The position numbers and the translations under genes are program-made. A stretch of DNA of 64,000 bases, taken from assembly GCF_001887355.1 (NCBI RefSeq), contig NZ_MPIN01000001.1:372001-436000 (forward strand), written 5' to 3'. This stretch comes from Cystobacter ferrugineus (lineage in GTDB: Bacteria > Myxococcota > Myxococcia > Myxococcales > Myxococcaceae). Below are positions 1 through 64,000 of the stretch, piece after piece. How positions within the stretch are numbered: the stretch's first letter is position 1; each line of letters starts with the position of its first letter. A model generated the notes under the pieces. It ran no database searches, was not told the DNA's origin, and worked only from the letters and a program-made list of their open reading frames with translations.

Positions 1-1
1 G

Positions 2-538
2 CTCGTCAGCTACCCGCCCATCCAGGAGCTCGCGGCCAAGGGCGAGGTGAACATCGTCGAGCTCCAGGGCACGGTGGGCTCCGCTCCCGCCATCGATCGC
101 AAGAAGGGCTTCGAGGAGGTGCTCAAGGAGCAGCCGAAGTTCAAGATCATCCGCTCGCAGACCGGTGACTTCACCCGCGCCAAGGGCAAGGAAGTCATGG
201 AGGCGTTCCTCAAGGCCGAGGGCAAGAAGATCAACGTGCTCTACGCGCACAACGACGACATGGCCATTGGCGCCATCCAAGCCATCGAGGAGGCCGGCCT
301 GAAGCCCGGCAAGGACGTGGTCATCGTGTCCATCGACGCGGTGAAGGGCGCCTTCGAGGCGATGATCGCCGGCAAGCTCAACTGCACGGTGGAATGCAAC
401 CCGCAGCTCGGGCCGCAGCTGATGCGCCTGGTGAAGGACGTGGTGGCCGGCAAGCAGGTGCCCCGGCGCATCGTCACGCAGGAGTCCGTGTTCCCCCAGG
501 AGAGCGCCGCCCGCGAGTTCCCGAACCGCAAGTACTGA
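2..538 (+). CDS. Sugar ABC transporter substrate-binding protein, C-terminal part (YtfQ-like)
   Basis: The reading frame is open from the window edge, so the start lies outside; 178 residues are visible. It is the C-terminal lobe of a periplasmic binding protein of the ribose/galactofuranose type. Motifs include an RSQTGDFTRAKGKEVMEAFL helix, NVLYAHNDDMAIGAIQAIEE (ligand-contact NDDMA loop) and DVVIVSIDAVKGAFEAMIAGK. These match the Peripla_BP_4 fold of E. coli YtfQ. It lies 32 bases upstream of the ATPase gene and probably heads an importer operon. The downstream araD gene and arabinofuranosidases suggest arabinose or arabinofuranose as ligand, which is inference. Confidence 0.9.
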   Translation, partial: LVSYPPIQELAAKGEVNIVELQGTVGSAPAIDRKKGFEEVLKEQPKFKIIRSQTGDFTRAKGKEVMEAFLKAEGKKINVLYAHNDDMAIGAIQAIEEAGLKPGKDVVIVSIDAVKGAFEAMIAGKLNCTVECNPQLGPQLMRLVKDVVAGKQVPRRIVTQESVFPQESAAREFPNRKY

Positions 539-570
539 GCCCCGGTGCCTCGCGCGCGGAGGAGAGGAAC

Positions 571-2118
571 ATGATGCAAGCCGATCCAGTGCTCGAAATG
601 AGGGGAATCTCGAAGCGATTCTCCGGCGTCCAGGCGCTCCAGGGCGTGGATTTCCGCCTGCTGCCCGGCGAGGTCCATACGGTCATGGGTCAGAATGGCG
701 CGGGCAAGTCCACGCTGATCAAGATCCTCACGGGTGTTCATCGTCCGGACTCGGGCCGCATCCTGCTGCAAGGTCAGGACATCAAGCCCCGGAGCCCGCT
801 CGAGGCACGCAAGCTGGGCATCAGCACGGTGTACCAGGAGGTCAACCTCTGCCCGAACCTCTCGGTCGCCGAGAACATCTGCCTCGGCCAGGACGCCTCC
901 GAGACCTTCGCCATCCGCTGGAAGCAGATGCACCAGAAGGCGGAGGCATTGCTGGCGGACCTCAATCTCCAGCTCGACGTCACCGCTCCCCTCTCCTCCT
1001 ACTCCATCGCGGTGCAGCAGGTGTGTGCCATCGCCCGCGCCCTGAGCACGCGGGCGAAGATCCTCATCCTCGACGAGCCCACCTCGAGTCTCGCCGAGGA
1101 CGAGGTGAAGATGCTCCTGTCGGTCATGAGGAAGCTCCGCGCGCAGGGGATGGCCATCCTCTTCGTCACCCACTTCCTCGAGCAGGTCTTCGAGATCTCC
1201 GACCGCATCACCGTCCTCAGGAACGGAGAACTCGTCGGCGAGTACCCCGTCCAGGAGGTGTCGCGCATCGAGCTGGTCACCCGGATGGTCGGCCGCGAGG
1301 TGGCCGGGCCGGGGCCGGGCCGGGGCAAGAGCGCGCGCGTCCCCGCGGGCACGCAGGCCCTGGCGGACGAAGCGCCGGCCCCGGCCGAGGGGCCCTTCCT
1401 CAGCGCGGAGGGACTCGGCCGGCGGGGCTCGGTCCAGGACGTGGGCCTGGAGGTGCGGCGGGGCAAGGCCCTGGGCATGGGAGGGCTGCTGGGCTCGGGA
1501 CGGACCGAGATCGCCCGGCTGCTCTTCGGCATCGATCGGGCCGAGAAGGGCTCCATCAAGATCGAAGGCCGGGCCGCGCGGATCTCCTCCCCCCTGGAGG
1601 CCATCCAGCACGGCATCGGCTTCTGCCCGGAGGATCGCAAGCACGAGGGAATCGTGGGCGAGCTGTCGATCCGCGAGAACATCATGCTCGCGCTCCAGGC
1701 CAAGCGGGGCATCTTCCGCACGCTCTCGCGCAAGCGTCAGGACGAGCTCGCGGCGGGCTACATCGAGGCCCTGGGCATCAAGACCCCGAGCGCGGAGAAG
1801 CCCATCTCGCAGCTCTCGGGGGGAAACCAGCAGAAGGTCCTCCTCGCCCGCTGGCTGGCGACCGAGCCGCGCATGCTCATCCTCGATGAGCCGACCCGCG
1901 GCATCGACGTGGCGGCGAAGCACGAGATCATGGGGAAGGTGATGGAGCTGTGTGACAAGGGAATGGCCATCCTCTTCATCTCGTCGGAGATCGAGGAGGT
2001 GCTCTGCTACTCGGACCGCATCGCGGTCATGCGCGACCGGCGCAAGGTCAGTGAAATCAAGTCGGGCGAGGCGGACGAGAGCATGGTGTTCAAGATCATC
2101 GCGGGGGGAGAGGTATGA
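571..2118 (+). CDS. Sugar ABC transporter ATP-binding protein (YtfR/RbsA-like, double NBD)
   Basis: This 515-residue protein has two fused nucleotide-binding domains, the usual form for carbohydrate-type-2 importers. The first has a full Walker A (GQNGAGKST) and Walker B (ILILDEPTSS), but its signature is degenerate (SIAVQQ). The second has a degenerate Walker A (GLLGSGRTEIARLLFG), a full signature (LSGGNQQ) and Walker B (MLILDEPTRGID). Such asymmetry is normal in RbsA-type ATPases. The ATG at 571 is chosen because a GGAGGAGAGG ribosome site sits 4 bases upstream; the frame is open further 5' but overlaps the binding-protein gene. It energises uptake with the two permeases that follow and overlaps the first by four bases (ATGA). 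Confidence 0.95.
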   Translation: MMQADPVLEMRGISKRFSGVQALQGVDFRLLPGEVHTVMGQNGAGKSTLIKILTGVHRPDSGRILLQGQDIKPRSPLEARKLGISTVYQEVNLCPNLSVAENICLGQDASETFAIRWKQMHQKAEALLADLNLQLDVTAPLSSYSIAVQQVCAIARALSTRAKILILDEPTSSLAEDEVKMLLSVMRKLRAQGMAILFVTHFLEQVFEISDRITVLRNGELVGEYPVQEVSRIELVTRMVGREVAGPGPGRGKSARVPAGTQALADEAPAPAEGPFLSAEGLGRRGSVQDVGLEVRRGKALGMGGLLGSGRTEIARLLFGIDRAEKGSIKIEGRAARISSPLEAIQHGIGFCPEDRKHEGIVGELSIRENIMLALQAKRGIFRTLSRKRQDELAAGYIEALGIKTPSAEKPISQLSGGNQQKVLLARWLATEPRMLILDEPTRGIDVAAKHEIMGKVMELCDKGMAILFISSEIEEVLCYSDRIAVMRDRRKVSEIKSGEADESMVFKIIAGGEV

Positions 2119-3191
2119 GCGCGGCCACGAAGTCCCCCGAGGCGTCCCGGGCGTCCGAGTCCCTGCGAGCGCTGGTCAGGGGACGGCTCTTCTGGCCGCT
2201 GGTCACCCTGGCCCTGTTGCTCTCGTTCAACCTGGTCTTCAACACGCACTTCTTCTCCATCACCGTCCGGGACGGCCATCTGTATGGCAGCCTGATCGAC
2301 ATCCTCAACCGCGCCGCGCCCCTGATGATCGTCGCCATGGGGCTGACGCTGGTGATCGCCACCCATGGCATCGACATCTCGGTGGGCGCGGTGGTGGCCA
2401 TCTCGGGAGCGGTGGCGGCGACGCTGATCGGCGGTCAGCTCACTCCGGGCGGTGGAGCACCGGAGGCGGCCGGCCATCCGATGCCGCTCGTCATCATCGC
2501 GGCCCTGGGCGTGGCGATGGCACTCGGAATGTGGAACGGCGCACTCATCTCCTTCTTCGGCATGCAGCCCATCATCGCCACGCTGATCCTCCTGGTGGCG
2601 GGGCGCGGCGTGGCCCAGCTCATCACGGGCGGGCAGATCATCACCATCTACCACACCCCCTACTTCTTCATCGGCAATGGGTTCTTCGCGGGGCTGCCGT
2701 TCTCGCTCTTCATCGTGACCGCCGTGCTGCTGTTCCTGCTGGTGCTCACGCGCCGGACCGCGCTGGGACTCTTCATCGAGGCGGTCGGGCTCAATCCCGT
2801 CGCCGCCCGCTTCGCGGGAGTCCGGGCGCGCGCCATCACCTTCTGGGCCTACGCCTTCTGTGGCCTGTGCGCCGGAATCGCGGGGCTCATCATCAGCTCG
2901 AACGTCAAGAGCGCGGACGGCAACAACGCGGGCCTGCTCTTCGAGCTGGATGCCATCCTCGCGGTGGTCCTGGGGGGAACGTCGCTCAATGGCGGCCGGT
3001 TCACGCTGGTGGGCAGCGTGCTGGGGGCCCTCATCATCCAGACCCTCACCACGACCATCTACTCCGTCGGCGTGCCGCCCGAGGTGACGCTGGTGGTGAA
3101 GGCCGCCGTCGTCTTTCTCGTCAGCATCCTGCAGTCCGATCGGGTGCGCGACCGCATCACCTCGATGGGCAAGCTGGGGGAGGCACTGTGA
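2115..3191 (+). CDS. Sugar ABC transporter permease (YtfT-like)
   Basis: This 358-residue polytopic membrane protein belongs to the branched-chain/ribose permease family (BPD_transp_2). A short cytoplasmic N-terminus precedes about eight to ten hydrophobic segments. The family motif ATHGIDISVGAVVAISGAVA occurs near residue 77, followed by GMQPIIATL and AILAVVLGGTSLNGGRF. It should form the inner-membrane channel as a heterodimer with the next gene product. Translation is probably coupled to the ATPase gene through an ATGA overlap, and the stop overlaps the next start (GTGA). Confidence 0.93.
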   Translation: MSAATKSPEASRASESLRALVRGRLFWPLVTLALLLSFNLVFNTHFFSITVRDGHLYGSLIDILNRAAPLMIVAMGLTLVIATHGIDISVGAVVAISGAVAATLIGGQLTPGGGAPEAAGHPMPLVIIAALGVAMALGMWNGALISFFGMQPIIATLILLVAGRGVAQLITGGQIITIYHTPYFFIGNGFFAGLPFSLFIVTAVLLFLLVLTRRTALGLFIEAVGLNPVAARFAGVRARAITFWAYAFCGLCAGIAGLIISSNVKSADGNNAGLLFELDAILAVVLGGTSLNGGRFTLVGSVLGALIIQTLTTTIYSVGVPPEVTLVVKAAVVFLVSILQSDRVRDRITSMGKLGEAL

Positions 3192-4303
3192 GGAACGAGA
3201 GCGACTCCAGGTTCTTCGCCGCACCCCGCCCCCTCCCGGCTCGCGCGCCCGCGCGGCCTCGGCTGGATTCGCGGCACCTGCCGTTCATGGTCACCCTGGG
3301 ACTGTTCGGGGTGATGTTCGGCGCGGGCTCGATCGCGTTCGACGGCTTCTTCTCCCTCCAGGTCTTCCTCAACCTGTTCATCGACAACGCCTTCCTGCTG
3401 ATCGCCGCGGTCGGGATGACCTTCGTCATCATCTCCGGCGGCATCGACCTGTCGGTGGGCTCGGTGACCGCGCTCACCACCATGGTGTTGGCATACCTCG
3501 TCGAGAACCGGGGCTGGAGCCCCGCGCTGGTCATCCCGCTGGTCCTGTTGATGGGCGCCACCATCGGACTGATCCATGGGTTCGTCATCCAGTACTTCTC
3601 GCTCCAACCCTTCATCGTCACCCTGGCGGGCATGTTCCTCGCCCGGGGGCTCTGCTACCTCATCAGCGTCGACTCGATCGCCATCTCCCATCCCTTCTTC
3701 ACCGACATCTCCGCGATCCGCTATCCCCTGCCCTTCGAGACCTCCGTCTCCGTCAATGTCGTCATGGCGCTGGGGGTCCTGCTCGGAGCGGTGTACCTGG
3801 CGCACTCCACGCGCCTGGGGCGGACGCTGTATGCCATTGGCGGCAGTGAGCAGTCCGCCCTGCTGATGGGCCTGCCGGTCGCGCGGACGAAGATCTTCGT
3901 CTACACGTTCAGTGGTTTCTGTTCCGCCCTGGCGGGCATCGCCTTCACCTTCTACATGCTCTCTGGCTACGGGTTGCACGCGCAGGGAATGGAGATGGAT
4001 GCCATCGCGGCGGTGGTGGTGGGGGGGACCCTGCTCACGGGCGGCGCGGGCCATGTCCTGGGCACCCTGGTCGGAGTGTTGATCTACGGCACCATCCAGA
4101 CCCTCATCATGTTCGAGGGCAGCCTCAGCTCCTGGTGGACGAAGATCGTCATTGGCCTGCTGCTGCTCGTCTTCTGCCTGCTGCAGAAGGTGCTGGCCAG
4201 AGCGCCCGCGCGCCAGGGGTCCACCCGCGCGGCCCGGCAGGACACCGCGCAGCCCCACTCCATCTCCTCCCCCATCGAGCAGACCGCCCAGGCGGGCGGG
4301 TAA
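3188..4303 (+). CDS. Sugar ABC transporter permease (YjfF-like)
   Basis: This second permease has 371 residues and begins at a GTG overlapping the previous stop (GTGA). It is the YjfF-type partner: the membrane-family motif VIISGGIDLSVGSVTALTT is near residue 80, followed by FSLQPFIVTLAGMF and AIAAVVVGGTLLTGGAG. About 35 polar residues precede the first membrane segment, and the tail beyond the last segment is Ala/Pro/Gln-rich. Two different permeases with one double ATPase is the YtfQRT-YjfF arrangement, known in E. coli for furanose sugars. A methionine at residue 34 is an alternative start, but the overlap favours the GTG. Confidence 0.9.
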   Translation: MRNESDSRFFAAPRPLPARAPARPRLDSRHLPFMVTLGLFGVMFGAGSIAFDGFFSLQVFLNLFIDNAFLLIAAVGMTFVIISGGIDLSVGSVTALTTMVLAYLVENRGWSPALVIPLVLLMGATIGLIHGFVIQYFSLQPFIVTLAGMFLARGLCYLISVDSIAISHPFFTDISAIRYPLPFETSVSVNVVMALGVLLGAVYLAHSTRLGRTLYAIGGSEQSALLMGLPVARTKIFVYTFSGFCSALAGIAFTFYMLSGYGLHAQGMEMDAIAAVVVGGTLLTGGAGHVLGTLVGVLIYGTIQTLIMFEGSLSSWWTKIVIGLLLLVFCLLQKVLARAPARQGSTRAARQDTAQPHSISSPIEQTAQAGG

Positions 4304-4342
4304 CCCCCACGCAGCACCCTTCCCGGACGGCATCGAGGCGCC

Positions 4343-5041
4343 ATGGAATCGAAATACCACGCACTGAAAGAACGAGCCTGGGCGGCGAACATGGAGATCC
4401 CGCGGCGTGGGCTCGCCATCTATACCTTCGGCAATGTCTCCGCCCTGGACGCCCGGGCGGGCGTCTTCGCCATCAAGCCGAGCGGCGTGCCCTATGAGCA
4501 GCTCCAGGTGGAGCACATGGTGGTGGTGGACCTCGAGGGGAGGATCGTCGAGGGCACCCTGCGGCCCTCCTCCGACACGCGGACCCACCTCGTCCTGTAC
4601 CGCAACCTCAAGGGCGTGGGGGGCATCGTCCACACGCACTCGACCTATGCCACCGGCTGGGCCCAGGCCCACCTGCCCATCCCCATCTACGGCACCACCC
4701 ACGCCGACCACCTCGCCGAGGACGTGCCCTGCACGGAGGTCATGAGCGCCGAGGCGGTGGAACGCGACTACGAGATGGAGACCGGCCAGCAGATCCTGGA
4801 ATGCTTCCGCCACCGCGACCCCCTGCACACGCCCATGGTGCTGGTGGCCGGACACGCGCCCTTCGCCTGGGGAGAAACCCCCGAGAAGGCGGTCTACAAC
4901 GCCGCCGTGCTGGAGGAACTCGCGAAGATGGCCTTCATCACCCGTGGGATTCATCCCGAAGCCGCGCGTCTCCCCGACCGGCTCGTTCGCAAACACTTCG
5001 AGCGCAAGCACGGACCGCGCGCGTACTACGGCCAGAAGTAG
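4343..5041 (+). CDS. araD: L-ribulose-5-phosphate 4-epimerase (class II aldolase family)
   Basis: At 232 residues it has the normal AraD length. It would interconvert L-ribulose 5-phosphate and D-xylulose 5-phosphate, the last step of L-arabinose catabolism, in the cytosol with a divalent metal. Visible motifs: GNVSALD (phosphate-binding loop), IKPSGVPYE, VHTHSTYATGWAQ (metal histidines), YGTTHADH, and GHAPFAWG (third metal histidine). It follows the importer genes by 39 bases and is probably co-transcribed. This linkage is the best evidence that the importer carries an arabinose-type sugar. A related ulose-phosphate epimerase is possible but less likely. Confidence 0.92.
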   Translation: MESKYHALKERAWAANMEIPRRGLAIYTFGNVSALDARAGVFAIKPSGVPYEQLQVEHMVVVDLEGRIVEGTLRPSSDTRTHLVLYRNLKGVGGIVHTHSTYATGWAQAHLPIPIYGTTHADHLAEDVPCTEVMSAEAVERDYEMETGQQILECFRHRDPLHTPMVLVAGHAPFAWGETPEKAVYNAAVLEELAKMAFITRGIHPEAARLPDRLVRKHFERKHGPRAYYGQK

Positions 5042-5047
5042 CGCGGC

Positions 5048-5081
5048 CCGCCGGGCACACGCGGTGGCGCGTGCCCGGCGG
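5048..5081. terminator. Bidirectional hairpin between convergent araD and GH43 genes
   Basis: An 11-bp perfect G/C-rich stem (5048-5058 pairing with 5071-5081) surrounds a 12-base loop. It sits in the 57-base gap between two convergent genes. There is no clear T-run on either side, so it may act as a mRNA 3'-end hairpin or a weak terminator. Confidence 0.55.
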
Positions 5082-5098
5082 TCCCTCCCGCCCGGCCC

Positions 5099-6523
5099 TC
5101 AATCCGCGATGAACGTCGCGTCCGCCTTGTCCGTGGAGGTGGAGAGCGGCTGGACGTAGAGCAGGTAGTTGAAGTGGCGCAGGTAGCGCCCGGCGTAGTT
5201 GTACGACTCGAACGACGAGCCCTCGCTGCTCGCCAGGCCGGAGCGCTGGTAGAACGACGCATCGTTCTTGAACGAGGTGGAGCCATCACTCTTCTCCACC
5301 CAGGCCTCGAAGTTCTTGTGCCGCAGGTAGTAGCCCGGGAAGTTCGCCGACTCGAACGAGACCGTTCCCGAGCCGGAGAGGCCCGGCACGAGCCGGAACT
5401 GCGAATCCGCCAGGGGATTCACATTGGCCTCGAGCCGGGCCCGGAACTCCCAGTGACGGATCACGTAGTTGGGCTGGTTGTACGACTTGAACCGGAAGGG
5501 CGTGACCCCATCCGCCAGCGGAATTCCGAAGTTCGGTGTCCCGTCCGCGTTCCAGTAGATCTTCTGCACGCGGGTGTGGCGGTTCGGATCGTACAGCGGG
5601 TCCCCGTTGATCTGCTGGTAGGGGCGCGCGTGGTAGACGAGAAGGTCGCTCTGGCCGTCCTCGGACACGGTGAAGAAGTTGTGGCCGGGGCCGTACTGGC
5701 TCGTGTTCACGTTGCTGACGAACACGGGCGTCGGCGACTTCCGCCAGGAAGCGGGATTGAGGAGATCACTGCTGTCGGAGGCCGTCAGCATGCCCATGCA
5801 GTAGCGGTCATCGGTCTTGCTGGCGGAGTAGGTGACGAAGATCTTCCCGTTCTTCTTGAGGACCGCGGGGCCCTCGTTGACCCGGAAGCCCTGGGTCTCC
5901 CAGGCGTACTCGGGCCGGGTCAGCAGCACCGGGGAGCCCGCGAGGGTGGTGGGGCTGCTCATCTTCGCGATGTACACATTGCTGTCCGGATTGTACTGCG
6001 CCCAGAGCATGTATCGCTGGCCGTTGTGCTCGAAGGTGGTGGCATCGAGTGAGAACGACTCCACTCCCGTGGAGATGATGCCTTTCTCGGTCCAGGACCC
6101 GGTCAACGGGTTGGCACTGCTGTTCTCGAGGGCATACATGCGGATCCTCCAGATATCGTTGGAGGCACCCGCCGCGAAGTAGATGTACCACTTGCCCGAG
6201 ATGAAGTGGAGCTCCGGCGCCCAGATGTGCGCCGCCATCTCGCCGGAAGAATGCTTGCGCCAGACCACCGTCTCCGCCGCGGAGGCCAGGCCCTGGATCG
6301 ACGTCGCGCGCCGCAGGATGATCCGGTCGTACTCCGGAACGGAAGCCGTGAAGTAGTAGTAGCCGTCGGTGTGCTTGAAGATCTGGGCGTCTGCCCGCTG
6401 GGCAATCAGGGGGTTCGTATACTTCGGGGGAGCAGCCAGGGCAGTTCCCGCCGCGAGGCCCAGGGACAGGGCCGCCACGACCAGGGAGAGCACGCGCTTC
6501 GGGAGGGATGAGCGTTTCGTCAT
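5099..6523 (-). CDS. Secreted GH43 alpha-L-arabinofuranosidase with AbfB (CBM42-type) module
   Basis: This 474-residue exported enzyme is predicted to release L-arabinose from arabinan side chains or ends. After a signal peptide (about residues 1-31, ending TALAAP) comes a five-bladed GH43 domain of about 300 residues. It has the aspartate base in RADAQIFKH, the pKa-modulating aspartate in SFSLDATTFEHNG and the acid glutamate in VNEGPAVLKKNGK. The last 140 residues are an AbfB beta-trefoil with repeats such as VIRHWEFRARLE, YYLRHKNFEAWV and YLRHFNYLLYV, which bind arabinofuranose. The start at 6523 has AGGAAG eight bases upstream; an ATG 30 bases earlier lacks one. It lies 51 bases downstream of a related enzyme, so the pair is probably one operon. 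Confidence 0.92.
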   Translation of the reverse strand: MTKRSSLPKRVLSLVVAALSLGLAAGTALAAPPKYTNPLIAQRADAQIFKHTDGYYYFTASVPEYDRIILRRATSIQGLASAAETVVWRKHSSGEMAAHIWAPELHFISGKWYIYFAAGASNDIWRIRMYALENSSANPLTGSWTEKGIISTGVESFSLDATTFEHNGQRYMLWAQYNPDSNVYIAKMSSPTTLAGSPVLLTRPEYAWETQGFRVNEGPAVLKKNGKIFVTYSASKTDDRYCMGMLTASDSSDLLNPASWRKSPTPVFVSNVNTSQYGPGHNFFTVSEDGQSDLLVYHARPYQQINGDPLYDPNRHTRVQKIYWNADGTPNFGIPLADGVTPFRFKSYNQPNYVIRHWEFRARLEANVNPLADSQFRLVPGLSGSGTVSFESANFPGYYLRHKNFEAWVEKSDGSTSFKNDASFYQRSGLASSEGSSFESYNYAGRYLRHFNYLLYVQPLSTSTDKADATFIAD

Positions 6524-6574
6524 TGAAGGTTCTTCCTTTCCTCGGGTCATCACGAGACAGGGTTCAGCCCCGGG

Positions 6575-7891
6575 TCACGGACTGACTTCCTTGAACGTCG
6601 CGTCCGACTGCCCGGTCGAGCTGTTGATGGGATCGATGCGGAGCGTGTAGTTGGAGTGGCGGATGTAGGAACCTGGAACGTTGTACGACTGGTAGGACGT
6701 CCAGGCCGGGTTCGCCAGGCCCGCGACATCCCGGAAGGTGGCGTCCTGTTTGAACTGATCCGTGCCATCATTGCGCGCCAGGACCAGCACGTAGTTGCTG
6801 TGTCTGAGGAAGTAGCCGGGAAGGTTGACCGACTCGAACGAGACGGCGCTGTTGCCATCGGCCAATCCAGGAACGATGCGGAAGCGTGAATCCTCGGCCG
6901 GAGACACGTTCGGATCGATGCGGGCTTGATAGTTGTAATGGCGGGCGTAACGGTCCGGGAAGTTGAAGGACTGGAGTCGCCGGATGTCACCGGCCTGTCC
7001 CGTCTCCTTCAGCACGGTCAGGTGCCGGACGAAGCCCGTGAGCGAGGGGAGCTCCTTCCTGGCCGACCAGGAGGCGAAGGTGTTGGCCGAGTCGCTGTAG
7101 TAGTACTTCCCGGACGAGTATCCGTCGAAGAGGATCCGCCAGGAACCATTGTCCAACTGGATCAGGGCCGGACCTTCCACCCAGTTGCCCCAGCCCGCCC
7201 AATCCCCGGTGCCCTTGAAGGTGTAGGGTCCGGTCAAACTGGAAGCCGTCGCGTACTCGATGTACTTGCTCGTCTCGTTCTTGGTGAACGCATGGTAGGT
7301 GCTGCCCAGCTTGACGATGAACGTGTCGATGTAGTTGGGCCCCAGGCCCGACAGGGGGACGGGGCTGGACCAGGCGGTCAGTGAGGGGTTGAGCGCCTTG
7401 ATGACATGAGGGGTGAAGTTGCTGGTGCCCGTGGTGCGCAGCGAGACGATGATGTTGATGCTGCCGTCGCTGTCCTTGAACCACTCGGGCGCCCAGGTGT
7501 TCTGCAGGTTCGCCGTCGGAAGCGTGACATTTTGCATGAAGGTCCAGTTCACGCGATCGGTGCTCTTGGCGAAACCAATCGTGTTGCCGTCCCAGTTCGT
7601 GGTGTACGTCACGTAGTACACCCCGTCCGTGTGTCGGAGGAGGCTTGGGTCGCGGATCAATCCCGACGGAGGTGTATAGGCGGGCCCCTTCATCAATCCG
7701 TAATGGGTGCCGTCATAGGACTGGTACACGTACATGTTCGATTCACTCGAGTTCGTGAACGCGGTCATGGTGTACACCGGGGTGGCGGCGGAGGCCGGGG
7801 CCGGCAGGAGCGTGAGCACTGCCAGGGCCATCGATGTGAGCGCTAACATTCCGGAACGTGTCGAATCGCTCGTTGTTCTCGTCGGGGGCAT
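6575..7891 (-). CDS. Secreted GH43-family glycosidase with AbfB (CBM42-type) module
   Basis: This 438-residue protein starts with a signal peptide ending PAPASA-A. The GH43-type propeller has SGLIRDPSLLRHTDG (catalytic base aspartate), NYIDTFIVKLG (modulating aspartate) and NWVEGPALIQLDNG (acid glutamate). The C-terminal third carries three AbfB trefoil repeats (YARHYNYQARID, YFLRHSNYVLVL, YIRHSNYTLRID). It resembles arabinosidases acting on arabinan or arabinoxylan; the exact linkage cannot be read from sequence. The start at 7891 is preceded by AGGAG with eight-base spacing. It is the first gene of the minus-strand pair and only distantly similar to its partner in the catalytic part. Confidence 0.9.
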   Translation of the reverse strand: MPPTRTTSDSTRSGMLALTSMALAVLTLLPAPASAATPVYTMTAFTNSSESNMYVYQSYDGTHYGLMKGPAYTPPSGLIRDPSLLRHTDGVYYVTYTTNWDGNTIGFAKSTDRVNWTFMQNVTLPTANLQNTWAPEWFKDSDGSINIIVSLRTTGTSNFTPHVIKALNPSLTAWSSPVPLSGLGPNYIDTFIVKLGSTYHAFTKNETSKYIEYATASSLTGPYTFKGTGDWAGWGNWVEGPALIQLDNGSWRILFDGYSSGKYYYSDSANTFASWSARKELPSLTGFVRHLTVLKETGQAGDIRRLQSFNFPDRYARHYNYQARIDPNVSPAEDSRFRIVPGLADGNSAVSFESVNLPGYFLRHSNYVLVLARNDGTDQFKQDATFRDVAGLANPAWTSYQSYNVPGSYIRHSNYTLRIDPINSSTGQSDATFKEVSP

Positions 7892-8247
7892 GAACAAGAC
7901 TCCTGCGGTGTCGGGGAAGGGACCGCGCGCTGGACATCAACAGCCACGGTTACATCTATGTGAACCCCTTCTTTGGTATACGGTCAAGGCACTGAATTCA
8001 CATTTTACGGTTGCCGCGTGCGGCACCCGCGCAACGCATTGCATCATCTGCTCAACGAATCCTCTTCGAGTCGTTCAACCGTTCACCGGCCAACTCGAGG
8101 CGTGAATCATCCGTCGCACGGGTCGGTTACCCGGACTCCGGGCGTCGCCGTCACCTCCGGTTACAAGCCGGTTACACCCCGCGCGGTCCTTCATTCGTAC
8201 TGTTCTCCGCGTGCTCGATCGGGCACCGACGTACGAAAGGACGCACG
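7892..8247. promoter_or_regulatory. Divergent intergenic region with an inverted repeat
   Basis: This 356-base gap separates the minus-strand GH43 pair from the plus-strand vWA gene and must hold both promoters. Around 7958-8010 the sequence becomes notably A/T-rich. It contains a 7-bp inverted repeat, ATGTGAA (7958-7964) and TTCACAT (7997-8003), with a TGAATTCA palindrome at 7993-8000. These could be operator half-sites for sugar-responsive control, which is a guess. No gene is visible here. Confidence 0.4.
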
Positions 8248-9429
8248 ATGAAATCGGCACTCAAGCTTCCCGTCATCCTTGGCTCGGCCGCGGTGCTCGC
8301 GGTCTCCGCTCTCCTGCTGGACCAGCCCTTTCCGGGCACGCCCGTGAGGCCAACCGTGGCCCCCATCCCCAGGGCGGACGCGAATCAGCCCATCATCCAG
8401 ATTGCCCTGCTGCTGGACACCAGCGGCAGCATGGATGGCCTGCTGGACCAGGCCCGCTCGCAGCTATGGAACATCGTCAACCGCTTCTCCCACGCGAAGC
8501 GCGACGGCGTGGGGCCTCAGCTCCAGATTGCCCTGTACGCGTACGGCAACACCGACTCGGGCGCCAACTCCAGTGAGATCCGCCAGGTGCTGCCCTTCAC
8601 CACGGACCTGGACCTGCTCTCCGAGCACCTTTTCTCCCTGAGGACGTCCGGCGGCGACGAGCACTGCGGAGAGGTCATCCGCGACGCCTCCGCGCAGCTC
8701 GCCTGGAGCAAGGACCCGGACACCATGCGGCTCATCTTCATCGCCGGCAACGAGCCCTTCACCCAGGGCCCCGTCGACTTCGGTGACGCGGTGAAGAGTG
8801 CCCGCGAGCGCGGCATCACCGTCAACACCATCCACTGTGGCGACTACGAGCAGGGCGTCGCCGGGAGGTGGAAGGACGCGGCGGTGCTCGCCGACGGCAG
8901 CTACATGAACATCGACCAGAACCAGCGCGTGGTGGAGATCTCCGCGCCGCAGGACGCGGAGATTGCCCAACTGGGCGCGGAGCTGAACAAGACGTACGTC
9001 GCCTACGGCGCCGCCGGCAGGAAGAGCCAGTTGCGCCAGGAGGCGCAGGACAACAACTCGCGCGGCATCTCCATCTCCAGCATGGTGTCCCGCTCCGTGG
9101 CCAAGTCGTCCGGTTACTACTCGAACGAGAGCTGGGATCTGGTGGACGCGGTGAAGAAGAACCAGGTGGACGTGGCGTCCGTCCGGGCCGAGGACCTGCC
9201 GGAGCCGATGCGCGGGCTGGACGCCGCCGGCCGCAAGGCATGGCTGGAGGCGCGCGAGCAGGAGCGGACGCGGCTCCAGCAGCGCATCCAGACGCTCAAC
9301 GCCGAGCGCCAGCAATTCCTCGCCCAGGCGCGCGAGCAGCAGGCCGCTCCGGGGGCGGACACGCTGGAAGGGGCCATCGGCCAGGTCGTGGAGCGCGAGG
9401 CCAGGAAGCGTCACCTCACGCTGGAGTAG
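8248..9429 (+). CDS. Exported von Willebrand factor A domain protein
   Basis: This 393-residue protein has an N-terminal signal or anchor segment (VILGSAAVLAVSALLL) followed by a vWA domain. The domain has an intact metal-ion-dependent adhesion site: DTSGSMDG near residue 58 and LRTSGGDEHCGE further on. The last 130 residues are polar and rich in Glu, Gln and Arg (REQERTRLQQRIQTLNAERQ), probably a coiled coil. The start at 8248 has GAAAGGA seven bases upstream. It is followed after 9 bases by a two-component pair and may be co-transcribed with it. The binding partner is unknown. Confidence 0.85.
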   Translation: MKSALKLPVILGSAAVLAVSALLLDQPFPGTPVRPTVAPIPRADANQPIIQIALLLDTSGSMDGLLDQARSQLWNIVNRFSHAKRDGVGPQLQIALYAYGNTDSGANSSEIRQVLPFTTDLDLLSEHLFSLRTSGGDEHCGEVIRDASAQLAWSKDPDTMRLIFIAGNEPFTQGPVDFGDAVKSARERGITVNTIHCGDYEQGVAGRWKDAAVLADGSYMNIDQNQRVVEISAPQDAEIAQLGAELNKTYVAYGAAGRKSQLRQEAQDNNSRGISISSMVSRSVAKSSGYYSNESWDLVDAVKKNQVDVASVRAEDLPEPMRGLDAAGRKAWLEAREQERTRLQQRIQTLNAERQQFLAQAREQQAAPGADTLEGAIGQVVEREARKRHLTLE

Positions 9430-9438
9430 GATGCCGTC

Positions 9439-10146
9439 ATGGCCGCGCGCCGAGTGCTTGTCGTGGAGGATGACCCCGCCATCCGGCGTGGAATCGTGGA
9501 TGCCCTGCGCTTCGAGGGCTATGAGGTGCTCGAGGCCGGGGCCCGCGTGGAGGGACAGCGGCTGGCCGAGCGCACCCCCTGTGATCTGGTGTTGCTGGAC
9601 CTGGTCCTTCCCGACGGGGACGGGCTGGAGCTGCTCCGGGCGGTGCGCAAGAGCCGCCCCACCCTCCCCGTCATCATCCTCACCGCCCGGGGCCAGGAAG
9701 AGGACCGGGTCAACGGCCTGAAGCTCGGCGCCGACGACTACGTGGTGAAGCCCTTCTCGGTGCGGGAGCTGCTGGCCCGGGCGGGCGCGGTGCTCCGCCG
9801 CTCGGCCGAGCGGCCCATGGGCACGGGCCGCATCGACTTCCCGGGAGGGCACTTCGAGGTGGAGCGGCGCGAGCTGAGCTTCGACGACGGCTCGCGGGTG
9901 GACCTGTCCGAGCGTGAAGCGGACGCGCTGCGCTACCTGGGTGACAACGCGGGGCGCGCCATCTCCCGCGAGGAGCTGCTGGAGCGGGTGTGGCACCTGC
10001 CCGCCCGGGGCGTGCAGACACGCACGGTGGACATGACCATGGCGCGCCTGAGGGAGAAGCTCCGGGACGACTCCGAGGAGCCCCGCGTCATCCTCACCGT
10101 CCGTGGCAAGGGCTACATGTTCGCCACGCGAGGCGCCGCCTCGTGA
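9439..10146 (+). CDS. OmpR/PhoB-family response regulator
   Basis: This 235-residue regulator has a receiver domain with the acidic pocket (VVEDDPAIR), phosphoacceptor aspartate in VLLDLVLPDGDG, threonine in IILTARG and lysine in VVKPFS. The C-terminal winged-helix domain (LSEREADALRYLGDNAGRAI to VRGKGYMFA) is the OmpR DNA-binding type. Its stop overlaps the GTG of the histidine kinase gene by four bases, so the two are a cognate pair by context. Target genes are unknown. Confidence 0.93.
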   Translation: MAARRVLVVEDDPAIRRGIVDALRFEGYEVLEAGARVEGQRLAERTPCDLVLLDLVLPDGDGLELLRAVRKSRPTLPVIILTARGQEEDRVNGLKLGADDYVVKPFSVRELLARAGAVLRRSAERPMGTGRIDFPGGHFEVERRELSFDDGSRVDLSEREADALRYLGDNAGRAISREELLERVWHLPARGVQTRTVDMTMARLREKLRDDSEEPRVILTVRGKGYMFATRGAAS

Positions 10147-11912
10147 TTCGCTCCTGGCGCATCTGGATCGCCGTGAGCGCGTGCCTGTGCCTGGCGCTGG
10201 CGGGGGTGGTGGCGCTGTCGGCCTTCGCCCTCCGGCTGGACCGCGCGGACCGTCAGGCCCGGGAGAGCGCGGCGCGGGAGGAGAACGCGCGGCTGGCGCT
10301 GTGGCGGCTGGACTCGGACCTGCTGCCGCTGGTGGCCCGGGAGAGCGCGGTGGCCCCGGAGGCCTACCGCCCCGTGTCCGCGGCGCGCGGGGTGCTCGAC
10401 CCGAAGCTGCGTCCCATGCCGGAAGGCGAGGCGCTGCTGGCCTCACCGCTGCTGTCCCCGCTCCCGGAGCATGTATTGCTCCACTTCCAGGTGGCCCCGG
10501 ATGGGACGGTGTCCTCGCCCCAGGTGGTGGAGCCCGGGCTGCGCGAGTCGGTGGGCGTCACGCTGCCCGCGTCCGAGCTGGCCACGCTGGAGGCCCGGCT
10601 CGGAAAGCTGCGGAGCCTGCTGGGCGGTACGGACCTCCGGCGGGCCCTGAGCGACCCGCCTCCGCGGGTCCGGCGTCCCGAGTCCAAGGTGCGCTACGAG
10701 AGCACGCTCGCCGAGGTCTCCCAGGTGGCGAAGAACGTGAGCGAGTTCAGCGCCCGCTCCCGGAGCGCGAGTCAGGCCCTCCGGGGGGTGAGCAACGCGA
10801 ACGCCTACGAGGACAACCTCCAGCGCGCCCCCGTGCGGCTCCAGCGGGGGGATGAAGCCGCGATGAAGGCCCTCTGGGTGGGGGACACGCTGCTCCTGGG
10901 GCGGCTCGTCTGGCTGGACGGGCGGGAGTACATCCAGGGCTGCTGGCTGGACTGGCCCGCGCTGCGCACGTGGCTGGTGGGACAGATTGGGGATCTGCTG
11001 CCCTCCGCGACGCTGGAGCCCGTCGCGGGCGGGCCGGCGCACGGAGATGGCCGGATGCTGGCGGCACTGCCGGTGCGGCTGGTGCCGGGGCAGGTGCCGG
11101 AGGGCGGGTATGACATGGCGTCCATCTCCTCGCTGCCGGTGGTGCTGACGGTGGCGTGGAGCGGCGTGCTGCTGGCGGGCGCGGCGGTGGTGGCGCTCCT
11201 GGTGGGCGTGGTGGCGCTGAGCGAGCGGCGGGGGGCGTTCGTCTCCGCGGTGACGCACGAGCTGCGCACGCCGCTGACGACGTTCCGGATGTACACGGAG
11301 ATGCTGGCGGCGGGCATGGTACCGGACGAGGCCCGGCGCCAGGAGTACTTCGACATCCTCCACCGCGAGGCGGAGCGACTGAGCCACCTGGTGGAGAACG
11401 TGCTGGCCTACGCCCGCATCGAGCGCGGGCGGGCGCCAGCCCGGCTGGAGCCGGTGGACATGCGCTCCATGGTGGGGCGGATGGAGGAGCGGCTGGCGCA
11501 GCGGGCGGCGGGGGCGGACATGGAGCTGTGCGTGGACGTGCCGGCGGGCGTCACGGTGCTGACGGACCCTTCCGCCGTGGAGCAGGTCCTCTTCAACCTG
11601 GTGGACAACGCGTCCAAGTACGCGGCTCCGTCGGTGGACCGGCGCATCCACGTGGAGGTGGAGCGGCGCCGGGGCCGGGTGGGCCTGGTGGTGAGGGACC
11701 ACGGGCCCGGCGTGGACGCGGTGACGGCGCGGCGCCTCTTCGAGCCCTTCTCCAAGTCCGTGCAGACGGCGGCGAAGACGGCGCCGGGCGTGGGGCTGGG
11801 ACTCGCCCTATGCCGGAGGCTGGCGCGGAGCATGAAGGCGGACCTCCGCCATGAGCGCGTGGCGGAGGGGGGAGCGCGGTTCGTGCTGTGGCTCCCTCCT
11901 CACGGAGCGTGA
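10143..11912 (+). CDS. Membrane sensor histidine kinase, partner of the upstream regulator
   Basis: This 589-residue kinase starts at a GTG coupled to the regulator gene (GTGA). An N-terminal membrane helix is followed by a large extracytoplasmic domain (about residues 40-330) with no recognised family, then a second helix (VVLTVAWSGVLLAGAAVVALLV). The HisKA box is VTHELRTPLTTFRMYTEML with the phosphoacceptor histidine. The ATPase domain has NLVDNASKYA (N box), DHGPGV (G1) and GVGLGLALCRRLA (G2). Its 3' end overlaps the convergent histidine kinase gene by 13 bases. Confidence 0.93.
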   Translation: MIRSWRIWIAVSACLCLALAGVVALSAFALRLDRADRQARESAAREENARLALWRLDSDLLPLVARESAVAPEAYRPVSAARGVLDPKLRPMPEGEALLASPLLSPLPEHVLLHFQVAPDGTVSSPQVVEPGLRESVGVTLPASELATLEARLGKLRSLLGGTDLRRALSDPPPRVRRPESKVRYESTLAEVSQVAKNVSEFSARSRSASQALRGVSNANAYEDNLQRAPVRLQRGDEAAMKALWVGDTLLLGRLVWLDGREYIQGCWLDWPALRTWLVGQIGDLLPSATLEPVAGGPAHGDGRMLAALPVRLVPGQVPEGGYDMASISSLPVVLTVAWSGVLLAGAAVVALLVGVVALSERRGAFVSAVTHELRTPLTTFRMYTEMLAAGMVPDEARRQEYFDILHREAERLSHLVENVLAYARIERGRAPARLEPVDMRSMVGRMEERLAQRAAGADMELCVDVPAGVTVLTDPSAVEQVLFNLVDNASKYAAPSVDRRIHVEVERRRGRVGLVVRDHGPGVDAVTARRLFEPFSKSVQTAAKTAPGVGLGLALCRRLARSMKADLRHERVAEGGARFVLWLPPHGA

Positions 11913-14155
11913 GCCAACCCGGCGGAGTTCAGGGGCAGCTCCAGGACGAAGGTGGCCCCCTGCCCCGCGCCCTCGCTGTGGACCGTCAGCGAGCCGCCCA
12001 TCTCCTGGGCCGCCAGCGAGCTGGAGTGCAGGCCAAAACCGTGGCCCTCCTGGCGCGTGGTGAATCCGTACTGGAAGATGCGCGTGAGCTGCTCCGGTGC
12101 GATTCCCATACCGGTGTCTCTCACCTCGATGCGAACGCGGTCGGCGGCGGCGAGCTCCAGCGTCACGGCCAGCCGCCGCTCCTCCGGCGGCACCACATCC
12201 ATGGCGTATTTGGCGTTGCTGAACAGGTTGACGAGGATCATCAGGACCTTGTGCTTGTCGGTGTGCACGGAGGGCAGTGGGGCGAATTGCCGCTCCACCT
12301 TCACCTGATGGCGGGAGAGACCGGCCGCGTTGATGCGCAGTGCGTCCTCCACCAACTCCGCCAGGCTGACCGGCTCCTGGAGCCGCGGCATCCGGGCATG
12401 GCTCTGTTGCACCTTGACGATGTCGCCGATGTGCTCGGTGTACCGGCCGATGTCACCGAGCAGCTCGAGCATGTTCCCCCGCTCGTCCAACAGGTTCTGC
12501 CCCAGCTTGTCCAGGAAAGGCAGGAGATGGCGCCCGCGCGCGTCCTGGGTGACGAAGGTCGTGAGCTCGCCCTGGTGCTCCTGGAGCATGTGGGCCACCC
12601 GGCCCACGTGCTCGAGCTTCATCCCGCTCATGCGCTCCCGGGCGAGCTGGGCCGCGGTGTAGACGCTGTTGAGGACATTGCCCACGTTGTGCAGCACGTT
12701 GGTGGCGATCTCCGCCATGCCCGCCTGCCGTGCCGCCCGCATGAGCTGCTGGTGGACATCCTTCAGCTCCCGGGTGCGCTCCTCGACCCGTTGCTCCAGG
12801 CCCTCGTTGGCCTGCCGCAGGGCCTCCTCGCGTTGCCGCACCTCCCGGGCCATCAGCTCGAAGGACCGGGCCAACTGTCCCAGCTCGTCCTCGCGTGAGC
12901 TCTCCAGGGAGACCCCGAAGTCGCCGGCCGTCACCTGGGCCGTGGCCTGGGTGAAGGTCTGGAGCGGGCGGGAGATCTGATCCCTGAGCACCCAGAACAT
13001 GATGAGCAGCTCCACGAGCAGTGACACGAGGCCGAACACCAGCACATAGCGCGCGGCCTCGATGGCTTTCGAGGTCACCACGCTCTCGGGCAGCACCGTG
13101 ACGAAGTTCCAGCCCGGGCCCTGCAGCCGCGCCACGGCGATGTACTCGCCGTACTCGGGCAGCTCCACCACGGTCTGCCCGGGCTCGCGGCGCTTCACCG
13201 CATCGAAGATGCTGCGCAGATGGGCCTGCTGAGCCGCGGTGGCGAGCCCCGGCCGCGAGCCCTCCGGCCTGGCGGCCAGGATGTCGTAGCCGCCCGTGGT
13301 GCTGTCCAGCTTGATGTCGGGATGGGCGACGAGCTGGCCATCATCGCGGAAGATGAGGTTGTGCGCGCCGGGCAGGTGATCGATGAGGGTGCGCGACAGC
13401 AACTCATCGACGATCACGTCGTTGCCGAGCGTCGCGACATGCTGGCCGTCCTGGTCCACCGGGGTGACGGCGGAGATCAGCCATTTTCCGGAGACGTCAT
13501 CCTTGTAGCTGCGGGTCCAGGCCATCCGCCGCTGGGGATTCTCCTGGGGCCGGACGATGATGGAGTACTCGGAGGAGAGCAGCGGGTAGTCGGGCGCGGC
13601 CTCCAGGGTCCAGTTGGGGACCTCCGGCCAGTAGAGCACGTTCACGCCCTCCGTCAGCATGATGTACGTGTTGGCGTTGCGGGTGCGGTAGGCGGGCCCG
13701 TATTGGGCGATCACGTCATACGCGGCCAGGAGCCGGCGTTGGAACGCGGCATCGACCTTCACGCCCGGGGCGACCCAGACGCCCGGTACCCGCGCTCCAT
13801 CGAAGCCCTGGGGCCGGGTACGAATCGTCCCATCGGGCCGGAGCTCGAACATGCCGTGGAAGCGGGAGGTGGGAGCCTCCTGGCTTCCGGCCTGGAGCCG
13901 CTCCTCGAAGGACTGCTTGATGAGGGCGTGGGCCTCCTCCACGAGGACGAAGATGGCCTGCTCCCGTTGGCCGCGCTCCTCGACGTGCCGGGCCAGATGC
14001 TCCAGGCTCTCGTCGCGCATGGTGCGGAGGATGTGGAGGTAGCTGACGAGGGTGGTCAGGGCGATGACCACCCCGATGCGCCCCGCCATCTGCAAGAGGG
14101 TTCGGCGCGCGAGGGTGGAACGGGCGTGGGATGGCTGCGGCACGTCCACCAGCAT
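11900..14155 (-). CDS. Sensor histidine kinase with Cache-type sensor and HAMP
   Basis: This 751-residue kinase has an N-terminal membrane helix (near residue 30), a long periplasmic region of Cache type (about 55-320; GKWLISAVTPVDQDGQHVATLG resembles the distal Cache core), then a second helix and a HAMP domain (SRPLQTFTQATAQVTAGDFG). A coiled coil leads to an atypical H-box, VLHNVGNVLNSVYTAA, of the HN-G-N type common in myxobacterial kinases. The ATPase part has NLFSNAKYAM, DTGMGIAPEQ and GHGFGLHSSSLAAQEMGG. No regulator is adjacent, so it is an orphan kinase here. The first ATG lies directly against AGGGG, so a start a few codons downstream is possible. Confidence 0.9.
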   Translation of the reverse strand: MLVDVPQPSHARSTLARRTLLQMAGRIGVVIALTTLVSYLHILRTMRDESLEHLARHVEERGQREQAIFVLVEEAHALIKQSFEERLQAGSQEAPTSRFHGMFELRPDGTIRTRPQGFDGARVPGVWVAPGVKVDAAFQRRLLAAYDVIAQYGPAYRTRNANTYIMLTEGVNVLYWPEVPNWTLEAAPDYPLLSSEYSIIVRPQENPQRRMAWTRSYKDDVSGKWLISAVTPVDQDGQHVATLGNDVIVDELLSRTLIDHLPGAHNLIFRDDGQLVAHPDIKLDSTTGGYDILAARPEGSRPGLATAAQQAHLRSIFDAVKRREPGQTVVELPEYGEYIAVARLQGPGWNFVTVLPESVVTSKAIEAARYVLVFGLVSLLVELLIMFWVLRDQISRPLQTFTQATAQVTAGDFGVSLESSREDELGQLARSFELMAREVRQREEALRQANEGLEQRVEERTRELKDVHQQLMRAARQAGMAEIATNVLHNVGNVLNSVYTAAQLARERMSGMKLEHVGRVAHMLQEHQGELTTFVTQDARGRHLLPFLDKLGQNLLDERGNMLELLGDIGRYTEHIGDIVKVQQSHARMPRLQEPVSLAELVEDALRINAAGLSRHQVKVERQFAPLPSVHTDKHKVLMILVNLFSNAKYAMDVVPPEERRLAVTLELAAADRVRIEVRDTGMGIAPEQLTRIFQYGFTTRQEGHGFGLHSSSLAAQEMGGSLTVHSEGAGQGATFVLELPLNSAGLAHAP

Positions 14156-14298
14156 CCCCTAGGGGATAGGGGCGCAGACAAGTGCACCGGGCAAGGGCTC
14201 ACCCAGAGTATGAGCCGTTGCTCGCGATGCGGGGGGCGGAAGACCGGGCAGGCCGACCATCCCCCCCCCCGCGGGCCCCACGCCCCAGAGCGGAAAGC

Positions 14299-14964
14299 TC
14301 AGGATGGGAGGCCGTCGAAGAAGTCGACCTTGCCGGTGTCCAGCGAGTAGTCCGCGCCCACCACCAGCAGCCCTTCCTCCTGGATGAGCCGCTCGAGCAG
14401 CCGGCTGCCGTGGCGCAAGTGGGCGCAGGACTGCCGCACGTTGGCGCGCACGGCCTCGTGCACCAGGCGCTCCTGCTCCACGTCCGGACCGGTGGCGCTC
14501 ACCACGCTCTCCACCGCGGGCCGGCACCGGTCCACGATGTCGTGGATGTTCTCCGACGGCGCGCCCACGCGGTGCTGGATGAAGTCCAGCGTGGCCTTGA
14601 TGGCGCCGCAGCGCGTGTGGCCCATCACCACCACCAGGCGCGTCCCGAAGGTGGCCGCCGCGAACTCCACGCTTCCCACCAGCGAGGGCGCCACCACGTT
14701 GCCCGCCACGCGGATGACGAAGAGGTCCCCCAGCCCCTGATCGAAGACGATCTCCGAGGGCACCCGGGAGTCCGAGCACGAGAGGATGGCGGCGAACGGA
14801 TTCTGCCGTACCGCCAGCAAGGCCCTCGCCGACTGGCCGATGGCCGTGTCCAGGCTTCGCACGTTCTGGACGAAGCGGTAGTTGCCATCGCGCAGACGCT
14901 GGAGGGCTTGATCGGCGGGAAGGGGGGCGGGAGGAATGCCAGCAATGGTCATGTCCGCGAGCAT
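14299..14964 (-). CDS. Beta-class carbonic anhydrase
   Basis: At 221 residues it has normal beta-CA length and would interconvert CO2 and bicarbonate in the cytosol. The zinc ligands are visible: cysteine and aspartate in LSCSDSRVPSE, and histidine and cysteine in VVMGHTRCGAIKA. The start is uncertain. An ATG at 14964 sits two bases after GGGAGGAG, and another at 14952 is 14 bases after it; both are four codons apart, and the true start is one of them. It is a single gene with no bicarbonate transporter nearby. Confidence 0.93.
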   Translation of the reverse strand: MLADMTIAGIPPAPLPADQALQRLRDGNYRFVQNVRSLDTAIGQSARALLAVRQNPFAAILSCSDSRVPSEIVFDQGLGDLFVIRVAGNVVAPSLVGSVEFAAATFGTRLVVVMGHTRCGAIKATLDFIQHRVGAPSENIHDIVDRCRPAVESVVSATGPDVEQERLVHEAVRANVRQSCAHLRHGSRLLERLIQEEGLLVVGADYSLDTGKVDFFDGLPS

Positions 14965-15298
14965 CTCCTCCCAGAAAGGGGGCCGTCCAGGGAGATTTCT
15001 ACCGCACACCCCATGGGAGGGCGGCCTGGGAATAGAGCGCGCAGCGGAGGGGGCCCGGGTGAGCCCTGCTGGAGGGCTGCAGAAGCCGGAGAGGAGGGGA
15101 TCCTGTCCTTTGCCGTGACGTGGCGAAGCGCTCAGCGGGTTGGCAGAGCCTGGTGAAGACCCGGAGCGGTAGCCCGAGTACTTGACGATTCACGAGACCG
15201 CCGCCCTGCTGAAGTGGGCAAGGCTGGTAGGCAGCGGGGCTGTTGCTGCATCGCCGCGTGCGTGTTGCACCGGCTGAAATGGGTGTGCCCCGAATACG
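14965..15298. other. Intergenic stretch, no gene recognised
   Basis: About 330 bases lie between the carbonic anhydrase gene and the IS701-like remnant. The part next to 14965 holds the carbonic anhydrase promoter. Open frames on both strands are short, have no ribosome site and resemble no family. It may include decayed mobile DNA, but nothing identifiable is left. Confidence 0.5.
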
Positions 15299-15312
15299 TG
15301 GCTCTCCCGCAG
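15299..15312 (+). repeat. Left terminal inverted repeat of the IS701-like element
   Basis: TGGCTCTCCCGCAG; the exact complement occurs at 15681-15694. Confidence 0.75.
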
Positions 15313-15330
15313 CTTGCGTGAAGCCTAGTA

Positions 15331-15672
15331 CTACTTGGTCACATACGATAGGGGCCAAGAGACAGAGCACAACGTGGCGTGGTGGTGGAAGCCGCGCCAC
15401 GAGCAGCCTTCAAAATGGTCCAATCCCACTTCTTGCTTCATCTCCTGGTAGTCGCGCTCCACCCTCCAGCGCAGCTTCCACAGGCGCACCAGCTTCTTGC
15501 GCGAGGTGTCCGCCGGCAATGAGCACAGCGCGTACTTCGCGTCCAGCAGCAGGCCCGTCAGGTACAGCTCCAGCGCTCGCCTCCTCTCGCTGCGCCCCGG
15601 TCTCTCCACCATCGTCTCCAGGTACTCGCTCAGCTCCCGGTCGAGCTGACTCATCTCTCGCCGTGTCATCAT
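15331..15672 (-). pseudogene. IS701-family transposase remnant, N- and C-termini fused in frame
   Basis: The 113-residue frame starts MMTRREMSQLDRELSEYLET, the N-terminus of IS701-family transposases. After residue 44 (LLLD) it jumps to the family's C-terminal region: RLWKLRWRVERDYQEMKQE, LDHFEGCSWRGFHHHATLC. A full transposase is about 400 or more residues, so roughly 300 residues including the first catalytic aspartates are missing, while the frame stays open. The glutamate-containing end is kept, but the protein cannot be an active DDE transposase. The junction is near 15540. Confidence 0.8.
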
Positions 15673-15680
15673 CACACGAA

Positions 15681-15694
15681 CTGCGGGAGAGCCA
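15681..15694 (-). repeat. Right terminal inverted repeat of the IS701-like element
   Basis: Reverse complement reads TGGCTCTCCCGCAG, identical to 15299-15312. Confidence 0.75.
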
Positions 15695-15920
15695 TAAACC
15701 GTGGCAAGCCCACTCGGCACATGACGCGCACCCGCGCCAACTCCATCAACGGGACGGCAAAGGCGGAGGCCGGTATCCGTCCGAAGGCTATTGTTCATTT
15801 GCTAGAAGGAGTTGCTTGAGGCGGCTCGCCAATGACTGTAGCCTGAGCAGAGGGCATCACGGGTCAATGCGAGCTGTGCGGCACCCGCATCTTTGCAACC
15901 TACATACAGGGGGAAACACA
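15695..15920 (+). promoter_or_regulatory. Upstream region of the T6SS accessory cassette
   Basis: This 226-base stretch has no gene and precedes six closely spaced genes on the plus strand, so it should hold their promoter. The last bases before the ATG at 15921 include GGGGGAAA, a usable ribosome site. No specific operator was recognised. Confidence 0.4.
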
Positions 15921-16664
15921 ATGAAGCGCTTGCCGTCTTCACCCCACACCTCCTCGCTCGAGGTGACGCTGGAGCCACTCTGGGAGAGTCACGTGGGGCA
16001 AATCGTTGCAACGGACGGCAAGGGCCGACCCATCGTGGACTTTGAGGGCAATCCCTTCGGGCCTCATGTTGCGCGCAAAACCGTGCGACTGGAGGCCGAC
16101 GAATTGCAGGCGGCTGTCGAGGCACGTCAGCCCGTGGAGCTGCGTTTCGAGGACGGGGACGCGCGCCGCCCCATCATCATGGCCCTCCTTCCTATAGCCC
16201 TCCGAAGCGCCCTGTCAGCGGCGCTCCCCTCCACTCCCACCGAGCCCGATGAGTCTCCCACGCGCGTACTCGAGGGACAGGATGGACTCTCCCTGCACTG
16301 TGGAGACGCCTCGCTGAGGCTGCTGCGCAACGGAAAGGTCGTCCTGAGGGGCAAGTCCATCGAAACGACGGCGGAGGGCACGCTCCGAGTCAAAGGCATG
16401 TCCGTCCAGCTAGACGGGCCGGGCGCCCACGCCACCCCAGCAGGCCGGAGGGAAGCGCTGCCCCAGGTGGCACCTGGCGCTCTTCAGGGAGTCGACACGG
16501 CGGACATTCACGTCATCCAAGGCAAGGAGAGTCTCGTCCTGAGGTGCGGCAGGGCCAGCCTGACGCTGCTGCGCAATGGGCGAATCCTCCTCAAAGGGAC
16601 ATACGTGGAGACGTGCGCCGAAGGCGTCAACCGCCTCCAAGCCGGCGCCGTCAAAATCAACTAG
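15921..16664 (+). CDS. DUF6484-type protein with two tandem repeats (T6SS accessory)
   Basis: This 247-residue protein has an N-terminal beta-rich part (GQIVATDGKGRPIVDFEGNP) typical of DUF6484 proteins found in T6SS effector loci. Two related segments follow: residues about 118-150 (LHCGDASLRLLRNGKVVLRG) and about 205-240 (LRCGRASLTLLRNGRILLKG, then VETCAEG). The repeat resembles the VgrG-tail pattern in which successive beta-turns extend a spike. No signal peptide or membrane segment is present. It heads the cassette, with GGGGGAAA eight bases before the start. The molecular role is not established; loading or spike extension is inference. Confidence 0.75.
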   Translation: MKRLPSSPHTSSLEVTLEPLWESHVGQIVATDGKGRPIVDFEGNPFGPHVARKTVRLEADELQAAVEARQPVELRFEDGDARRPIIMALLPIALRSALSAALPSTPTEPDESPTRVLEGQDGLSLHCGDASLRLLRNGKVVLRGKSIETTAEGTLRVKGMSVQLDGPGAHATPAGRREALPQVAPGALQGVDTADIHVIQGKESLVLRCGRASLTLLRNGRILLKGTYVETCAEGVNRLQAGAVKIN

Positions 16665-16676
16665 GGGGAAGTCGCC

Positions 16677-17972
16677 ATGGTGTTGCAGGAGGTGCTGGAG
16701 GAGCATCTGGATGAGGCGGCCTTCCGGTGGCTGCAGTGGGAACGCGCCCTGGAAGCGCCAAACTTCAACCTCCAGGAGACAGCTACACAGGAGGAGCAAC
16801 TGGCAGCACACCTGCATGGCTTGGTGCTGGGAAACCAAACAGCCGCCGACTCCTTCCTCTGGCCTGCCCTCGGTTCTGGGGAGTCGACGCGAATCACCGC
16901 CGCCGCCTATGCCCTGCTGGCCCAGGGACAGGTTGAGGCCATTGTGAACTTCATGAAGGGGGATGCGCCTGAAGCAAGGGAGGCTGTCCGGCGCGCGGTG
17001 GAGTTGAGTGGCGCTCCTGGACTGGGAATTCAATTGGCTCCACTCCTGAAACGGGATGACCCCTGCCTCCAGGCGCAGGTGGTGGAAGCGTTGGTCTTTC
17101 GGCACGAGGCCCCTCTGGAAATGCTCACGCGCGCCTTCATGTACGATGAGCCGCGGGCCCGAATCGCTGCATTACGAGAAAGCCCGCCGCTGCCCGGGGA
17201 CACCGTGCGCCGACACCTCCCCCGACTCCTGGAGTCCAAACACCCTGGAATTCGCGCGGCAGCCATGGAGGCAGGCCTCACCTCGAGGGCGCGCATCGCT
17301 TGGGAGGCATGCCAACAAGCGGTACACGCCCGCAGTGCCCACACACCTCAGGCCATGGTGCTGCTCGCCCTCTTCGGCACCGACGCGGACACGGCCTTGC
17401 TCGTGGAGGCACTTGAGACTCAGCAACTACGCCCCCATGCCCTCTGGGCCCTAGGCTTCAGTGGCCGTGTGCTGGCTATGGAGGCCTGTCTGCCGTACCT
17501 TGAGGTGCCGTCGGTGGCGCGGCTCGCGGGAGAAGCATTCTCGGCCATGACGGGCTTGCGGCTGGAGGGCGCCTATGCCCTGCCCCCCGGGGAACAGCCG
17601 GAAGGCGCGCCACCGCCGCCCGAGCAGCAGGAGGACATGGAGGCCAACCTAGTCCCCAAACCGGAGGATGACCTGCCTTGGCCGTGCATTGGCGCAGTGA
17701 GGCACTGGTGGAAGGAGGCACGGCTGCGTTTCGAAGTAGGCGGACGCTACTTGGATGGCCACCTGCTTCAGGGGCCCGTGTTGCTGAACGCTCTCACGCA
17801 CGGCCCCATGCGCCGCCGCCATGTGCTGGCACGCGAGTTGGCCATTCGCAGCCAGGGCCAGCACCGCGTGCCTACCCGTGCTTTCACCCAGCGCCAGTTC
17901 GCGGCACTGGCTCAGGCCCAAGAGGCCTGCAAAAGCCTCAGAGTGCTGCCTCTGGAGCGCACGCTGCGTTGA
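16677..17972 (+). CDS. TIGR02270-family protein (T6SS-associated, HEAT-like)
   Basis: This 431-residue cytosolic protein opens with VLQEVLEEHLDEAAFRWLQW, typical of TIGR02270 proteins found with T6SS effectors. Helical repeats rich in Leu, Ala and Arg follow (ITAAAYALLAQGQVEAIVNF; HPGIRAAAMEAGL; PHALWALGFSGRVLAMEACL), consistent with a HEAT-like solenoid. The end contains WWKEARLRFEVGGRYLDG and a basic C-terminus. AGGGGGA lies six bases before the ATG and the gap to the previous gene is 12 bases. The family's biochemical role is unknown; an adaptor or chaperone role is inferred from conserved linkage. Confidence 0.8.
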   Translation: MVLQEVLEEHLDEAAFRWLQWERALEAPNFNLQETATQEEQLAAHLHGLVLGNQTAADSFLWPALGSGESTRITAAAYALLAQGQVEAIVNFMKGDAPEAREAVRRAVELSGAPGLGIQLAPLLKRDDPCLQAQVVEALVFRHEAPLEMLTRAFMYDEPRARIAALRESPPLPGDTVRRHLPRLLESKHPGIRAAAMEAGLTSRARIAWEACQQAVHARSAHTPQAMVLLALFGTDADTALLVEALETQQLRPHALWALGFSGRVLAMEACLPYLEVPSVARLAGEAFSAMTGLRLEGAYALPPGEQPEGAPPPPEQQEDMEANLVPKPEDDLPWPCIGAVRHWWKEARLRFEVGGRYLDGHLLQGPVLLNALTHGPMRRRHVLARELAIRSQGQHRVPTRAFTQRQFAALAQAQEACKSLRVLPLERTLR

Positions 17973-17986
17973 CGCGAGGAGCCGTC

Positions 17987-19111
17987 ATGCAAATTAGCGA
18001 GAACACCACCCGCTTGCACGCGGGCCTCACGGTGGCAACCGACGCACAAGCCCGCGAGCACTGTGTCGTCGCCATCAAGGGTACCTTCGTCATGGATGCC
18101 CGAGGGGAGCCCCAATTGGCTGAAGTCCAACGCCCGCTGACGTATACGGACGAGCACAACGGGACCCCGGAGACAACCAGCCTCCGGCAGGAGAATGACT
18201 TCGCATGGACCAAGCCCATGGTGGACATTCTCGTGCAGGGCCATGCGGTTGCACCGCACGGGCGCGAGACAGAAACCATGCTGGTGCGCGTGGAGATGTC
18301 CGGCTGGCAGAAGGACATCCGCATCACGGGGGATCGATATTGGGACAAGGGGATGATAGGCCTGAAACCCACGCCGCCCAAGCCCTTCGTCCGCATGCCT
18401 CTGCGCTACGAACTTGCCTTTGGCGGAGTGGACACCTCCCACCGGGACACCAAGCACCACGGCGCAGAGTTACGCAACCCGGTGGGCAAAGGCTTCAGGC
18501 AGAATCCCCGCGCCGCAGATGCGGTAGGGACGCCACTGCCCAATCTGGAGCATCCTCGGCATTTCCTTGAGAAGTGGGATGGGAGAACAGTGCCCATGGG
18601 TTTCGGCCCGGTGGGGCGCAGCTGGCAGCCTCGTATTGCCCACGCCGGCACGTACGATGAGCGCTGGCTTGCAGAGGATTACCCCTTCCTCCCCCGGGAC
18701 TTCAACCCGCGCTACTTCCAATGCGCCCCCGAGGACCAACAATTGCCGCAGGTACGCGGTGGCGAGGTACTGAGGTGCTTGGGTCTGGCCGAGTCGGGCA
18801 ATTGGACGGTAACGCTGCCACGAATGCAGGTGCCGGTGGCCTTCCACTTCCGGGACGCCAAGGCCAGTGCGGAGGCGCGCATGGATACTGTCTTGCTTGA
18901 TGCGGATGCCCGCGTGGTGGTGGTGACGTGGCGTGCCTCCATGCCCCTGGGCAAGAAACTCTCCCAACTTCGCGAGGTGCACGTGGGCCTGCCCTCGCCG
19001 GGCTTGAAGGAGGGGCCCGTGAAGTATCTGCGGGGCAAGCCCTATTTCCGAGGACTGGGCGCCCTTGTCTCCTGGAGGCGTAACGGGCGGAGGCCAGGAG
19101 GAACGCCATGA
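17987..19111 (+). CDS. DUF2169 domain protein (T6SS effector adaptor type)
   Basis: This 374-residue protein matches DUF2169: conserved segments include FVMDARGEPQLAEVQRPL, FAWTKPMVDILVQGHAVAPHG, FVRMPLRYELAFGGVDTSH, NPVGKGF, and MGFGPVGRSWQPRIAHAGTYD then WLAEDYPFLPRDFNPRYFQ. DUF2169 proteins are established T6SS adaptor-like proteins encoded next to PAAR-domain effectors. The ATG at 17987 has CGAGGAG seven bases upstream and sits 14 bases after the previous stop. Its stop overlaps the next start (ATGA). It probably helps load the DUF4150 effector encoded two genes downstream. Confidence 0.9.
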   Translation: MQISENTTRLHAGLTVATDAQAREHCVVAIKGTFVMDARGEPQLAEVQRPLTYTDEHNGTPETTSLRQENDFAWTKPMVDILVQGHAVAPHGRETETMLVRVEMSGWQKDIRITGDRYWDKGMIGLKPTPPKPFVRMPLRYELAFGGVDTSHRDTKHHGAELRNPVGKGFRQNPRAADAVGTPLPNLEHPRHFLEKWDGRTVPMGFGPVGRSWQPRIAHAGTYDERWLAEDYPFLPRDFNPRYFQCAPEDQQLPQVRGGEVLRCLGLAESGNWTVTLPRMQVPVAFHFRDAKASAEARMDTVLLDADARVVVVTWRASMPLGKKLSQLREVHVGLPSPGLKEGPVKYLRGKPYFRGLGALVSWRRNGRRPGGTP

Positions 19112-20172
19112 GTGCCGCTCCACTGTACGTCGCATCCGTGGGCATGGCCTGCCCGCTGGGACTGAGCGCCGATTCGGCCGGTGCCGCCCTGCGTGCGCGG
19201 ATGAATCGCTTCAAGAGGAGCCGCTACGAAGACAACGACGGCGTGCCCATTGTCCTTTCGGAGTTGTCGACACTCGCACCCGAGTTGCGGCGCGAGGAGC
19301 GAACCCTGGGGCTGCTGGGCATGGCGGTGGCGGACGCGGTACGAGGGCTAGACGAAGGCGGACGTGCCCTCATGCCATTGCTGGTGGGCACGGCTCCCGC
19401 AGAGCGTCCAGGAGGCGTCTCGGAGGTATTTCCCCAGGCATTCGAGCACTTTCAACAGTCGCATTCGCTTCGACTGGAGAGCACCCTTTCTCGAAGTCTA
19501 GCCATGGGGAACACCGCAGGACTCAAGGCGCTGGCCGAAGCTCGCCTCCTACTGGCCCGCTATCCGCGGCTTCCAGGCTGCCTAGTGGCCGCGGTGGACA
19601 CCCTCACCAATGCGCCGAGTCTCGACTGGCTCTTGCGGCAGGGAAGGCTACTTCGCCCAGACAACTCGGATGGAGTGATTCCCGGAGAGGCAGCCGCGTG
19701 CCTCCTGGTGACCCGCATGCCTCATCGCGACGACGCATGCCCTCTGTGGCTGACGGGCCTCGGCTTCGAACAGGAACGGGCCACCCTGCATTCGGATGAG
19801 CCGCTGCGTGGGCTAGGGCTTGCGCAGGCTTATCGGGAGGCCCTAGCCGAAGGCGGCGTAAACGTCGCTGAAGTGGATTTCCGCGTATCTGACGCTTCGG
19901 GAGAAGGCTACGGCTTCAAGGAACTCTCCCTAGCCCTCTCTCGGCTGCTGCATACGCGAAGGGAATCCATGCCCCTGTGGCTTCCCGCAGAGTCCCTAGG
20001 CGAGACGGGAGCTGCCTCGGGTCTGGTGGCACTGGCCTGGGCCTGCGTAGCCATGAGTCACGGCTATGCCCCTGGGCCCCGGGCGCTCATCTCCACCTCC
20101 GATTTGGCAGGGGGAAGAGCAGCAGCACTGTTGCGCGGTCCTGATACCTACACTCCACGAGGAATGCCCTGA
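19108..20172 (+). CDS. Ketosynthase/thiolase-fold protein lacking catalytic residues (T6SS-associated)
   Basis: This 354-residue protein keeps the beta-ketoacyl synthase layout but not its chemistry. The N-terminus VASVGMACPLGLSA matches the KS first strand; LVAAVDTLTN (159-168), SDGVIPGEAAACLLV (187-201) and ETGAASGLVAL (299-309) match later KS landmarks. The nucleophilic cysteine position reads GNTAG (134-138). The first histidine motif is SDASGEGYG (261-269). The GHT motif that supplies the second histidine reads GETGAASG. A synthase reaction is therefore unlikely. Start and stop overlap both neighbours, so it is translated with the DUF2169 and effector genes. A structural or adaptor role in T6SS loading is inference. 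Confidence 0.75.
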   Translation: MSAAPLYVASVGMACPLGLSADSAGAALRARMNRFKRSRYEDNDGVPIVLSELSTLAPELRREERTLGLLGMAVADAVRGLDEGGRALMPLLVGTAPAERPGGVSEVFPQAFEHFQQSHSLRLESTLSRSLAMGNTAGLKALAEARLLLARYPRLPGCLVAAVDTLTNAPSLDWLLRQGRLLRPDNSDGVIPGEAAACLLVTRMPHRDDACPLWLTGLGFEQERATLHSDEPLRGLGLAQAYREALAEGGVNVAEVDFRVSDASGEGYGFKELSLALSRLLHTRRESMPLWLPAESLGETGAASGLVALAWACVAMSHGYAPGPRALISTSDLAGGRAAALLRGPDTYTPRGMP

Positions 20173-21272
20173 TGAAGGTATTTGCCAATGGCAACGAGGT
20201 AGCCTGCGCGGATGGGAACGGAAAGGTGGTAGCGGCCTTTCCGGACGTGTGTATGAGCCCTCCCCCACCACCAGTCGGGCCGGTGCCGGTTCCCTACCCG
20301 AACACGTCCTTCTCTCGAGACATGAAGCAGGGTTCCAAGCAGGTGACGATTAACGGCAAGCCCGTCATGCTGCGCGACCAGTCCTACTACGCAACGTCTC
20401 CCCTGGGGAACGAGGCCGCCACGCGCAACTTTGGAGCTGGCATCATTTCCCACCAGATTACGGGAAAGACGCACTTTATTTCCTGGTCAATGGATGTCCA
20501 TTTCGAGGGCAAGAATGTCCCCAGACATATCGACCTCACGACATCCAATCACGGCAGCAATGCAAACAACGCGGTCCCCACCTCCAACCTTGCGCAAAGC
20601 GCCTCAAGCAACAAGGACCAGATCACTTTCAATACGTGCCCGTGTTGCAATGGTCCGCTCCACGACAACCAGAAGGACCCAACGACTGGACAACCATTCG
20701 AGACATTGCCGGAAATGGAGTTCTACGAACGCATCGCACGCTACCGGATGAAGCGACGCGCGGAGATGCAGGGCATTCTCCAACAGGTCGCAGAGGGCAA
20801 GATGCCGATGCCTCCTTGGGCCACCAAGCTCGATGCGAAATCAGGCCTACTCGTCAAGAACAACATCATCCGAATGGGGGATGAATGTGAGCACGACTTC
20901 AAGAAGCTCCAGGAACTCCGGCAGAAGCACCCCAACTGCCCCAACGTACACAACCCTCCGGATGAGGGGTGCGGTGTCCACTTCAAGGTACTGCACGCAG
21001 GATTGGCAGGTGACACCAAGGACGGCGGTCCTTGGAAAAAGGCTCGAAAGCAATCAATTGAAGAGTGGCGGACCAAGGGGTACAAAATTCCTGATGACGA
21101 CAAGGTGAATCACATGACCCCGGCAGATGCCGGGGGCTGCCCGTACTCGGGGCGGAACCTCGTTCCCGACGCGGCTCTCAAAGGCGAGTGCAAGGAGATA
21201 GAAGACACTCAGACCCGGATTCAGAACAAGCTCCCTCCCAAAAAAGACGAGCGCACGAAAGTGTTCGGGTGA
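20172..21272 (+). CDS. PAAR-like (DUF4150) T6SS effector with GHH2-type nuclease C-terminus
   Basis: This 366-residue protein has two parts. Residues 1-130 form a PAAR-like DUF4150 domain (VFANGNEVACADGNGKVVA, FPDVCMSPPPPP, PYPNTSFSRDMKQGSKQV, SPLGNEAAT), which would cap the VgrG spike. The rest contains Cys/His clusters (CPCCNGPLH at 156-164; CEHDF; CPNVHNPPDEGCGVHF) and ends with KVNHMTPADAGGCPYSGRNL (311-330) plus C340 and an acidic helix. The NH...GGCP...C pattern resembles Tox-GHH2 nucleases of polymorphic toxins. Predicted role: a DNase injected into competitors. The start overlaps the previous stop (TGATG), and the next gene begins four bases after its stop, as effector-immunity pairs usually do. 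Confidence 0.82.
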   Translation: MKVFANGNEVACADGNGKVVAAFPDVCMSPPPPPVGPVPVPYPNTSFSRDMKQGSKQVTINGKPVMLRDQSYYATSPLGNEAATRNFGAGIISHQITGKTHFISWSMDVHFEGKNVPRHIDLTTSNHGSNANNAVPTSNLAQSASSNKDQITFNTCPCCNGPLHDNQKDPTTGQPFETLPEMEFYERIARYRMKRRAEMQGILQQVAEGKMPMPPWATKLDAKSGLLVKNNIIRMGDECEHDFKKLQELRQKHPNCPNVHNPPDEGCGVHFKVLHAGLAGDTKDGGPWKKARKQSIEEWRTKGYKIPDDDKVNHMTPADAGGCPYSGRNLVPDAALKGECKEIEDTQTRIQNKLPPKKDERTKVFG

Positions 21273-21276
21273 GCCC

Positions 21277-22179
21277 ATGCGTCCTTCCTATCTTCGCCAC
21301 AGCTTCCTTGAGTCGGGCTACGGTCTCCATTTCGCGATGACACCTCCTGCGGATGTCGCGGAACTGCGCCACCTCGCCGGTGATGATCCCTGGCGCGTGG
21401 TCTCTTGTGCCCTGGCCAACCTTCAGCAAGGCAGGTTCGACGTTTCGCGGAGACTTGTCGGGCTGATGCACGAGGCGCGGGATGCAGATGTTTGGAATGC
21501 CTGCGCAACCCTGCTGTCCTACGCAGCCCCTTACTCCGTCATTCGTGAGTTTGAGACCTCTGCAGAGAAGCTGCTGGAGCCGGTCAATCACAGCCCTTAT
21601 ACACGGCGATACTTCTGTGAGATCCTCGCGTGCTCAGCGGGCGTATGGGGGATACCGCACCTGATACGTCATTATCGGGAGTTGAAGGACCGAAAGGTCG
21701 AGGCTGAAGTCGAATACTACATCTCACAAGTGCTTGAAGCCGAACCGGGACCCATCTCGCGCGGACCGCGAGTTCTGTGGGAATCCAATGGGTTGCCGCC
21801 CCCCTTCGAGGAGTCCACGCCGGTCTTCCTGACAGAGGAGTATCTCACTTACCTCCAGGAGACCTTTCAGGAACTGGTTTCCAGCCAGAAGCTCTACGAG
21901 CAGGAGGCACTCGTCGAAGGGGAGCGCCTGAGTATCCAGGACGTTGCCCAGCGCCTGCTGACGCGGGTGCGGACTGGCGCGCATCCGGACCGCATCGAGG
22001 TAGGAAGGATGCTCCTCGAGGCCACCACCGGGTTGAATTGCCGTGCGTTCTTCGACGATTTCGGTCGACTGCAAAACCTCACTGCGGCGGCTATCGTCGA
22101 GGACTTTCTCGAACGGGGAGCCGCTGACAGATACCAGCCAGGTGTCCGCTACTTCTTCGGCCACCGAATTCCGGATTAA
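21277..22179 (+). CDS. Putative immunity protein for the GHH2-type effector
   Basis: This 300-residue cytosolic protein, with no signal peptide or membrane helix, starts four bases after the effector stop. It is mostly helical (WRVVSCALANLQQGRFDVS; VWNACATLLSYAAPYSVIREF; GVWGIPHLIRHYRELKDR) and acidic, as expected for an inhibitor of a basic nuclease. I do not recognise the family firmly; it may be Imm47-like. Function is inferred from position. It is the last gene of the cassette. Confidence 0.65.
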   Translation: MRPSYLRHSFLESGYGLHFAMTPPADVAELRHLAGDDPWRVVSCALANLQQGRFDVSRRLVGLMHEARDADVWNACATLLSYAAPYSVIREFETSAEKLLEPVNHSPYTRRYFCEILACSAGVWGIPHLIRHYRELKDRKVEAEVEYYISQVLEAEPGPISRGPRVLWESNGLPPPFEESTPVFLTEEYLTYLQETFQELVSSQKLYEQEALVEGERLSIQDVAQRLLTRVRTGAHPDRIEVGRMLLEATTGLNCRAFFDDFGRLQNLTAAAIVEDFLERGAADRYQPGVRYFFGHRIPD

Positions 22180-22324
22180 ATATGCCCGACTACAAAGCAC
22201 CCCACCGATGGAGCTTCCCGAGACGGCCCAACGCGAGTGGCTCCTCGGGGAATCTCTTCACTCAGGTAGAGAAAACTGGGAACCCGGCCCCGTGGCAGCG
22301 CCCCCTCATCTCCCCCCGAAAGCC

Positions 22325-24061
22325 ATGAAGATCAAGAACATCGGCGTCGCTGTCGGCGCCTCTCTGCTCACGTTCATCCTGGCCGCCGAGCCCCAACTGC
22401 TCGGCGTGCCCACCGCCGACGCGCGCGGCACGTACTTCCATACCGAGATCCATCCGCCTCACTGGATGCCGTGGACCACCGATGGCGCGCCCGCGATCGA
22501 GAGTGGCCCCGCCTTCCTGACGCACGGCCTGCGCTGCAGCGGCCGCTACTGCGACAACGTGAGCCTGCTCAACGTGGAGTCCGGATATACGCAGACGAAT
22601 AGTTGGTGGACGGACTCCTTCTCCGAAGAGGGCGCGCACGAGCAGGTGTGCGGCAACAACGGCTTCGTGACGGGCATTGGCTGCTCCGGAGACTATTGCG
22701 ACAGCATCGCCCTGCGGTGCTCCCAGATCGACAACGGTGGCGTGCGCTCGAACTGCTACTGGACGGAGTCCATCTCGGAAGAGAGCGGTGGGACGTTCGT
22801 GGCCCCGGAGTCCATGTACCTCGCGGGCGCCCGATGCTGGGATCGCTACTGTGACAACAAGCAGCTCTATCTCTGCCAGGCGGACAACGGCGGGCCGTCT
22901 TTCGATCCGAGCGCGATGGCGGCCCGGTACGCGCCTCGCCTTCGCTTCGACCAGGAGACCACCACGGGCTCCGGCGAGCAGAACAAGTGCTTCCCGAGCG
23001 ACGCGGCCACGTACTTCGAGCAACGCGCACAAGGCGCATCCCCCGTCTCGCTCTGCAACAAGGACTATTCGACGATTCGGAACAACCAGGTCCCGGCCTA
23101 CTACATCGCCACCCAGGTGGGGACGAACACGGTGCTCATCCGCTATTGGTACTTCTATGCGTGGCAGAGCACGTGCTTCGCCAGCTCGGGCTCGCACGCC
23201 GCGGATTGGGAGTCGGTGGCGGTCCTGGTCGTCAATGGGCGGCTGAGCCGGGTCGCGTTCTACCAGCACGGCGGGTGGTACAGCCGGGAAGCCGGTTCCT
23301 TCGAGCTCGTGGATGGTACGCATCCGATCGGCTACGTCGGAAAGAACGCCCACGGCACCTACCACGACTCCGGGGGCTCGGGCGGCTGCCTCTACTTCGA
23401 GGACTTTCGCAATCCCGGCGGCAACGACTACCACATGGATACCTGGAACAACCTCGTGCCCCTCACCCGGGGCGGCAACTCACCCGCGTGGATGAACTGC
23501 ACGGGCTCGGGTTGCTTCGATGGTATCGGTCATCCGATCGAACAAACGGGAGACCTGCGCTCGATGCGCGGCTGCGCGAAGGACGGCTGTGGCCGGTCTT
23601 CCCTCGGTGAGAACATGCCCTTCCAGAACGACCCGGCGGGCACGGACCATACGGCCATCTACATCCAGCACAGTGGCAAGGTGATCGATGTCCCCGGGGC
23701 GAGCACCAGCGATGGTGTGCAGCTCACCCAGTTCTCCAACTGGGGCGTGGACAACCAGCGCTGGCTGCTCGAGTCGACGGGAGACGGGTACTTCACGCTG
23801 CGCGCACGTCACAGCGGAAAGTGCATGGACGTGGCCGGCGCTTCCATGACGGCCGGCACGAACGTCGTCCAGCACTCCTGCAACGGCGGCGACAACCAGC
23901 GCTTCCGCCTGCTCCCGTACGGCAACGAGTACTTCGCGATCCAGGCGAAGCACAGCAACCAATGCCTGGACATCGCGGGCGGCTCCATGGACGACGGCGG
24001 GTTCCTGATCCAGTGGCCGTGCAGTTGGACGACGAACGAGAGCTTCCGCTTCGCGCCGTGA
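22325..24061 (+). CDS. Secreted Vps62-related protein with C-terminal ricin-type lectin domain
   Basis: This 578-residue protein has an N-terminal signal segment (VAVGASLLTFILAAEPQLLG). Residues about 60-190 hold three Cys-rich repeats (LRCSGRYCDNVSL, IGCSGDYCDSIAL, ARCWDRYCDNKQL). Residues about 200-440 have the Vps62-like core (YYIATQVGTNTVLIRYWYFY, HAADWESVAVLV, HGTYHDSGGSGGC). The last 140 residues are a ricin-B trefoil with QRW/QRF repeats (VDNQRWLLES, GDNQRFRLLP), a carbohydrate-binding module. Function is unknown; related bacterial proteins are extracellular. It begins 145 bases after the immunity gene and has a weak ribosome site (GAAAG). Confidence 0.75.
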   Translation: MKIKNIGVAVGASLLTFILAAEPQLLGVPTADARGTYFHTEIHPPHWMPWTTDGAPAIESGPAFLTHGLRCSGRYCDNVSLLNVESGYTQTNSWWTDSFSEEGAHEQVCGNNGFVTGIGCSGDYCDSIALRCSQIDNGGVRSNCYWTESISEESGGTFVAPESMYLAGARCWDRYCDNKQLYLCQADNGGPSFDPSAMAARYAPRLRFDQETTTGSGEQNKCFPSDAATYFEQRAQGASPVSLCNKDYSTIRNNQVPAYYIATQVGTNTVLIRYWYFYAWQSTCFASSGSHAADWESVAVLVVNGRLSRVAFYQHGGWYSREAGSFELVDGTHPIGYVGKNAHGTYHDSGGSGGCLYFEDFRNPGGNDYHMDTWNNLVPLTRGGNSPAWMNCTGSGCFDGIGHPIEQTGDLRSMRGCAKDGCGRSSLGENMPFQNDPAGTDHTAIYIQHSGKVIDVPGASTSDGVQLTQFSNWGVDNQRWLLESTGDGYFTLRARHSGKCMDVAGASMTAGTNVVQHSCNGGDNQRFRLLPYGNEYFAIQAKHSNQCLDIAGGSMDDGGFLIQWPCSWTTNESFRFAP

Positions 24062-24100
24062 CACGGCCAGCCGCTCGCCACCGAGAAACACGTCCGAGCC

Positions 24101-24307
24101 TCAGGGCTGAAGAGCGAACTCCTTCTTCTTCCCTGTGGTCTGGAGGCCTCGCGGCGTGAGTTTGAAGACTTCCGCTTTGAAGTGGTAGTTGTCAGGGCCG
24201 GAGCCAGAGACCGAACCCAGCCCATTGGCCAGGACCAGATAACGTTCATTGCCCCACTCGAGTTCGAACGCCTGGTGTTCTTCCTTGAGCTCCAGGAAGA
24301 CGTAGAC
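24101..24307 (-). pseudogene. 5'-truncated gene remnant
   Basis: Minus-strand reading gives 68 residues ending in a stop, with clear high-GC third positions and protein-like content: FLELKEEHQAFELEWGNERY, LVLANGLGSVSGSG, YHFKAEVFKLTPRGL. The frame is closed by a stop immediately upstream (24308-24310) and has no start codon near its beginning. It therefore looks like the C-terminal tail of a lost gene. Family not recognised. Confidence 0.45.
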
Positions 24308-24340
24308 TCATGCTTCCCACTCAACACAGGAGGGATGCAC

Positions 24341-24574
24341 ATGAAGATGTCCTGGATTCGTGGCATGGGGCTGCTCGTCGCAACGCTGGGTCTGGCCGCG
24401 TGTGGTGGACCCATCGAGGAGGAGTCCGTGACGGACGTGACGTCGACCGAGCAGGCCCTCCGGATGTGCGATTTGCAGGGCCGATGTGGCACCAACGAGG
24501 TTTGCGTCGGTGGCCCCGGTGGCACCTGTTACCCTTGCGGCAAGTACCCGCAGTACTGTGAACTCGCCAGGTAG
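24341..24574 (+). CDS. Small Cys-rich lipoprotein
   Basis: This 77-residue precursor starts MKMSWIRGMGLLVATLGLAA-C, a lipoprotein signal with lipobox LAAC, so the mature protein has about 57 residues anchored by a lipidated cysteine. The mature end has six cysteines in 32 residues (CDLQGRC, NEVCVGG, TCYPCGKYPQYC), suggesting disulfide bonds. AGGAGG lies seven bases before the ATG at 24341, which makes this start better than the ATG at 24335. Family and role unknown. Confidence 0.75.
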   Translation: MKMSWIRGMGLLVATLGLAACGGPIEEESVTDVTSTEQALRMCDLQGRCGTNEVCVGGPGGTCYPCGKYPQYCELAR

Positions 24575-24652
24575 CGAGTGCTGTCCGAGCGGGGCCCTCC
24601 CAGGTGGGGGGCCTCGCCTCTGGCCCTGGCCCCGAGAGTCACTCCAGGTTCT

Positions 24653-24818
24653 TCAGAGCGACGTCACGCCAGCGGTGGGATCATTCGCCAGTTGATAGCG
24701 CAGCCAGGCGGTGAGGTAGCCCCGATGGTGGCTGCCATCCCCCTCGATCGCGGTAATCGCCTGCGTCCTCGGCCATGGCCATGGTCAAGACCGCGAGGGA
24801 CAGACAGGTTACACGCAT
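24653..24818 (-). pseudogene. Remnant of a secreted hydrolase-like gene
   Basis: On the minus strand, eight bases after the TonB-type gene, an ATG starts a signal-peptide-like segment (MRVTCLSLAVLTMAMAEDAG). After a one-base shift, the next frame continues AITAIEGDGSHHRGYLTAWL then RYQLANDPTAG before a stop. The second part resembles the C-terminal end of secreted alpha/beta hydrolases (GD.SH...TAWLRY), while the catalytic body is missing. It is best read as a signal peptide joined to a tail by deletion and frameshift. Confidence 0.4.
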
Positions 24819-24825
24819 GAGCATG

Positions 24826-26049
24826 TCAGTAGACCTTGAGCAGGCGCGCCCGGTACTCGAAGCTGGATTGGAGTGACTTCTCGTCCTTCATGAGGAGCAG
24901 CGGCGACACCGCGAGTTGACCCGAGAGCAGGCTCGAGCCGATCGACTCCATCAGCCCCTTGGACGCGTGATGCCAGCCCTCGACCAGCCATTGGGTGCGC
25001 AGGTCCTTCTTGTCCCGGATCACCGTCGCGGGAGGTGGTGCCAGATCTCCGAGCGCGCCGGGCACGACCTTCAGGACGAAGGCATCGAAGAGCTCGTTGC
25101 CCGAGTGCTCGGCGATCCGGGCATCCAGGAGCGCTCCACTCCGTGCATGGCGCACCTCGAGCTTGACGGTGAACAGGGCCCCCCTGCTCGCCAGCGCCTC
25201 GAGCGACTCGCGGGCTTGAGCCATCGCCCTGATCTTGTGAGCCCCCTTCGGGTCATTTCCGAAGAGAGCCGTGAGCCGCTCGCTCTGGAGTGGCGCGGAC
25301 GGGGGAGGCGCACCTCCGGGAGTTCCCGTCCGGCCAAACTCCCTCGCGGCCTCCGTGTAGTTCTTCATGAGGCCCGCGACGGGGTTGGTGACACCGAGCT
25401 GCTCGGGCTTTCCCCCATCCGTGTGCGCCAGACCTCCCTCGAGCGAACCCCGCATCTGTCCGAAGTAGGGATGGCCGCCGATTCCCCCGGCACGTACCCC
25501 CGCCGTATCGTCATCGATCCAGTCCTGCACGCGCGCGGTGAGCTTCTCCCCTTCCTCTTCCTTGGACTCGGGCCGCAGCTCCGGATCGCCCGGGCGAAGC
25601 GTCCGTCCACGGGACTCGGGCACCCCGGCCGGGGCGCCCGGGCCCGGCGCGAGGACCGACCACGAGGGCAGGAGATTGGGCCGAGGCGGAGCCTCCTCTG
25701 GCGCCGCCTCCGCGAGGGGTGAGTCCGCCTCCGGGCCCGCCAGGGGCGCTGGAGGCGGTGGAGGGCTCTCGGCGGCGGCCACCGGCTTGGGTGGGGCACT
25801 CTCCGCCCGGGGCCGGGTGGCCTTCTTCTCCTTCACGGGAGGGGGCTGAGAAACCGGCGGGGGGTGGGTCGGCACGTCATGGAATTCCAGCTCCACGGAA
25901 ATCGATGAGGACCGAGTCCACTCGAGGGGCGAGTCGGGCGGGTTCTCACGCACTCCCTGTCCCATCCAAACGGTCAGAAGCACCAGGTGCAGGAGCACCG
26001 ACACGAGCAGGGGAACAAGGAGCCTGTATCTGGACGAACGCGCACGCAT
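24826..26049 (-). CDS. TonB-family envelope protein
   Basis: This 407-residue protein has a short basic N-terminus, one membrane anchor (LLVPLLVSVLLHLVLLTVW) and a long Pro-rich stretch (about residues 70-150, PPVSQPPPVKEKK, PPPPPAPLAG). It ends in a TonB-like domain (VKLEVRHARSGALLDARIAE, FDAFVLKVVPGAL). TonB-type proteins couple inner-membrane energy to outer-membrane receptors across the periplasm. No ExbB/ExbD or receptor gene is adjacent. The ATG at 26049 is preferred because frames further upstream start only with TTG. The C-terminal 80 residues after the TonB core are not recognised. Confidence 0.8.
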   Translation of the reverse strand: MRARSSRYRLLVPLLVSVLLHLVLLTVWMGQGVRENPPDSPLEWTRSSSISVELEFHDVPTHPPPVSQPPPVKEKKATRPRAESAPPKPVAAAESPPPPPAPLAGPEADSPLAEAAPEEAPPRPNLLPSWSVLAPGPGAPAGVPESRGRTLRPGDPELRPESKEEEGEKLTARVQDWIDDDTAGVRAGGIGGHPYFGQMRGSLEGGLAHTDGGKPEQLGVTNPVAGLMKNYTEAAREFGRTGTPGGAPPPSAPLQSERLTALFGNDPKGAHKIRAMAQARESLEALASRGALFTVKLEVRHARSGALLDARIAEHSGNELFDAFVLKVVPGALGDLAPPPATVIRDKKDLRTQWLVEGWHHASKGLMESIGSSLLSGQLAVSPLLLMKDEKSLQSSFEYRARLLKVY

Positions 26050-26233
26050 ACCTGGAGTCACTATCAGCCCGGGGCGCCATCGGAACAAGTCGCCCGGTCG
26101 CTGAACTCCCGCCGCAAGCCCAGTTTTCTAGATTTTAATAGAATTCCAATACAACAGAATGAGCTTGCTTTAAATTCCGCTTTCCCTAGTTTCTCCGGTT
26201 TGAAGCCACACCCTTCTCTCCCGGAGAAAGAGG
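26050..26233. promoter_or_regulatory. A/T-rich divergent promoter region
   Basis: The gap between the TonB-type gene and the GH81 gene contains a strikingly A/T-rich stretch at about 26125-26200, in a region otherwise near 70% G+C. That is typical of a promoter in this kind of genome. GGAGAAAGAGG just before 26234 is the GH81 ribosome site. No specific box was assigned. Confidence 0.4.
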
Positions 26234-29200
26234 ATGCACCCATCCGATAGGCAATCACACGCGCGGAAGACCGCACGGGGGCTCAGGTCGGCGGCATTCC
26301 TGGTACCGCTGATGACCTTCCTCGGCGGATGGAGTGCACATGCGGCCTCGAGCTTGTTGTCTTTGAAGCGCCCCGCCACCGCCTCTTCGGTGGAGGGAAA
26401 CAACACTGCGGCGCTGGCGGTGGATGGCACCACGGGCGCGCGCTGGGCCAGCCAGTGGGGCGTGGATCCCCAGTGGATCATGGTGGATCTGGGCGCCACG
26501 GCGCAGATCGATGAGATCAAGCTCCAGTGGGAGGCCGCGTACGCCAAGGACTACAAGGTTCAGGTCTCCAACGACCAGAGCAACTGGACGGACCTCTACA
26601 GCCGGACGAACTCGCCCGGCGGAGTCGACATCCAGGGCGTCAGCGGCAGCGGCCGGTACGTGCGCGTGCTCGGCACGAAGCGCGCCCTCACCAACTATGG
26701 CTACTCCATCCTGGAGCTCGAGGTCTACGGCACGCTCGGGACGAGTGAGCCCCCTCCCGCGCCCTCGGAAGACTCGCACCTGTTGTCGTTGAAGCGCCCC
26801 GCCTACGCCTCTTCGCAGGAGGGCAACAACTCGGCGGAGCTGGCGGTGGACGGCACCACGGGCGCGCGCTGGGCCAGCCAGTGGGGCGTGGATCCCCAGT
26901 GGATCTATGTGGACCTGGGCGCCACGGCCCAGATCGATCGGGTCAAGATCCAGTGGGAGGGCGCGTACGCCAAGGACTACAAGGTCCAGGTCTCCAACGA
27001 CGAGCTCACCTGGACGGACCTCTATGGCCGGACGAACTGGGCTGGCGGCGTCGATGATCAGGCGCTCAGCGGCAGCGGCCGGTTCGTGCGGGTGCTCGGC
27101 ACGAAACGCGCCCTGAGCGCCTATGGCTATTCCATCCTGGAGTTCGAGGTCTACGGGACAGGAGGCGCGAACAAGCCGCCGCTCCAGTATGGCCCCAACG
27201 TGGCCCTGAACCGGACCGCCACCGCCTCCTCCACCTCGCAATCCCTGCCGCCGGGCAACGCGGTGGATGGCAACGCGTCGACGCGCTGGAACTCGGTCGC
27301 GACGGACGATGAGTGGATCTCCATCGACCTGGGCAGCACGCGGACGATGGGCCGGGTCGTCTTGAACTGGGAAGCGGCCGCCGGGCGCGTGTTCGACGTG
27401 CAGGTCTCCCCCGATGGCTCGCAGTGGACGACCGTCTACCGGACGCTGCACGGCGCGGGCGGAAAGCAGGACATTCCCCTGTACGCCTCCGGCCGTTACA
27501 TCCGGATGAAGGGCTACGCCCGCGCCACGGGGCATGGGTATTCCCTGTTCGACTTCGAGGTCTACGACTACGTCGAGGGCCACCCGAAGCCCACCTACAC
27601 GATTCCGGCCCTCCCCACCGCCAGCACCATCCAGGTCGGCCAGGGCAGCTACCTGACGAACGACTACAAGATGCCGCAGCCCCAGTATCCGCGGTACCGG
27701 GCCGACACCTTGAAGGCTCCCCTGCCCTCCAATGACTGGTGGCAGTCGCTGCTCATCAAGCCGCTCGGGGACATGATCGTCACCCAGCCCCTCAAGTCGA
27801 AGTTCTTCAACCAGGGGCTCGGCATCCTCACCCCGGGCGCGGGCTACATCAACGGCGACAAATCCGCGGTGAACGCCGACGGCAACCCCGACCTGTACCT
27901 GATGGCCAACACCATCGATACGTCCAAGATGGCCAACCGGGTGACCGGCTACGGCGACTGGTCGGTGGACTCCGTGCTGAGCGACGACGCCACGGACAAG
28001 CTCAAGGTGACGTTCGTCAAGGGCTCCCCCTACCTCTACACCCAGTTCAGCGATCCCAACTCGGTGGAGCTCTACTCCGCCCGTATCACGCAGATCCTCG
28101 ATGACCAGGGCGCCGCGATCCTCACCACGGATGGCGCGTCGGTGACGACCGATCGGCTCGCCGTGAAGGTGTCCAACCCGGATGGCGGCGGCACGCTCCG
28201 GACGCGCTACTACGGGCTCTTCGCGCCGGCGGGCACCGTGTTCCGCAAGGTGGGCCCGAAGATCAAGATCCAGCTCGGAGGCGGCCAGGGCTATCTGTCG
28301 CTGGCGGCCCTGCCCTCCGCGGCCGACCTGAGCTACTTCCACCAGCATGCCTATGCGTTCGTGACGGGCACCCGCGTCAGCTACCTCTTCGACGAGGCGA
28401 GCGCGCAGCTCACCACGACCTTCACCCTCACCACGCAGCTCAAGCGCACGGGGTTCTCCGACCAGACCCTGACGGCCCTCTTCCCCCACCAGTGGAAGAG
28501 CTCGGGCTCGCCGCTCACCGCGCTCACCTACCCGTCCGTCCGCGGAACGCTGAAGGTGCGCGAGGGCAACACGTTCTTCACCACGAACCGCTTCCAGGGA
28601 ATCGTCCCCCAGTTCACCGAGCCCAACAACCCCGAGTACTCGCGCGCCCTGATGAGCCAGTACCTGCTGACGCTCGAGCGGGAGACGGCGAACATCAAGC
28701 CGGCGGCGGATGCCTACTGGCAGGGCAAGGCGTTGCACCCGCTGGCGATGGGCGTGCTGGCCGCGGAGGAGATCGGCGACACCGTCTACCGAGATCTGTT
28801 CCTGTCGCGGCTCAAGCCCCTCTTGACGGAGTGGTACACGTACACGCCGGGAGAGAAGGACTTCTTCTTCTATTACAACCCGGACTGGGGCACGACGTAC
28901 TACCGGGTCAGTGAGTTCGGAGCCAACACGGGCATCACGGATCACCACTTCACCTATGGCTACTACGTCTTCGCCTCGGCGGTGCTGGCCGCGTACGACG
29001 CGAACTTCCGCACCCAGTACGGCTCCATGGTGGATCATCTGATCCGCGACTACGCGAACCCGACCCGCACGGATCCGCTCTACCCGTTCTTCCGCAACTT
29101 CGATCCCTACGAGGGCCACTCGTGGGCCGGGGGCTACGCGGACAACAACAACGGCAACAACCAGGAGGCCGCGGGCGAGTCGCTCTTCGGCTGGGTGGGC

Positions 29201-29860
29201 CAGTACCTGTGGGGCGTCGTCACCGGCAACACGTCGTTCCGCGACGCGGGCATCTACGGCTTCACCACGGAGCTCGAGGCGGTGGAGCAGTACTGGTTCA
29301 ACTATGACGGGGACAACTGGCTGCCCGAGTGGCCGCACAAGACGGTGGGCCAGGTGTACGGCTCGTCGAACTTCTACGGCACCTTCTTCAGTGGCGCCCC
29401 TGTCCACATCTACGGCATCCACTGGCTGCCCACCTCCGAGTACCTGACCAGCTACGGCTTCAACCCCACCAAGGTCGCCAGCCTCTACGACGGCTTCGTG
29501 ACGGACAACGGCGGACCGGAGACCTCGTGGCAGCACGTCGTGTGGCCCATCCAGTCGTTGAGCAACCCCCAGGCGGTGCTGGCCAAGTGGGACGCCACCC
29601 CGGTGCAGAAGAACGAGCTCTTCAACACGTACTGGTTCGTCCACAACATGGCCAGCCTCGGCCAGCGCAGCGCGGACGTCTGGGCCACGGGCGGGGCGAG
29701 CGCGACGGTGTACAAGAAGGGCTCCACCTACTCGGCCCTGGTGTGGAACCCCACCGCCACCGCGCTCCCGGTGACGTTCAAGAACGCGTCCGGAACCACC
29801 GGAACGGCCACCGTGCCCGCCCGCTCCCTGGTGCGCGTGAACCCCCTGCAGAACAACTGA
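26234..29860 (+). CDS. Secreted GH81 endo-beta-1,3-glucanase with three F5/8-type (discoidin) modules
   Basis: This 1208-residue precursor has a signal peptide (cleavage near GGWSAHA-AS). Three discoidin-like modules follow, at about 40-172, 190-318 and 330-455, each with a NTAALAVDGTTGARW-like calcium loop and a C-terminal GYSILELEVYG. Modules one and two are near-duplicates. From about 470 to 1130 lies a GH81 domain: PLPSNDWWQSLLIKP, ITDHHFTYGYYVFASAVLAA and NNQEAAGESLFGW, the last carrying the catalytic glutamates. It should cleave beta-1,3-glucan of fungal, oomycete or algal walls. A strong terminator follows the gene, so it is probably monocistronic. Confidence 0.93.
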   Translation: MHPSDRQSHARKTARGLRSAAFLVPLMTFLGGWSAHAASSLLSLKRPATASSVEGNNTAALAVDGTTGARWASQWGVDPQWIMVDLGATAQIDEIKLQWEAAYAKDYKVQVSNDQSNWTDLYSRTNSPGGVDIQGVSGSGRYVRVLGTKRALTNYGYSILELEVYGTLGTSEPPPAPSEDSHLLSLKRPAYASSQEGNNSAELAVDGTTGARWASQWGVDPQWIYVDLGATAQIDRVKIQWEGAYAKDYKVQVSNDELTWTDLYGRTNWAGGVDDQALSGSGRFVRVLGTKRALSAYGYSILEFEVYGTGGANKPPLQYGPNVALNRTATASSTSQSLPPGNAVDGNASTRWNSVATDDEWISIDLGSTRTMGRVVLNWEAAAGRVFDVQVSPDGSQWTTVYRTLHGAGGKQDIPLYASGRYIRMKGYARATGHGYSLFDFEVYDYVEGHPKPTYTIPALPTASTIQVGQGSYLTNDYKMPQPQYPRYRADTLKAPLPSNDWWQSLLIKPLGDMIVTQPLKSKFFNQGLGILTPGAGYINGDKSAVNADGNPDLYLMANTIDTSKMANRVTGYGDWSVDSVLSDDATDKLKVTFVKGSPYLYTQFSDPNSVELYSARITQILDDQGAAILTTDGASVTTDRLAVKVSNPDGGGTLRTRYYGLFAPAGTVFRKVGPKIKIQLGGGQGYLSLAALPSAADLSYFHQHAYAFVTGTRVSYLFDEASAQLTTTFTLTTQLKRTGFSDQTLTALFPHQWKSSGSPLTALTYPSVRGTLKVREGNTFFTTNRFQGIVPQFTEPNNPEYSRALMSQYLLTLERETANIKPAADAYWQGKALHPLAMGVLAAEEIGDTVYRDLFLSRLKPLLTEWYTYTPGEKDFFFYYNPDWGTTYYRVSEFGANTGITDHHFTYGYYVFASAVLAAYDANFRTQYGSMVDHLIRDYANPTRTDPLYPFFRNFDPYEGHSWAGGYADNNNGNNQEAAGESLFGWVGQYLWGVVTGNTSFRDAGIYGFTTELEAVEQYWFNYDGDNWLPEWPHKTVGQVYGSSNFYGTFFSGAPVHIYGIHWLPTSEYLTSYGFNPTKVASLYDGFVTDNGGPETSWQHVVWPIQSLSNPQAVLAKWDATPVQKNELFNTYWFVHNMASLGQRSADVWATGGASATVYKKGSTYSALVWNPTATALPVTFKNASGTTGTATVPARSLVRVNPLQNN

Positions 29861-29881
29861 CACTGCGGGAGCGCGGAGATG

Positions 29882-29920
29882 AAACGGCCCGTGCCCTTGG
29901 GGAGCACGGGCCGTTTTTTT
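29882..29920 (+). terminator. Rho-independent terminator after the GH81 gene
   Basis: A perfect 13-bp stem (29882-29894 with 29904-29916) and 9-base loop are followed by a T-run ending near 29921. It begins 22 bases after the GH81 stop codon. Confidence 0.9.
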
Positions 29921-29982
29921 TCGGGTCAATGTCTTTCAATCAGGGATGTTGATTAACAGGAAAACTGATTCTACTTGTTTTA

Positions 29983-29996
29983 CCTGCCTAGGCAGG
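29983..29996. promoter_or_regulatory. 14-bp palindrome upstream of the GH18 gene
   Basis: CCTGCCTAGGCAGG is a perfect palindrome within an A/T-rich segment (29940-30000), about 70 bases before the GH18 start. It could be an operator; no regulator is assigned. Confidence 0.4.
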
Positions 29997-30065
29997 ATAT
30001 GGAGGCGCTCACCCGGCCGCTGCATGACGTGAGTATGGCCGGGAATCCCCCTCGGAGAACCCACC

Positions 30066-31385
30066 ATGAGCACCCAGCGTGCGCGTCCCCTCGGGCGCCG
30101 ACTCGCCGCCGCCACCACGGTCGCGGTCCTCGCCGCCGCTCCGTCCGCCTCGGCGGCGCCCAATCCCTCCGGCCAGGTCACGGGACTCGCCGGCAAGTGC
30201 ATCGACGTGGCGTCCGCCAACACGGCCAACGGCACGCCCATCCAGCTCTACGACTGCAACGGCACCGCCGCCCAGCAGATCAACATCAACGCGGATGGCA
30301 CCCTCCGGGCCCTCGGCAAGTGCATCGACGTCACCCAGTCCGGCACGACCAACGGCACGCCCATTCAACTGTGGGATTGCAACGGCACCGCCGCCCAGCA
30401 GTGGATCCACACGCCCAACCAGGATCTCGTCAACCCCCAGGCCAACAAGTGCCTGGACGTCTCCGGCGGCAACAGCGCGAGCGGCACCCGGCTGCAGATC
30501 TATGATTGCAACGGCACCGCCGCCCAGAAGTGGGCGCCGCCCGCCCACCCCCGGACGTACCGGCGCACGGTGGTCTACTACCAGACCCAATACAACGGCG
30601 GCACGTATGTCTCCCCGCTGGGCCTGACCAACAACAACACGCGCGTCACCGACGTCATCGTGGCGGCCATCCATCTCAACTCCCCCACGTTGGTGCACCT
30701 CAATGATCATCCGCCGAGCGATGCCCGGTTCCAGCAGATGTGGCGGGACCTCGCCGCGATGCAGGCCAGGGGCGTGCGCGTGATCGGGATGGTAGGCGGT
30801 GCCGCGCAGGGCAGCTTCCAGCGCCTGGACACCGACTTCAACACCTACTACCCGCTGCTCAAGAACATCATCACCACGTACAAGCTGGATGGCGTGGACC
30901 TGGACGTCGAGGAGTACATGTCGCTCGCGGGCATCGAGCGCGTCATCCGCGCCCTGCGCACGGACTTCGGCCCCAACTTCGTCATCACGCTCGCCCCCGT
31001 GGCCACCGCCCTGTATGGCGGCGGCAACCTGTCCGGCTTCAACTACGAACAGCTCTACCGGGACGTGGGCTCGCAGATCTCCTGGTTCAACGCCCAGTTC
31101 TACAATGGCTGGGGTTACATGGGCACGCCGTCCAACTACCAGTCCATCATCAACCGCGGGCTCATCCCCGCGCAGAAGGTGGTGGCCGGCATGCTGAGCA
31201 ACCCAGGCAATGGCGGCTCCGGCTACATCGACATCCCCGCCGCCAAGAGCACGGTGAGCGGCCTCGTCGGCACGCACCAGGCGTTCGGCGGCGCGGCGAG
31301 CTGGGAGTACTTCAACTCGCTGCCGGGCAACACCGGCGCCCCGTGGCAGTGGGCGGCCGAGCTGTCCTCGGCCATGGGCCGCTGA
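30066..31385 (+). CDS. Secreted GH18 family glycosidase (chitinase-like) with N-terminal ricin-type lectin
   Basis: This 439-residue precursor has an Ala-rich signal peptide ending PSASAAP. Residues about 40-155 form a ricin-B trefoil with three repeats (GKCIDVASANTANGTPIQLY; IDVTQSGTTNGTPIQLW; CLDVSGGNSASGTRLQIY, each ending DCNGTAAQ). Residues about 165-435 form a GH18 barrel with the signature YKLDGVDLDVEEYM, where DxxDxDxE supplies the acid glutamate, plus ISWFNAQFYNGWGY. It probably cleaves chitin or a related GlcNAc polymer outside the cell. The next gene, another hydrolase, starts 54 bases downstream. Confidence 0.9.
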   Translation: MSTQRARPLGRRLAAATTVAVLAAAPSASAAPNPSGQVTGLAGKCIDVASANTANGTPIQLYDCNGTAAQQININADGTLRALGKCIDVTQSGTTNGTPIQLWDCNGTAAQQWIHTPNQDLVNPQANKCLDVSGGNSASGTRLQIYDCNGTAAQKWAPPAHPRTYRRTVVYYQTQYNGGTYVSPLGLTNNNTRVTDVIVAAIHLNSPTLVHLNDHPPSDARFQQMWRDLAAMQARGVRVIGMVGGAAQGSFQRLDTDFNTYYPLLKNIITTYKLDGVDLDVEEYMSLAGIERVIRALRTDFGPNFVITLAPVATALYGGGNLSGFNYEQLYRDVGSQISWFNAQFYNGWGYMGTPSNYQSIINRGLIPAQKVVAGMLSNPGNGGSGYIDIPAAKSTVSGLVGTHQAFGGAASWEYFNSLPGNTGAPWQWAAELSSAMGR

Positions 31386-31438
31386 AGCCCTATTCGCTTT
31401 TCTCGGAGAATGGTCCTGCACGGAAAGGTGATGAGTCC

Positions 31439-32854
31439 ATGACATTGAACTGGAAGTATTCCCGCGCGAGCCTGTTCGCGGTGATGGCGCTGGTGGCCCC
31501 CGTGGGTGAGAGCCTCGCGGGAACGAACGATGTGACTGTCCAGTATTTGAATTACAACGCCGCGGGCCCGAACGACGACATCATCGAGGCCAACATCCGG
31601 CTGCGCAACAACACCACGACCGCGATCCCGCTGAGCAGCATCGTCGTGCGCTACTGGTTCACCAAGGACAACGCCTCGGGAGTCACGGCGGAGTGCTGGT
31701 GGTGGGGTGCCTCTCCGTGCCCCAACCTCACGGTGACCACCGGGAACGTGTCCTATACGGGCGCGGACCGGTACGCGGAAATCCGTTTCACCAGCGGTGC
31801 GGGAAACCTGGCACCGGGCGCGACGACCCAGGCGATCGATCTCGGCGTGATGTTCGGCACCAACGCCGACGAGACGAATGACTACTCCTACGGGAGCCAT
31901 ACGAGCTTCATCGATTGGAGCAAGATCACCGTGCACGACGCCGGCTCCGCGCCCACGGGCGGGCTGCGCGGCGGCACGCCTCCCTCGGGTGGAAGCGAGC
32001 CCCCGGGTGGGGGGGATCCGATCACCACCGAGTTCTTCGACGACTTCAGCTACACGAGCGCCAGCGACAGCACCTTCAGGAACTGGTGGAACGTGCGCAA
32101 CGACCCGAACTGGACGGGTCCCGGGCCCGAGCCGGAGTACGGCGCGCCCTGGGCCGCGTCCAACGTGTCGATCGTCACCGACTCCGTGGTCTCCGGCAAC
32201 AAGCTGCTGCGGCTCCAGACGAGCACCAGCGGCACCAACGCGACCACGGCGCAGGCCGAGGTGTCCTCGAAGAGCCGCAAGTTCAAGTTCGGCACCTATG
32301 CCGCGCGCGTGAAGTTCAACAACACCCCGCTGTCGGGCACCCGCTACTTCGCCGACAAGCCCGTCCAGACCTTCTTCACCATCACCAACTATGTCTTGAA
32401 TGACCCGAACTACTCGGAGCAGGACTTCGAGTACATGCCCAACGGGGGCTGGGGACGTGGAAACACCAGCACCTTGTGGATGACCTCGTGGGAGGACACG
32501 CAGCAGTCCGTCGAGAACGCGGACCGGGTCTCGGATTGGAACAGCAAAGACTACTCAGGTTGGCACACGCTCGTGCTCCAGGTCTCCAGCACCGGCATCT
32601 ATTATTACATCGATGGGGCGCTGCTGACCTCGCATACCCAGCTCAAGTACCTGCCGGAGACGAACCAGTCCATCTACTTCAACATCTGGTTCACCGAGCT
32701 GGACCGCGCCCAGACCAGCTCCCGCGCGTACCACCAGGAGGCGGACTGGGTGTACTTCGCCAAGGACGCCATCCTGACGCCCACGGAGGTCACCCAACGC
32801 ATCGCCGGCTTCCGCACCGCCGGCACCGCCCGGAAGGACACGGTGGTTCCGTAG
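31439..32854 (+). CDS. Secreted CBM3 plus GH16-like glycoside hydrolase
   Basis: This 471-residue precursor starts with a signal peptide (ending GESLAG). A CBM3-type module (about 28-165) follows, with VQYLNYNAAGPNDDIIEANI, LSSIVVRYWFTKDN and YSYGSHTSFIDWSKITV. After a Gly/Pro-rich linker comes a jelly-roll domain (about 195-450) with the GH16-like triad SEQDFEYMPN (ExDxE) and CBM-like beta strands. GH16 enzymes cut beta-1,3 or beta-1,3/1,4 glucans; with CBM3, a mixed-linkage glucan or cellulose-associated target is plausible. GGAAAGG lies 10-11 bases before the ATG. With the GH81 and GH18 genes it forms a set of secreted polysaccharidases. Confidence 0.85.
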   Translation: MTLNWKYSRASLFAVMALVAPVGESLAGTNDVTVQYLNYNAAGPNDDIIEANIRLRNNTTTAIPLSSIVVRYWFTKDNASGVTAECWWWGASPCPNLTVTTGNVSYTGADRYAEIRFTSGAGNLAPGATTQAIDLGVMFGTNADETNDYSYGSHTSFIDWSKITVHDAGSAPTGGLRGGTPPSGGSEPPGGGDPITTEFFDDFSYTSASDSTFRNWWNVRNDPNWTGPGPEPEYGAPWAASNVSIVTDSVVSGNKLLRLQTSTSGTNATTAQAEVSSKSRKFKFGTYAARVKFNNTPLSGTRYFADKPVQTFFTITNYVLNDPNYSEQDFEYMPNGGWGRGNTSTLWMTSWEDTQQSVENADRVSDWNSKDYSGWHTLVLQVSSTGIYYYIDGALLTSHTQLKYLPETNQSIYFNIWFTELDRAQTSSRAYHQEADWVYFAKDAILTPTEVTQRIAGFRTAGTARKDTVVP

Positions 32855-32887
32855 TCTCCCGTCCCTCGTGACACGCCCTCCGGTGGG

Positions 32888-33970
32888 TCATCCCGGGGGG
32901 CGGGGCGCGACCTCGACCGTCCCGTCCGGCTCCACGGTCACCCGCACCGGCAGGAAGCGCTCGATGAGCCGTGCATGGGTGGTGAGGTGCTCCGTCACCC
33001 GCTCGGGGAGGTAGCGCGTCGTGCCCGGCACGGCCGGACCCAGCCTGCCCGCCGCCAGCAGCGCCGCCGGCAGGAGGATCTGATCGCCAAGGTGCTCGTC
33101 CAACGCCCCCGTGCTCTCCATGAAGCGCGCCAGGGACTCCGCCGCCTCTCGCCCCACCGCCTCCGCCGGATGGCCCCGCCGTCCCAGGGCGGTGAACCCC
33201 GCGATCGTGTGCTCGAACTGCGCCAGCAGGAAGGTGACCGTGCCCACCGAGCGCGTCGTGGGCAGGGGACGGTTCGCCGCGTGGCTGTAGAAGCCCCGCT
33301 CACGCAGCGCCGCCACCGCCGCGTTGGACTGCCGCTCGGCGATGCCAAAGGGCAGTCCGCCCACGAACGAGCCCACCGCGATGTCCCGGAGCGTCCCGCG
33401 CGCCGTGAGCTCCACCCGCCGCGGAGGCTCGCGCACGGGTTCCACCTCCGCGACGAACTCCCCCGCCCCTTCCGGGTAGAAGCCCGCGTGCACCAGGCGC
33501 AACGTCATGTGCAGCCCGAACGCCCGCGCCATCGGCTGCCACACGCCCGCGAGGTAGTGGTAGCTCGGACTGTGCGGCAGGTGCGTTCCCCCGCGCAGGG
33601 TGAGCGAGCCGCCTCCCGCCACCGCCAGCGGATAGAAGAGGCACTGGTAGAGCAGCGGCGTGCTGCCCGCCGTCCCCACCTCCAGCACATAGTCTCCGGG
33701 ACGCACCGGCCCCGGCTCGAAGCGCACCTCCGAGGCTCCTACTTCGGCCCCCTCGCTCCGGCCGCCACTGATTGCTTCCGCCCCCCGCACGCACGCGAGG
33801 TGCTGGGGCCGTAGCCCCGAGGGCTGGCGGTTCGCCCGCGTCCGGTACAGATGGAAGGGCCGTCCGGTGATGAGCGACAGCGAGAGCGCCGAGCGGAGGA
33901 TCTGCCCACCCCCCTCCCCCTCGCTCCCATCCAACTCCACCGGTGCGTTGTCGCGATCCGCGTCCGTCAT
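32888..33970 (-). CDS. rtcA: RNA 3'-terminal phosphate cyclase
   Basis: This 360-residue protein has the RtcA length and would convert RNA 3'-phosphates to 2',3'-cyclic phosphates using ATP. Landmarks: VELDGSEGEGGGQILRSALS at the N-terminus, IAVGSFVGGLPFGIAERQSN in the insert region, and DEHLGDQILLPAALLA, where the histidine is the site adenylated in the reaction. No rtcB or rtcR is adjacent, so it lies outside the classical operon. Its start lies 33 bases from the left end of the IS1380-type element, which may have displaced its original promoter region. Confidence 0.93.
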   Translation of the reverse strand: MTDADRDNAPVELDGSEGEGGGQILRSALSLSLITGRPFHLYRTRANRQPSGLRPQHLACVRGAEAISGGRSEGAEVGASEVRFEPGPVRPGDYVLEVGTAGSTPLLYQCLFYPLAVAGGGSLTLRGGTHLPHSPSYHYLAGVWQPMARAFGLHMTLRLVHAGFYPEGAGEFVAEVEPVREPPRRVELTARGTLRDIAVGSFVGGLPFGIAERQSNAAVAALRERGFYSHAANRPLPTTRSVGTVTFLLAQFEHTIAGFTALGRRGHPAEAVGREAAESLARFMESTGALDEHLGDQILLPAALLAAGRLGPAVPGTTRYLPERVTEHLTTHARLIERFLPVRVTVEPDGTVEVAPRPPG

Positions 33971-34003
33971 GTCCCTCCGGGGTGCTCCACTCGCGAGTCC
34001 CAG

Positions 34004-34022
34004 CCTAGCCCGGATCGGTCAC
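34004..34022 (+). repeat. IS1380 left terminal inverted repeat
   Basis: CCTAGCCCGGATCGGTCAC; matches the complement of 35648-35666 at 18 of 19 positions. Confidence 0.85.
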
Positions 34023-34174
34023 ACGAAGGCCCGCGCCGGGTGGCCAGGCATCAATTGGCGGCGTCTGCGCGCGGCGCGTGGCGAATGGACACGCGGCAGC
34101 GAGCTGCGGGCATGACAGTGGCCTGCACCAGCCGGCGTTCAGGCCCGTCGAGGTTGTCAAAGAGCTGCGAGGCG

Positions 34175-35566
34175 TCAGGAGGGAGTTGGGACTTCGTGGA
34201 GCTGTTGGGCGATGCGCGCGAAGAGGTCCTTCACCGGCGCAGCCGCGCTGAGCGAGAGCACGACGCGGCGGACGCTGACGCGGACGATGGCGGCAACCTT
34301 GAGCAGCTTCAACCGGATGGTGCCCGCCTGCGCCCGCTCCATCTCGGTGCCGCGTAGGCCGAAGTGGCGCAGCAGGTTCAGCAGGACGTACGCGGCGGAG
34401 GCAAACCAGAGGCGCAGCTGGTTGGCGCGCAGGGAGTGGGCGCTGGTCCTGTCGGCGAAGAGGTCCAACTGCTGCTCCTTGATTCGGTTCTCCATGTCGC
34501 CGCGGGCGCAGTAGAGCTGCTCGTACAGAGCCCGGGCCTCATGCTCCTGGGGGCGCAAAGAAGTCACCACGAAGCGCGGGTTGAATTTGTCCCCGAGCCA
34601 CTCGGCCTTCGCGACAACGCGGCGTTCGCGCGTCCAGGACTCCAGGGTGCGGTAGCGAAGTTCCCGGTACGCCCGCACCGGAGCGCCTTTACGCTCTTCG
34701 CGGGAGACAGCGCGCACCAGCTTCAGGTCCCCGCTTATCATGGCTTCCAGCCGGGCGTTTCGAGCCAGACCGAACACGAAGTCGATGCCGTTCTGCTCGC
34801 ACCAGGTCATGAGTTCATCCCGGGCGAAGCCGGAATCCGCACGCAGGAGGATGCGCGTCTGCGGCCAGCGCGCGCGGATGCGCGAGACGAGCCGCTGCAC
34901 TTCCTCCAGCGAGCCCGCGGCGGCGTCGAGGTCGGCGGTGCGCAGCCTGGCGCACAGCAGGAAGTCGCCAGCGAAGATGTAGAGCGGCAGGTAGCAGTAG
35001 TTGCCGTAGTAGCCGTGGAAGAAGCGGCCCTCCTGCGTGCCGTGAATCGGGTCGTCTGTCGCATCGAGGTCCAGCACCACTTCGCGCAGCGGCTCACGGT
35101 GCGCATCCAGGAACGCATCGACGAAGAAGTTCTCGATGGCCTGGCCGTCGTAAACCACCTTCCGGTAGCGGGCCTCGGCCGTCGCGTCCGCTGGCGTCAG
35201 CTCCAGCCGGTTGAGCGTGCTCGGGCTGGCCAAAGGCTGCTTCTGGGGCTCCGACTTGCCCACCACGGCCGCAAGCAGCGGGTCGTTTCGCAGCGTCTCA
35301 TGGTCCACCAGGTCCTCGTAGCCGCACGCGATGCCGAAAACGCGCTGTCGGACGAGTTCTTCCACCGAGTGCTCAATCAACTCCGGCCTTCTCAAGTCCT
35401 TGAAGCACTCGGCGAACTTCCGCATCAGCTCGAACCGCTGGTCCGTTCGGTGCAACAGCGCCAGCCCTCCATCCGACGAGATGTGCTCGCCGTCGAACGC
35501 CGCCACCAGTTTCCTCCTTCCCACGCTGTCGAACTCGACCTGCTTCGCGTTACGCTCTGTTTTCAC
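34175..35566 (-). CDS. IS1380-family transposase
   Basis: This 463-residue DDE transposase is apparently intact. The N-terminal part has AAFDGEHISSDGGLALL; the catalytic core has VVLDLDATDDPIHGTQEG (first aspartate), ILLRADSGFARDELM (second aspartate) and YCARGDMENRIKEQQLDL (glutamate). The C-terminus is basic and helical. Length and motifs fit IS1380 members, so the element could be active. It fills most of the element between the two inverted repeats. Confidence 0.92.
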   Translation of the reverse strand: MKTERNAKQVEFDSVGRRKLVAAFDGEHISSDGGLALLHRTDQRFELMRKFAECFKDLRRPELIEHSVEELVRQRVFGIACGYEDLVDHETLRNDPLLAAVVGKSEPQKQPLASPSTLNRLELTPADATAEARYRKVVYDGQAIENFFVDAFLDAHREPLREVVLDLDATDDPIHGTQEGRFFHGYYGNYCYLPLYIFAGDFLLCARLRTADLDAAAGSLEEVQRLVSRIRARWPQTRILLRADSGFARDELMTWCEQNGIDFVFGLARNARLEAMISGDLKLVRAVSREERKGAPVRAYRELRYRTLESWTRERRVVAKAEWLGDKFNPRFVVTSLRPQEHEARALYEQLYCARGDMENRIKEQQLDLFADRTSAHSLRANQLRLWFASAAYVLLNLLRHFGLRGTEMERAQAGTIRLKLLKVAAIVRVSVRRVVLSLSAAAPVKDLFARIAQQLHEVPTPS

Positions 35567-35647
35567 CGCGTAGCTCCTTCCGATGGGTGGAAAGCCTTGA
35601 GAACTCTCCAGTTATCGGCCGGTCGCTACGCGGTGTTCCCTCCCTTT

Positions 35648-35666
35648 GTGATCGATCCGGGCTAGG
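35648..35666 (-). repeat. IS1380 right terminal inverted repeat
   Basis: Complement reads CCTAGCCCGGATCGATCAC, one mismatch from the left repeat. Confidence 0.85.
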
Positions 35667-35784
35667 GCTTCTCGATCTCATGGTGGTGGTCGGGTCCTCG
35701 GCCGCCTACCGCATGCGTGACGACTTCGTAACGCCCCTCCGCGAAGCGAACGCATAGCGCAGTGTTCAAGGCGGAGGCGTTCAT
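35662..35784 (-). pseudogene. Gene fragment cut by the IS1380 element
   Basis: From an ATG at 35784 the minus strand reads MNASALNTALCVRFAEGRYE then VVTHAVGGRGPDHHHEIEKP. The next codon, TAG, lies inside the IS1380 inverted repeat. Third positions are strongly G/C, as in real genes here. It looks like the 5' part of a gene truncated by the insertion; no continuation is evident on the other side of the element. It overlaps the start of the divergent frame on the plus strand. Confidence 0.45.
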
Positions 35785-36301
35785 GGACCCGGAGATCATG
35801 GCCGACCGGATACTGCGCGACAGTTGGAAGCGCTTGGTGCGTTACATCAAGGTCCGGCACGAGCGCGCGCTCAAGCTGAGTTACCAGGGCTACAATGGAA
35901 CTGGCCCTGGTAGTGGACGCGACCGTGAAGGACATCTCGAAGGGGTGGCCCCTGCTGCTGCTGGACCGTGGGCGGATGAAGTCGCCGAGCACGAGCACGT
36001 GCGCGAGGGGGTGAAGGCGGGCCTCTTCTCCATGGAGGTGTCCGGAAAGGGCATGCCCAGGTCTCTCGTCACCGAGGAGGGCAGGGTGGCCGTGCTGCTG
36101 GGCGTGGAGTCACGCACGCTGCCGGGTCACTTCTCCACACTGTATGGGGAGGTGAAGCTCATCATCGTCAAGGTGTTGCTGCCCTCGGAACTGGGATACC
36201 TGCTGGAGCACGGCGAAGAGGGGCACGCCGAGCTGGCGCGGCGCTTCGTGGAGAGTAGCGAGGAGCTCCTGTCGCGTCTCAGGAGGAAGCCCGTGGCGTA
36301 G
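35762..36301 (+). pseudogene. Hypothetical gene, probably frame-disrupted
   Basis: One frame is open for 179 residues. Its first part (FMDPEIMADRILRDSWKRLV, RYIKVRHERALKLSYQGY) and last part (GVESRTLPGHFSTLYGEVKL, LLPSELGYLLEHGEEGHAEL) have high G/C third positions. Between about 35895 and 35985 that pattern moves to another frame reading MELALVVDATVKDISKGWPL then LLLDRGRMK. Two compensating indels, or two overlapping genes, would explain this. Family not recognised. It lies between two insertion sequences. Confidence 0.4.
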
Positions 36302-36318
36302 CACGGAGCGGCGGTATC

Positions 36319-36441
36319 TCAGAATCGTCCCCAGTACATCGCGAGGGCGAGGGAGGGCGCCTGGCCCTGGGAGAAGTAGGAAGACGCCTCGTCCCTGGCG
36401 TACTCCAGGAAGCATCGGACCGCGTGCTTTTGAGCCGATGA
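36319..36441 (-). pseudogene. DUF6714-family gene, C-terminal half (split by IS630-like element)
   Basis: The minus strand reads SAQKHAVRCFLEYARDE, then ASSYFSQGQAPSLALAMYW and GRF before a stop. This is the C-terminal pattern of DUF6714 proteins (AQ..AVR.FLEY.RDE...AL..YW). It continues exactly in frame from the N-terminal half at 37478-37842 once the inserted element and one ATGA copy are removed. Confidence 0.75.
36438..36441 (+). repeat. ATGA direct repeat, left flank of the IS630-like element
   Basis: ATGA here and at 37478-37481 flank the element and behave like a target duplication, because removing one copy with the element restores the interrupted frame. The first base of the right copy overlaps the last base of the inverted repeat. 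Confidence 0.55.
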
Positions 36442-36465
36442 TAACGGAAGTCAGTTGAATGTTCC
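36442..36465 (+). repeat. IS630-like left terminal inverted repeat
   Basis: 24 bp beginning TAACGGAAGTCAGTTGAATG, identical to the complement of 37455-37478. Its inner end overlaps the transposase stop codon region. Confidence 0.9.
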
Positions 36466-37416
36466 TATATCTTATACCCACAATGCCGGAACCAGCCGTC
36501 GATGTCCTCGCACGTGATGAGGTCCATGGCCCTGGCAATGGCGTCGTCGAGCGCCTGTAGAGTGCGCGCCTCCATGCTCTTGAGCAGTTCCTTGAGCTTG
36601 TTCCAGAGCAATTCAATGGGATTGAGGTCCGGCGAGTAAGGGGGAAGGAAGAGAACATGGGCACCGGCGGCACGGATACGCTCCAGGATGTGCTCGGGCT
36701 TGTGCGCACCCACATTGTCCATGACGACGATGTCGCCGGGATTGAGCTTGGGGACGAGCATGTGCTCGACGAATGCCTCGAAAACATCGCCCGTCGTGGC
36801 TCCTTCGATGGTCATCAGTGCCCGGATGCCGTCCAGCGCCAAAGCGCCCAACACGGTGGTGCCGGTGCCGCGGTTCCTGGGGACGTATCCCACCACGCGC
36901 TCACCTCGTGGAGCACGTCCATGAGTGCGCGTCATGCTCGTGTGGCAGCCGGTTTCGTCGAGGAAAACGAGCCGTCGCGGGTCGAGCAGGAGCATCAGGA
37001 GGAGGAAGACACGCCGCAGTGCCTGGACCCGCGGGGACCGTTGCTCCGAGGCTACGAGCGACTTTTTTTGAGTCCCAGTCCCTGGCGCCGTAGTGCCCGC
37101 GAGACCGCCGAGGAGCTGGTATGTACCTGTGTCCGGGCCACCAACGCCGCGAAGTGCTCCTGCACTGTGGCATCGGGTCGTATCCGCACCTGCTCTTTGA
37201 GCGTTTCCAGCACCTCTCTCCCTGGATTGCCGAGAAGTTGCCTCCGCCCCTCGGTCGGGGCTCCAGGCTCCCCGTTCCGTCCTCGAGCTTCAGCCAATGA
37301 GCAAGCGTCTTGGAGCACACACTGAATTCGGCGGCAACCTCCTCCAGCGTTCTGCCACCACGCCTGTAGGCCGCAACCGCGCGCTCACGCAAGTCCACCG
37401 AATAGGGCCGGGGCAT
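36465..37416 (-). pseudogene. IS630-family transposase in three reading frames
   Basis: The first frame gives the N-terminal helix-turn-helix (MPRPYSVDLRERAVAAYRRG, FSVCSKTLAHWLKLEDGTG). Near 37240-37260 the coding signal moves to a second frame (EVLETLKEQVRIRPDATVQE, HTSSSAVSRALRRQGLGLKK). At a run of seven A's on the minus strand (37063-37069), a -1 slip leads to the DDE domain: RLVFLDETGCHTSMTRT, GDIVVMDNVGAHK, LFLPPYSPDLNPIELLWNKL. The A7 shift could be programmed, as in some IS630 members. The earlier shift is more likely a mutation or sequence error, so the gene is probably inactive. Confidence 0.82.
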
Positions 37417-37454
37417 GTGACTCCTCCTCCAGCCCTGATTGAGCAGATTCGACC

Positions 37455-37478
37455 GGAACATTCAACTGACTTCCGTTA
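37455..37478 (-). repeat. IS630-like right terminal inverted repeat
   Basis: The complement is identical to 36442-36465 over 24 bp. Confidence 0.9.
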
Positions 37479-37842
37479 TGAGAGGCCATCGAAGCGTTCG
37501 AGCTGCCAGTGACGAAGTTTCTCGTCCTGGGGGGATGTGCCCTCTGCCAGGGTGAGGCCGTACACGGTGTGGGGCATCAGGTTGCCGTAGTCCGCCAATG
37601 CGCCCATCAGGTAGGCGGGAAGGTAGTAACGGAACCCTTCCGAACTCGTGAACGAGATGCTGTGGTACTGCAGCTCGGCCAGGGACAAATTCTTCCAGTG
37701 CCGCCCCTTGAAGGCTTGAGACAGCTCGGCACTCTCCCAGTCGTCGGGATTGTAGCCAATGCGCTCCTCCGCCGGAGGGGGGGGCATCGGTGAACGCGGC
37801 TTCGATTTGGCTCCGAAGAGCGTCAATCCTGGTGGTTGTCAT
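37478..37842 (-). pseudogene. DUF6714-family gene, N-terminal half (poly-C frameshift, split by IS630-like element)
   Basis: The frame starts MTTTRIDALRSQIEAAFTDA at 37842. At a run of eight C's on the minus strand (37777-37784) the coding sense moves one base to PAEERIGYNPDDWESAEL, HWKNLSLAELQYHSISFTSS, GFRYYLPAYLMGALADYG and ending HWQLERFDGLS at the IS630-like boundary. One extra C in the run would explain the shift; a homopolymer sequencing error is also possible. Rejoined with the other half, it gives about 160 residues, normal for DUF6714. It starts six bases after the toxin-like gene on the same strand, so it may have been that gene's partner. Confidence 0.75.
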
Positions 37843-37848
37843 CTCGGC

Positions 37849-38250
37849 TCACCTGCATTGCTCGGGATAGCGCTTCGTCGTCATGAGCCGCGAACATTCG
37901 GAGGCTCCGCGCTCGTAGTTGTCCACTTCCTTGCGGTGGTTCTCATTCCCACCACGGAAGCACTTCTCCATGATGGTTCTCCTCGCGCTGATACAGCGCT
38001 GGTACTTCATCCAGTTCGCGAGTAACTCAGAACACCCTTGGTGGTCGGCGCACTTCATGCTCGTGGACTTGCAGGCTCGGCCGATCTCTTCCTTCAGCAC
38101 CTTGTGCTCCGCCTCCGTGCAATCACCTGGAGGACGTAGCGGCTCCTCTGCGCTCAAAAGCGCGGGAAACAGGCACAGCCCTCCGGACAACAGATGCGTA
38201 CATGCCGCGCGGAGACGGCGAGCGATGGAGCGAGGGCGGCACATGGGCAT
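37849..38250 (-). CDS. Small secreted Cys-rich protein resembling novel-toxin-16 domains
   Basis: This 133-residue precursor has a basic N-terminus and signal peptide (LLSGGLCLFPALLSAEEP). The mature part has eight cysteines and the pattern KEEIGRACKSTSMKCADHQG, RCISARRTIMEKCFRGG, ENHRKE and a C near the end. The C...D-C...C..AR..I...CF.GG...H spacing resembles the 'novel toxin 16' C-terminal domains of polymorphic toxins. Here it stands alone with its own export signal. The start at 38250 (or two codons later) follows GGAAG. The next gene downstream, a broken DUF6714-family gene, starts six bases after its stop. Confidence 0.6.
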   Translation of the reverse strand: MPMCRPRSIARRLRAACTHLLSGGLCLFPALLSAEEPLRPPGDCTEAEHKVLKEEIGRACKSTSMKCADHQGCSELLANWMKYQRCISARRTIMEKCFRGGNENHRKEVDNYERGASECSRLMTTKRYPEQCR

Positions 38251-38423
38251 GCATCTTCCACCGTAGCGCACATGGTTGAGCTGAGGTCCTATCCTCCATG
38301 GCTCGTGAGGAAGCCAAGGTCGGCCCCTGTGCTGCGACCTCCCGTGGTTGGCCGGTAGTCGTGTTGGCTGCCCACCCTTCGTGTGCGCTTTCCCGTGCAC
38401 GCAGGGCGGGGCCATGATGAGAC

Positions 38424-39182
38424 ATGAGTCCCATGCGCAGCCACGTTCCTCGCGGTCCCTGGGGTGTCCTCATCGCGCTCACCGTCATGGGCGCGTGGTT
38501 GGGGCACCTCGTCTGGTTGCTCGTGGGCACACGGCTGTCACTCGCCTCGCCGCTCGCCTGGCTGCACATCGCGCTGCAGGCCTACCTGTGCACGGGCCTG
38601 TTCATCACCGGCCATGACGCCATGCACGGCACCGTGAGCCGGCGCCGGTGGGTGAACGAGACGGTGGGCACGCTCGCCTGCTTCCTCTTCGCGGGGCTCT
38701 CCTACCGGCGCCTGGTGGTCAACCACCGCGCCCACCACGCCGACCCCACCGGCCCGGACGATCCGGACTTCTCCACCCGCACCCAGTCCTTCTGGCCCTG
38801 GTTCACCACCTTCATGGTTCGCTACATGACGTGGCCCCAGTTCCTCGTCATGGCGGCCAAGTTCAACGTGCTGCTGTGGCTGGGCGTGGCGCCGTGGCGC
38901 ATCTGGGCCTTCTGGGTGGCGCCCGCGGTGATGGGCACGGTGCAACTCTTCTACTTCGGCACCTACCTGCCCCACCGGCGCCCGGACACCCCGGAGATGC
39001 GGCCCCACCACGCGCGCTCCCTGCCGCGCAACCACCTGTGGGCGATGCTCTCCTGCTACTTCTTCGGCTACCACTGGGAGCACCATGAATCCCCCTCCAC
39101 CCCCTGGTGGGCGTTGTGGAGGATGCGGGATGCCCGGGCTCGCGCCGCGGCGGTACCCCCCGAGCGAGCCGTGGGCTTGTAA
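38424..39182 (+). CDS. crtW: CrtW-type beta-carotene ketolase (fatty acid desaturase superfamily)
   Basis: This 252-residue membrane protein has about four to six hydrophobic segments and the three histidine boxes of a di-iron enzyme: FITGHDAMHGTV, VNHRAHHADPTGPDDPDF and YHWEHHESP. Together with FYFGTYLPHRRP, this is the CrtW pattern, which adds 4-keto groups to carotenoid rings. Other desaturase-superfamily hydroxylases are possible but fit less well. It stands alone; no other carotenoid gene is in the window. A methionine four codons in is an alternative start. Confidence 0.82.
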   Translation: MSPMRSHVPRGPWGVLIALTVMGAWLGHLVWLLVGTRLSLASPLAWLHIALQAYLCTGLFITGHDAMHGTVSRRRWVNETVGTLACFLFAGLSYRRLVVNHRAHHADPTGPDDPDFSTRTQSFWPWFTTFMVRYMTWPQFLVMAAKFNVLLWLGVAPWRIWAFWVAPAVMGTVQLFYFGTYLPHRRPDTPEMRPHHARSLPRNHLWAMLSCYFFGYHWEHHESPSTPWWALWRMRDARARAAAVPPERAVGL

Positions 39183-39204
39183 CTGGACGTGGGGTTGAGG
39201 CGTT

Positions 39205-40221
<1,017 letters not shown>

Positions 40222-40226
40222 CGCCC

Positions 40227-40844
40227 ATGGCCTCGCCCCCGCTTCCCTGGCTCAAGCCGGCCTTCCTCGTGGGAGGCCTGTCCCCCCTGGCCCTGATGCT
40301 GCTCGACTTCGCGCGCGGCAGCCTGGGCGCCAATCCCATCGAGCGCGTGCTCAACCAGACGGGGATGCTCGCCCTCATCGTCCTGGTGGCCTCGCTCGCG
40401 TGTACGCCGCTCAAGCTCGTCACCGGGTGGACGTGGCCCCCGCGCGTGCGCAAGCTGCTGGGCCTGCTCGGCTTTGGCTACGCGCTGCTGCACTTCCTCG
40501 TCTACGTGGGGTTGGATCAGGGCCTGCGCGTGGGGGCCCTCCTCGAGGACATCACCAAGCGGCCCTTCATCACCGTGGGCTTCCTGGCGCTGGTGCTGCT
40601 CGTGCCCCTGGCCGTCACCAGCACCCAGGGCATGGTACGCCGCCTGGGCTTTCCCCGCTGGCAGCGGTTGCACCGGCTCGCCTACGTGGCGGTGTCGCTC
40701 GGGGTGGTGCACTTCGTGTGGCGGGTGAAGCAGGACGTGACCGAGCCGCTCGTCTATGGCGGGGTGCTCGCGCTGCTCTTCGCCCTTCGCCTGGCCGAGG
40801 CCGTCCGCAAGCGCCGGGCTCGCGCGGCTCTGTCGGCCACCTGA
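40227..40844 (+). CDS. msrQ: MsrQ-type haem-binding membrane subunit
   Basis: This 205-residue protein has five to six membrane helices and passes electrons from the quinone pool or flavin to MsrP. Typical segments are ARGSLGANPIERVLNQTG, RKLLGLLGFGYALLHFLVYV and RWQRLHRLAYVAVSLGVVHF, where conserved histidines bind haem. It belongs to the ferric-reductase-like family and follows msrP directly. Length is normal for MsrQ (YedZ). Confidence 0.95.
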   Translation: MASPPLPWLKPAFLVGGLSPLALMLLDFARGSLGANPIERVLNQTGMLALIVLVASLACTPLKLVTGWTWPPRVRKLLGLLGFGYALLHFLVYVGLDQGLRVGALLEDITKRPFITVGFLALVLLVPLAVTSTQGMVRRLGFPRWQRLHRLAYVAVSLGVVHFVWRVKQDVTEPLVYGGVLALLFALRLAEAVRKRRARAALSAT

Positions 40845-40856
40845 GAGGGACTCCGG

Positions 40857-41477
40857 CTACTCCTTCTTCGGCGCCGGGAGGATGGTGTCCACCAGCGTCA
40901 TGAGCTGGGCGCAGCTCACCGGCTTGCGCACGAAGGCGTTGATGCCCGCCTTCTGGCCCTTGTTGCGCACCTCGGCCGCGTTCGCGTCGCCCGTCATCAT
41001 CAGGATGGGAATGCGCGTCACCTTCGCGTCCTTGTGCGCGCGCACCGCGGCGGCGAAGTCCGCCCCGTTCATCCCGTCCATGTGGAAGTCGGTGAGGATG
41101 AGGTCCACCGGCTGCTTCTCCAGCTCCGCCAGCGCCGCCTCGGCCGACTCCGCCTCGATGTACTCGAAGGCGCGCGCCATCAGGTAGATCTTGAGCAGCG
41201 TGCGGATGGAGCGGCTGTCGTCCACCAGCAGTACGCGCTGGGGCTTCACTCCCGGTTCGGGACGGGCGAAGGGGCGCGTCTCGTGGGCCGCCACGGCGAA
41301 GGCGCGCGCCGTCTCGGCGTTGAGCGTGCCAAAGGGCCGAGGCGTCTCGGGCAGCAGGCCAGGGCGGGTGACCGCCGGAGCGGACATACCCGCGGGGCGC
41401 GCCGACTCGGGAGCGATCGACGTGGAACGTGACGTGGACGTCGCCAGCACTTCAGGAACAACGGTGGCCGACTTCAT
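40857..41477 (-). CDS. Single-domain response regulator with N-terminal extension
   Basis: This 206-residue protein has a disordered, Ala/Pro/Ser-rich N-terminus of about 80 residues and a C-terminal receiver domain. The receiver has VLLVDDSRSIR, phosphoacceptor aspartate in ILTDFHMDGMNG, threonine in ILMMTGD and lysine in FVRKPVS. There is no DNA-binding domain, so output is through protein contacts, as for CheY. The start at 41477 has GGAG seven bases upstream. No cognate kinase is adjacent. It is convergent with msrQ with a 12-base gap. Confidence 0.88.
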   Translation of the reverse strand: MKSATVVPEVLATSTSRSTSIAPESARPAGMSAPAVTRPGLLPETPRPFGTLNAETARAFAVAAHETRPFARPEPGVKPQRVLLVDDSRSIRTLLKIYLMARAFEYIEAESAEAALAELEKQPVDLILTDFHMDGMNGADFAAAVRAHKDAKVTRIPILMMTGDANAAEVRNKGQKAGINAFVRKPVSCAQLMTLVDTILPAPKKE

Positions 41478-41597
41478 TGAGCATCTCCGTGCAATGTCCC
41501 CCCCCCACACACACCACCAGACCGGGCAGCCATGTTCGCCCACAGATCCCCCGAAGTCAAAGTCCTGTGAGGTGGGAGGGGCGGGGAATCCGCGTTC

Positions 41598-42836
41598 TCA
41601 GGGAACTTCGAGCACGAAGGCTTGACTCTTCACCTCGGGCAGGCCATCCGCGGCGGCCACGGACGGGGACAGCTCGTTGGGCACGCGCCACGTCTGGCCG
41701 GTGACGTGGATGAGGGTGATGGCGTAGCGCCCGGAGGGCACGGCGCGCAGGAGCTGGGGCTGCTGGGGGTTGCGCGCGTCGAACGCCCGGGCCTGGACGA
41801 CGACGCGCAGGGACTCCACGAACACGGGGCCCATGTTCCAGGAGCCGTCGGGCTTGCGCATGGAGTTGAGCACCGTGGTGTCCAGTCCCGCGGCGAGCAC
41901 CACCAGGTCCGGCTGTCCATCACCCGGGCCCTCCATCCGCGGGTACTCCGCGCCCTCGGCGTCGAGGACGCCGTTGCGGTCCAGGTCGTTCTCGTCGGCC
42001 AGCCGCTGCGCGTCGGTGAGCGTCTCGCCCTCGGCGAGTTTGCGCACCACCACGCGCGGCCAGATGTCCGGCACGCTGTCCCCGTTGGCGTCGTCGGGCT
42101 GGCCATCCGTGTTCTCGTCCACGAAGCGCACGAGCATGGCGGCGGGCCGCTGGTCCACCGCGCCCTGTTGGATCGGCAGGGGCTTGAGATCCAACAGCTT
42201 GATGCTCGCCGTGCGCTCGAAGCGCGGGGGGCTGTCCACCCAGAAGACGGGGCGATCCACGGGCACGGTGCTCGCCTCGCCGAAGAGCACGTTGACGCCG
42301 GTGAGGGCCGGGAGCGTGCCATCCGCGTTCTCGGCGAGCTCCAGCACGCGGGGCACGCGCGTGACGGGGTCCACCGCGGCGCCGCCCATGTCTCCGGCGT
42401 TGGGCTCGCCGGTGACGGTGTACCAGGGGATGAAGTCCGGGGTGTGGCAGGGCTGGACGCCGGTGCGGCACGTGTCCGCGTCGATGAAGCCGCGCACGAG
42501 ATAGCGGCCCGGGGCCACGAGGCTGAAGGTGTAGGGGGCGGTGAAGGGGCCCGCGGAGGAGTCATCCGCGGGGCCGAAGAGCCGCTCCTGGGGGATGACG
42601 GTGAAGCTCAGCGGGCGGCCCGTGCCCTGGGGCGGCGGCGGCCGGGCGGCGTCATAGAGCAGCACGATGGCGTTGCCGCGCACGCGGCCCTGCACCACCA
42701 CCTGGCCCTCGATGCGCGACAGGCTCTGGCGCTGGCGGTGATCCGCGGTGGCCTCCACGGGCGGAGGGTCGCAGTGGGTGGACAGCAGCGCGGCGAGGAC
42801 GAGCCCCCAGCGGAGTGTCGGGCGAAGGGTGCTCAT
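41598..42836 (-). CDS. Exported protein, third gene of the kinase/receptor operon
   Basis: This 412-residue precursor has a lipoprotein-like N-terminus (WGLVLAALLSTHC), although the residue before the cysteine is not a standard lipobox residue. The body is beta-rich with a carboxypeptidase-regulatory or transthyretin-like fold at the start (IEGQVVVQGRVRGNAIVLLY; YTFSLVAPGRYLVRGFID), then Asp/Asn-rich stretches (DENTDGQPDDANGDSVPD; NDLDRNGVLDAEG) resembling calcium-binding repeats. It overlaps the TonB-receptor stop by four bases (ATGA), so it is probably an outer-membrane partner of that receptor. Precise function unknown. Confidence 0.75.
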   Translation of the reverse strand: MSTLRPTLRWGLVLAALLSTHCDPPPVEATADHRQRQSLSRIEGQVVVQGRVRGNAIVLLYDAARPPPPQGTGRPLSFTVIPQERLFGPADDSSAGPFTAPYTFSLVAPGRYLVRGFIDADTCRTGVQPCHTPDFIPWYTVTGEPNAGDMGGAAVDPVTRVPRVLELAENADGTLPALTGVNVLFGEASTVPVDRPVFWVDSPPRFERTASIKLLDLKPLPIQQGAVDQRPAAMLVRFVDENTDGQPDDANGDSVPDIWPRVVVRKLAEGETLTDAQRLADENDLDRNGVLDAEGAEYPRMEGPGDGQPDLVVLAAGLDTTVLNSMRKPDGSWNMGPVFVESLRVVVQARAFDARNPQQPQLLRAVPSGRYAITLIHVTGQTWRVPNELSPSVAAADGLPEVKSQAFVLEVP

Positions 42837-45379
42837 GGCGTCACCGTCAGGATGGCGAGCACGCGGCGCTGGATGAGGTTGCCGAAGGGGTGCTCGGAAT
42901 GAGGGGGGCCCAGGTTGGTGCCCACGAGGGCCACCGAGACCTTGTCCTTCACCGGCATGTAGCCCACGCGGGCGCTGATGACGGCGTAGGAGGGCAGGGC
43001 GTTGGCGATGGCGTCGATGCGGGTGGGATCGTCCGCCGCGGGCTCGCGCTCCACCCACTGGGTGGCGGAGGACCAGGCCACGTCCAGGCCAAACTCCAGG
43101 TTCTGCCGCGTGCGGTAGGTGACGCCGCCGTAGAGCTTCACCTGGGGCGCCTGGGTGCAGGGGCCGCACAGGCCGTCCTCGCCCTCGGCCGTCAGGCTCT
43201 GGAAGGCGGCGTTGACCTTGATGCCCAGGCCGTCCACCGGGGCGAGCGTCACGCCGGCCTCGGCGCCGCGCGCGGTGTACGTGGCCGCCTCGTTCTGGAA
43301 GTACGAGCGGCCCAGCAGGTAGGTGCCCGTGGTCGCGTCCCAGGAGTCGTTCGCCGTCGACGACTGCACGGCGGAGAGCTGGATGAGGTCGTACACGGTG
43401 TTCTGGTAGAGGGTCACGTCCCAGTCGATGCCGAGCCGGGGCGCCTCGCCGCGGTAGCCCAGCTCGAAGGCCAGTAGCCGCTCGGGCTTGAGGGTGCGGC
43501 TGCCCTGGGTGAGCAGGTTGGCGCCGTTGATGCCGGGGACGGGGAAGGCCAGCGAGGCGTAGGACTCCAGGAAGGTGGGCTCGCGGAAGGCGGAGGCGGC
43601 GCTGGCGCGCAGCGCATGGCCCTCCAGGGGCATGTAGAGCACGGAGACGCGGGGCGAGTGCGCCAGGCCCGGCTGGCCGTTGTCCAGCAGCGGGTGCCGG
43701 TCCGCGCGGTAGGAGGCCATGATCCGGAAGGGCTGGGCGATCCTCCACTCGTCCTGGATGAAGGCGGCGGCGTGCAGCTCCTCGCGCAGCGTCACGAGGT
43801 AGTCCCAGTCCACGCGCTTGAGCCGTCCCTCCACGCCCACGTTCACCTGGTGCTCGCCCAGGAGCGAGAAGTTGTGGCTGTAGAGCAGCTCGGCGTTGAA
43901 GATGTTGGAGTCGATGCGCGTGGCGAGCGGGCGCTGGCCCCGGGCCTGGTACTGCGGCCCCGCGTCGGCCGACAGCGTGTTCCAGAAGGCCTTCACCTTC
44001 AGGGGGCCCAGGTTCGCGTCCGCCTTGACGAAGCCCGTCACCCCGTCCACGTAGAAGTTGCGCAGGGCGCCCGGCGGGTAGGCTTCCGTGTAGAGGCGGT
44101 TGACGCCGCCGGACAGGCCCAGCTCGGTGCCCGGCTTGAAATGGTAGACGGTGGACAGGGTGGCGCGCGCGCTGCGCACGCCCAGGTCCTTCTCCGGATC
44201 CTGGATGACGATGTCGGGACGATCCTCGGCGAAGTCCCGGCTCCACTTGTCCGCCTGCGAGTAGCCCGCGGAGGCGCGGTAGTACAGCGCGCCCGCGCTG
44301 CCATGGGTGACGAAGTGGCCGCCGGCCATGTTGCCGGTGCCGGTGTAGCCCTGGAAGCGCGCGCGGGGACCGGTGCCCGGAGCGCGGGTGATGATGTTGA
44401 CCACGCCGAGCATGGCGTTGGCGCCGTACAGCGCGCTGCCCGGGCCGCGGATGACCTCGATGCGCTCGATGTCGTCCAGCTCCACCGGGATCGAGGACCA
44501 GAGCGTCATGCCGAGGAAGTCCTGGTACTCGGTGCGCCCGTCCACCAGCACGAGCACCTTGTTGGCCAGGCGCTGGTTGAAGCCGCGCAGCGACACGTTG
44601 GCGCTGCCGGCCCCCATCGTCATCACCTCGGCCCCCGGCACGCGGCGCAGCAAGTCCTGCACGGTGGTGGCGCCCGACAGGCGGATGTCATCGGCGGTGA
44701 TGACGGTGGTGGCGTTGGGCGCCTCGAGCGAGGACTGGGCGCGGCGGCTCGCCGTCACCACGCGCTCCTCGTAGGGCACCGCGCCCTCGTCCTCGGTGGA
44801 GGCCATGGCGGCGTTTGCCCCGGAAGGCGTCTGCGACGAGGGCCGCGCGGAAGGGGCGGCCGCGGAGGACTCCGGCAGGGCCTCGGCGCGGGCGATGGCC
44901 TTCTCCAGACGCTCCACCAGCGCGGCGAGCGACCTGGCCGCCTCGGGGCCGGGGGCGATGGGCATGGGAGGCAGCCCGGGCTTCCGGGAGGGATCCGTGG
45001 TGCCCGCCGCGCCGGCCTGCGCGCTGGCCTCGGGGTCCTCCTGGAGCGTCTGCTCGAGCTTCGCGAGCGTGGTGCGCACGCGGGCGGCGTCCGGGGGCGA
45101 GGCGTCGAGATAGCGCCGGTAGTACTCCACGGCCTCGGGCACCCGGCCCGCGTCCTGGTAGGCGCGGGCGATGTTGTAGAGGACGTTGGCGTGGGGCTTG
45201 ATGGCGTAGGCTTCCAGCAACTCGGCGATGCCCGGGTCGTACTTGCCCTGGGCAATGAGGCTCATTCCGTTGCGGAAGTGGCGGCGGGCCTCCAGGCGGG
45301 AGTCGCCGAAGGCCGTGCCCGCGCACAACATCAGCGCCAGCGTGCCGGCTCGCTTCAGGGCGGTCGGGTTCTTCACCAT
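42833..45379 (-). CDS. TonB-dependent outer-membrane receptor with N-terminal TPR domain
   Basis: This 848-residue protein has a signal peptide (ending GTAFGD). A TPR-like helical domain follows (about 28-110; ARRHFRNGMSLIAQGKYDPG, VLYNIARAYQDAGRVPEAVE), then a low-complexity linker. A TonB-receptor plug (about 210-340; TVITADDIRLSGATTVQDLL, RGPGSALYGANAMLGVVNII) leads into a barrel of about 500 residues (FAFVE-like strands; LLAFELGYRGEAPRLGIDWD). TPR repeats ahead of the plug are unusual. It starts two bases after the Ser/Thr kinase stop. Substrate unknown; barrel architecture resembles BtuB/FhuA-like transporters. Confidence 0.88.
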   Translation of the reverse strand: MVKNPTALKRAGTLALMLCAGTAFGDSRLEARRHFRNGMSLIAQGKYDPGIAELLEAYAIKPHANVLYNIARAYQDAGRVPEAVEYYRRYLDASPPDAARVRTTLAKLEQTLQEDPEASAQAGAAGTTDPSRKPGLPPMPIAPGPEAARSLAALVERLEKAIARAEALPESSAAAPSARPSSQTPSGANAAMASTEDEGAVPYEERVVTASRRAQSSLEAPNATTVITADDIRLSGATTVQDLLRRVPGAEVMTMGAGSANVSLRGFNQRLANKVLVLVDGRTEYQDFLGMTLWSSIPVELDDIERIEVIRGPGSALYGANAMLGVVNIITRAPGTGPRARFQGYTGTGNMAGGHFVTHGSAGALYYRASAGYSQADKWSRDFAEDRPDIVIQDPEKDLGVRSARATLSTVYHFKPGTELGLSGGVNRLYTEAYPPGALRNFYVDGVTGFVKADANLGPLKVKAFWNTLSADAGPQYQARGQRPLATRIDSNIFNAELLYSHNFSLLGEHQVNVGVEGRLKRVDWDYLVTLREELHAAAFIQDEWRIAQPFRIMASYRADRHPLLDNGQPGLAHSPRVSVLYMPLEGHALRASAASAFREPTFLESYASLAFPVPGINGANLLTQGSRTLKPERLLAFELGYRGEAPRLGIDWDVTLYQNTVYDLIQLSAVQSSTANDSWDATTGTYLLGRSYFQNEAATYTARGAEAGVTLAPVDGLGIKVNAAFQSLTAEGEDGLCGPCTQAPQVKLYGGVTYRTRQNLEFGLDVAWSSATQWVEREPAADDPTRIDAIANALPSYAVISARVGYMPVKDKVSVALVGTNLGPPHSEHPFGNLIQRRVLAILTVTP

Positions 45380-45381
45380 TT

Positions 45382-46992
<1,611 letters not shown>

Positions 46993-47213
46993 GCGCGATG
47001 CCCTCCGCCGGCGGGGGTACGGGGTGGGTGTAAACCAGAAAACGTGTGTTGTACCGGATGCTAGCACTAGAAGCGAACCGCTCGAAAACCCGGCGCTTCG
47101 GGAGATTATCGGTTCCACCCCCACGCCTGTTGCGGCGCGTCATGAGCCGTTCTTCGCGGATTCATGCGCGCGGGATTGGACTTGCGCGCTGCGTCAAGGC
47201 ACGCTGCCCCTCC

Positions 47214-48521
47214 ATGGCGAATGCTTCAGGAGTGAGAGGAACCCGGCCGCTCGTGCCGGTAGTCGGTGTGCTGGCGTCCGGGCTGGCCCATGCCCAGGCG
47301 GCCGAGCCCGTGGCCAACTCGGGAGACACGGCGTGGATGCTGGTGGCCTCGGCGCTGGTGTTGCTCATGACACCCGGGCTGGCGCTCTTCTACGGTGGCA
47401 TGGTGCGGCGCAAGAACGTGCTGGCCACGTTCATGTACTCGTTCTTCGCCCTGGCGCTGGTGACGGTGCAGTGGGTGCTGTTCGGCTACTCGCTGGCCTT
47501 CGGCAAGACGCACGGGGGCTTCATCGGCGGCTTCGACTACCTGCTGCTCAACAACGTGTCGCTGGAGCCCAAGGGCAGCATTCCGCACCTGGTCTTCATG
47601 GCCTTCCAGCTCAAGTTCGCCATCATCACCCCGGCGCTCATCTCCGGCGCGTTCGTGGAGCGCATGCGCTTCAGCGCCTACGTGCTCTTCACGCTGTTGT
47701 GGACGACGCTCGTGTACGATCCGGTGGCGCACTGGACGTGGGCCGAGGGCGGCTGGCTCTTCAAGCTGGGCGTGCTCGACTTCGCGGGCGGCACGGTGGT
47801 GCACTGGACGGCGGGCCTGAGCGCGCTCATCTGCGCCGTCTACATGGGCAAGCGCCTGGGCTACGGGCGCGAGCGCTTCATCCCGCATGATCTGCCCATG
47901 ACGGTGATGGGCGCGGGGCTGTTGTGGTTCGGCTGGTTCGGCTTCAACGCGGGCAGCTCGCTGTCGGCGGGGCCCCTGGCGGCGCTGGCGTTCGTCACCA
48001 CGCACGTGGCGGCGGGCGCGGCGGCGCTGTCGTGGACGACGGCCGAGTGGTTCTTCCGCAAGCGCCCCACGCTGCTGGGCTTCGTGTCGGGCCTGGTGGC
48101 GGGGCTCGTCGCCATCACCCCGGCGGCGGGCTTCGTGTCGCCGGGCGGCTCGCTCGCCATCGGCATCATCTCGGGCGTGGTGTGCTACGGCGCGGTGCTC
48201 CTCAAGGAGAAGCTGCACTACGACGACTCGCTGGATGCGTGGGGCGTGCACGGCGTGGGCGGTCTGCTCGGCGCGCTGCTGGTGGGCGTGTTCTCCCAGG
48301 CCGCGCTCAACCCCGCGGGCGCCGACGGGCTGCTCCAGGGCAACCCCGCGCTGCTGGGCAAGCAGGCGCTGGCGGTGCTGGCGGTGGGCGCCTACACGGC
48401 CGTGGTGACGCTCGTGCTGCTCAAGCTCGTGGACAAGCTGGTGGGCCTGCGCGTCACCGAGGAGGAGGAGCGCATGGGTCTGGACTCCACCCAGCACGGC
48501 GAGGCCGCATACACCTCGTGA
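47214..48521 (+). CDS. amtB: Ammonium transporter (Amt family)
   Basis: This 435-residue protein has an N-terminal segment with signal-like features (VVGVLASGLAHAQA), then 11 membrane helices. Landmarks of Amt channels: TPGLALFYGGMVRRKNVLAT, YDPVAHWTWAEGGWL, GGTVVHWTAGLSALICAVYM (pore histidine), WFGWFGFNAGSS and LDAWGVHGVGGLLGALLVG (second pore histidine). It imports ammonium under nitrogen limitation. glnK, its usual partner, is not adjacent in this window. It is divergent from the kinase operon. Confidence 0.95.
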   Translation: MANASGVRGTRPLVPVVGVLASGLAHAQAAEPVANSGDTAWMLVASALVLLMTPGLALFYGGMVRRKNVLATFMYSFFALALVTVQWVLFGYSLAFGKTHGGFIGGFDYLLLNNVSLEPKGSIPHLVFMAFQLKFAIITPALISGAFVERMRFSAYVLFTLLWTTLVYDPVAHWTWAEGGWLFKLGVLDFAGGTVVHWTAGLSALICAVYMGKRLGYGRERFIPHDLPMTVMGAGLLWFGWFGFNAGSSLSAGPLAALAFVTTHVAAGAAALSWTTAEWFFRKRPTLLGFVSGLVAGLVAITPAAGFVSPGGSLAIGIISGVVCYGAVLLKEKLHYDDSLDAWGVHGVGGLLGALLVGVFSQAALNPAGADGLLQGNPALLGKQALAVLAVGAYTAVVTLVLLKLVDKLVGLRVTEEEERMGLDSTQHGEAAYTS

Positions 48522-48552
48522 GCCCCGGGGGGCCGGGCTAGACTCGGCCCCC

Positions 48553-49425
48553 ATGACGGATCGGCTCAAGGCCCTGCTCTCCTCCGCGCCGCGCTACCCC
48601 GAGCGCATCGTGTGCATGACGGAGGAGACCGTGGAGACGCTCTACCGCATCGGCGCGGGAGACCGGGTGGTGGGCGTCTCCGGCTTCACCGTGCGCCCCC
48701 CCGAGGCGCGCAAGAAGCCGCGTGTCAGCTCCTTCCTGGACGCCAACTTCGAGCGCATCCTCGAGCTGAAGCCGGACCTGGTGCTGGGCTTCTCGGATCT
48801 CCAGGCGGACATCGGCCGCGAGCTGTGCAAGCGCGGGGTGCCGGTGGTGCTCTTCAACCAGCGCTCCCTCGCGGAGATCCTCCAGACGGTGCGGGTGGTG
48901 GGCGCGCTCGTGGGACTGGCCGAGCGGGCCGAGCGGCTGGCGGAGGAGCTCGAGGCCAACCTCGCGCGCCACGCGGAGGCCGCCGAGCGGCTGCCGCGCC
49001 GGCCCCGCGTCTTCTTCGAGGAGTGGCACGAGCCGCTCATCTCCGGCATCCGCTGGTGCTCGGAGCTGGTGGAGCTGGTGGGCGGAGAGGACGTGTGCCG
49101 CGAGTCGCGCCAGCGCCAGGACGCCAAGGGCCGCATCTTCGAGCCCGCCGAGGTGGCCCGGAGGGATCCGGAGGGCGTCATCGCGAGCTGGTGTGGCCGC
49201 AAGGCGAAGCGCGACAAGATTGTCTCCCGGCCCGGCTGGGAGCGCGTGACGGCGGTGGTGGAGGATCAGCTCTACGAGGTGAAGAGCCCGATCATCCTCC
49301 AGCCGGGACCCGCGGCCCTGACGGATGGGGTGGGCGAGCTGGCGCGCATCGTGGAGGCGATCGCCCGGGGCGAGCCGCTTCCGGCACCCGGCCCGGGCGA
49401 GCTGCGCCGGGTGCCGCGCGATTAG
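48553..49425 (+). CDS. BtuF-like periplasmic-binding-fold protein
   Basis: This 290-residue protein matches the class III (vitamin B12/siderophore) binding-protein fold: ERIVCMTEETVETLYRIGAG, FERILELKPDLVLGFSD and ELCKRGVPVVLFNQRSLAEI. Unlike transported BtuF, it lacks a signal peptide or lipobox and begins MTDRLKALLSSAPRYPERIV, so it is probably cytosolic. It contains an extra Arg/Lys-rich segment (CGRKAKRDKIVSRPGWERV) near the C-terminus. No cobalamin transporter is next to it. Role unknown; corrinoid binding is a guess from fold. Confidence 0.8.
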   Translation: MTDRLKALLSSAPRYPERIVCMTEETVETLYRIGAGDRVVGVSGFTVRPPEARKKPRVSSFLDANFERILELKPDLVLGFSDLQADIGRELCKRGVPVVLFNQRSLAEILQTVRVVGALVGLAERAERLAEELEANLARHAEAAERLPRRPRVFFEEWHEPLISGIRWCSELVELVGGEDVCRESRQRQDAKGRIFEPAEVARRDPEGVIASWCGRKAKRDKIVSRPGWERVTAVVEDQLYEVKSPIILQPGPAALTDGVGELARIVEAIARGEPLPAPGPGELRRVPRD

Positions 49426-49447
49426 GCGGCGTCAGCGCCGCGCGCCG

Positions 49448-50494
49448 CTATTGTCGGACCGCCCAGGCCAGACCGTCCGGTCTCCCACCCACGTCGAGAT
49501 GGCCGGTCACTTCCAACGTCTTGAGATCGATGACGGCGACGTCGTTGTCCGGAGTGCAGGACACGAACGCGCGTGCACCCTCGGCGTCCATCAACATGGC
49601 CGCGCCATGACCGACATTCAGCCGTTTGATTTCCTTACGCGTTTGGGCGTCGTGGATGACCAGCTCGCCGGTGCGCACACTCACGGTCAGCACACGCTTG
49701 CCATCCGGGGTGAACTTCAGCCGGTGGGCACCGGGCAGCTTCGCGTCAACGCTCGCCGTCACCTTCTTGGCCGCGAGGTCGATGATCGAGAGCGCTCCCG
49801 TCGGACTCGCCGTCCACAACTCCTGCCCGTTGGGTGAGACATCGAAACCCTCGGAGCTTTGGGCCACCGGAATGACGGTCTGAATCCAGTCCATCTGGGG
49901 TTGAGCCCCGGGAGGCAGGACCCCCGTGGGAGGGACCGTCGGCTGGAGCAGGACATTCTCCAGAATGCTGACGGTCCCGGAGTCGACGTTCGTGGTGTAG
50001 AGCTTCTTCTCGTCCGCGGTGACGTGGAGCATATGCGTCCGGTTCTGGCCGGTGCCCATGCTCCAGTCGATTCGGGCCGTTGCCGGATCATAGCGAGCAA
50101 CGGCCTTCGCGCCTTGGGCCGTGAACCACACCTTTCCGCCAACAAAGGCCAGGCCGTGTGGGCCGATCAGCGGTGCGGTATCGATGTTGGGCAGCGCCTT
50201 GCGCGCGATGAGATCGATGACATTGAGCTCATGGAAGCGGCCGAAACCGGTGTTGGAAACGTAGGCCGTCTTTCCATCCGGAGACGCGATCACTTCATGC
50301 GGATCCGGTCCCACGGGCACGCGTGCGATGACCTTCAGGCTGGCCGGATCCACGATCGCGAGCGTATGGCTGGTTTTCGAGATGATCAGCAGTGAGCGCT
50401 TCGGCGTGGGCTGCGCGGCGGCTTCGGGCGCGGCGAAAAGCAAGGCTCCCAGAACAACACCGATGACACGTCGTCCGAGCGATTTGGATTGCAT
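49448..50494 (-). CDS. Secreted YVTN-type beta-propeller protein
   Basis: This 348-residue precursor has a signal peptide (VIGVVLGALLFAAPEAAAQP) and seven-bladed propeller repeats: LLIISKTSHTLAIVDPASLK, VSNTGFGRFHELNVIDL, VSILENVLLQP, IDLAAKKVTASVDAKLPG. The YVTN/NHL pattern (A-P-D-G-K..VYVSN) is clear in VIASPDGKTAYVSN and FTPDGKRVLTVS. Such proteins are extracellular or periplasmic and often bind ligands or partners; the role here is unknown. The start at 50494 is chosen for the signal peptide. Confidence 0.85.
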   Translation of the reverse strand: MQSKSLGRRVIGVVLGALLFAAPEAAAQPTPKRSLLIISKTSHTLAIVDPASLKVIARVPVGPDPHEVIASPDGKTAYVSNTGFGRFHELNVIDLIARKALPNIDTAPLIGPHGLAFVGGKVWFTAQGAKAVARYDPATARIDWSMGTGQNRTHMLHVTADEKKLYTTNVDSGTVSILENVLLQPTVPPTGVLPPGAQPQMDWIQTVIPVAQSSEGFDVSPNGQELWTASPTGALSIIDLAAKKVTASVDAKLPGAHRLKFTPDGKRVLTVSVRTGELVIHDAQTRKEIKRLNVGHGAAMLMDAEGARAFVSCTPDNDVAVIDLKTLEVTGHLDVGGRPDGLAWAVRQ

Positions 50495-50630
50495 GCGATT
50501 GCTCTGCTTGAAGGGGGGGCCCATCATGCGCACCGCGGTGCCAGTAGGCCGCCGCGATGAGGCGCGCCCAGGTCGCCGGGGTCGGTCCCAGCGCGGTACC
50601 TTCCCTGTTCGTCCTGAGTGTCTTGGTGAT

Positions 50631-51191
50631 TCATGAGCGGAGCCTCTCGATCTTCTGCGCGGCCTCGTCGATCAGGGCCGCCACGTCGAGGACGGTCTTC
50701 TTGTCGACGCCGGCCGACAGCGTGTCGAACAGCACGCTCTTCAGGTTGTGCATGGCGCGCCGGACCGGGGCCGCGTCGGTCCGCTCGCGCATCTCCGCGA
50801 CGGTGCCGAGCCGCTGGAGCAATCCCTCCACGGCCTTCGCGTTCTCGTTGAGCAGCGCCCGGCCTTGCTCCGTGATGGAGAAGAGCTTGCGCTGGTTGTC
50901 GGTATCCGGCTCGCCGACCAGGCCCATGTCCTTGAGCATCGTGAGCGTCGGATAGACCACCCCTGGACTGGGCACGTACTCGCCACGGCTGAGCCCTTCG
51001 ATCGCGCGGATCAGGTCGTAACCGTGGCGGGGCTCCTGGGCGATGAGGTGGAGCAGGACGAGGCGCAGCTCGCCGCCCTCGAACATCCGATGGCGCCCGC
51101 CATGCCCATGTCCATGCCGCCCCCTGTGCTCATCCCGCCCGTCCTGCCAGTGCTCTGACTCATCCCGCCTTCTTCCGTGTCTGCCTCGCAT
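50631..51191 (-). CDS. PadR-family transcriptional regulator
   Basis: This 186-residue regulator has an N-terminal His/Arg/Gly/Asp-rich tail (HGRRRDESEHWQDGRDEHRG, HGHGHGGRHRM), possibly metal-binding, and a winged-helix PadR domain (LRLVLLHLIAQEPRHGYDLI, VVYPTLTMLKDMGLVGEPDT, LFSITEQGRALL). The C-terminal dimerisation helix has RTDAAPVRRAMHNLKSVLFD. It probably represses its own or a nearby gene and may respond to metal or stress. It is single and divergent to nothing; a palindromic site precedes it. Confidence 0.9.
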   Translation of the reverse strand: MRGRHGRRRDESEHWQDGRDEHRGRHGHGHGGRHRMFEGGELRLVLLHLIAQEPRHGYDLIRAIEGLSRGEYVPSPGVVYPTLTMLKDMGLVGEPDTDNQRKLFSITEQGRALLNENAKAVEGLLQRLGTVAEMRERTDAAPVRRAMHNLKSVLFDTLSAGVDKKTVLDVAALIDEAAQKIERLRS

Positions 51192-51218
51192 GATGCGTCC
51201 TCTCGACTCTCGTGATTA

Positions 51219-51242
51219 CTCAGATGCTTCTGAGATATATCT
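51219..51242. promoter_or_regulatory. Candidate operator of the PadR gene
   Basis: Two overlapping symmetric elements lie 28-51 bases upstream of the PadR start: CTCAGATGCTTCTGAG (51219-51234; 6-bp arms) and the perfect palindrome AGATATATCT (51233-51242). A/T-rich palindromes near the promoter are typical of PadR autoregulation, so this is a plausible operator by position. Confidence 0.45.
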
Positions 51243-51518
51243 TGGATGCATCGACGTCAAGGCCACCTCGGAGGGGCGGTTGGTCGCTTGGCCTCCATGG
51301 CGCGTGCCTGGTGTGTCGGGGTCGGCGGGGCTTCGAGCAGCAGCTCCCGTGCTTGTACGCGGCTGCTGACGACACTGAATGTCAGGCGCCGGTCCTGGCG
51401 GCTCGAGCCACGAGGAGGCCTTCCGCTCGCGTCTCGTCAGGCGTCCACTGCCCGGCGCACGGTGGGGTCACTTCGAGCGGTTTCACGCCCGAAGTGCGCG
51501 GCTTCTATGTCCGGAGGC
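51243..51518. other. Intergenic stretch without a recognised gene
   Basis: Between the PadR operator region and the receiver gene, no frame has a ribosome site or family resemblance. Nothing was assigned. Confidence 0.5.
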
Positions 51519-51884
51519 TCAGGCGCCGACGGCGCGCGGAGGCGGACGCACGGAGTGGTCCACCAGCCGCAGGAAGTCGTCGATGTCCAGGGGCTTGTGC
51601 ACCAGGCGCACGCCCGGGGGCGGTTTGACGCGCGGGTGGGCGGTGATCATCACCGCGGGCGTGTCACGCAGCCGCTGCTCGCGCTCGGCCTGTTCCAGCA
51701 TCCACCCACCGTTCTCGCCGGGCAGCATGTAGTCGGTGATGACGAGGTGGAAGACCTCGGTGCGAAGACGCGCCAACCCGTCTTCCGCCGAAGCGGTGCC
51801 GACGACGGAGTAGCCCTCGCTCTCCAGCAGGTCGGTCAGTCCTTCGCGGATGTCCTCGTTGTCCTCTACCAGGAGAATCTTCAC
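51519..51884 (-). CDS. Single-domain response regulator (CheY-like)
   Basis: This 121-residue receiver has KILLVEDNEDIREGLTDLL, phosphoacceptor aspartate in LVITDYMLPGENG, threonine in AVMITAH and lysine in VHKPLDIDDFLRLVD. There is no output domain, so it acts through protein contact or phosphotransfer. No kinase or partner is adjacent. The start at 51884 opens directly with the receiver. Confidence 0.9.
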   Translation of the reverse strand: MKILLVEDNEDIREGLTDLLESEGYSVVGTASAEDGLARLRTEVFHLVITDYMLPGENGGWMLEQAEREQRLRDTPAVMITAHPRVKPPPGVRLVHKPLDIDDFLRLVDHSVRPPPRAVGA

Positions 51885-52030
51885 TTTGCGTCCGGACCTT
51901 GCGGAGACCCACTCTCGGCGCGCTCCACTGTCTCCATTCTGGACTCATGGGGGAATCCCCCCCGACCCCCCGGGGCCTGGAGCTGTTCACTACCGTATTC
52001 GGTGAGGGGGGAGCGTGACAGGATGAGAAC

Positions 52031-53767
52031 ATGCCGTCCGTCTGGCCCGCCCTGATCGCCGCGTCCCTGCTGATGGCGGACCCCCCCGTGGGGGCAGAGG
52101 GCTACGAGGACGCACTCGTGCGCTGGGGGTTGGAGCAGCACGGGTGGGCGCTGGAGCCGGAGCCCGAGGGCAAGCGCCTGGAGTCCGTGGAGGTGGCGAG
52201 CGAGGACGTCGTCGCCCCGAGCGACCCGTACCCGTCCCTGCTCAACGTGTTCCACGTGCGCACGCGCGATCAGGTCGTCCGGCGCGAGGTGCTCCTCACG
52301 CCGGGGGAGCCGTACTCGCCCATCCTCGCCCTGGAGACGGCGCGCAACCTGCGCCGGTTGGGCATCTTCGCGGTGGTGCGGGTGGTGGCCGTGCGGGGCC
52401 GAGCTCCCGATGGGGTGTCCCTGCTCGTCATCACCAAGGACTTGTGGTCGCTGCGGCTCAACCAGGACTTCCAGTTGGTGGGCGCGCTCGTGCAGTCGCT
52501 GCGCCTGCAGGCCACGGAGCAGAACTTCCTCGGGCTCAACAAGAAGGTCGCGCTGGACTTCCAGCTTCGCCGCGACTCGCTGAGCCTGGGGCAGACGTAC
52601 GTGGACCCTCGCCTGGGGGGCAGCCGCTGGTCGCTCACCGAGAACGCCGCCATCATCCTCGCGCGCTCGGGCCAGCCCGAGGGCTCGCGCGGCAGCGTGC
52701 TCCTGTCGCGGCCCCTGTACTCGTTGAGCACGCCGTGGAGCTTCCAGGCGCAGGTGGTGTGGCGCGTGCAACCGGTGCGTGTCTTCCGGGGCGCGGAGGT
52801 GTGGCAGTTGCCCTACCCCGAGGGCGGCACGGTGCCCTACATCTACGACGCCCGCGAGGTGAGTGGCAGCACGCTGTACCTGCGCTCCTGGGGCACGCGC
52901 TTCAAGCTGGACGCGGGCGGAGGGCTGGGCGCCTATCACCGCCGCTATGGGGCTCCGGCGGACGCGGCTCTGGACGAGGCGCGGCGGGCGTGGCTGCGCG
53001 ACACCCTGCTGCCACGCAGCGAGGACGCGACGTACGTGCTCGCCTACGCGCGCTTCTGGGAGACGCGCTACGAGGTGATGCGCGACGTGGACTCCTACGC
53101 CCTCTCCGAGGACTTCCAGGTGGGCCCCTACGTCACGGCCACGGCGCGCTACGCGCCCGCGCTCCTGGCCTCGTCCAGCAGCTTCGCCGAGGTGGGCGTC
53201 ACCGCGCGCTACCGTGTGCGCCTGGGAGATGCGCTGACCAGCGTGGCCACCGCGGCCTCCATCCGCCGCTGGCTCGGCGGGGCGGCCAGGGGCGAATGGG
53301 CCAACCGCCGCTGGGCCACGGAGGTACAGCAGGTGTCGCCCAAGGTGCTCGGGGGACGCTTCGTGGCGCGGGCCCTGCTGGACGTGAATCGCGATGACCT
53401 GAACGAGCGCGTGCTGCTGCTCGGGGGCGGCAACGGCCTGCGCGGGGCGTCCCCCGAGGCGTACTCGGGCAAGCGCATGGCGCTGCTCAACCTGGAGTAC
53501 CGCACGCGGCCGCTCGTGCTCTACACGGTGCACCTGGGCGGCGTGCTCTTCTACGACGCGGGCACGGCGTTCGACGAGGCGCCGAGCGTCGTGCACACGG
53601 TGGGGCTCGGCGTGCGGCTGCTCTTCCCCCAGTTCAACACCTTCCCGTTCCGCCTGGACTTCGGCTACGTCCTCAACGGCGAGCGTCCTCCCGTCGGCGG
53701 CCGCTTCTCCTTCAGCGGCGGCCAGGTGACGGAGTTCCGGCCCTCGTTCCTGGACTCGCCCATCTAA
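52031..53767 (+). CDS. Omp85/BamA-like outer-membrane barrel protein
   Basis: This 578-residue precursor has a weak signal peptide (PALIAASLLMADPPVGAEG). Residues about 60-140 resemble a POTRA domain (VVRREVLLTPGEPYSPILAL, LRRLGIFAVVRVVAV). The rest looks like a C-terminal barrel with repeated aromatic-basic strands (GSRWSLTENAAIILARSG, LYLRSWGTRFKLDAGGGLGA, RMALLNLEYRTRPLVLYTVH, GVLFYDAGTAFDEAPSVVHT). The last is the Omp85 L6-like region. The protein ends in Ile rather than the aromatic residue usual for barrels. Single gene; substrate or partner unknown. Confidence 0.75.
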   Translation: MPSVWPALIAASLLMADPPVGAEGYEDALVRWGLEQHGWALEPEPEGKRLESVEVASEDVVAPSDPYPSLLNVFHVRTRDQVVRREVLLTPGEPYSPILALETARNLRRLGIFAVVRVVAVRGRAPDGVSLLVITKDLWSLRLNQDFQLVGALVQSLRLQATEQNFLGLNKKVALDFQLRRDSLSLGQTYVDPRLGGSRWSLTENAAIILARSGQPEGSRGSVLLSRPLYSLSTPWSFQAQVVWRVQPVRVFRGAEVWQLPYPEGGTVPYIYDAREVSGSTLYLRSWGTRFKLDAGGGLGAYHRRYGAPADAALDEARRAWLRDTLLPRSEDATYVLAYARFWETRYEVMRDVDSYALSEDFQVGPYVTATARYAPALLASSSSFAEVGVTARYRVRLGDALTSVATAASIRRWLGGAARGEWANRRWATEVQQVSPKVLGGRFVARALLDVNRDDLNERVLLLGGGNGLRGASPEAYSGKRMALLNLEYRTRPLVLYTVHLGGVLFYDAGTAFDEAPSVVHTVGLGVRLLFPQFNTFPFRLDFGYVLNGERPPVGGRFSFSGGQVTEFRPSFLDSPI

Positions 53768-54183
53768 CCCTCGTGCTGCCCGGGGGCGAAGGTGCGGCGG
53801 TAGCCGGGCCATGCGTCCCAGAGGTAGAGCGAGAAGGGCACCCACCAGATGAAGTCATTGGTGAGGCAGAGCACGAGCGTCGCCGGGGGCCACTCTCCAC
53901 GCAGGATGAGCCCCGCGAGTCCGATGGGCCCGAGCACCTTGCCCAGCAGGCCCACCGCCGCGAGCGCGAAGCCGTGCTCCGGCCGCCGGGCGACCTCGGC
54001 GTAGAGCAGGCCGTACACGCCGATGACCATGCCCAGGCAGGCGAAGAGGGCGGGCTGGTCGAGCGGCGGCATGTCCGCGAAGCGGAAGAGCCACTGAGGG
54101 TCCACCGCGGCGAGCAGTCCCCAGAGGATGTTGTAGACGGCCGCGAGGAGGAACACGGCGCGGTGGAAGGCGCGCCGCTTCAC
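53764..54183 (-). CDS. Small integral membrane protein, operon with DUF4166 gene
   Basis: This 139-residue protein has four hydrophobic helices (FLLAAVYNILWGLLAAVD, LFACLGMVIGVYGLLYAE, FALAAVGLLGKVLGPIGLAG, LVLCLTNDFIWWVPFSLYLW) with short charged loops and starts at GTG. Its start overlaps the preceding gene's stop by four bases. Similar small membrane proteins are annotated only as hypothetical. It converges on the Omp85-like gene with a four-base overlap of stops. Confidence 0.7.
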   Translation of the reverse strand: MKRRAFHRAVFLLAAVYNILWGLLAAVDPQWLFRFADMPPLDQPALFACLGMVIGVYGLLYAEVARRPEHGFALAAVGLLGKVLGPIGLAGLILRGEWPPATLVLCLTNDFIWWVPFSLYLWDAWPGYRRTFAPGQHEG

Positions 54184-54737
54184 GGCCGGACCTCGGGTCG
54201 GGCGGGCCAGGGCCAGTGACTTCCCGGCACTCCGAGCGCGGCGGCGAGGTCGCGCACGCCCGAGCCGAACACGCCCACCGCCATGAGTCCGAGCAGGACG
54301 CACAGGGGCTCGGGGAGGGGCACGGGCGCGAAGGCGAGCTGGGTGGGCAGGTGCCAGGCGTCGAGCAGCGCGGGCAGGAGGTGGGCGAGCACCGCGCCGT
54401 AGAGGATGCCCATCACCGCGTGGGTGCAGCGCTCGCCGGGGAAGACGCCTCCGAGCGGCCGGCGCACCCGGTCCTCCACCACGAAGTCCGCGAGCGTGAT
54501 GAGGATCTCCGCGGCGATGACGAGCGCGAGCACGGCCGCCCAGAGGCCCCGCCACGCGAGCCAGGGCAGGGTGCCGAAGAGGAGCGCGTAGAAGAAGTCG
54601 CGCGCGGCGTGCAGGAGCAGCTCGGGGCGGGTACCGGGGACGTGTGCGGGCAGCCGGGCCTTCCACTCGTGGTAGTAGAGCGTGTCGAACGCGCCCAGCA
54701 CGCCCTGGACGGCGAGCAGCCATAGCGCCGTGCTCAT
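54180..54737 (-). CDS. Membrane protein of unknown function, operon with DUF4166 gene
   Basis: This 185-residue protein has about five hydrophobic segments (LLAVQGVLGAFDTLYYHEW, LLHAARDFFYALLFGTLPWL, AVLALVIAAEILITLADFVV, HAVMGILYGAVLAHLLPALL). The motif ITLADFVVEDRVRRPLGGVF is strongly conserved-looking. The gene overlaps both neighbours by four bases, so the three genes form a translationally coupled operon. No enzyme family is recognised. Confidence 0.7.
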   Translation of the reverse strand: MSTALWLLAVQGVLGAFDTLYYHEWKARLPAHVPGTRPELLLHAARDFFYALLFGTLPWLAWRGLWAAVLALVIAAEILITLADFVVEDRVRRPLGGVFPGERCTHAVMGILYGAVLAHLLPALLDAWHLPTQLAFAPVPLPEPLCVLLGLMAVGVFGSGVRDLAAALGVPGSHWPWPARPEVRP

Positions 54738-55309
54738 GGGTTCTCCTCGGGGCAGACCCAACCTTCGTAGGACAGCAGCCGGCCCAGCAGTGGCGCTCCG
54801 ATGCGCACGTGCACGCGCATTCCCTCCGGGGCGTCGAGGGCCTCGGCCTCGATGCGGGGCGCGAGCAGGCGGGGCAGTCTCAGGCTCCATCCACCGAGGC
54901 ACACCCAGGCGCCCACCTGCTCGTAGTGCAGGCCCTGGCCCTCGACGCGCAAGCGGAAGACGCACGCCACGGCGCCGAGCCGCTCCGCGAGCAGCTCCCC
55001 GGGCCAGACGTGTTGGCTCGTGACGAGCGCATGGCCGCCGAAGGCGCGCTCCCAGAACCAGGTAGCGCCCTCGCGCCGGACCACGAGCCGGGTGGGCACG
55101 TCCTCTCCCGCGGGGGGCAGCCGCAAGAGCCATCCCATCAGGGCGGCGAGGAGGCCCGGGGCCCGGCGCACGTGGAAGCGCCCGTGGGCGAGGCCCTCGG
55201 AGTGGAGCTGGCGCACCCGGGGGGGCAGCCGTTGCCAGTCCGGGCCCAGCAGTTGGGCGTAGAGCGAGGGCGGCGGGAGTACCTCGGGGACGGCGGGTGC
55301 GGCGATCAT
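54734..55309 (-). CDS. DUF4166-domain protein
   Basis: This 191-residue protein starts MIAAPAVPEVLPPPSLYAQL with GGGAGG upstream. It contains LGPDWQRLPPRVRQLHSEG, GLLAALMGWLLRLPPAGEDV and TRLVVRREGATWFWERAFGG, the DUF4166 pattern (also fused in NAD-dependent epimerases or saccharopine-dehydrogenase-like proteins). It is cytosolic apart from one modest hydrophobic segment. It is first of three overlapping genes with two membrane proteins. Function unknown. Confidence 0.75.
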   Translation of the reverse strand: MIAAPAVPEVLPPPSLYAQLLGPDWQRLPPRVRQLHSEGLAHGRFHVRRAPGLLAALMGWLLRLPPAGEDVPTRLVVRREGATWFWERAFGGHALVTSQHVWPGELLAERLGAVACVFRLRVEGQGLHYEQVGAWVCLGGWSLRLPRLLAPRIEAEALDAPEGMRVHVRIGAPLLGRLLSYEGWVCPEENP

Positions 55310-55431
55310 GGAACCTCCCCCCTCGGAAGGCCCGCGCGGGTGCCCGCGTGGTCGAGTTCCTGGTCGAAGCCGTCGTCGGTGGCCGCCTTCTCGAGGCGCG
55401 AGACGATGATGGGCGACAGAGCCGTCGTCAC
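55306..55431 (-). pseudogene. Short remnant, likely N-terminus of a nuclease-associated gene
   Basis: A GTG overlapping the DUF1016 stop (GTGA) opens a 41-residue frame: VTTALSPIIVSRLEKAATDD then GFDQELDHAGTRAGLPRGEV. Its start pattern (LSP.VVSRLEKAA.DNGFD) resembles the N-terminus of HNH endonuclease-like proteins in similar contexts, but the rest is missing. It ends by overlapping the DUF4166 start. Read as a truncated gene whose body was deleted; this is inference from a short match. Confidence 0.4.
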
Positions 55432-56435
55432 TTCTTGCGCCCCTTGCGTTTGGGCGTCGCGCCGCGCGTCGGGGCGATGTCGAACGCGGCGTCGACGCCG
55501 ACCTCCAGCACGAGCCGGTTCCGCGCTGCCTCGATGGCACGGTGCAGGCGTTCCTCGAGCACCTCACGAGGGGGCAGCTCCGTCAGGTACTCGGCGACGT
55601 GTATGCCCAGGAGGTCGAGGTAGTAGTCATCGCCGTCGAGCGTGATGCGCTTCTGCCGCTCGACGAAGGCGAATCCCGCTCCCAGCTCAAGGAGGAAGCG
55701 TTCGATCTCGCGGAGGATCGCCGACTCGAGGTCCTTCTCGCTGTACGTGTCGGCGAGCTCAAGGAAGTCGAGCATGTATGGGTCGCGGAACACGAGCGCT
55801 GGCGAGAGTTCACCCTTCTCGCGCAGCGCGGAGAGCTCCTTGCGGATGAGCGCCTCCGGCTTCTTGGAGAGCGCCGTGCGCTCGAACAGCATGCCGTCGA
55901 TGCGCTCGGCGAGGGCGCGCGTCGACCACCCTTCCACCCTGCACATCTCGGCATAGAAGGTCCGCTTCAGCTCGTCCTCCATGTAGATGAGCTGCTTGAA
56001 GTGGCTCCACGACAATTGTCTCCGCAGTGCGGAGACAATCTCCGCGCTGGGGAATGCGCGCGCGAACCGGATCATGTGCCGAAGGCTCTTCTCGCCGAAG
56101 CCGCGTCCGTAGCGCGCCTCCAATTGTCTCCCCACCGCGGAGACAATCTGGGCCCCGTACTCCGCGCGGCGCTCTTCGAGTACCTCCGTGTGGACGCGCT
56201 GGCCGATCTGCCAGTAGAGCCCCATCAGCGCGGCGTTCGCGGTGACCGACACCTGCTTGCGCGCGGCGTCGATCATCGCACCGATGTCGCGCACGAGCCC
56301 CACCACGTCGGCCTCGATCTGGGCGCCGGACACAGGGGTGGCCTTCTCGATGGCGGTGCTTGGCGATTGTCGCAGCGGCGCTGCGACTTTCTTCGAGCCG
56401 ACCGTCCTGGGCATCTTGCTCGGGCGCTTCGTCAT
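55428..56435 (-). CDS. DUF1016 (YhcG-type) protein lacking the nuclease core
   Basis: This 335-residue protein keeps the N-terminal DUF1016 helices (ALMGLYWQIGQRVHTEVLEE, IRFARAFPSAEIVSALRRQL, SWSHFKQLIYMEDELKRTFY) and the start of the C-terminal PDDEXK-type domain (GAGFAFVERQKRITLDGDDY, YLDLL). At residue 276 it jumps to GIHVAEYLTELPPREVLEER, which in homologues lies after the catalytic ExK strands. About 60 residues with those strands are missing while the frame stays open. It is therefore probably nuclease-dead. The gene also carries three palindromic segments. It may belong to a defunct restriction-like module with the remnant downstream. Confidence 0.8.
   Translation of the reverse strand: MTKRPSKMPRTVGSKKVAAPLRQSPSTAIEKATPVSGAQIEADVVGLVRDIGAMIDAARKQVSVTANAALMGLYWQIGQRVHTEVLEERRAEYGAQIVSAVGRQLEARYGRGFGEKSLRHMIRFARAFPSAEIVSALRRQLSWSHFKQLIYMEDELKRTFYAEMCRVEGWSTRALAERIDGMLFERTALSKKPEALIRKELSALREKGELSPALVFRDPYMLDFLELADTYSEKDLESAILREIERFLLELGAGFAFVERQKRITLDGDDYYLDLLGIHVAEYLTELPPREVLEERLHRAIEAARNRLVLEVGVDAAFDIAPTRGATPKRKGRKK
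56015..56039. repeat. Intragenic palindrome 1 in the DUF1016 gene
   Basis: ATTGTCTCCGC (56015-56025), a three-base loop and its complement to 56039; encodes part of EIVSALRRQL on the minus strand. Confidence 0.7.
56123..56147. repeat. Intragenic palindrome 2 in the DUF1016 gene
   Basis: ATTGTCTCC and its complement, 9-bp arms with seven-base loop; encodes QIVSAVGRQL on the minus strand. Same length and outer arms as palindrome 1. Confidence 0.7.
56369..56387. repeat. Intragenic palindrome 3 in the DUF1016 gene
   Basis: GTCGCAGC, GGC loop and its complement, 8-bp arms; preceded by GATT as in the other copies. Encodes VAAPLRQS near the N-terminus. Confidence 0.6.
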
Positions 56436-56461
56436 GGGTCCCGCCCCATGGGTTGGGAGGG

Positions 56462-58279
56462 CTAGCGGTTGAGCTGGTAGCGGCGGGCGATCTCCGTCAC
56501 TTCCCGGGTGACGGCCTGGAGCGTCTCGGTGGCCTGCAGCGTCGTGTCCAGGCGCTTCATCGTCTCGTCCATGCCGGAGGACAGGTGGGCGATGGCGTTG
56601 AAGATGTGGGTGATGCCCGCGTTCTGCTGGTTCACCGCGGCGGCGATCTGCCGCACGGCCGCGGCGTTCTCCTGGATGATGAGCGACATCTCGCGCAGGT
56701 TGTTGCCCGAGGTCCTCACGCGCTCGAGGCCGCCCTCGACCTGGAGGGCGCCCTGCTCGCTCATGGAGACCACGTCCCGGATGGCGGTGCCGATGTCCAG
56801 CAGGCTCTTGCGGATGAGGGCGTTCTCCCGGATGGTCTGATCGGCCAGCTTGCGGATCTCACTGGCGACCACGGCGAAGCCCGCGCCCTGGTCTCCCGCG
56901 CGTGCCGCCTCGATGGAGGCGTTGAGCGCGAGCAGGTGCGACTGGTCGGCCAGGTCCTTCACGGTGACGGCGATGTGGGCGATCTGCGTGGCGCTCTCCT
57001 GCAGGCGCAGCACCTTGCCGCGGATTCCATCCACGAAGTCGCCGATGGTGCTCAGGCCCATCAAGGTTCGCTCGAGGGCCTGTTCACCGTACTGGCCGAG
57101 CTGTTCGGCGTGGCCGGCGACGCTGAGCACGCTCTCGGCCTTGTGGGAGGCGAGCTCGGAGGTGGTGCGGATCTCCTCGGAGGTGAGCTGGGCCTGCTGG
57201 AGCACGGCGGCCTGTTCCGACAGGCGCTGGCGCTGCTGGTTGCTCGCGGCGCCGAGCCCGGTGCTCGCGGCGAGCAGCAGACTGGCCGAGGCCTGCAGGC
57301 GGGTGGGGATTTCCTGGAGCTTGTCCAGGGCGATGGTCATCTCGGTGGTGACATCGCCCAGCTCATCGGTGGAGGCCCAGGCGGGCGCCACGGGGGCTCC
57401 ATTGGCCAGTCCCTGGATGGCCTCCCGGAGCGCGGCGGTGGCCCGGGCCTGGCGCCTGGCCAGCATCCAGGTGGTGAACGTGGACATGACCAGGGCGAAC
57501 AGGCCCAGGGCGATCAGCGGCGGCCCCAGCAGGGACGCCTGGCTGTCGACGAAGCCTCCCAGGTGTCGGGCGATCCGCTCGGCCTGGGCCGCGGAGAGGG
57601 TCGGATCGTTGAGCAGCGCCTTCATCCGCTCATCGCGCAGCGCGAGGGTCTGCGTGACGAGCAGCAGGCTCATGATGATCATGGCGCTCACCACGACGGA
57701 GCCGATCGTGAAGGGCAGATGCCAGCTCTGGCGCATCCAGGCGGGGCCCTTGCTCTGGGTGCGCAGGCGCAGCCGATCCCGCTCCTTGAGCAGCGAGGGC
57801 ATCAACAGCGCCTCGATCTGCAGGGCGGCCGGCAGGGCCATCGCGTACCCCAGGGAGACGGCGATGAGGCACTCGGCCCCGAGCAGGAGCGGATCCTTGT
57901 GGAAGCGCACCAGGAGGATCAGGCTGAAGAGCAGACCTCCGAGGAGCTGACTGCCCTGGCCGGACAGCAACGACAGCTTCCAGGGCAGCTTGTACAGGCG
58001 CACGAGGTAGTCATGGGGCTCCTCTCCGGGGCGGGTGCCCAGGTTGCGCTGGAGCAGCGGAAACGAGATGAGCCAGGGAACGCCCACGGCCCCCAGCAGG
58101 ATGAAGAGGGGCAACAGGTAGCGCAGGCTCCAGGACATCTCCTCGGCCGACAACCCGAGCGACAGCGCGAACAGGTAGGCGGTGACGGGGGAGAAGAGAG
58201 CGCTCCACGTCGCCATGACGAGGAACACCCGGTGAGAAAGCTGCGGAGGGATGACCGTCTGCGGGTGTGAGCCGTTCAT
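56462..58279 (-). CDS. Methyl-accepting chemotaxis protein with multi-helix membrane sensor
   Basis: This 605-residue protein has an unusual N-terminal half: about six hydrophobic helices ([107 protein letters not shown]) with little periplasmic domain. A linker resembling HAMP ([20 protein letters not shown]) precedes a classical MCP signalling domain with the hairpin tip [20 protein letters not shown] and [20 protein letters not shown]. It probably signals to a Che-like pathway such as Frz or Dif-type in myxobacteria. No che gene is adjacent. Confidence 0.9.
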
Positions 58280-58480
58280 GAGACCGGGTCATTCTCCCAG
58301 AGAGAGGGGCGGGTGAGACAGGGACGCGCCCGGAGCCGCCCGTGGCTGCTTGCATACTCCCCTGCTGGGCGGATGTTAACCGGGAAGCCCCGACCTGGTC
58401 GCCAGCTCGGTCGGGTGCCTCAAAAGGAGGGCTTCTGGAAGGGGACTCGAAACGGGCCCGGGTGGGGCTCGGAGATGGTT

Positions 58481-59248
58481 TCAGGGGGGCTCGGTGCGCA
58501 GCAGCTCGCGGAAGAGCACCTCGGCCACGTCCTGGAAGAGCCTGCCCGAGGCGAGCAGTCCCCCACAGTGGTGCGGCTCCCGGGCCAGGGTCAGCGCGAC
58601 GCAGCGGCCCAGGACGGCCTCCCAGAAGGACTCCGAGTCCGGTGGGAGCAGGTACTCCCGGATGATGTCCCGGGGCCAGGGCAGCACCGTGGTGGGGTCC
58701 GCGTCGCTCAGGCTCGTGAAGCAGTCCAGGTCCACGTCCAGCAGCACCCGCTCGGCGGCCTCGAGCACCTCGCGCACCCGGTCTCCCGGTGCGGGCGTGG
58801 CGTAGGCCTCCGCCGCCCGGTCCACCGTGGGCACCACCACCAGGCGGTGCGGGCGCCCTCGCGTGTCGACGTAGTGCTCCGCGGTGGACGCGCCACGGGG
58901 GGTCGCCCGCGCGAGCACCAGGGCGTCGCCCACGAGTCCCGCCTCCATGGCGGCCAGCACGTGATCGTAGTTGCGCACGTCGAGGTGCCAGCGCGCGTGT
59001 TCATCGAGGGCGCGCAGTCCCGCGGAGCGGTCCGGCACCGCCGCGGGCGCCGCCGGCACCACCAGATCCAGGTGCCGGTCCAACGTCACGAGCAGCGCCG
59101 GAGGTCCGTCCTCGCCCAGGGCACAGGCCCACGCGGGGAGCGCCAGCCGGTGCGGATCGAACACGTAGGCATCTCTCGGCCCCCGCCCGCCACCGAGCGC
59201 CAGCCGGATGATGCCCGCGAGACGCAGGTGTCGCTGGGAATCGTCCAT
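58481..59248 (-). CDS. UPF0489-family protein
   Basis: This 255-residue cytosolic protein resembles UPF0489 (C5orf22-like) proteins. Landmarks include ALLVTLDRHLDL (DxH near the N-terminus), RVLLDVDLDCFTSL (DVDLDCF) and TLAREPHHCGG. The D.H and DVDLD motifs are reminiscent of metal-dependent arginase/deacetylase-like folds. Biochemical function is not known. Its start is 49 bases from the divergent S9 peptidase gene, so they share a promoter region. Confidence 0.75.
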   Translation of the reverse strand: MDDSQRHLRLAGIIRLALGGGRGPRDAYVFDPHRLALPAWACALGEDGPPALLVTLDRHLDLVVPAAPAAVPDRSAGLRALDEHARWHLDVRNYDHVLAAMEAGLVGDALVLARATPRGASTAEHYVDTRGRPHRLVVVPTVDRAAEAYATPAPGDRVREVLEAAERVLLDVDLDCFTSLSDADPTTVLPWPRDIIREYLLPPDSESFWEAVLGRCVALTLAREPHHCGGLLASGRLFQDVAEVLFRELLRTEPP

Positions 59249-59296
59249 GAGCCGACGGGAGTGTAGGCTGCGCGCGCCTTTTCTCCCAAAGGAAGA

Positions 59297-61540
59297 ATGG
59301 CCCTGCTTCCCATGCGCCTTGCTCCCATGCGACTCCTGCTCGCCGCCGCGTTGCTCGTCTCCTGCGCTCCCGCACTGACCCAGCACCCCCCGACCAAGCC
59401 CATGCCCTCCGTTCCCGACACCTTCCTGCGTGACTACGCCGAGACGCGCCGCTTCATGAGTGGCCGTCCCCTGGCCGCCCGCATCACCCCCGACGAGAAG
59501 ACCGTCCTCTTCCTGCGCGGTCAGCCCCGCGCGCCCATCCAGACGCTGTTCGCCTTCGACGTGGCGAGTGGCGAGGCCCGGGAGGTGCTCACCCCCGAGT
59601 CCATCCTCAAGGGCGCCGAGGAGACCCTGTCCCCCGAGGAGAAGGCCCGCCGCGAGCGCATGCGCGTGAGCGCCCGGGGCTTCACCTCGTACCAGTTGTC
59701 CGAGGACGGCTCGAACATCCTCGTGCCGCTGTCCGGCAAGCTCTACCTGGTGGAGCGCGCGAGCGGAAAGTCCCTGGAGCTCAAGACGGGCGAGGGCGTC
59801 GTCGATCCGCGCTTCTCCCCGGACGGCAAGCACGTGGCGTACGTGCGCGACAACGACGTGTACCGCCTGGAGCTGGCCTCCAACACGGAGCGCCGGGTCA
59901 CCAAGGGGGGCACGCCCGCGCTCACCCATGGCCTGGCCGAGTTCGTCGCCCAGGAGGAGATGCGCCGCTACTCCGGCTGGTGGTGGAGCCCGGACGCGCG
60001 CTTCATCGCCTATACGGAGTCGGACACCTCGGGCGTGGAGAAGCTCTCGCTCATCGACGTGATGCACCCCGAGCGGGGCGCGGACACCCCCGCCTATCCC
60101 CGCCCGGGCAAGGAGAACGCCAAGGTGCGCCTGGGCGTCATCCCCGTGTCGGGAGGCAACACGGTCTGGGTGAAGTGGGACGCCCAGGCCTACCCGTACC
60201 TCGCCACGGTGGTGTGGCCGAAGAAGGGGCCGCTCACGCTGCTCGTGCAGAACCGCACCCAGACGGAGCAGAAGCTGCTCGCGGTGGACCCGGCCAGCGG
60301 CGCCACGCGCGAGCTGCTCACGGAGAAGGATGACGCCTGGCTCGAGCTGGATCAGTCGTTCCCGCAGTGGCTCGAGGATGGCTCGGGCTTCCTCTGGTAC
60401 ACGGAGCGCAACGGCGGTCCCGAGGTGGAGCTGCGCGGCGCGGACGGCGCCCTCACGCGCTCGCTCGTGAAGCCGGAGGCGGGCCTGCGCGAGTTCGTGC
60501 GCTACCTGGAGAAGGAGGGCGCGCTCTACTTCAACGGCGGGCCCAACCCCTCCGAGAGCTACCTGTGGCGCGTGAAGGACGGCGGGGCCCCGGAGCAGGT
60601 GCGTCCGGGCACCACGGGCGAGGCCGTCGAGACCGGCACGGTGTCCAAGTCGGGCGCGCTGCTGCTCTTCACCCACTCGAGCCCCACGTCGATGCCGCGC
60701 ACCTACGTGGCGCGCGCGGACGGCTCGCGGGTGGGGGAGCTGCCCTCGGTGGCCGTGGAGCCGCCCTTCACGCCGCGCGTGGAGTTCCGCGAGCTGGGCC
60801 CGTTGATGTTCCAGTCCTCGCTGGTGCGCCCGCGGGACGCGAAGCCGGGGGAGAAGCTGCCCGTCATCGTCGAGGTGTACGCGGGCCCCACCGTCACCGT
60901 CGTCCACAAGAGCATGGCGCCGCACCTGCTGTCGCAGTGGATGGCGGACCAGGGCTATCTCATCGCCCGCTTCGATGGCCGGGGCACGCCGCTCAGGGGC
61001 GCGCAGTGGCAGCGCGCGGTGCACCTGGACTTCTCCGGCGTGACGCTGGAGGACCAGGCCAACGCCGTCCACGCGCTCGCCGCCGCGGTACCCGAGGTGG
61101 ATGAGTCGCGCGTGGGCATCGAGGGCTGGAGCTTCGGTGGCTACATGGCCGCGCTCGCCGCGCTCAATCGCCCGGACGTCTTCAAGGCGGCCGTGTCCGG
61201 TGCGCCGGTGGTGGACTGGCTCGACTACGACACCCACTATACCGAGCGCTACCTGGGGCTGCCCCAGCAGCACCCCGAGGCCTACGAGAAGAGCTCGCTG
61301 CTCACCTACGCGCGCGACGCGGACAAGCCCATCTCCCCGCTGCTGCTCATCCACGGCACCGCGGATGACAACGTGTACTTCTTCCACACGCTCAAGCTGT
61401 CCGACGCGCTCTTCCGCGCGGGCAAGTACCACGAGCTGCTGCCGCTCAGCGGGCTGACGCACATGGTGCCGGATCCGCTCGTCACCCAGCGCCAGTACGA
61501 GTGGGTGATGGGCCACTTCAAGCGCCACCTCCAGCGCTAG
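59297..61540 (+). CDS. S9-family (DPP-IV-like) serine peptidase, probable lipoprotein
   Basis: This protein of up to 747 residues starts with MALLPMRLAP, or internally at MRLLLAAALLVSCAP, whose LVSC resembles a lipobox, so export with lipidation is likely. A beta-propeller region (about 50-480; TPDEKTVLFLRGQPRAP, FSPDGKHVAYVRDNDVYRL) precedes an alpha/beta-hydrolase domain. The triad is visible: nucleophile serine in GIEGWSFGGYMAAL, aspartate in LIHGTADDNVYF and histidine in LSGLTHMVPD. It should cleave dipeptides from proline-rich peptides in the envelope. A bidirectional hairpin follows. Confidence 0.92.
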   Translation: MALLPMRLAPMRLLLAAALLVSCAPALTQHPPTKPMPSVPDTFLRDYAETRRFMSGRPLAARITPDEKTVLFLRGQPRAPIQTLFAFDVASGEAREVLTPESILKGAEETLSPEEKARRERMRVSARGFTSYQLSEDGSNILVPLSGKLYLVERASGKSLELKTGEGVVDPRFSPDGKHVAYVRDNDVYRLELASNTERRVTKGGTPALTHGLAEFVAQEEMRRYSGWWWSPDARFIAYTESDTSGVEKLSLIDVMHPERGADTPAYPRPGKENAKVRLGVIPVSGGNTVWVKWDAQAYPYLATVVWPKKGPLTLLVQNRTQTEQKLLAVDPASGATRELLTEKDDAWLELDQSFPQWLEDGSGFLWYTERNGGPEVELRGADGALTRSLVKPEAGLREFVRYLEKEGALYFNGGPNPSESYLWRVKDGGAPEQVRPGTTGEAVETGTVSKSGALLLFTHSSPTSMPRTYVARADGSRVGELPSVAVEPPFTPRVEFRELGPLMFQSSLVRPRDAKPGEKLPVIVEVYAGPTVTVVHKSMAPHLLSQWMADQGYLIARFDGRGTPLRGAQWQRAVHLDFSGVTLEDQANAVHALAAAVPEVDESRVGIEGWSFGGYMAALAALNRPDVFKAAVSGAPVVDWLDYDTHYTERYLGLPQQHPEAYEKSSLLTYARDADKPISPLLLIHGTADDNVYFFHTLKLSDALFRAGKYHELLPLSGLTHMVPDPLVTQRQYEWVMGHFKRHLQR

Positions 61541-61570
61541 GCGGCCTCTTCCACGCGCCCCCGCGCGAAG

Positions 61571-61610
61571 CAGAAGGCCCGGCTCCTCTCGCGAGGGGCC
61601 GGGCCTTCTG
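61571..61610. terminator. Bidirectional terminator hairpin between the S9 peptidase and cspA genes
   Basis: A 13-bp perfect stem (61571-61583 with 61598-61610) extends inward with four more pairs. It lies between two convergent genes. The flanking T's are few, so it may be an intrinsic terminator of modest strength. Confidence 0.7.
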
Positions 61611-61654
61611 TCTTCAGTCCATCTGCCGTGAGCAGTGGCTGCTGGGGAGGGCTT

Positions 61655-61861
61655 TCAGGCGATGGAGCGCACGTTCTGGGCCTGCAGGCCCTTGGGGCCG
61701 CGGGACACCTCGAACTCCACCTTCTGCCCCTCGGCGAGGGTGCGGAATCCATCCATGTTGATCGCGGTGTGGTGGCAGAACACGTCCTCACCCCCCGAGT
61801 CCTGCACGATGAATCCGAAGCCCTTCGCGTCGTTGAACCACTTCACGGTACCAGTTGCCAT
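61655..61861 (-). CDS. cspA: Cold-shock protein (CspA family)
   Basis: This 68-residue single-OB-fold protein matches CspA length: [20 protein letters not shown] (RNP1 KGFGFI) and [16 protein letters not shown] (RNP2 VFCHH). Basic and aromatic residues on these strands bind single-stranded RNA, so it acts as an RNA chaperone. The upstream region has two copies of GAACCGGTT, and a long untranslated leader is typical of such genes. Confidence 0.95.
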
Positions 61862-61880
61862 GATGCTTCTTCCTCGTCAG

Positions 61881-61904
61881 GAACCGGTTGCTTGGAACCG
61901 GTTC
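61881..61904. promoter_or_regulatory. Duplicated GAACCGGTT palindromes upstream of cspA
   Basis: GAACCGGTT occurs at 61881-61889 and again, as GAACCGGTTC, at 61895-61904, 14 bases apart, 20-43 bases upstream of the cspA start. It may be an operator or an element of the mRNA leader. Confidence 0.4.
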
Positions 61905-62012
61905 GTTGCCCGTCCCCCGTCCGTCGGGTGACTCTGGATATTTTTGGCGGGCAGCCGACGGGCTGTCTAGTCGGTTACCCTGTTTTCCAGAGTAGTGGCG
62001 TCTGACGTTGTT

Positions 62013-63207
62013 TCAAATTTCCAGCAGGAGCCGAGTGGGATCCTCGATGCAGTCCTTGATGCGCACGAGGAACTGCACCGCCTCGCGGCCATCGATGAGG
62101 CGATGGTCGTAGGAGAGGGCCAGGTACATGATGGGCCGGATGACGACCTGGCCGTTGCGGGCCACGGGGCGCTCCACGATGTTGTGCATCCCCAGGATGC
62201 CCGTCTGGGGCGGGTTGAGGATGGGGGTGGAGAGCATGGAGCCGAAGGTGCCCCCGTTGGAGATGGTGAAGGTGCCGCCCTGCAGCTCGCTCAGGGTGAG
62301 CTTGTCGCTCTTGGCGCGGGCGCCGAAGTCACCGATCTTCTTCTCCATGTCCGCGAGCGACAGGGTGTCGGCGTCGCGCAGCACGGGCACCACGAGTCCG
62401 CGCGAGCCGCTCACCGCCACGCCGATGTCGTAGTAGCGCTTGAAGACGACGTCCTCGCCTTCGATCTCCGCGTTGACCTGGGGGAAGGTCTTGAGCGCCT
62501 CGATGGCGGCGCGCACGAAGAAGCTCATGAAGCCGAGCTTCACGCCGTGCTTGGCCTGGAACTTCTCGTTGTACTGCTTGCGCAGGTCCATCACCTCGCC
62601 CATGTCCACCTCGTTGAAGGTGGTGAGGATGGCGGCGTTGGACTGGGCCTGGAGCAGGCGCTCGGCGACGCGGCGGCGCAGGGGCGTCATCTTCACGCGC
62701 TCCTCGCGGTCCGCGCGGGGGCGGGGGCCGGAGGGGGCGGCGGGAGCCGGAGCGGGCGCGGCGGCCGGACGGCTGAGCTGACCGAGCGCGTCCTCCTTCA
62801 TGATGCGGCCACCGGTGCCGCTGCCCTTGAGCTGGGCGACGTCGAGGTTGTTCTCCTCGACGATCTTCCGGGCGGTGGGCGTGATGCGCGTATCCGCGGC
62901 GGCGGGAGCGGGCGCGGCGGCGGGAGCGGGAGCAGGCGCGGCGGCCTGCTGCGGCGCGGGAGCCGAGGCGCTGGCGCTGCCACCGGCCTCGATGGTGCCG
63001 AGCACATCACCCACGCGCACCTTGTCGCCCTCCTTGAAGGCGATGGTGGCGATGGCGCCGGCGGCGGGAGCGGGCACGTCGATGGTGACCTTGTCGGTCT
63101 CCAGGACGACGAGGGGCTCGTCCACGGAGACGGACTCACCCTTCTTCTTGTTCCACTTGCCGACGACGGCTTCCGTGATGGACTCGCCCAGGGGCGGGAC
63201 TTTCAAT

Positions 63208-63218
<11 letters not shown>
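62013..63218 (-). CDS. sucB: Dihydrolipoamide succinyltransferase (E2 of 2-oxoglutarate dehydrogenase)
   Basis: This 401-residue E2 has an N-terminal lipoyl domain (lysine in [13 protein letters not shown]), an Ala/Pro-rich linker, a peripheral-subunit-binding domain ([32 protein letters not shown]) and a C-terminal acyltransferase with the active-site motif [19 protein letters not shown]. It transfers succinyl groups to CoA in the TCA cycle. Its start overlaps the E1 (sucA) stop by 11 bases, so the two are translated together. Confidence 0.95.

Positions 63219-64000
<782 letters not shown>

Follow-up and report, generated by a model that had tools for sequence, protein, structure and literature searches.

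A core-deleted DUF1016/YhcG gene in Cystobacter ferrugineus and the palindromes conserved inside the genes of its family

A broken nuclease gene and its truncated partner

The window, a 64,000-nucleotide stretch of DNA from the 12.05 Mb genome of Cystobacter ferrugineus, carries on its minus strand an MCP gene (56462-58279), a 335-aa DUF1016 frame (55428..56435), a 41-codon frame (55306..55431) and a DUF4166 gene, in this order. The best PADLOC profile for the 335-aa protein is PDC-S02 (E 5.9e-96), and Pfam finds in it a complete DUF1016_N domain at residues 51-186 (55878..56285, minus strand; profile 2-137 of 137, E 5.7e-43, 146.7 bits against a cut-off of 32.8). The YhcG_C PDDEXK domain is incomplete. 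It is matched at profile positions 3-68 of 157 only, by a remnant together with the first residues past a gap (55596..55793, minus strand). Compared with the DUF1016/YhcG family (PF17761 and PF06250; PDC-S02), the protein keeps DUF1016_N and the start of YhcG_C, but it lacks 68 residues of the nuclease domain including E-x-K, and its partner survives as a stub. Among intact relatives in set A1, the closest (L033-L035) are 76-78% identical to it.

Alignment with 19 relatives places the gap exactly between YLDLL and GIHVAEY, where the protein reads ...GDDYYLDLL-GIHVAEYLTELPP... across the deletion junction. The missing block runs from FFHRR to LDLDTR, is 68 residues long (204 bp in L003) and holds IELK and GQ.ELY. 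It is present as a whole in 16 of the 19 relatives; L110 also lacks it, and in L096 and L008 the frame stops partway through it. In the DNA the junction reads CTCCTG/GGCATA, between 55608 and 55607 on the minus strand, exactly where the preliminary description had the frame skipping the catalytic PDDEXK segment after YLDLL. The D of YLDLL is kept and the E-x-K of the relatives, in IELK, falls in the missing block, so that the pair is not found in the window protein; we take D and E-x-K to be the catalytic residues of YhcG from the PD-(D/E)XK superfamily in general. A deletion via long direct repeats was considered and rejected, as a repeat resembling TACCTSGACCTC sits a few bases off the junction. 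Microhomology at the break, judged against the relatives, amounts to at most about 1 base.

The next gene had been described as a stub of 41 residues, and this is what it is. Running from a GTG at 55431 to a stop at 55306, it overlaps the preceding gene at its stop (GTGA) and the DUF4166 gene at its start. All that is left in the window of the HNH_2 endonuclease partner is the first 26-30 residues of this stub, which show 73-77% identity to the starts of the HNH partners in L034 and L035. A full-length HNH gene is found downstream of DUF1016 in L034, L035, L052 and L110, assigned to HNH_2 by Pfam for L034 and L110. In A. violaceum the nuclease gene is kept and the partner frame departs from homology after about 11 residues. 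The earlier suggestion that both partners of a nuclease-type two-gene module have been cut is thus correct, the first by deletion of its PDDEXK core and the second by truncation.

The window gene is a real but ordinary gene break, and comparison of conserved columns indicates that the break is probably recent, because the surviving part is unchanged at all 74 columns where conservation among the 41 other members of set A1 reaches 95% or more (the median number of changes in the relatives is 2), while 24 such columns are gapped. AlphaFold block means are 77-95 at residues 41-190 of the window protein and 36-63 at residues 191-290, compared with 75-92 at residues 221-320 of the intact L034. The undamaged N-domain could also mean that the window copy still works.

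Erosion of the module among relatives

All four genomes of the genus that were examined have this locus, flanked by the MCP and DUF4166 genes. One congener (G003) lacks a segment of 711 bp corresponding to 55349..56059. Another (G001) has about 30 bp in place of the module region 55271..56463. In a third (G002), two deletions of 187 and 643 bp leave the two ends and a 102-bp piece. The three carriers of the module, the window included, thus each have different deletions, and because the congeners show different deletions or no module at all, the DUF1016 and HNH locus is on sequence comparison an eroding mobile two-gene module. The shared part of the gene differs between the window and G003 by a single base in about 375, far below the divergence of the flanks (upstream 2.5%, downstream 5.6%). 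This suggests an arrival or exchange of the module later than the split of the Cystobacter lineages. That single difference is nonsynonymous and makes dN/dS against G003 uninformative. Between the window and G002, 4 of 178 shared bases differ.

Core deletion is seen once more in L110, which has a bigger loss in the C-terminal domain, lacks the stretch between its two palindromes as well, and is followed by a full-length HNH gene. A survey of the phylum (195 genomes) gives 11 genes at 60% identity or more with separate matches on either side of the core. Among the genomes surveyed, G154 resembles L110; G002, G003, G067, G041 and G109 hold only fragments at this identity; and G148 and G152 have frames of about 280-306 aa that match the N-terminal part only.

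The preliminary description saw the first gene as a long open frame that looks as if it had been selected as a non-nuclease. The long frame is there, and the selection is unsupported in view of the varied deletions of the congeners. By chance alone, one deletion in three leaves the reading frame intact. The undecayed remainder fits a recent break or a kept N-terminal function, so the selection idea is left unsupported rather than contradicted. We consider it unlikely that the shortened protein has been kept by selection, as a nuclease-less DNA-binding repressor or as a dominant-negative form against intact YhcG. The in-frame deletion, the unchanged conserved columns, the confident model of the N-domain, the second core-deleted gene in front of a full-length HNH gene (L110) and the N-terminal-only frames of G148 and G152 would all fit such a role. 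But the congeners destroy the N-domain too, the partner in the window is itself a stub, L110 has also lost sequence between its palindromes, and a recent break predicts the same lack of decay. That the deletion is an assembly artefact of this draft genome (42 contigs) is very improbable, since a search of the genome with the 68-residue core of L034 turns up no relative in any other place (best E 0.96), a YhcG_C profile search of the genome returns this copy as the single match, congeners have different deletions at the same place, and the junction near 55607 is clean and in frame.

Conserved palindromes inside DUF1016/YhcG genes

It is not the gene break but the conserved intragenic palindrome, on which the preliminary description is silent, that makes this locus interesting; its conservation is a direct observation, and its function is what we infer. 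Palindrome 2 covers codons 133-141 (56015..56039), reads ATTGTCTCCGC-ACT-GCGGAGACAAT on the gene strand and forms 12/12 pairs. Palindrome 1 covers codons 97-105 (56123..56147) with 10/12 pairs. Each is 25 bp long and encodes one of the two IVSAxxRQL copies of the protein. A palindrome-like third site with 10/12 pairs is seen in the window gene near the N-terminus (codons 16-24, 56366..56390). The sites contain codons that are rare in the host: in four neighbouring genes ATT accounts for 1 of 76 Ile, AGA for 0 of 179 Arg and CAA for 1 of 94 Gln codons. A dispersed host repeat is rejected, as a genome search for palindrome 2 that allowed 3 mismatches returned no site besides its own and that of palindrome 1.

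The family sample comprises loci L003-L111 (109) minus 6 with a frame below 280 aa, plus the window and E. coli. These 105 sequences were dereplicated at 80% identity to 75 genes from bacteria and archaea, L052 being included with a frameshifted start. Dyad symmetry (12 pairs, odd centre) was scored at every codon-phase position and compared with 100 synonymous shuffles per gene. At the second position (window codon 137), at least 10 pairs are formed in 65 of 73 genes, with 0.32 expected; the window gene is one of them, with its 12/12. The mean there is 10.51 pairs versus 5.08 in the shuffles (largest 5.64), and 4 of the 73 genes score below 9. The first position (codon 101) has at least 10 pairs in 30 of 74 genes, with 0.10 expected, and a mean of 6.64 versus 3.89. 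Only these 2 of 1065 positions stand out, the third best reaching 5.89 versus 5.72. Over whole genes, 55 of the 75 have a palindrome with at least 11/12 pairs (64 sites), versus a mean of 0.36 and a maximum of 3 in the shuffles. All five archaeal records (L051, L081, L084, L099 and L105) reach 10 pairs or more at one position or the other. Amino-acid conservation as the sole cause of the palindromes is rejected, as the synonymous shuffles score far lower.

The sites are concentrated in the genes. In the 73 of the 75 genes that lie in fetched loci, 61 sites with at least 11 pairs are found in 79.2 kb, versus 27 in 541.6 kb of flanks (0.77 versus 0.05 per kb), and several of these 27 are other DUF1016 genes, RhuM genes or the frameshifted rest of L052. 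Such palindromes lie up to 200 bp upstream of the gene in two loci only (L051 and L099), and none was found in five HNH partner genes. Among loci fetched later, 10 of 11 are positive, of which no more than 7 count as clean and new: L170 equals L110 in site, peptide and frame length, the second site of L168 is that of L045, the site of L172 is that of L015, and the match in L174 is not of the ATT...AAT type.

The two arms of the palindromes change together. The covariation score is 0.570 over 63 distinct sites, versus 0.169 when shuffled and at most 0.155 when slid, and all 12 pairs change on both sides. The changes alter the encoded peptide (SALRR, AALLR, STLSR, YALSR, VTLSR, SALLT), and 46 distinct left arms occur in 69 genes. 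Arms differ between close relatives and also between the two sites of one gene; two sites from a single gene agree better than two from separate genes (7.5 versus 6.4 of 9; 0 of 2000 permutations, with phylogeny not removed). The close group strongly favours ATTGTC/GACAAT as the outer bases, a preference that amino-acid constraint could explain in part. Mismatches at pairs 3-12 from the centre of both sites are G-U in 12 cases and A-C in 13, a count that includes any effect of amino-acid constraint. The symmetry constraint seems to act on the DNA, because sense G-U is not commoner than A-C and the arms compensate despite amino-acid changes. Functionless palindromes would produce much of this picture if their arms repaired themselves by template switching at replication and so changed together: compensation on both strands, no preference for G-U and similar arms within a gene are all predicted. 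We find this explanation doubtful. It does not account for the restriction to 2 of 1065 positions, which are the same codons in different phyla, nor for the sites being 15 times fewer in the flanks and absent from the five HNH partner genes.

In E. coli K-12, three palindromes lie inside yhcG and two flank it, one about 28 bp behind gltD and one 28 bp behind yhcG; they carry the outer ATT...AAT. Alleles of E. coli differ by paired changes (K-12 ATTCACCAGAC..., 118UI ATTCGCCAGAC..., E21 ATTGTGCAGAC...), the K-12 allele being one mismatch short of perfect. The downstream palindrome has matches in 4386 of 5426 genomes, at 1-6 BLAST places each (median 3). For strain ER1709, 4 places are listed and local BLAST of the 40-kb yhcG region gives 4 matches, so the locus accounts for its copies. 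The upstream palindrome has matches in 5341 genomes at 1-4 places, two places being on plasmids. As K-12 yhcG itself has matches in 4417 genomes, fewer than 5341, and in view of the plasmid places, some copies are not linked to any yhcG that can be recognised. For 60 records taken from across the ranking, the best place of the upstream palindrome lies 35 times in a gene with the annotation YhcG, PDDEXK nuclease or DUF1016, and 25 times in DNA without annotation. The upstream palindrome is thus not a widely dispersed repeat, though it does match in more genomes than yhcG. Domain exchange at palindrome 3 (nt 382-406; break points of yhcG at 385 and 406) is rejected because transposase genes adjoin, that of IS1 beside one break point and another beside the other. 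Palindrome 3 is at most a fragile site.

RhuM genes (PF13310) beside some DUF1016 genes also bear palindromes. From 34 genes, 16 remained after length and identity filters, mostly from one order; one codon position has at least 9/12 pairs in all 16, with 4.67 expected, and a mean of 10.38 versus 7.65 in the synonymous shuffles (largest of 100, 8.31). RhuM thus resembles DUF1016 in that its palindrome keeps to a single codon position while the arms vary, but it is a separate Pfam family with a higher expectation and a small sample, and its pattern is weaker. Palindromic DNA within coding sequence is also found in the Rickettsia palindromic elements, which a passage of PMC4316617 describes as selfish, about 100-150 nt long and inserted in many places. 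In contrast, the palindromes of DUF1016 are 25 bp long, sit at fixed codons of one family and have covarying arms, and palindrome 2 of the window has no match outside its gene in its own genome. Coding palindromes of up to 284 bp in the mitochondria of four nematomorph species, described in part of PMC6649704, are alike in that symmetry coexists with a functional protein.

The conserved intragenic palindromes are a trait of the DUF1016/YhcG family that goes unmentioned in the available passages of the DUF1016/YhcG literature. Passages from the open-licence PMC literature contain no report of them. The term yhcG is absent from the main text of a survey of inverted repeats in E. coli (PMC6060812) and from that of a survey of inverted repeats in 118,019 genomes (PMC13155455).

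A predicted DNA-binding domain and its possible sites

Residues 69-189 of the window protein (55869-56231, minus strand) are predicted to resemble the DNA-binding domain of ParB/Noc. With the model of the N-domain, the top 12 rows of VIA-align are Noc, ParB and Spo0J (Z 7.8-6.0 over 94-104 residues), followed by Raf1 at 5.5; a Z below 8 for a helical domain may reflect a common arrangement. The model of an intact homologue gives a similar result, with Noc rows of Z 7.6 and 7.5 at ranks 30 and 47, behind nuclease matches (best EndoMS, 8.9). With E values of up to 10 admitted, HTH_ParB is the most frequent non-self Pfam match, seen in 9 of the 42 members and best at 0.0053; of ParB, it is the only one among the 15 Pfam families listed for these members. 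Sequence homology between DUF1016 and ParB/Noc is weak: hhalign of small DUF1016_N and ParB profiles gives a non-significant 0.9% probability (E 0.062) in a sensible register. Matches from Foldseek alone are weak, none better than E 3e-3, and PDDEXK nucleases make up many of them. A PDB sequence search with set A2 returned nothing below E 0.6, the PADLOC and PHROGs profiles offer no function for the family beyond 'candidate' or 'unknown', and viral contigs searched with E. coli YhcG and with P0001 yielded no relatives. From the models and the HTH_ParB matches, DUF1016_N may be regarded as a predicted ParB/Noc-like DNA-binding domain. According to passages of PMC7383237, the ParB/Noc domain binds the palindromic parS/NBS, two symmetric monomers are present in the ParB co-crystal, and binding specificity can be switched by four residues. 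The fold predicted for DUF1016_N would be that of a domain which in ParB/Noc binds palindromic sites. The sites of DUF1016 differ in being 25 bp long, with an odd centre and variable arms, and in lying inside its own gene.

The simplest joint reading of the palindromes and the ParB/Noc-like fold is that DUF1016_N binds palindromes in its own gene; for YhcG this binding is what we infer, from the models and by analogy with ParB/Noc. In the reading we prefer, with a probability of about 0.5, a mobile DUF1016/YhcG and HNH module has recently been broken, and what survives is a putative ParB/Noc-like domain together with the family palindromes that the intact family would bind. In this myxobacterium the module paired a PDDEXK nuclease of the DUF1016/YhcG type with an HNH endonuclease encoded directly after it. 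An in-frame deletion of 204 bp took out the catalytic core of the nuclease gene, and most of the HNH gene went in a separate deletion; congeners lost other parts of the same module. The N-terminal domain survives, in a gene still bearing the intragenic palindromes of the family. In the intact family, a symmetric dimer of DUF1016_N may bind the palindromes inside and beside its own gene, as ParB/Noc does on parS/NBS, either controlling its own expression or marking self DNA for the attached nuclease; a further consequence of binding may be control of the nuclease. The window copy would have lost its nuclease function, and DNA binding would be at most what remains.

The variable arms are awkward for strict sequence recognition in this self-binding. 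They would suit palindromes that fold into cruciforms or single-strand hairpins and whose shape is what is recognised, perhaps by the PDDEXK domain, as symmetry is kept while the arms vary (46 left arms in 69 genes), and the PD-(D/E)XK superfamily, in a passage of PMC1913061, includes the Holliday junction resolvase Hjc. We judge recognition by shape improbable, because the outer bases ATTGTC/GACAAT are preferred, with ATT...AAT in E. coli, even if amino-acid constraint is possibly part of the cause, and because the predicted fold of the N-domain points to sequence binding. Hairpins in the mRNA, with an 11-bp stem and a three-base loop that is expected to be stable, have still less to recommend them: sense G-U is not favoured over A-C (12 versus 13), and no Rfam family reaches its gathering score in five loci other than the window.

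The self-binding reading can tentatively be taken further, at somewhat less than even odds. YhcG/DUF1016 proteins could be self-addressed nucleases whose site and protein co-diverge by allele, RhuM could be a second such family, and the window copy could be a natural nuclease-less form that keeps reader and sites.

What the palindromes seem to reveal is a constraint on DNA within coding sequence, found at the same codons in different phyla and in archaeal records too. By its match to PDC-S02, the family is a candidate anti-phage defence system; PADLOC lists DUF1016/YhcG as a candidate, and passages of the open-licence PMC literature give no tested function for it. A cis-acting DNA site is probable for the family and is present in E. 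coli K-12, which offers a handle on the function of the family. If this is true, protein trees and profiles of DUF1016 would partly record DNA constraint and not protein constraint.

Breakage of E. coli yhcG and its flanking palindromes

The E. coli yhcG gene was matched in 4417 genomes, and in 3310 of these one place covers at least 80% of it. The examples examined are disrupted by IS elements, a deletion or a frameshift, and two of them (loci L158 and L159) are interrupted at palindrome 3 (nt 382–406 of the gene). In E. coli K-12 (L112), palindromes of the same class as those within yhcG also lie behind gltD and behind yhcG, at positions 645 and 8983. The gltF–yhcF block is situated between the palindrome behind gltD and yhcG. 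Both outer copies are absent from the BL21 region (L158; 8.4 kb read).

Palindromes in RhuM-family and archaeal loci

In genes of the RhuM family, a 25-bp palindrome sits at a single fixed codon position, and its arms vary (L020, 2854; L095, 5015; L073, 10794; L093, 7217; also L128–L155). The peptides encoded there include ATIRKFRIV, ATVSNLETV and SVVAETATT. An isolated RhuM-type palindrome is found behind a DUF1016 gene of an archaeal MAG (L099, 4073), and further palindromes resembling ATTGTC...GACAAT occur both before and behind this gene (2832, 2855 and 4162).

Core-deleted and possible nuclease-less DUF1016 genes, and module divergence

A second DUF1016 gene without the nuclease core is located at 6001–6729 of L110. 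The stretch between its two palindromes is also gone, leaving one palindrome, and a full-length HNH gene follows. Genomes G148 and G152 each hold several DUF1016_N-like frames of about 280–306 aa whose similarity to the query is confined to its N-terminal part; these may be nuclease-less forms that occur naturally.

Between the window (56060–56435) and the congener G003 (L124), 1 of 376 bases differs in the common module part, against 2.5% and 5.6% in the flanks. Because the common part is far less diverged than its flanks, the sequence comparison suggests a recent exchange.
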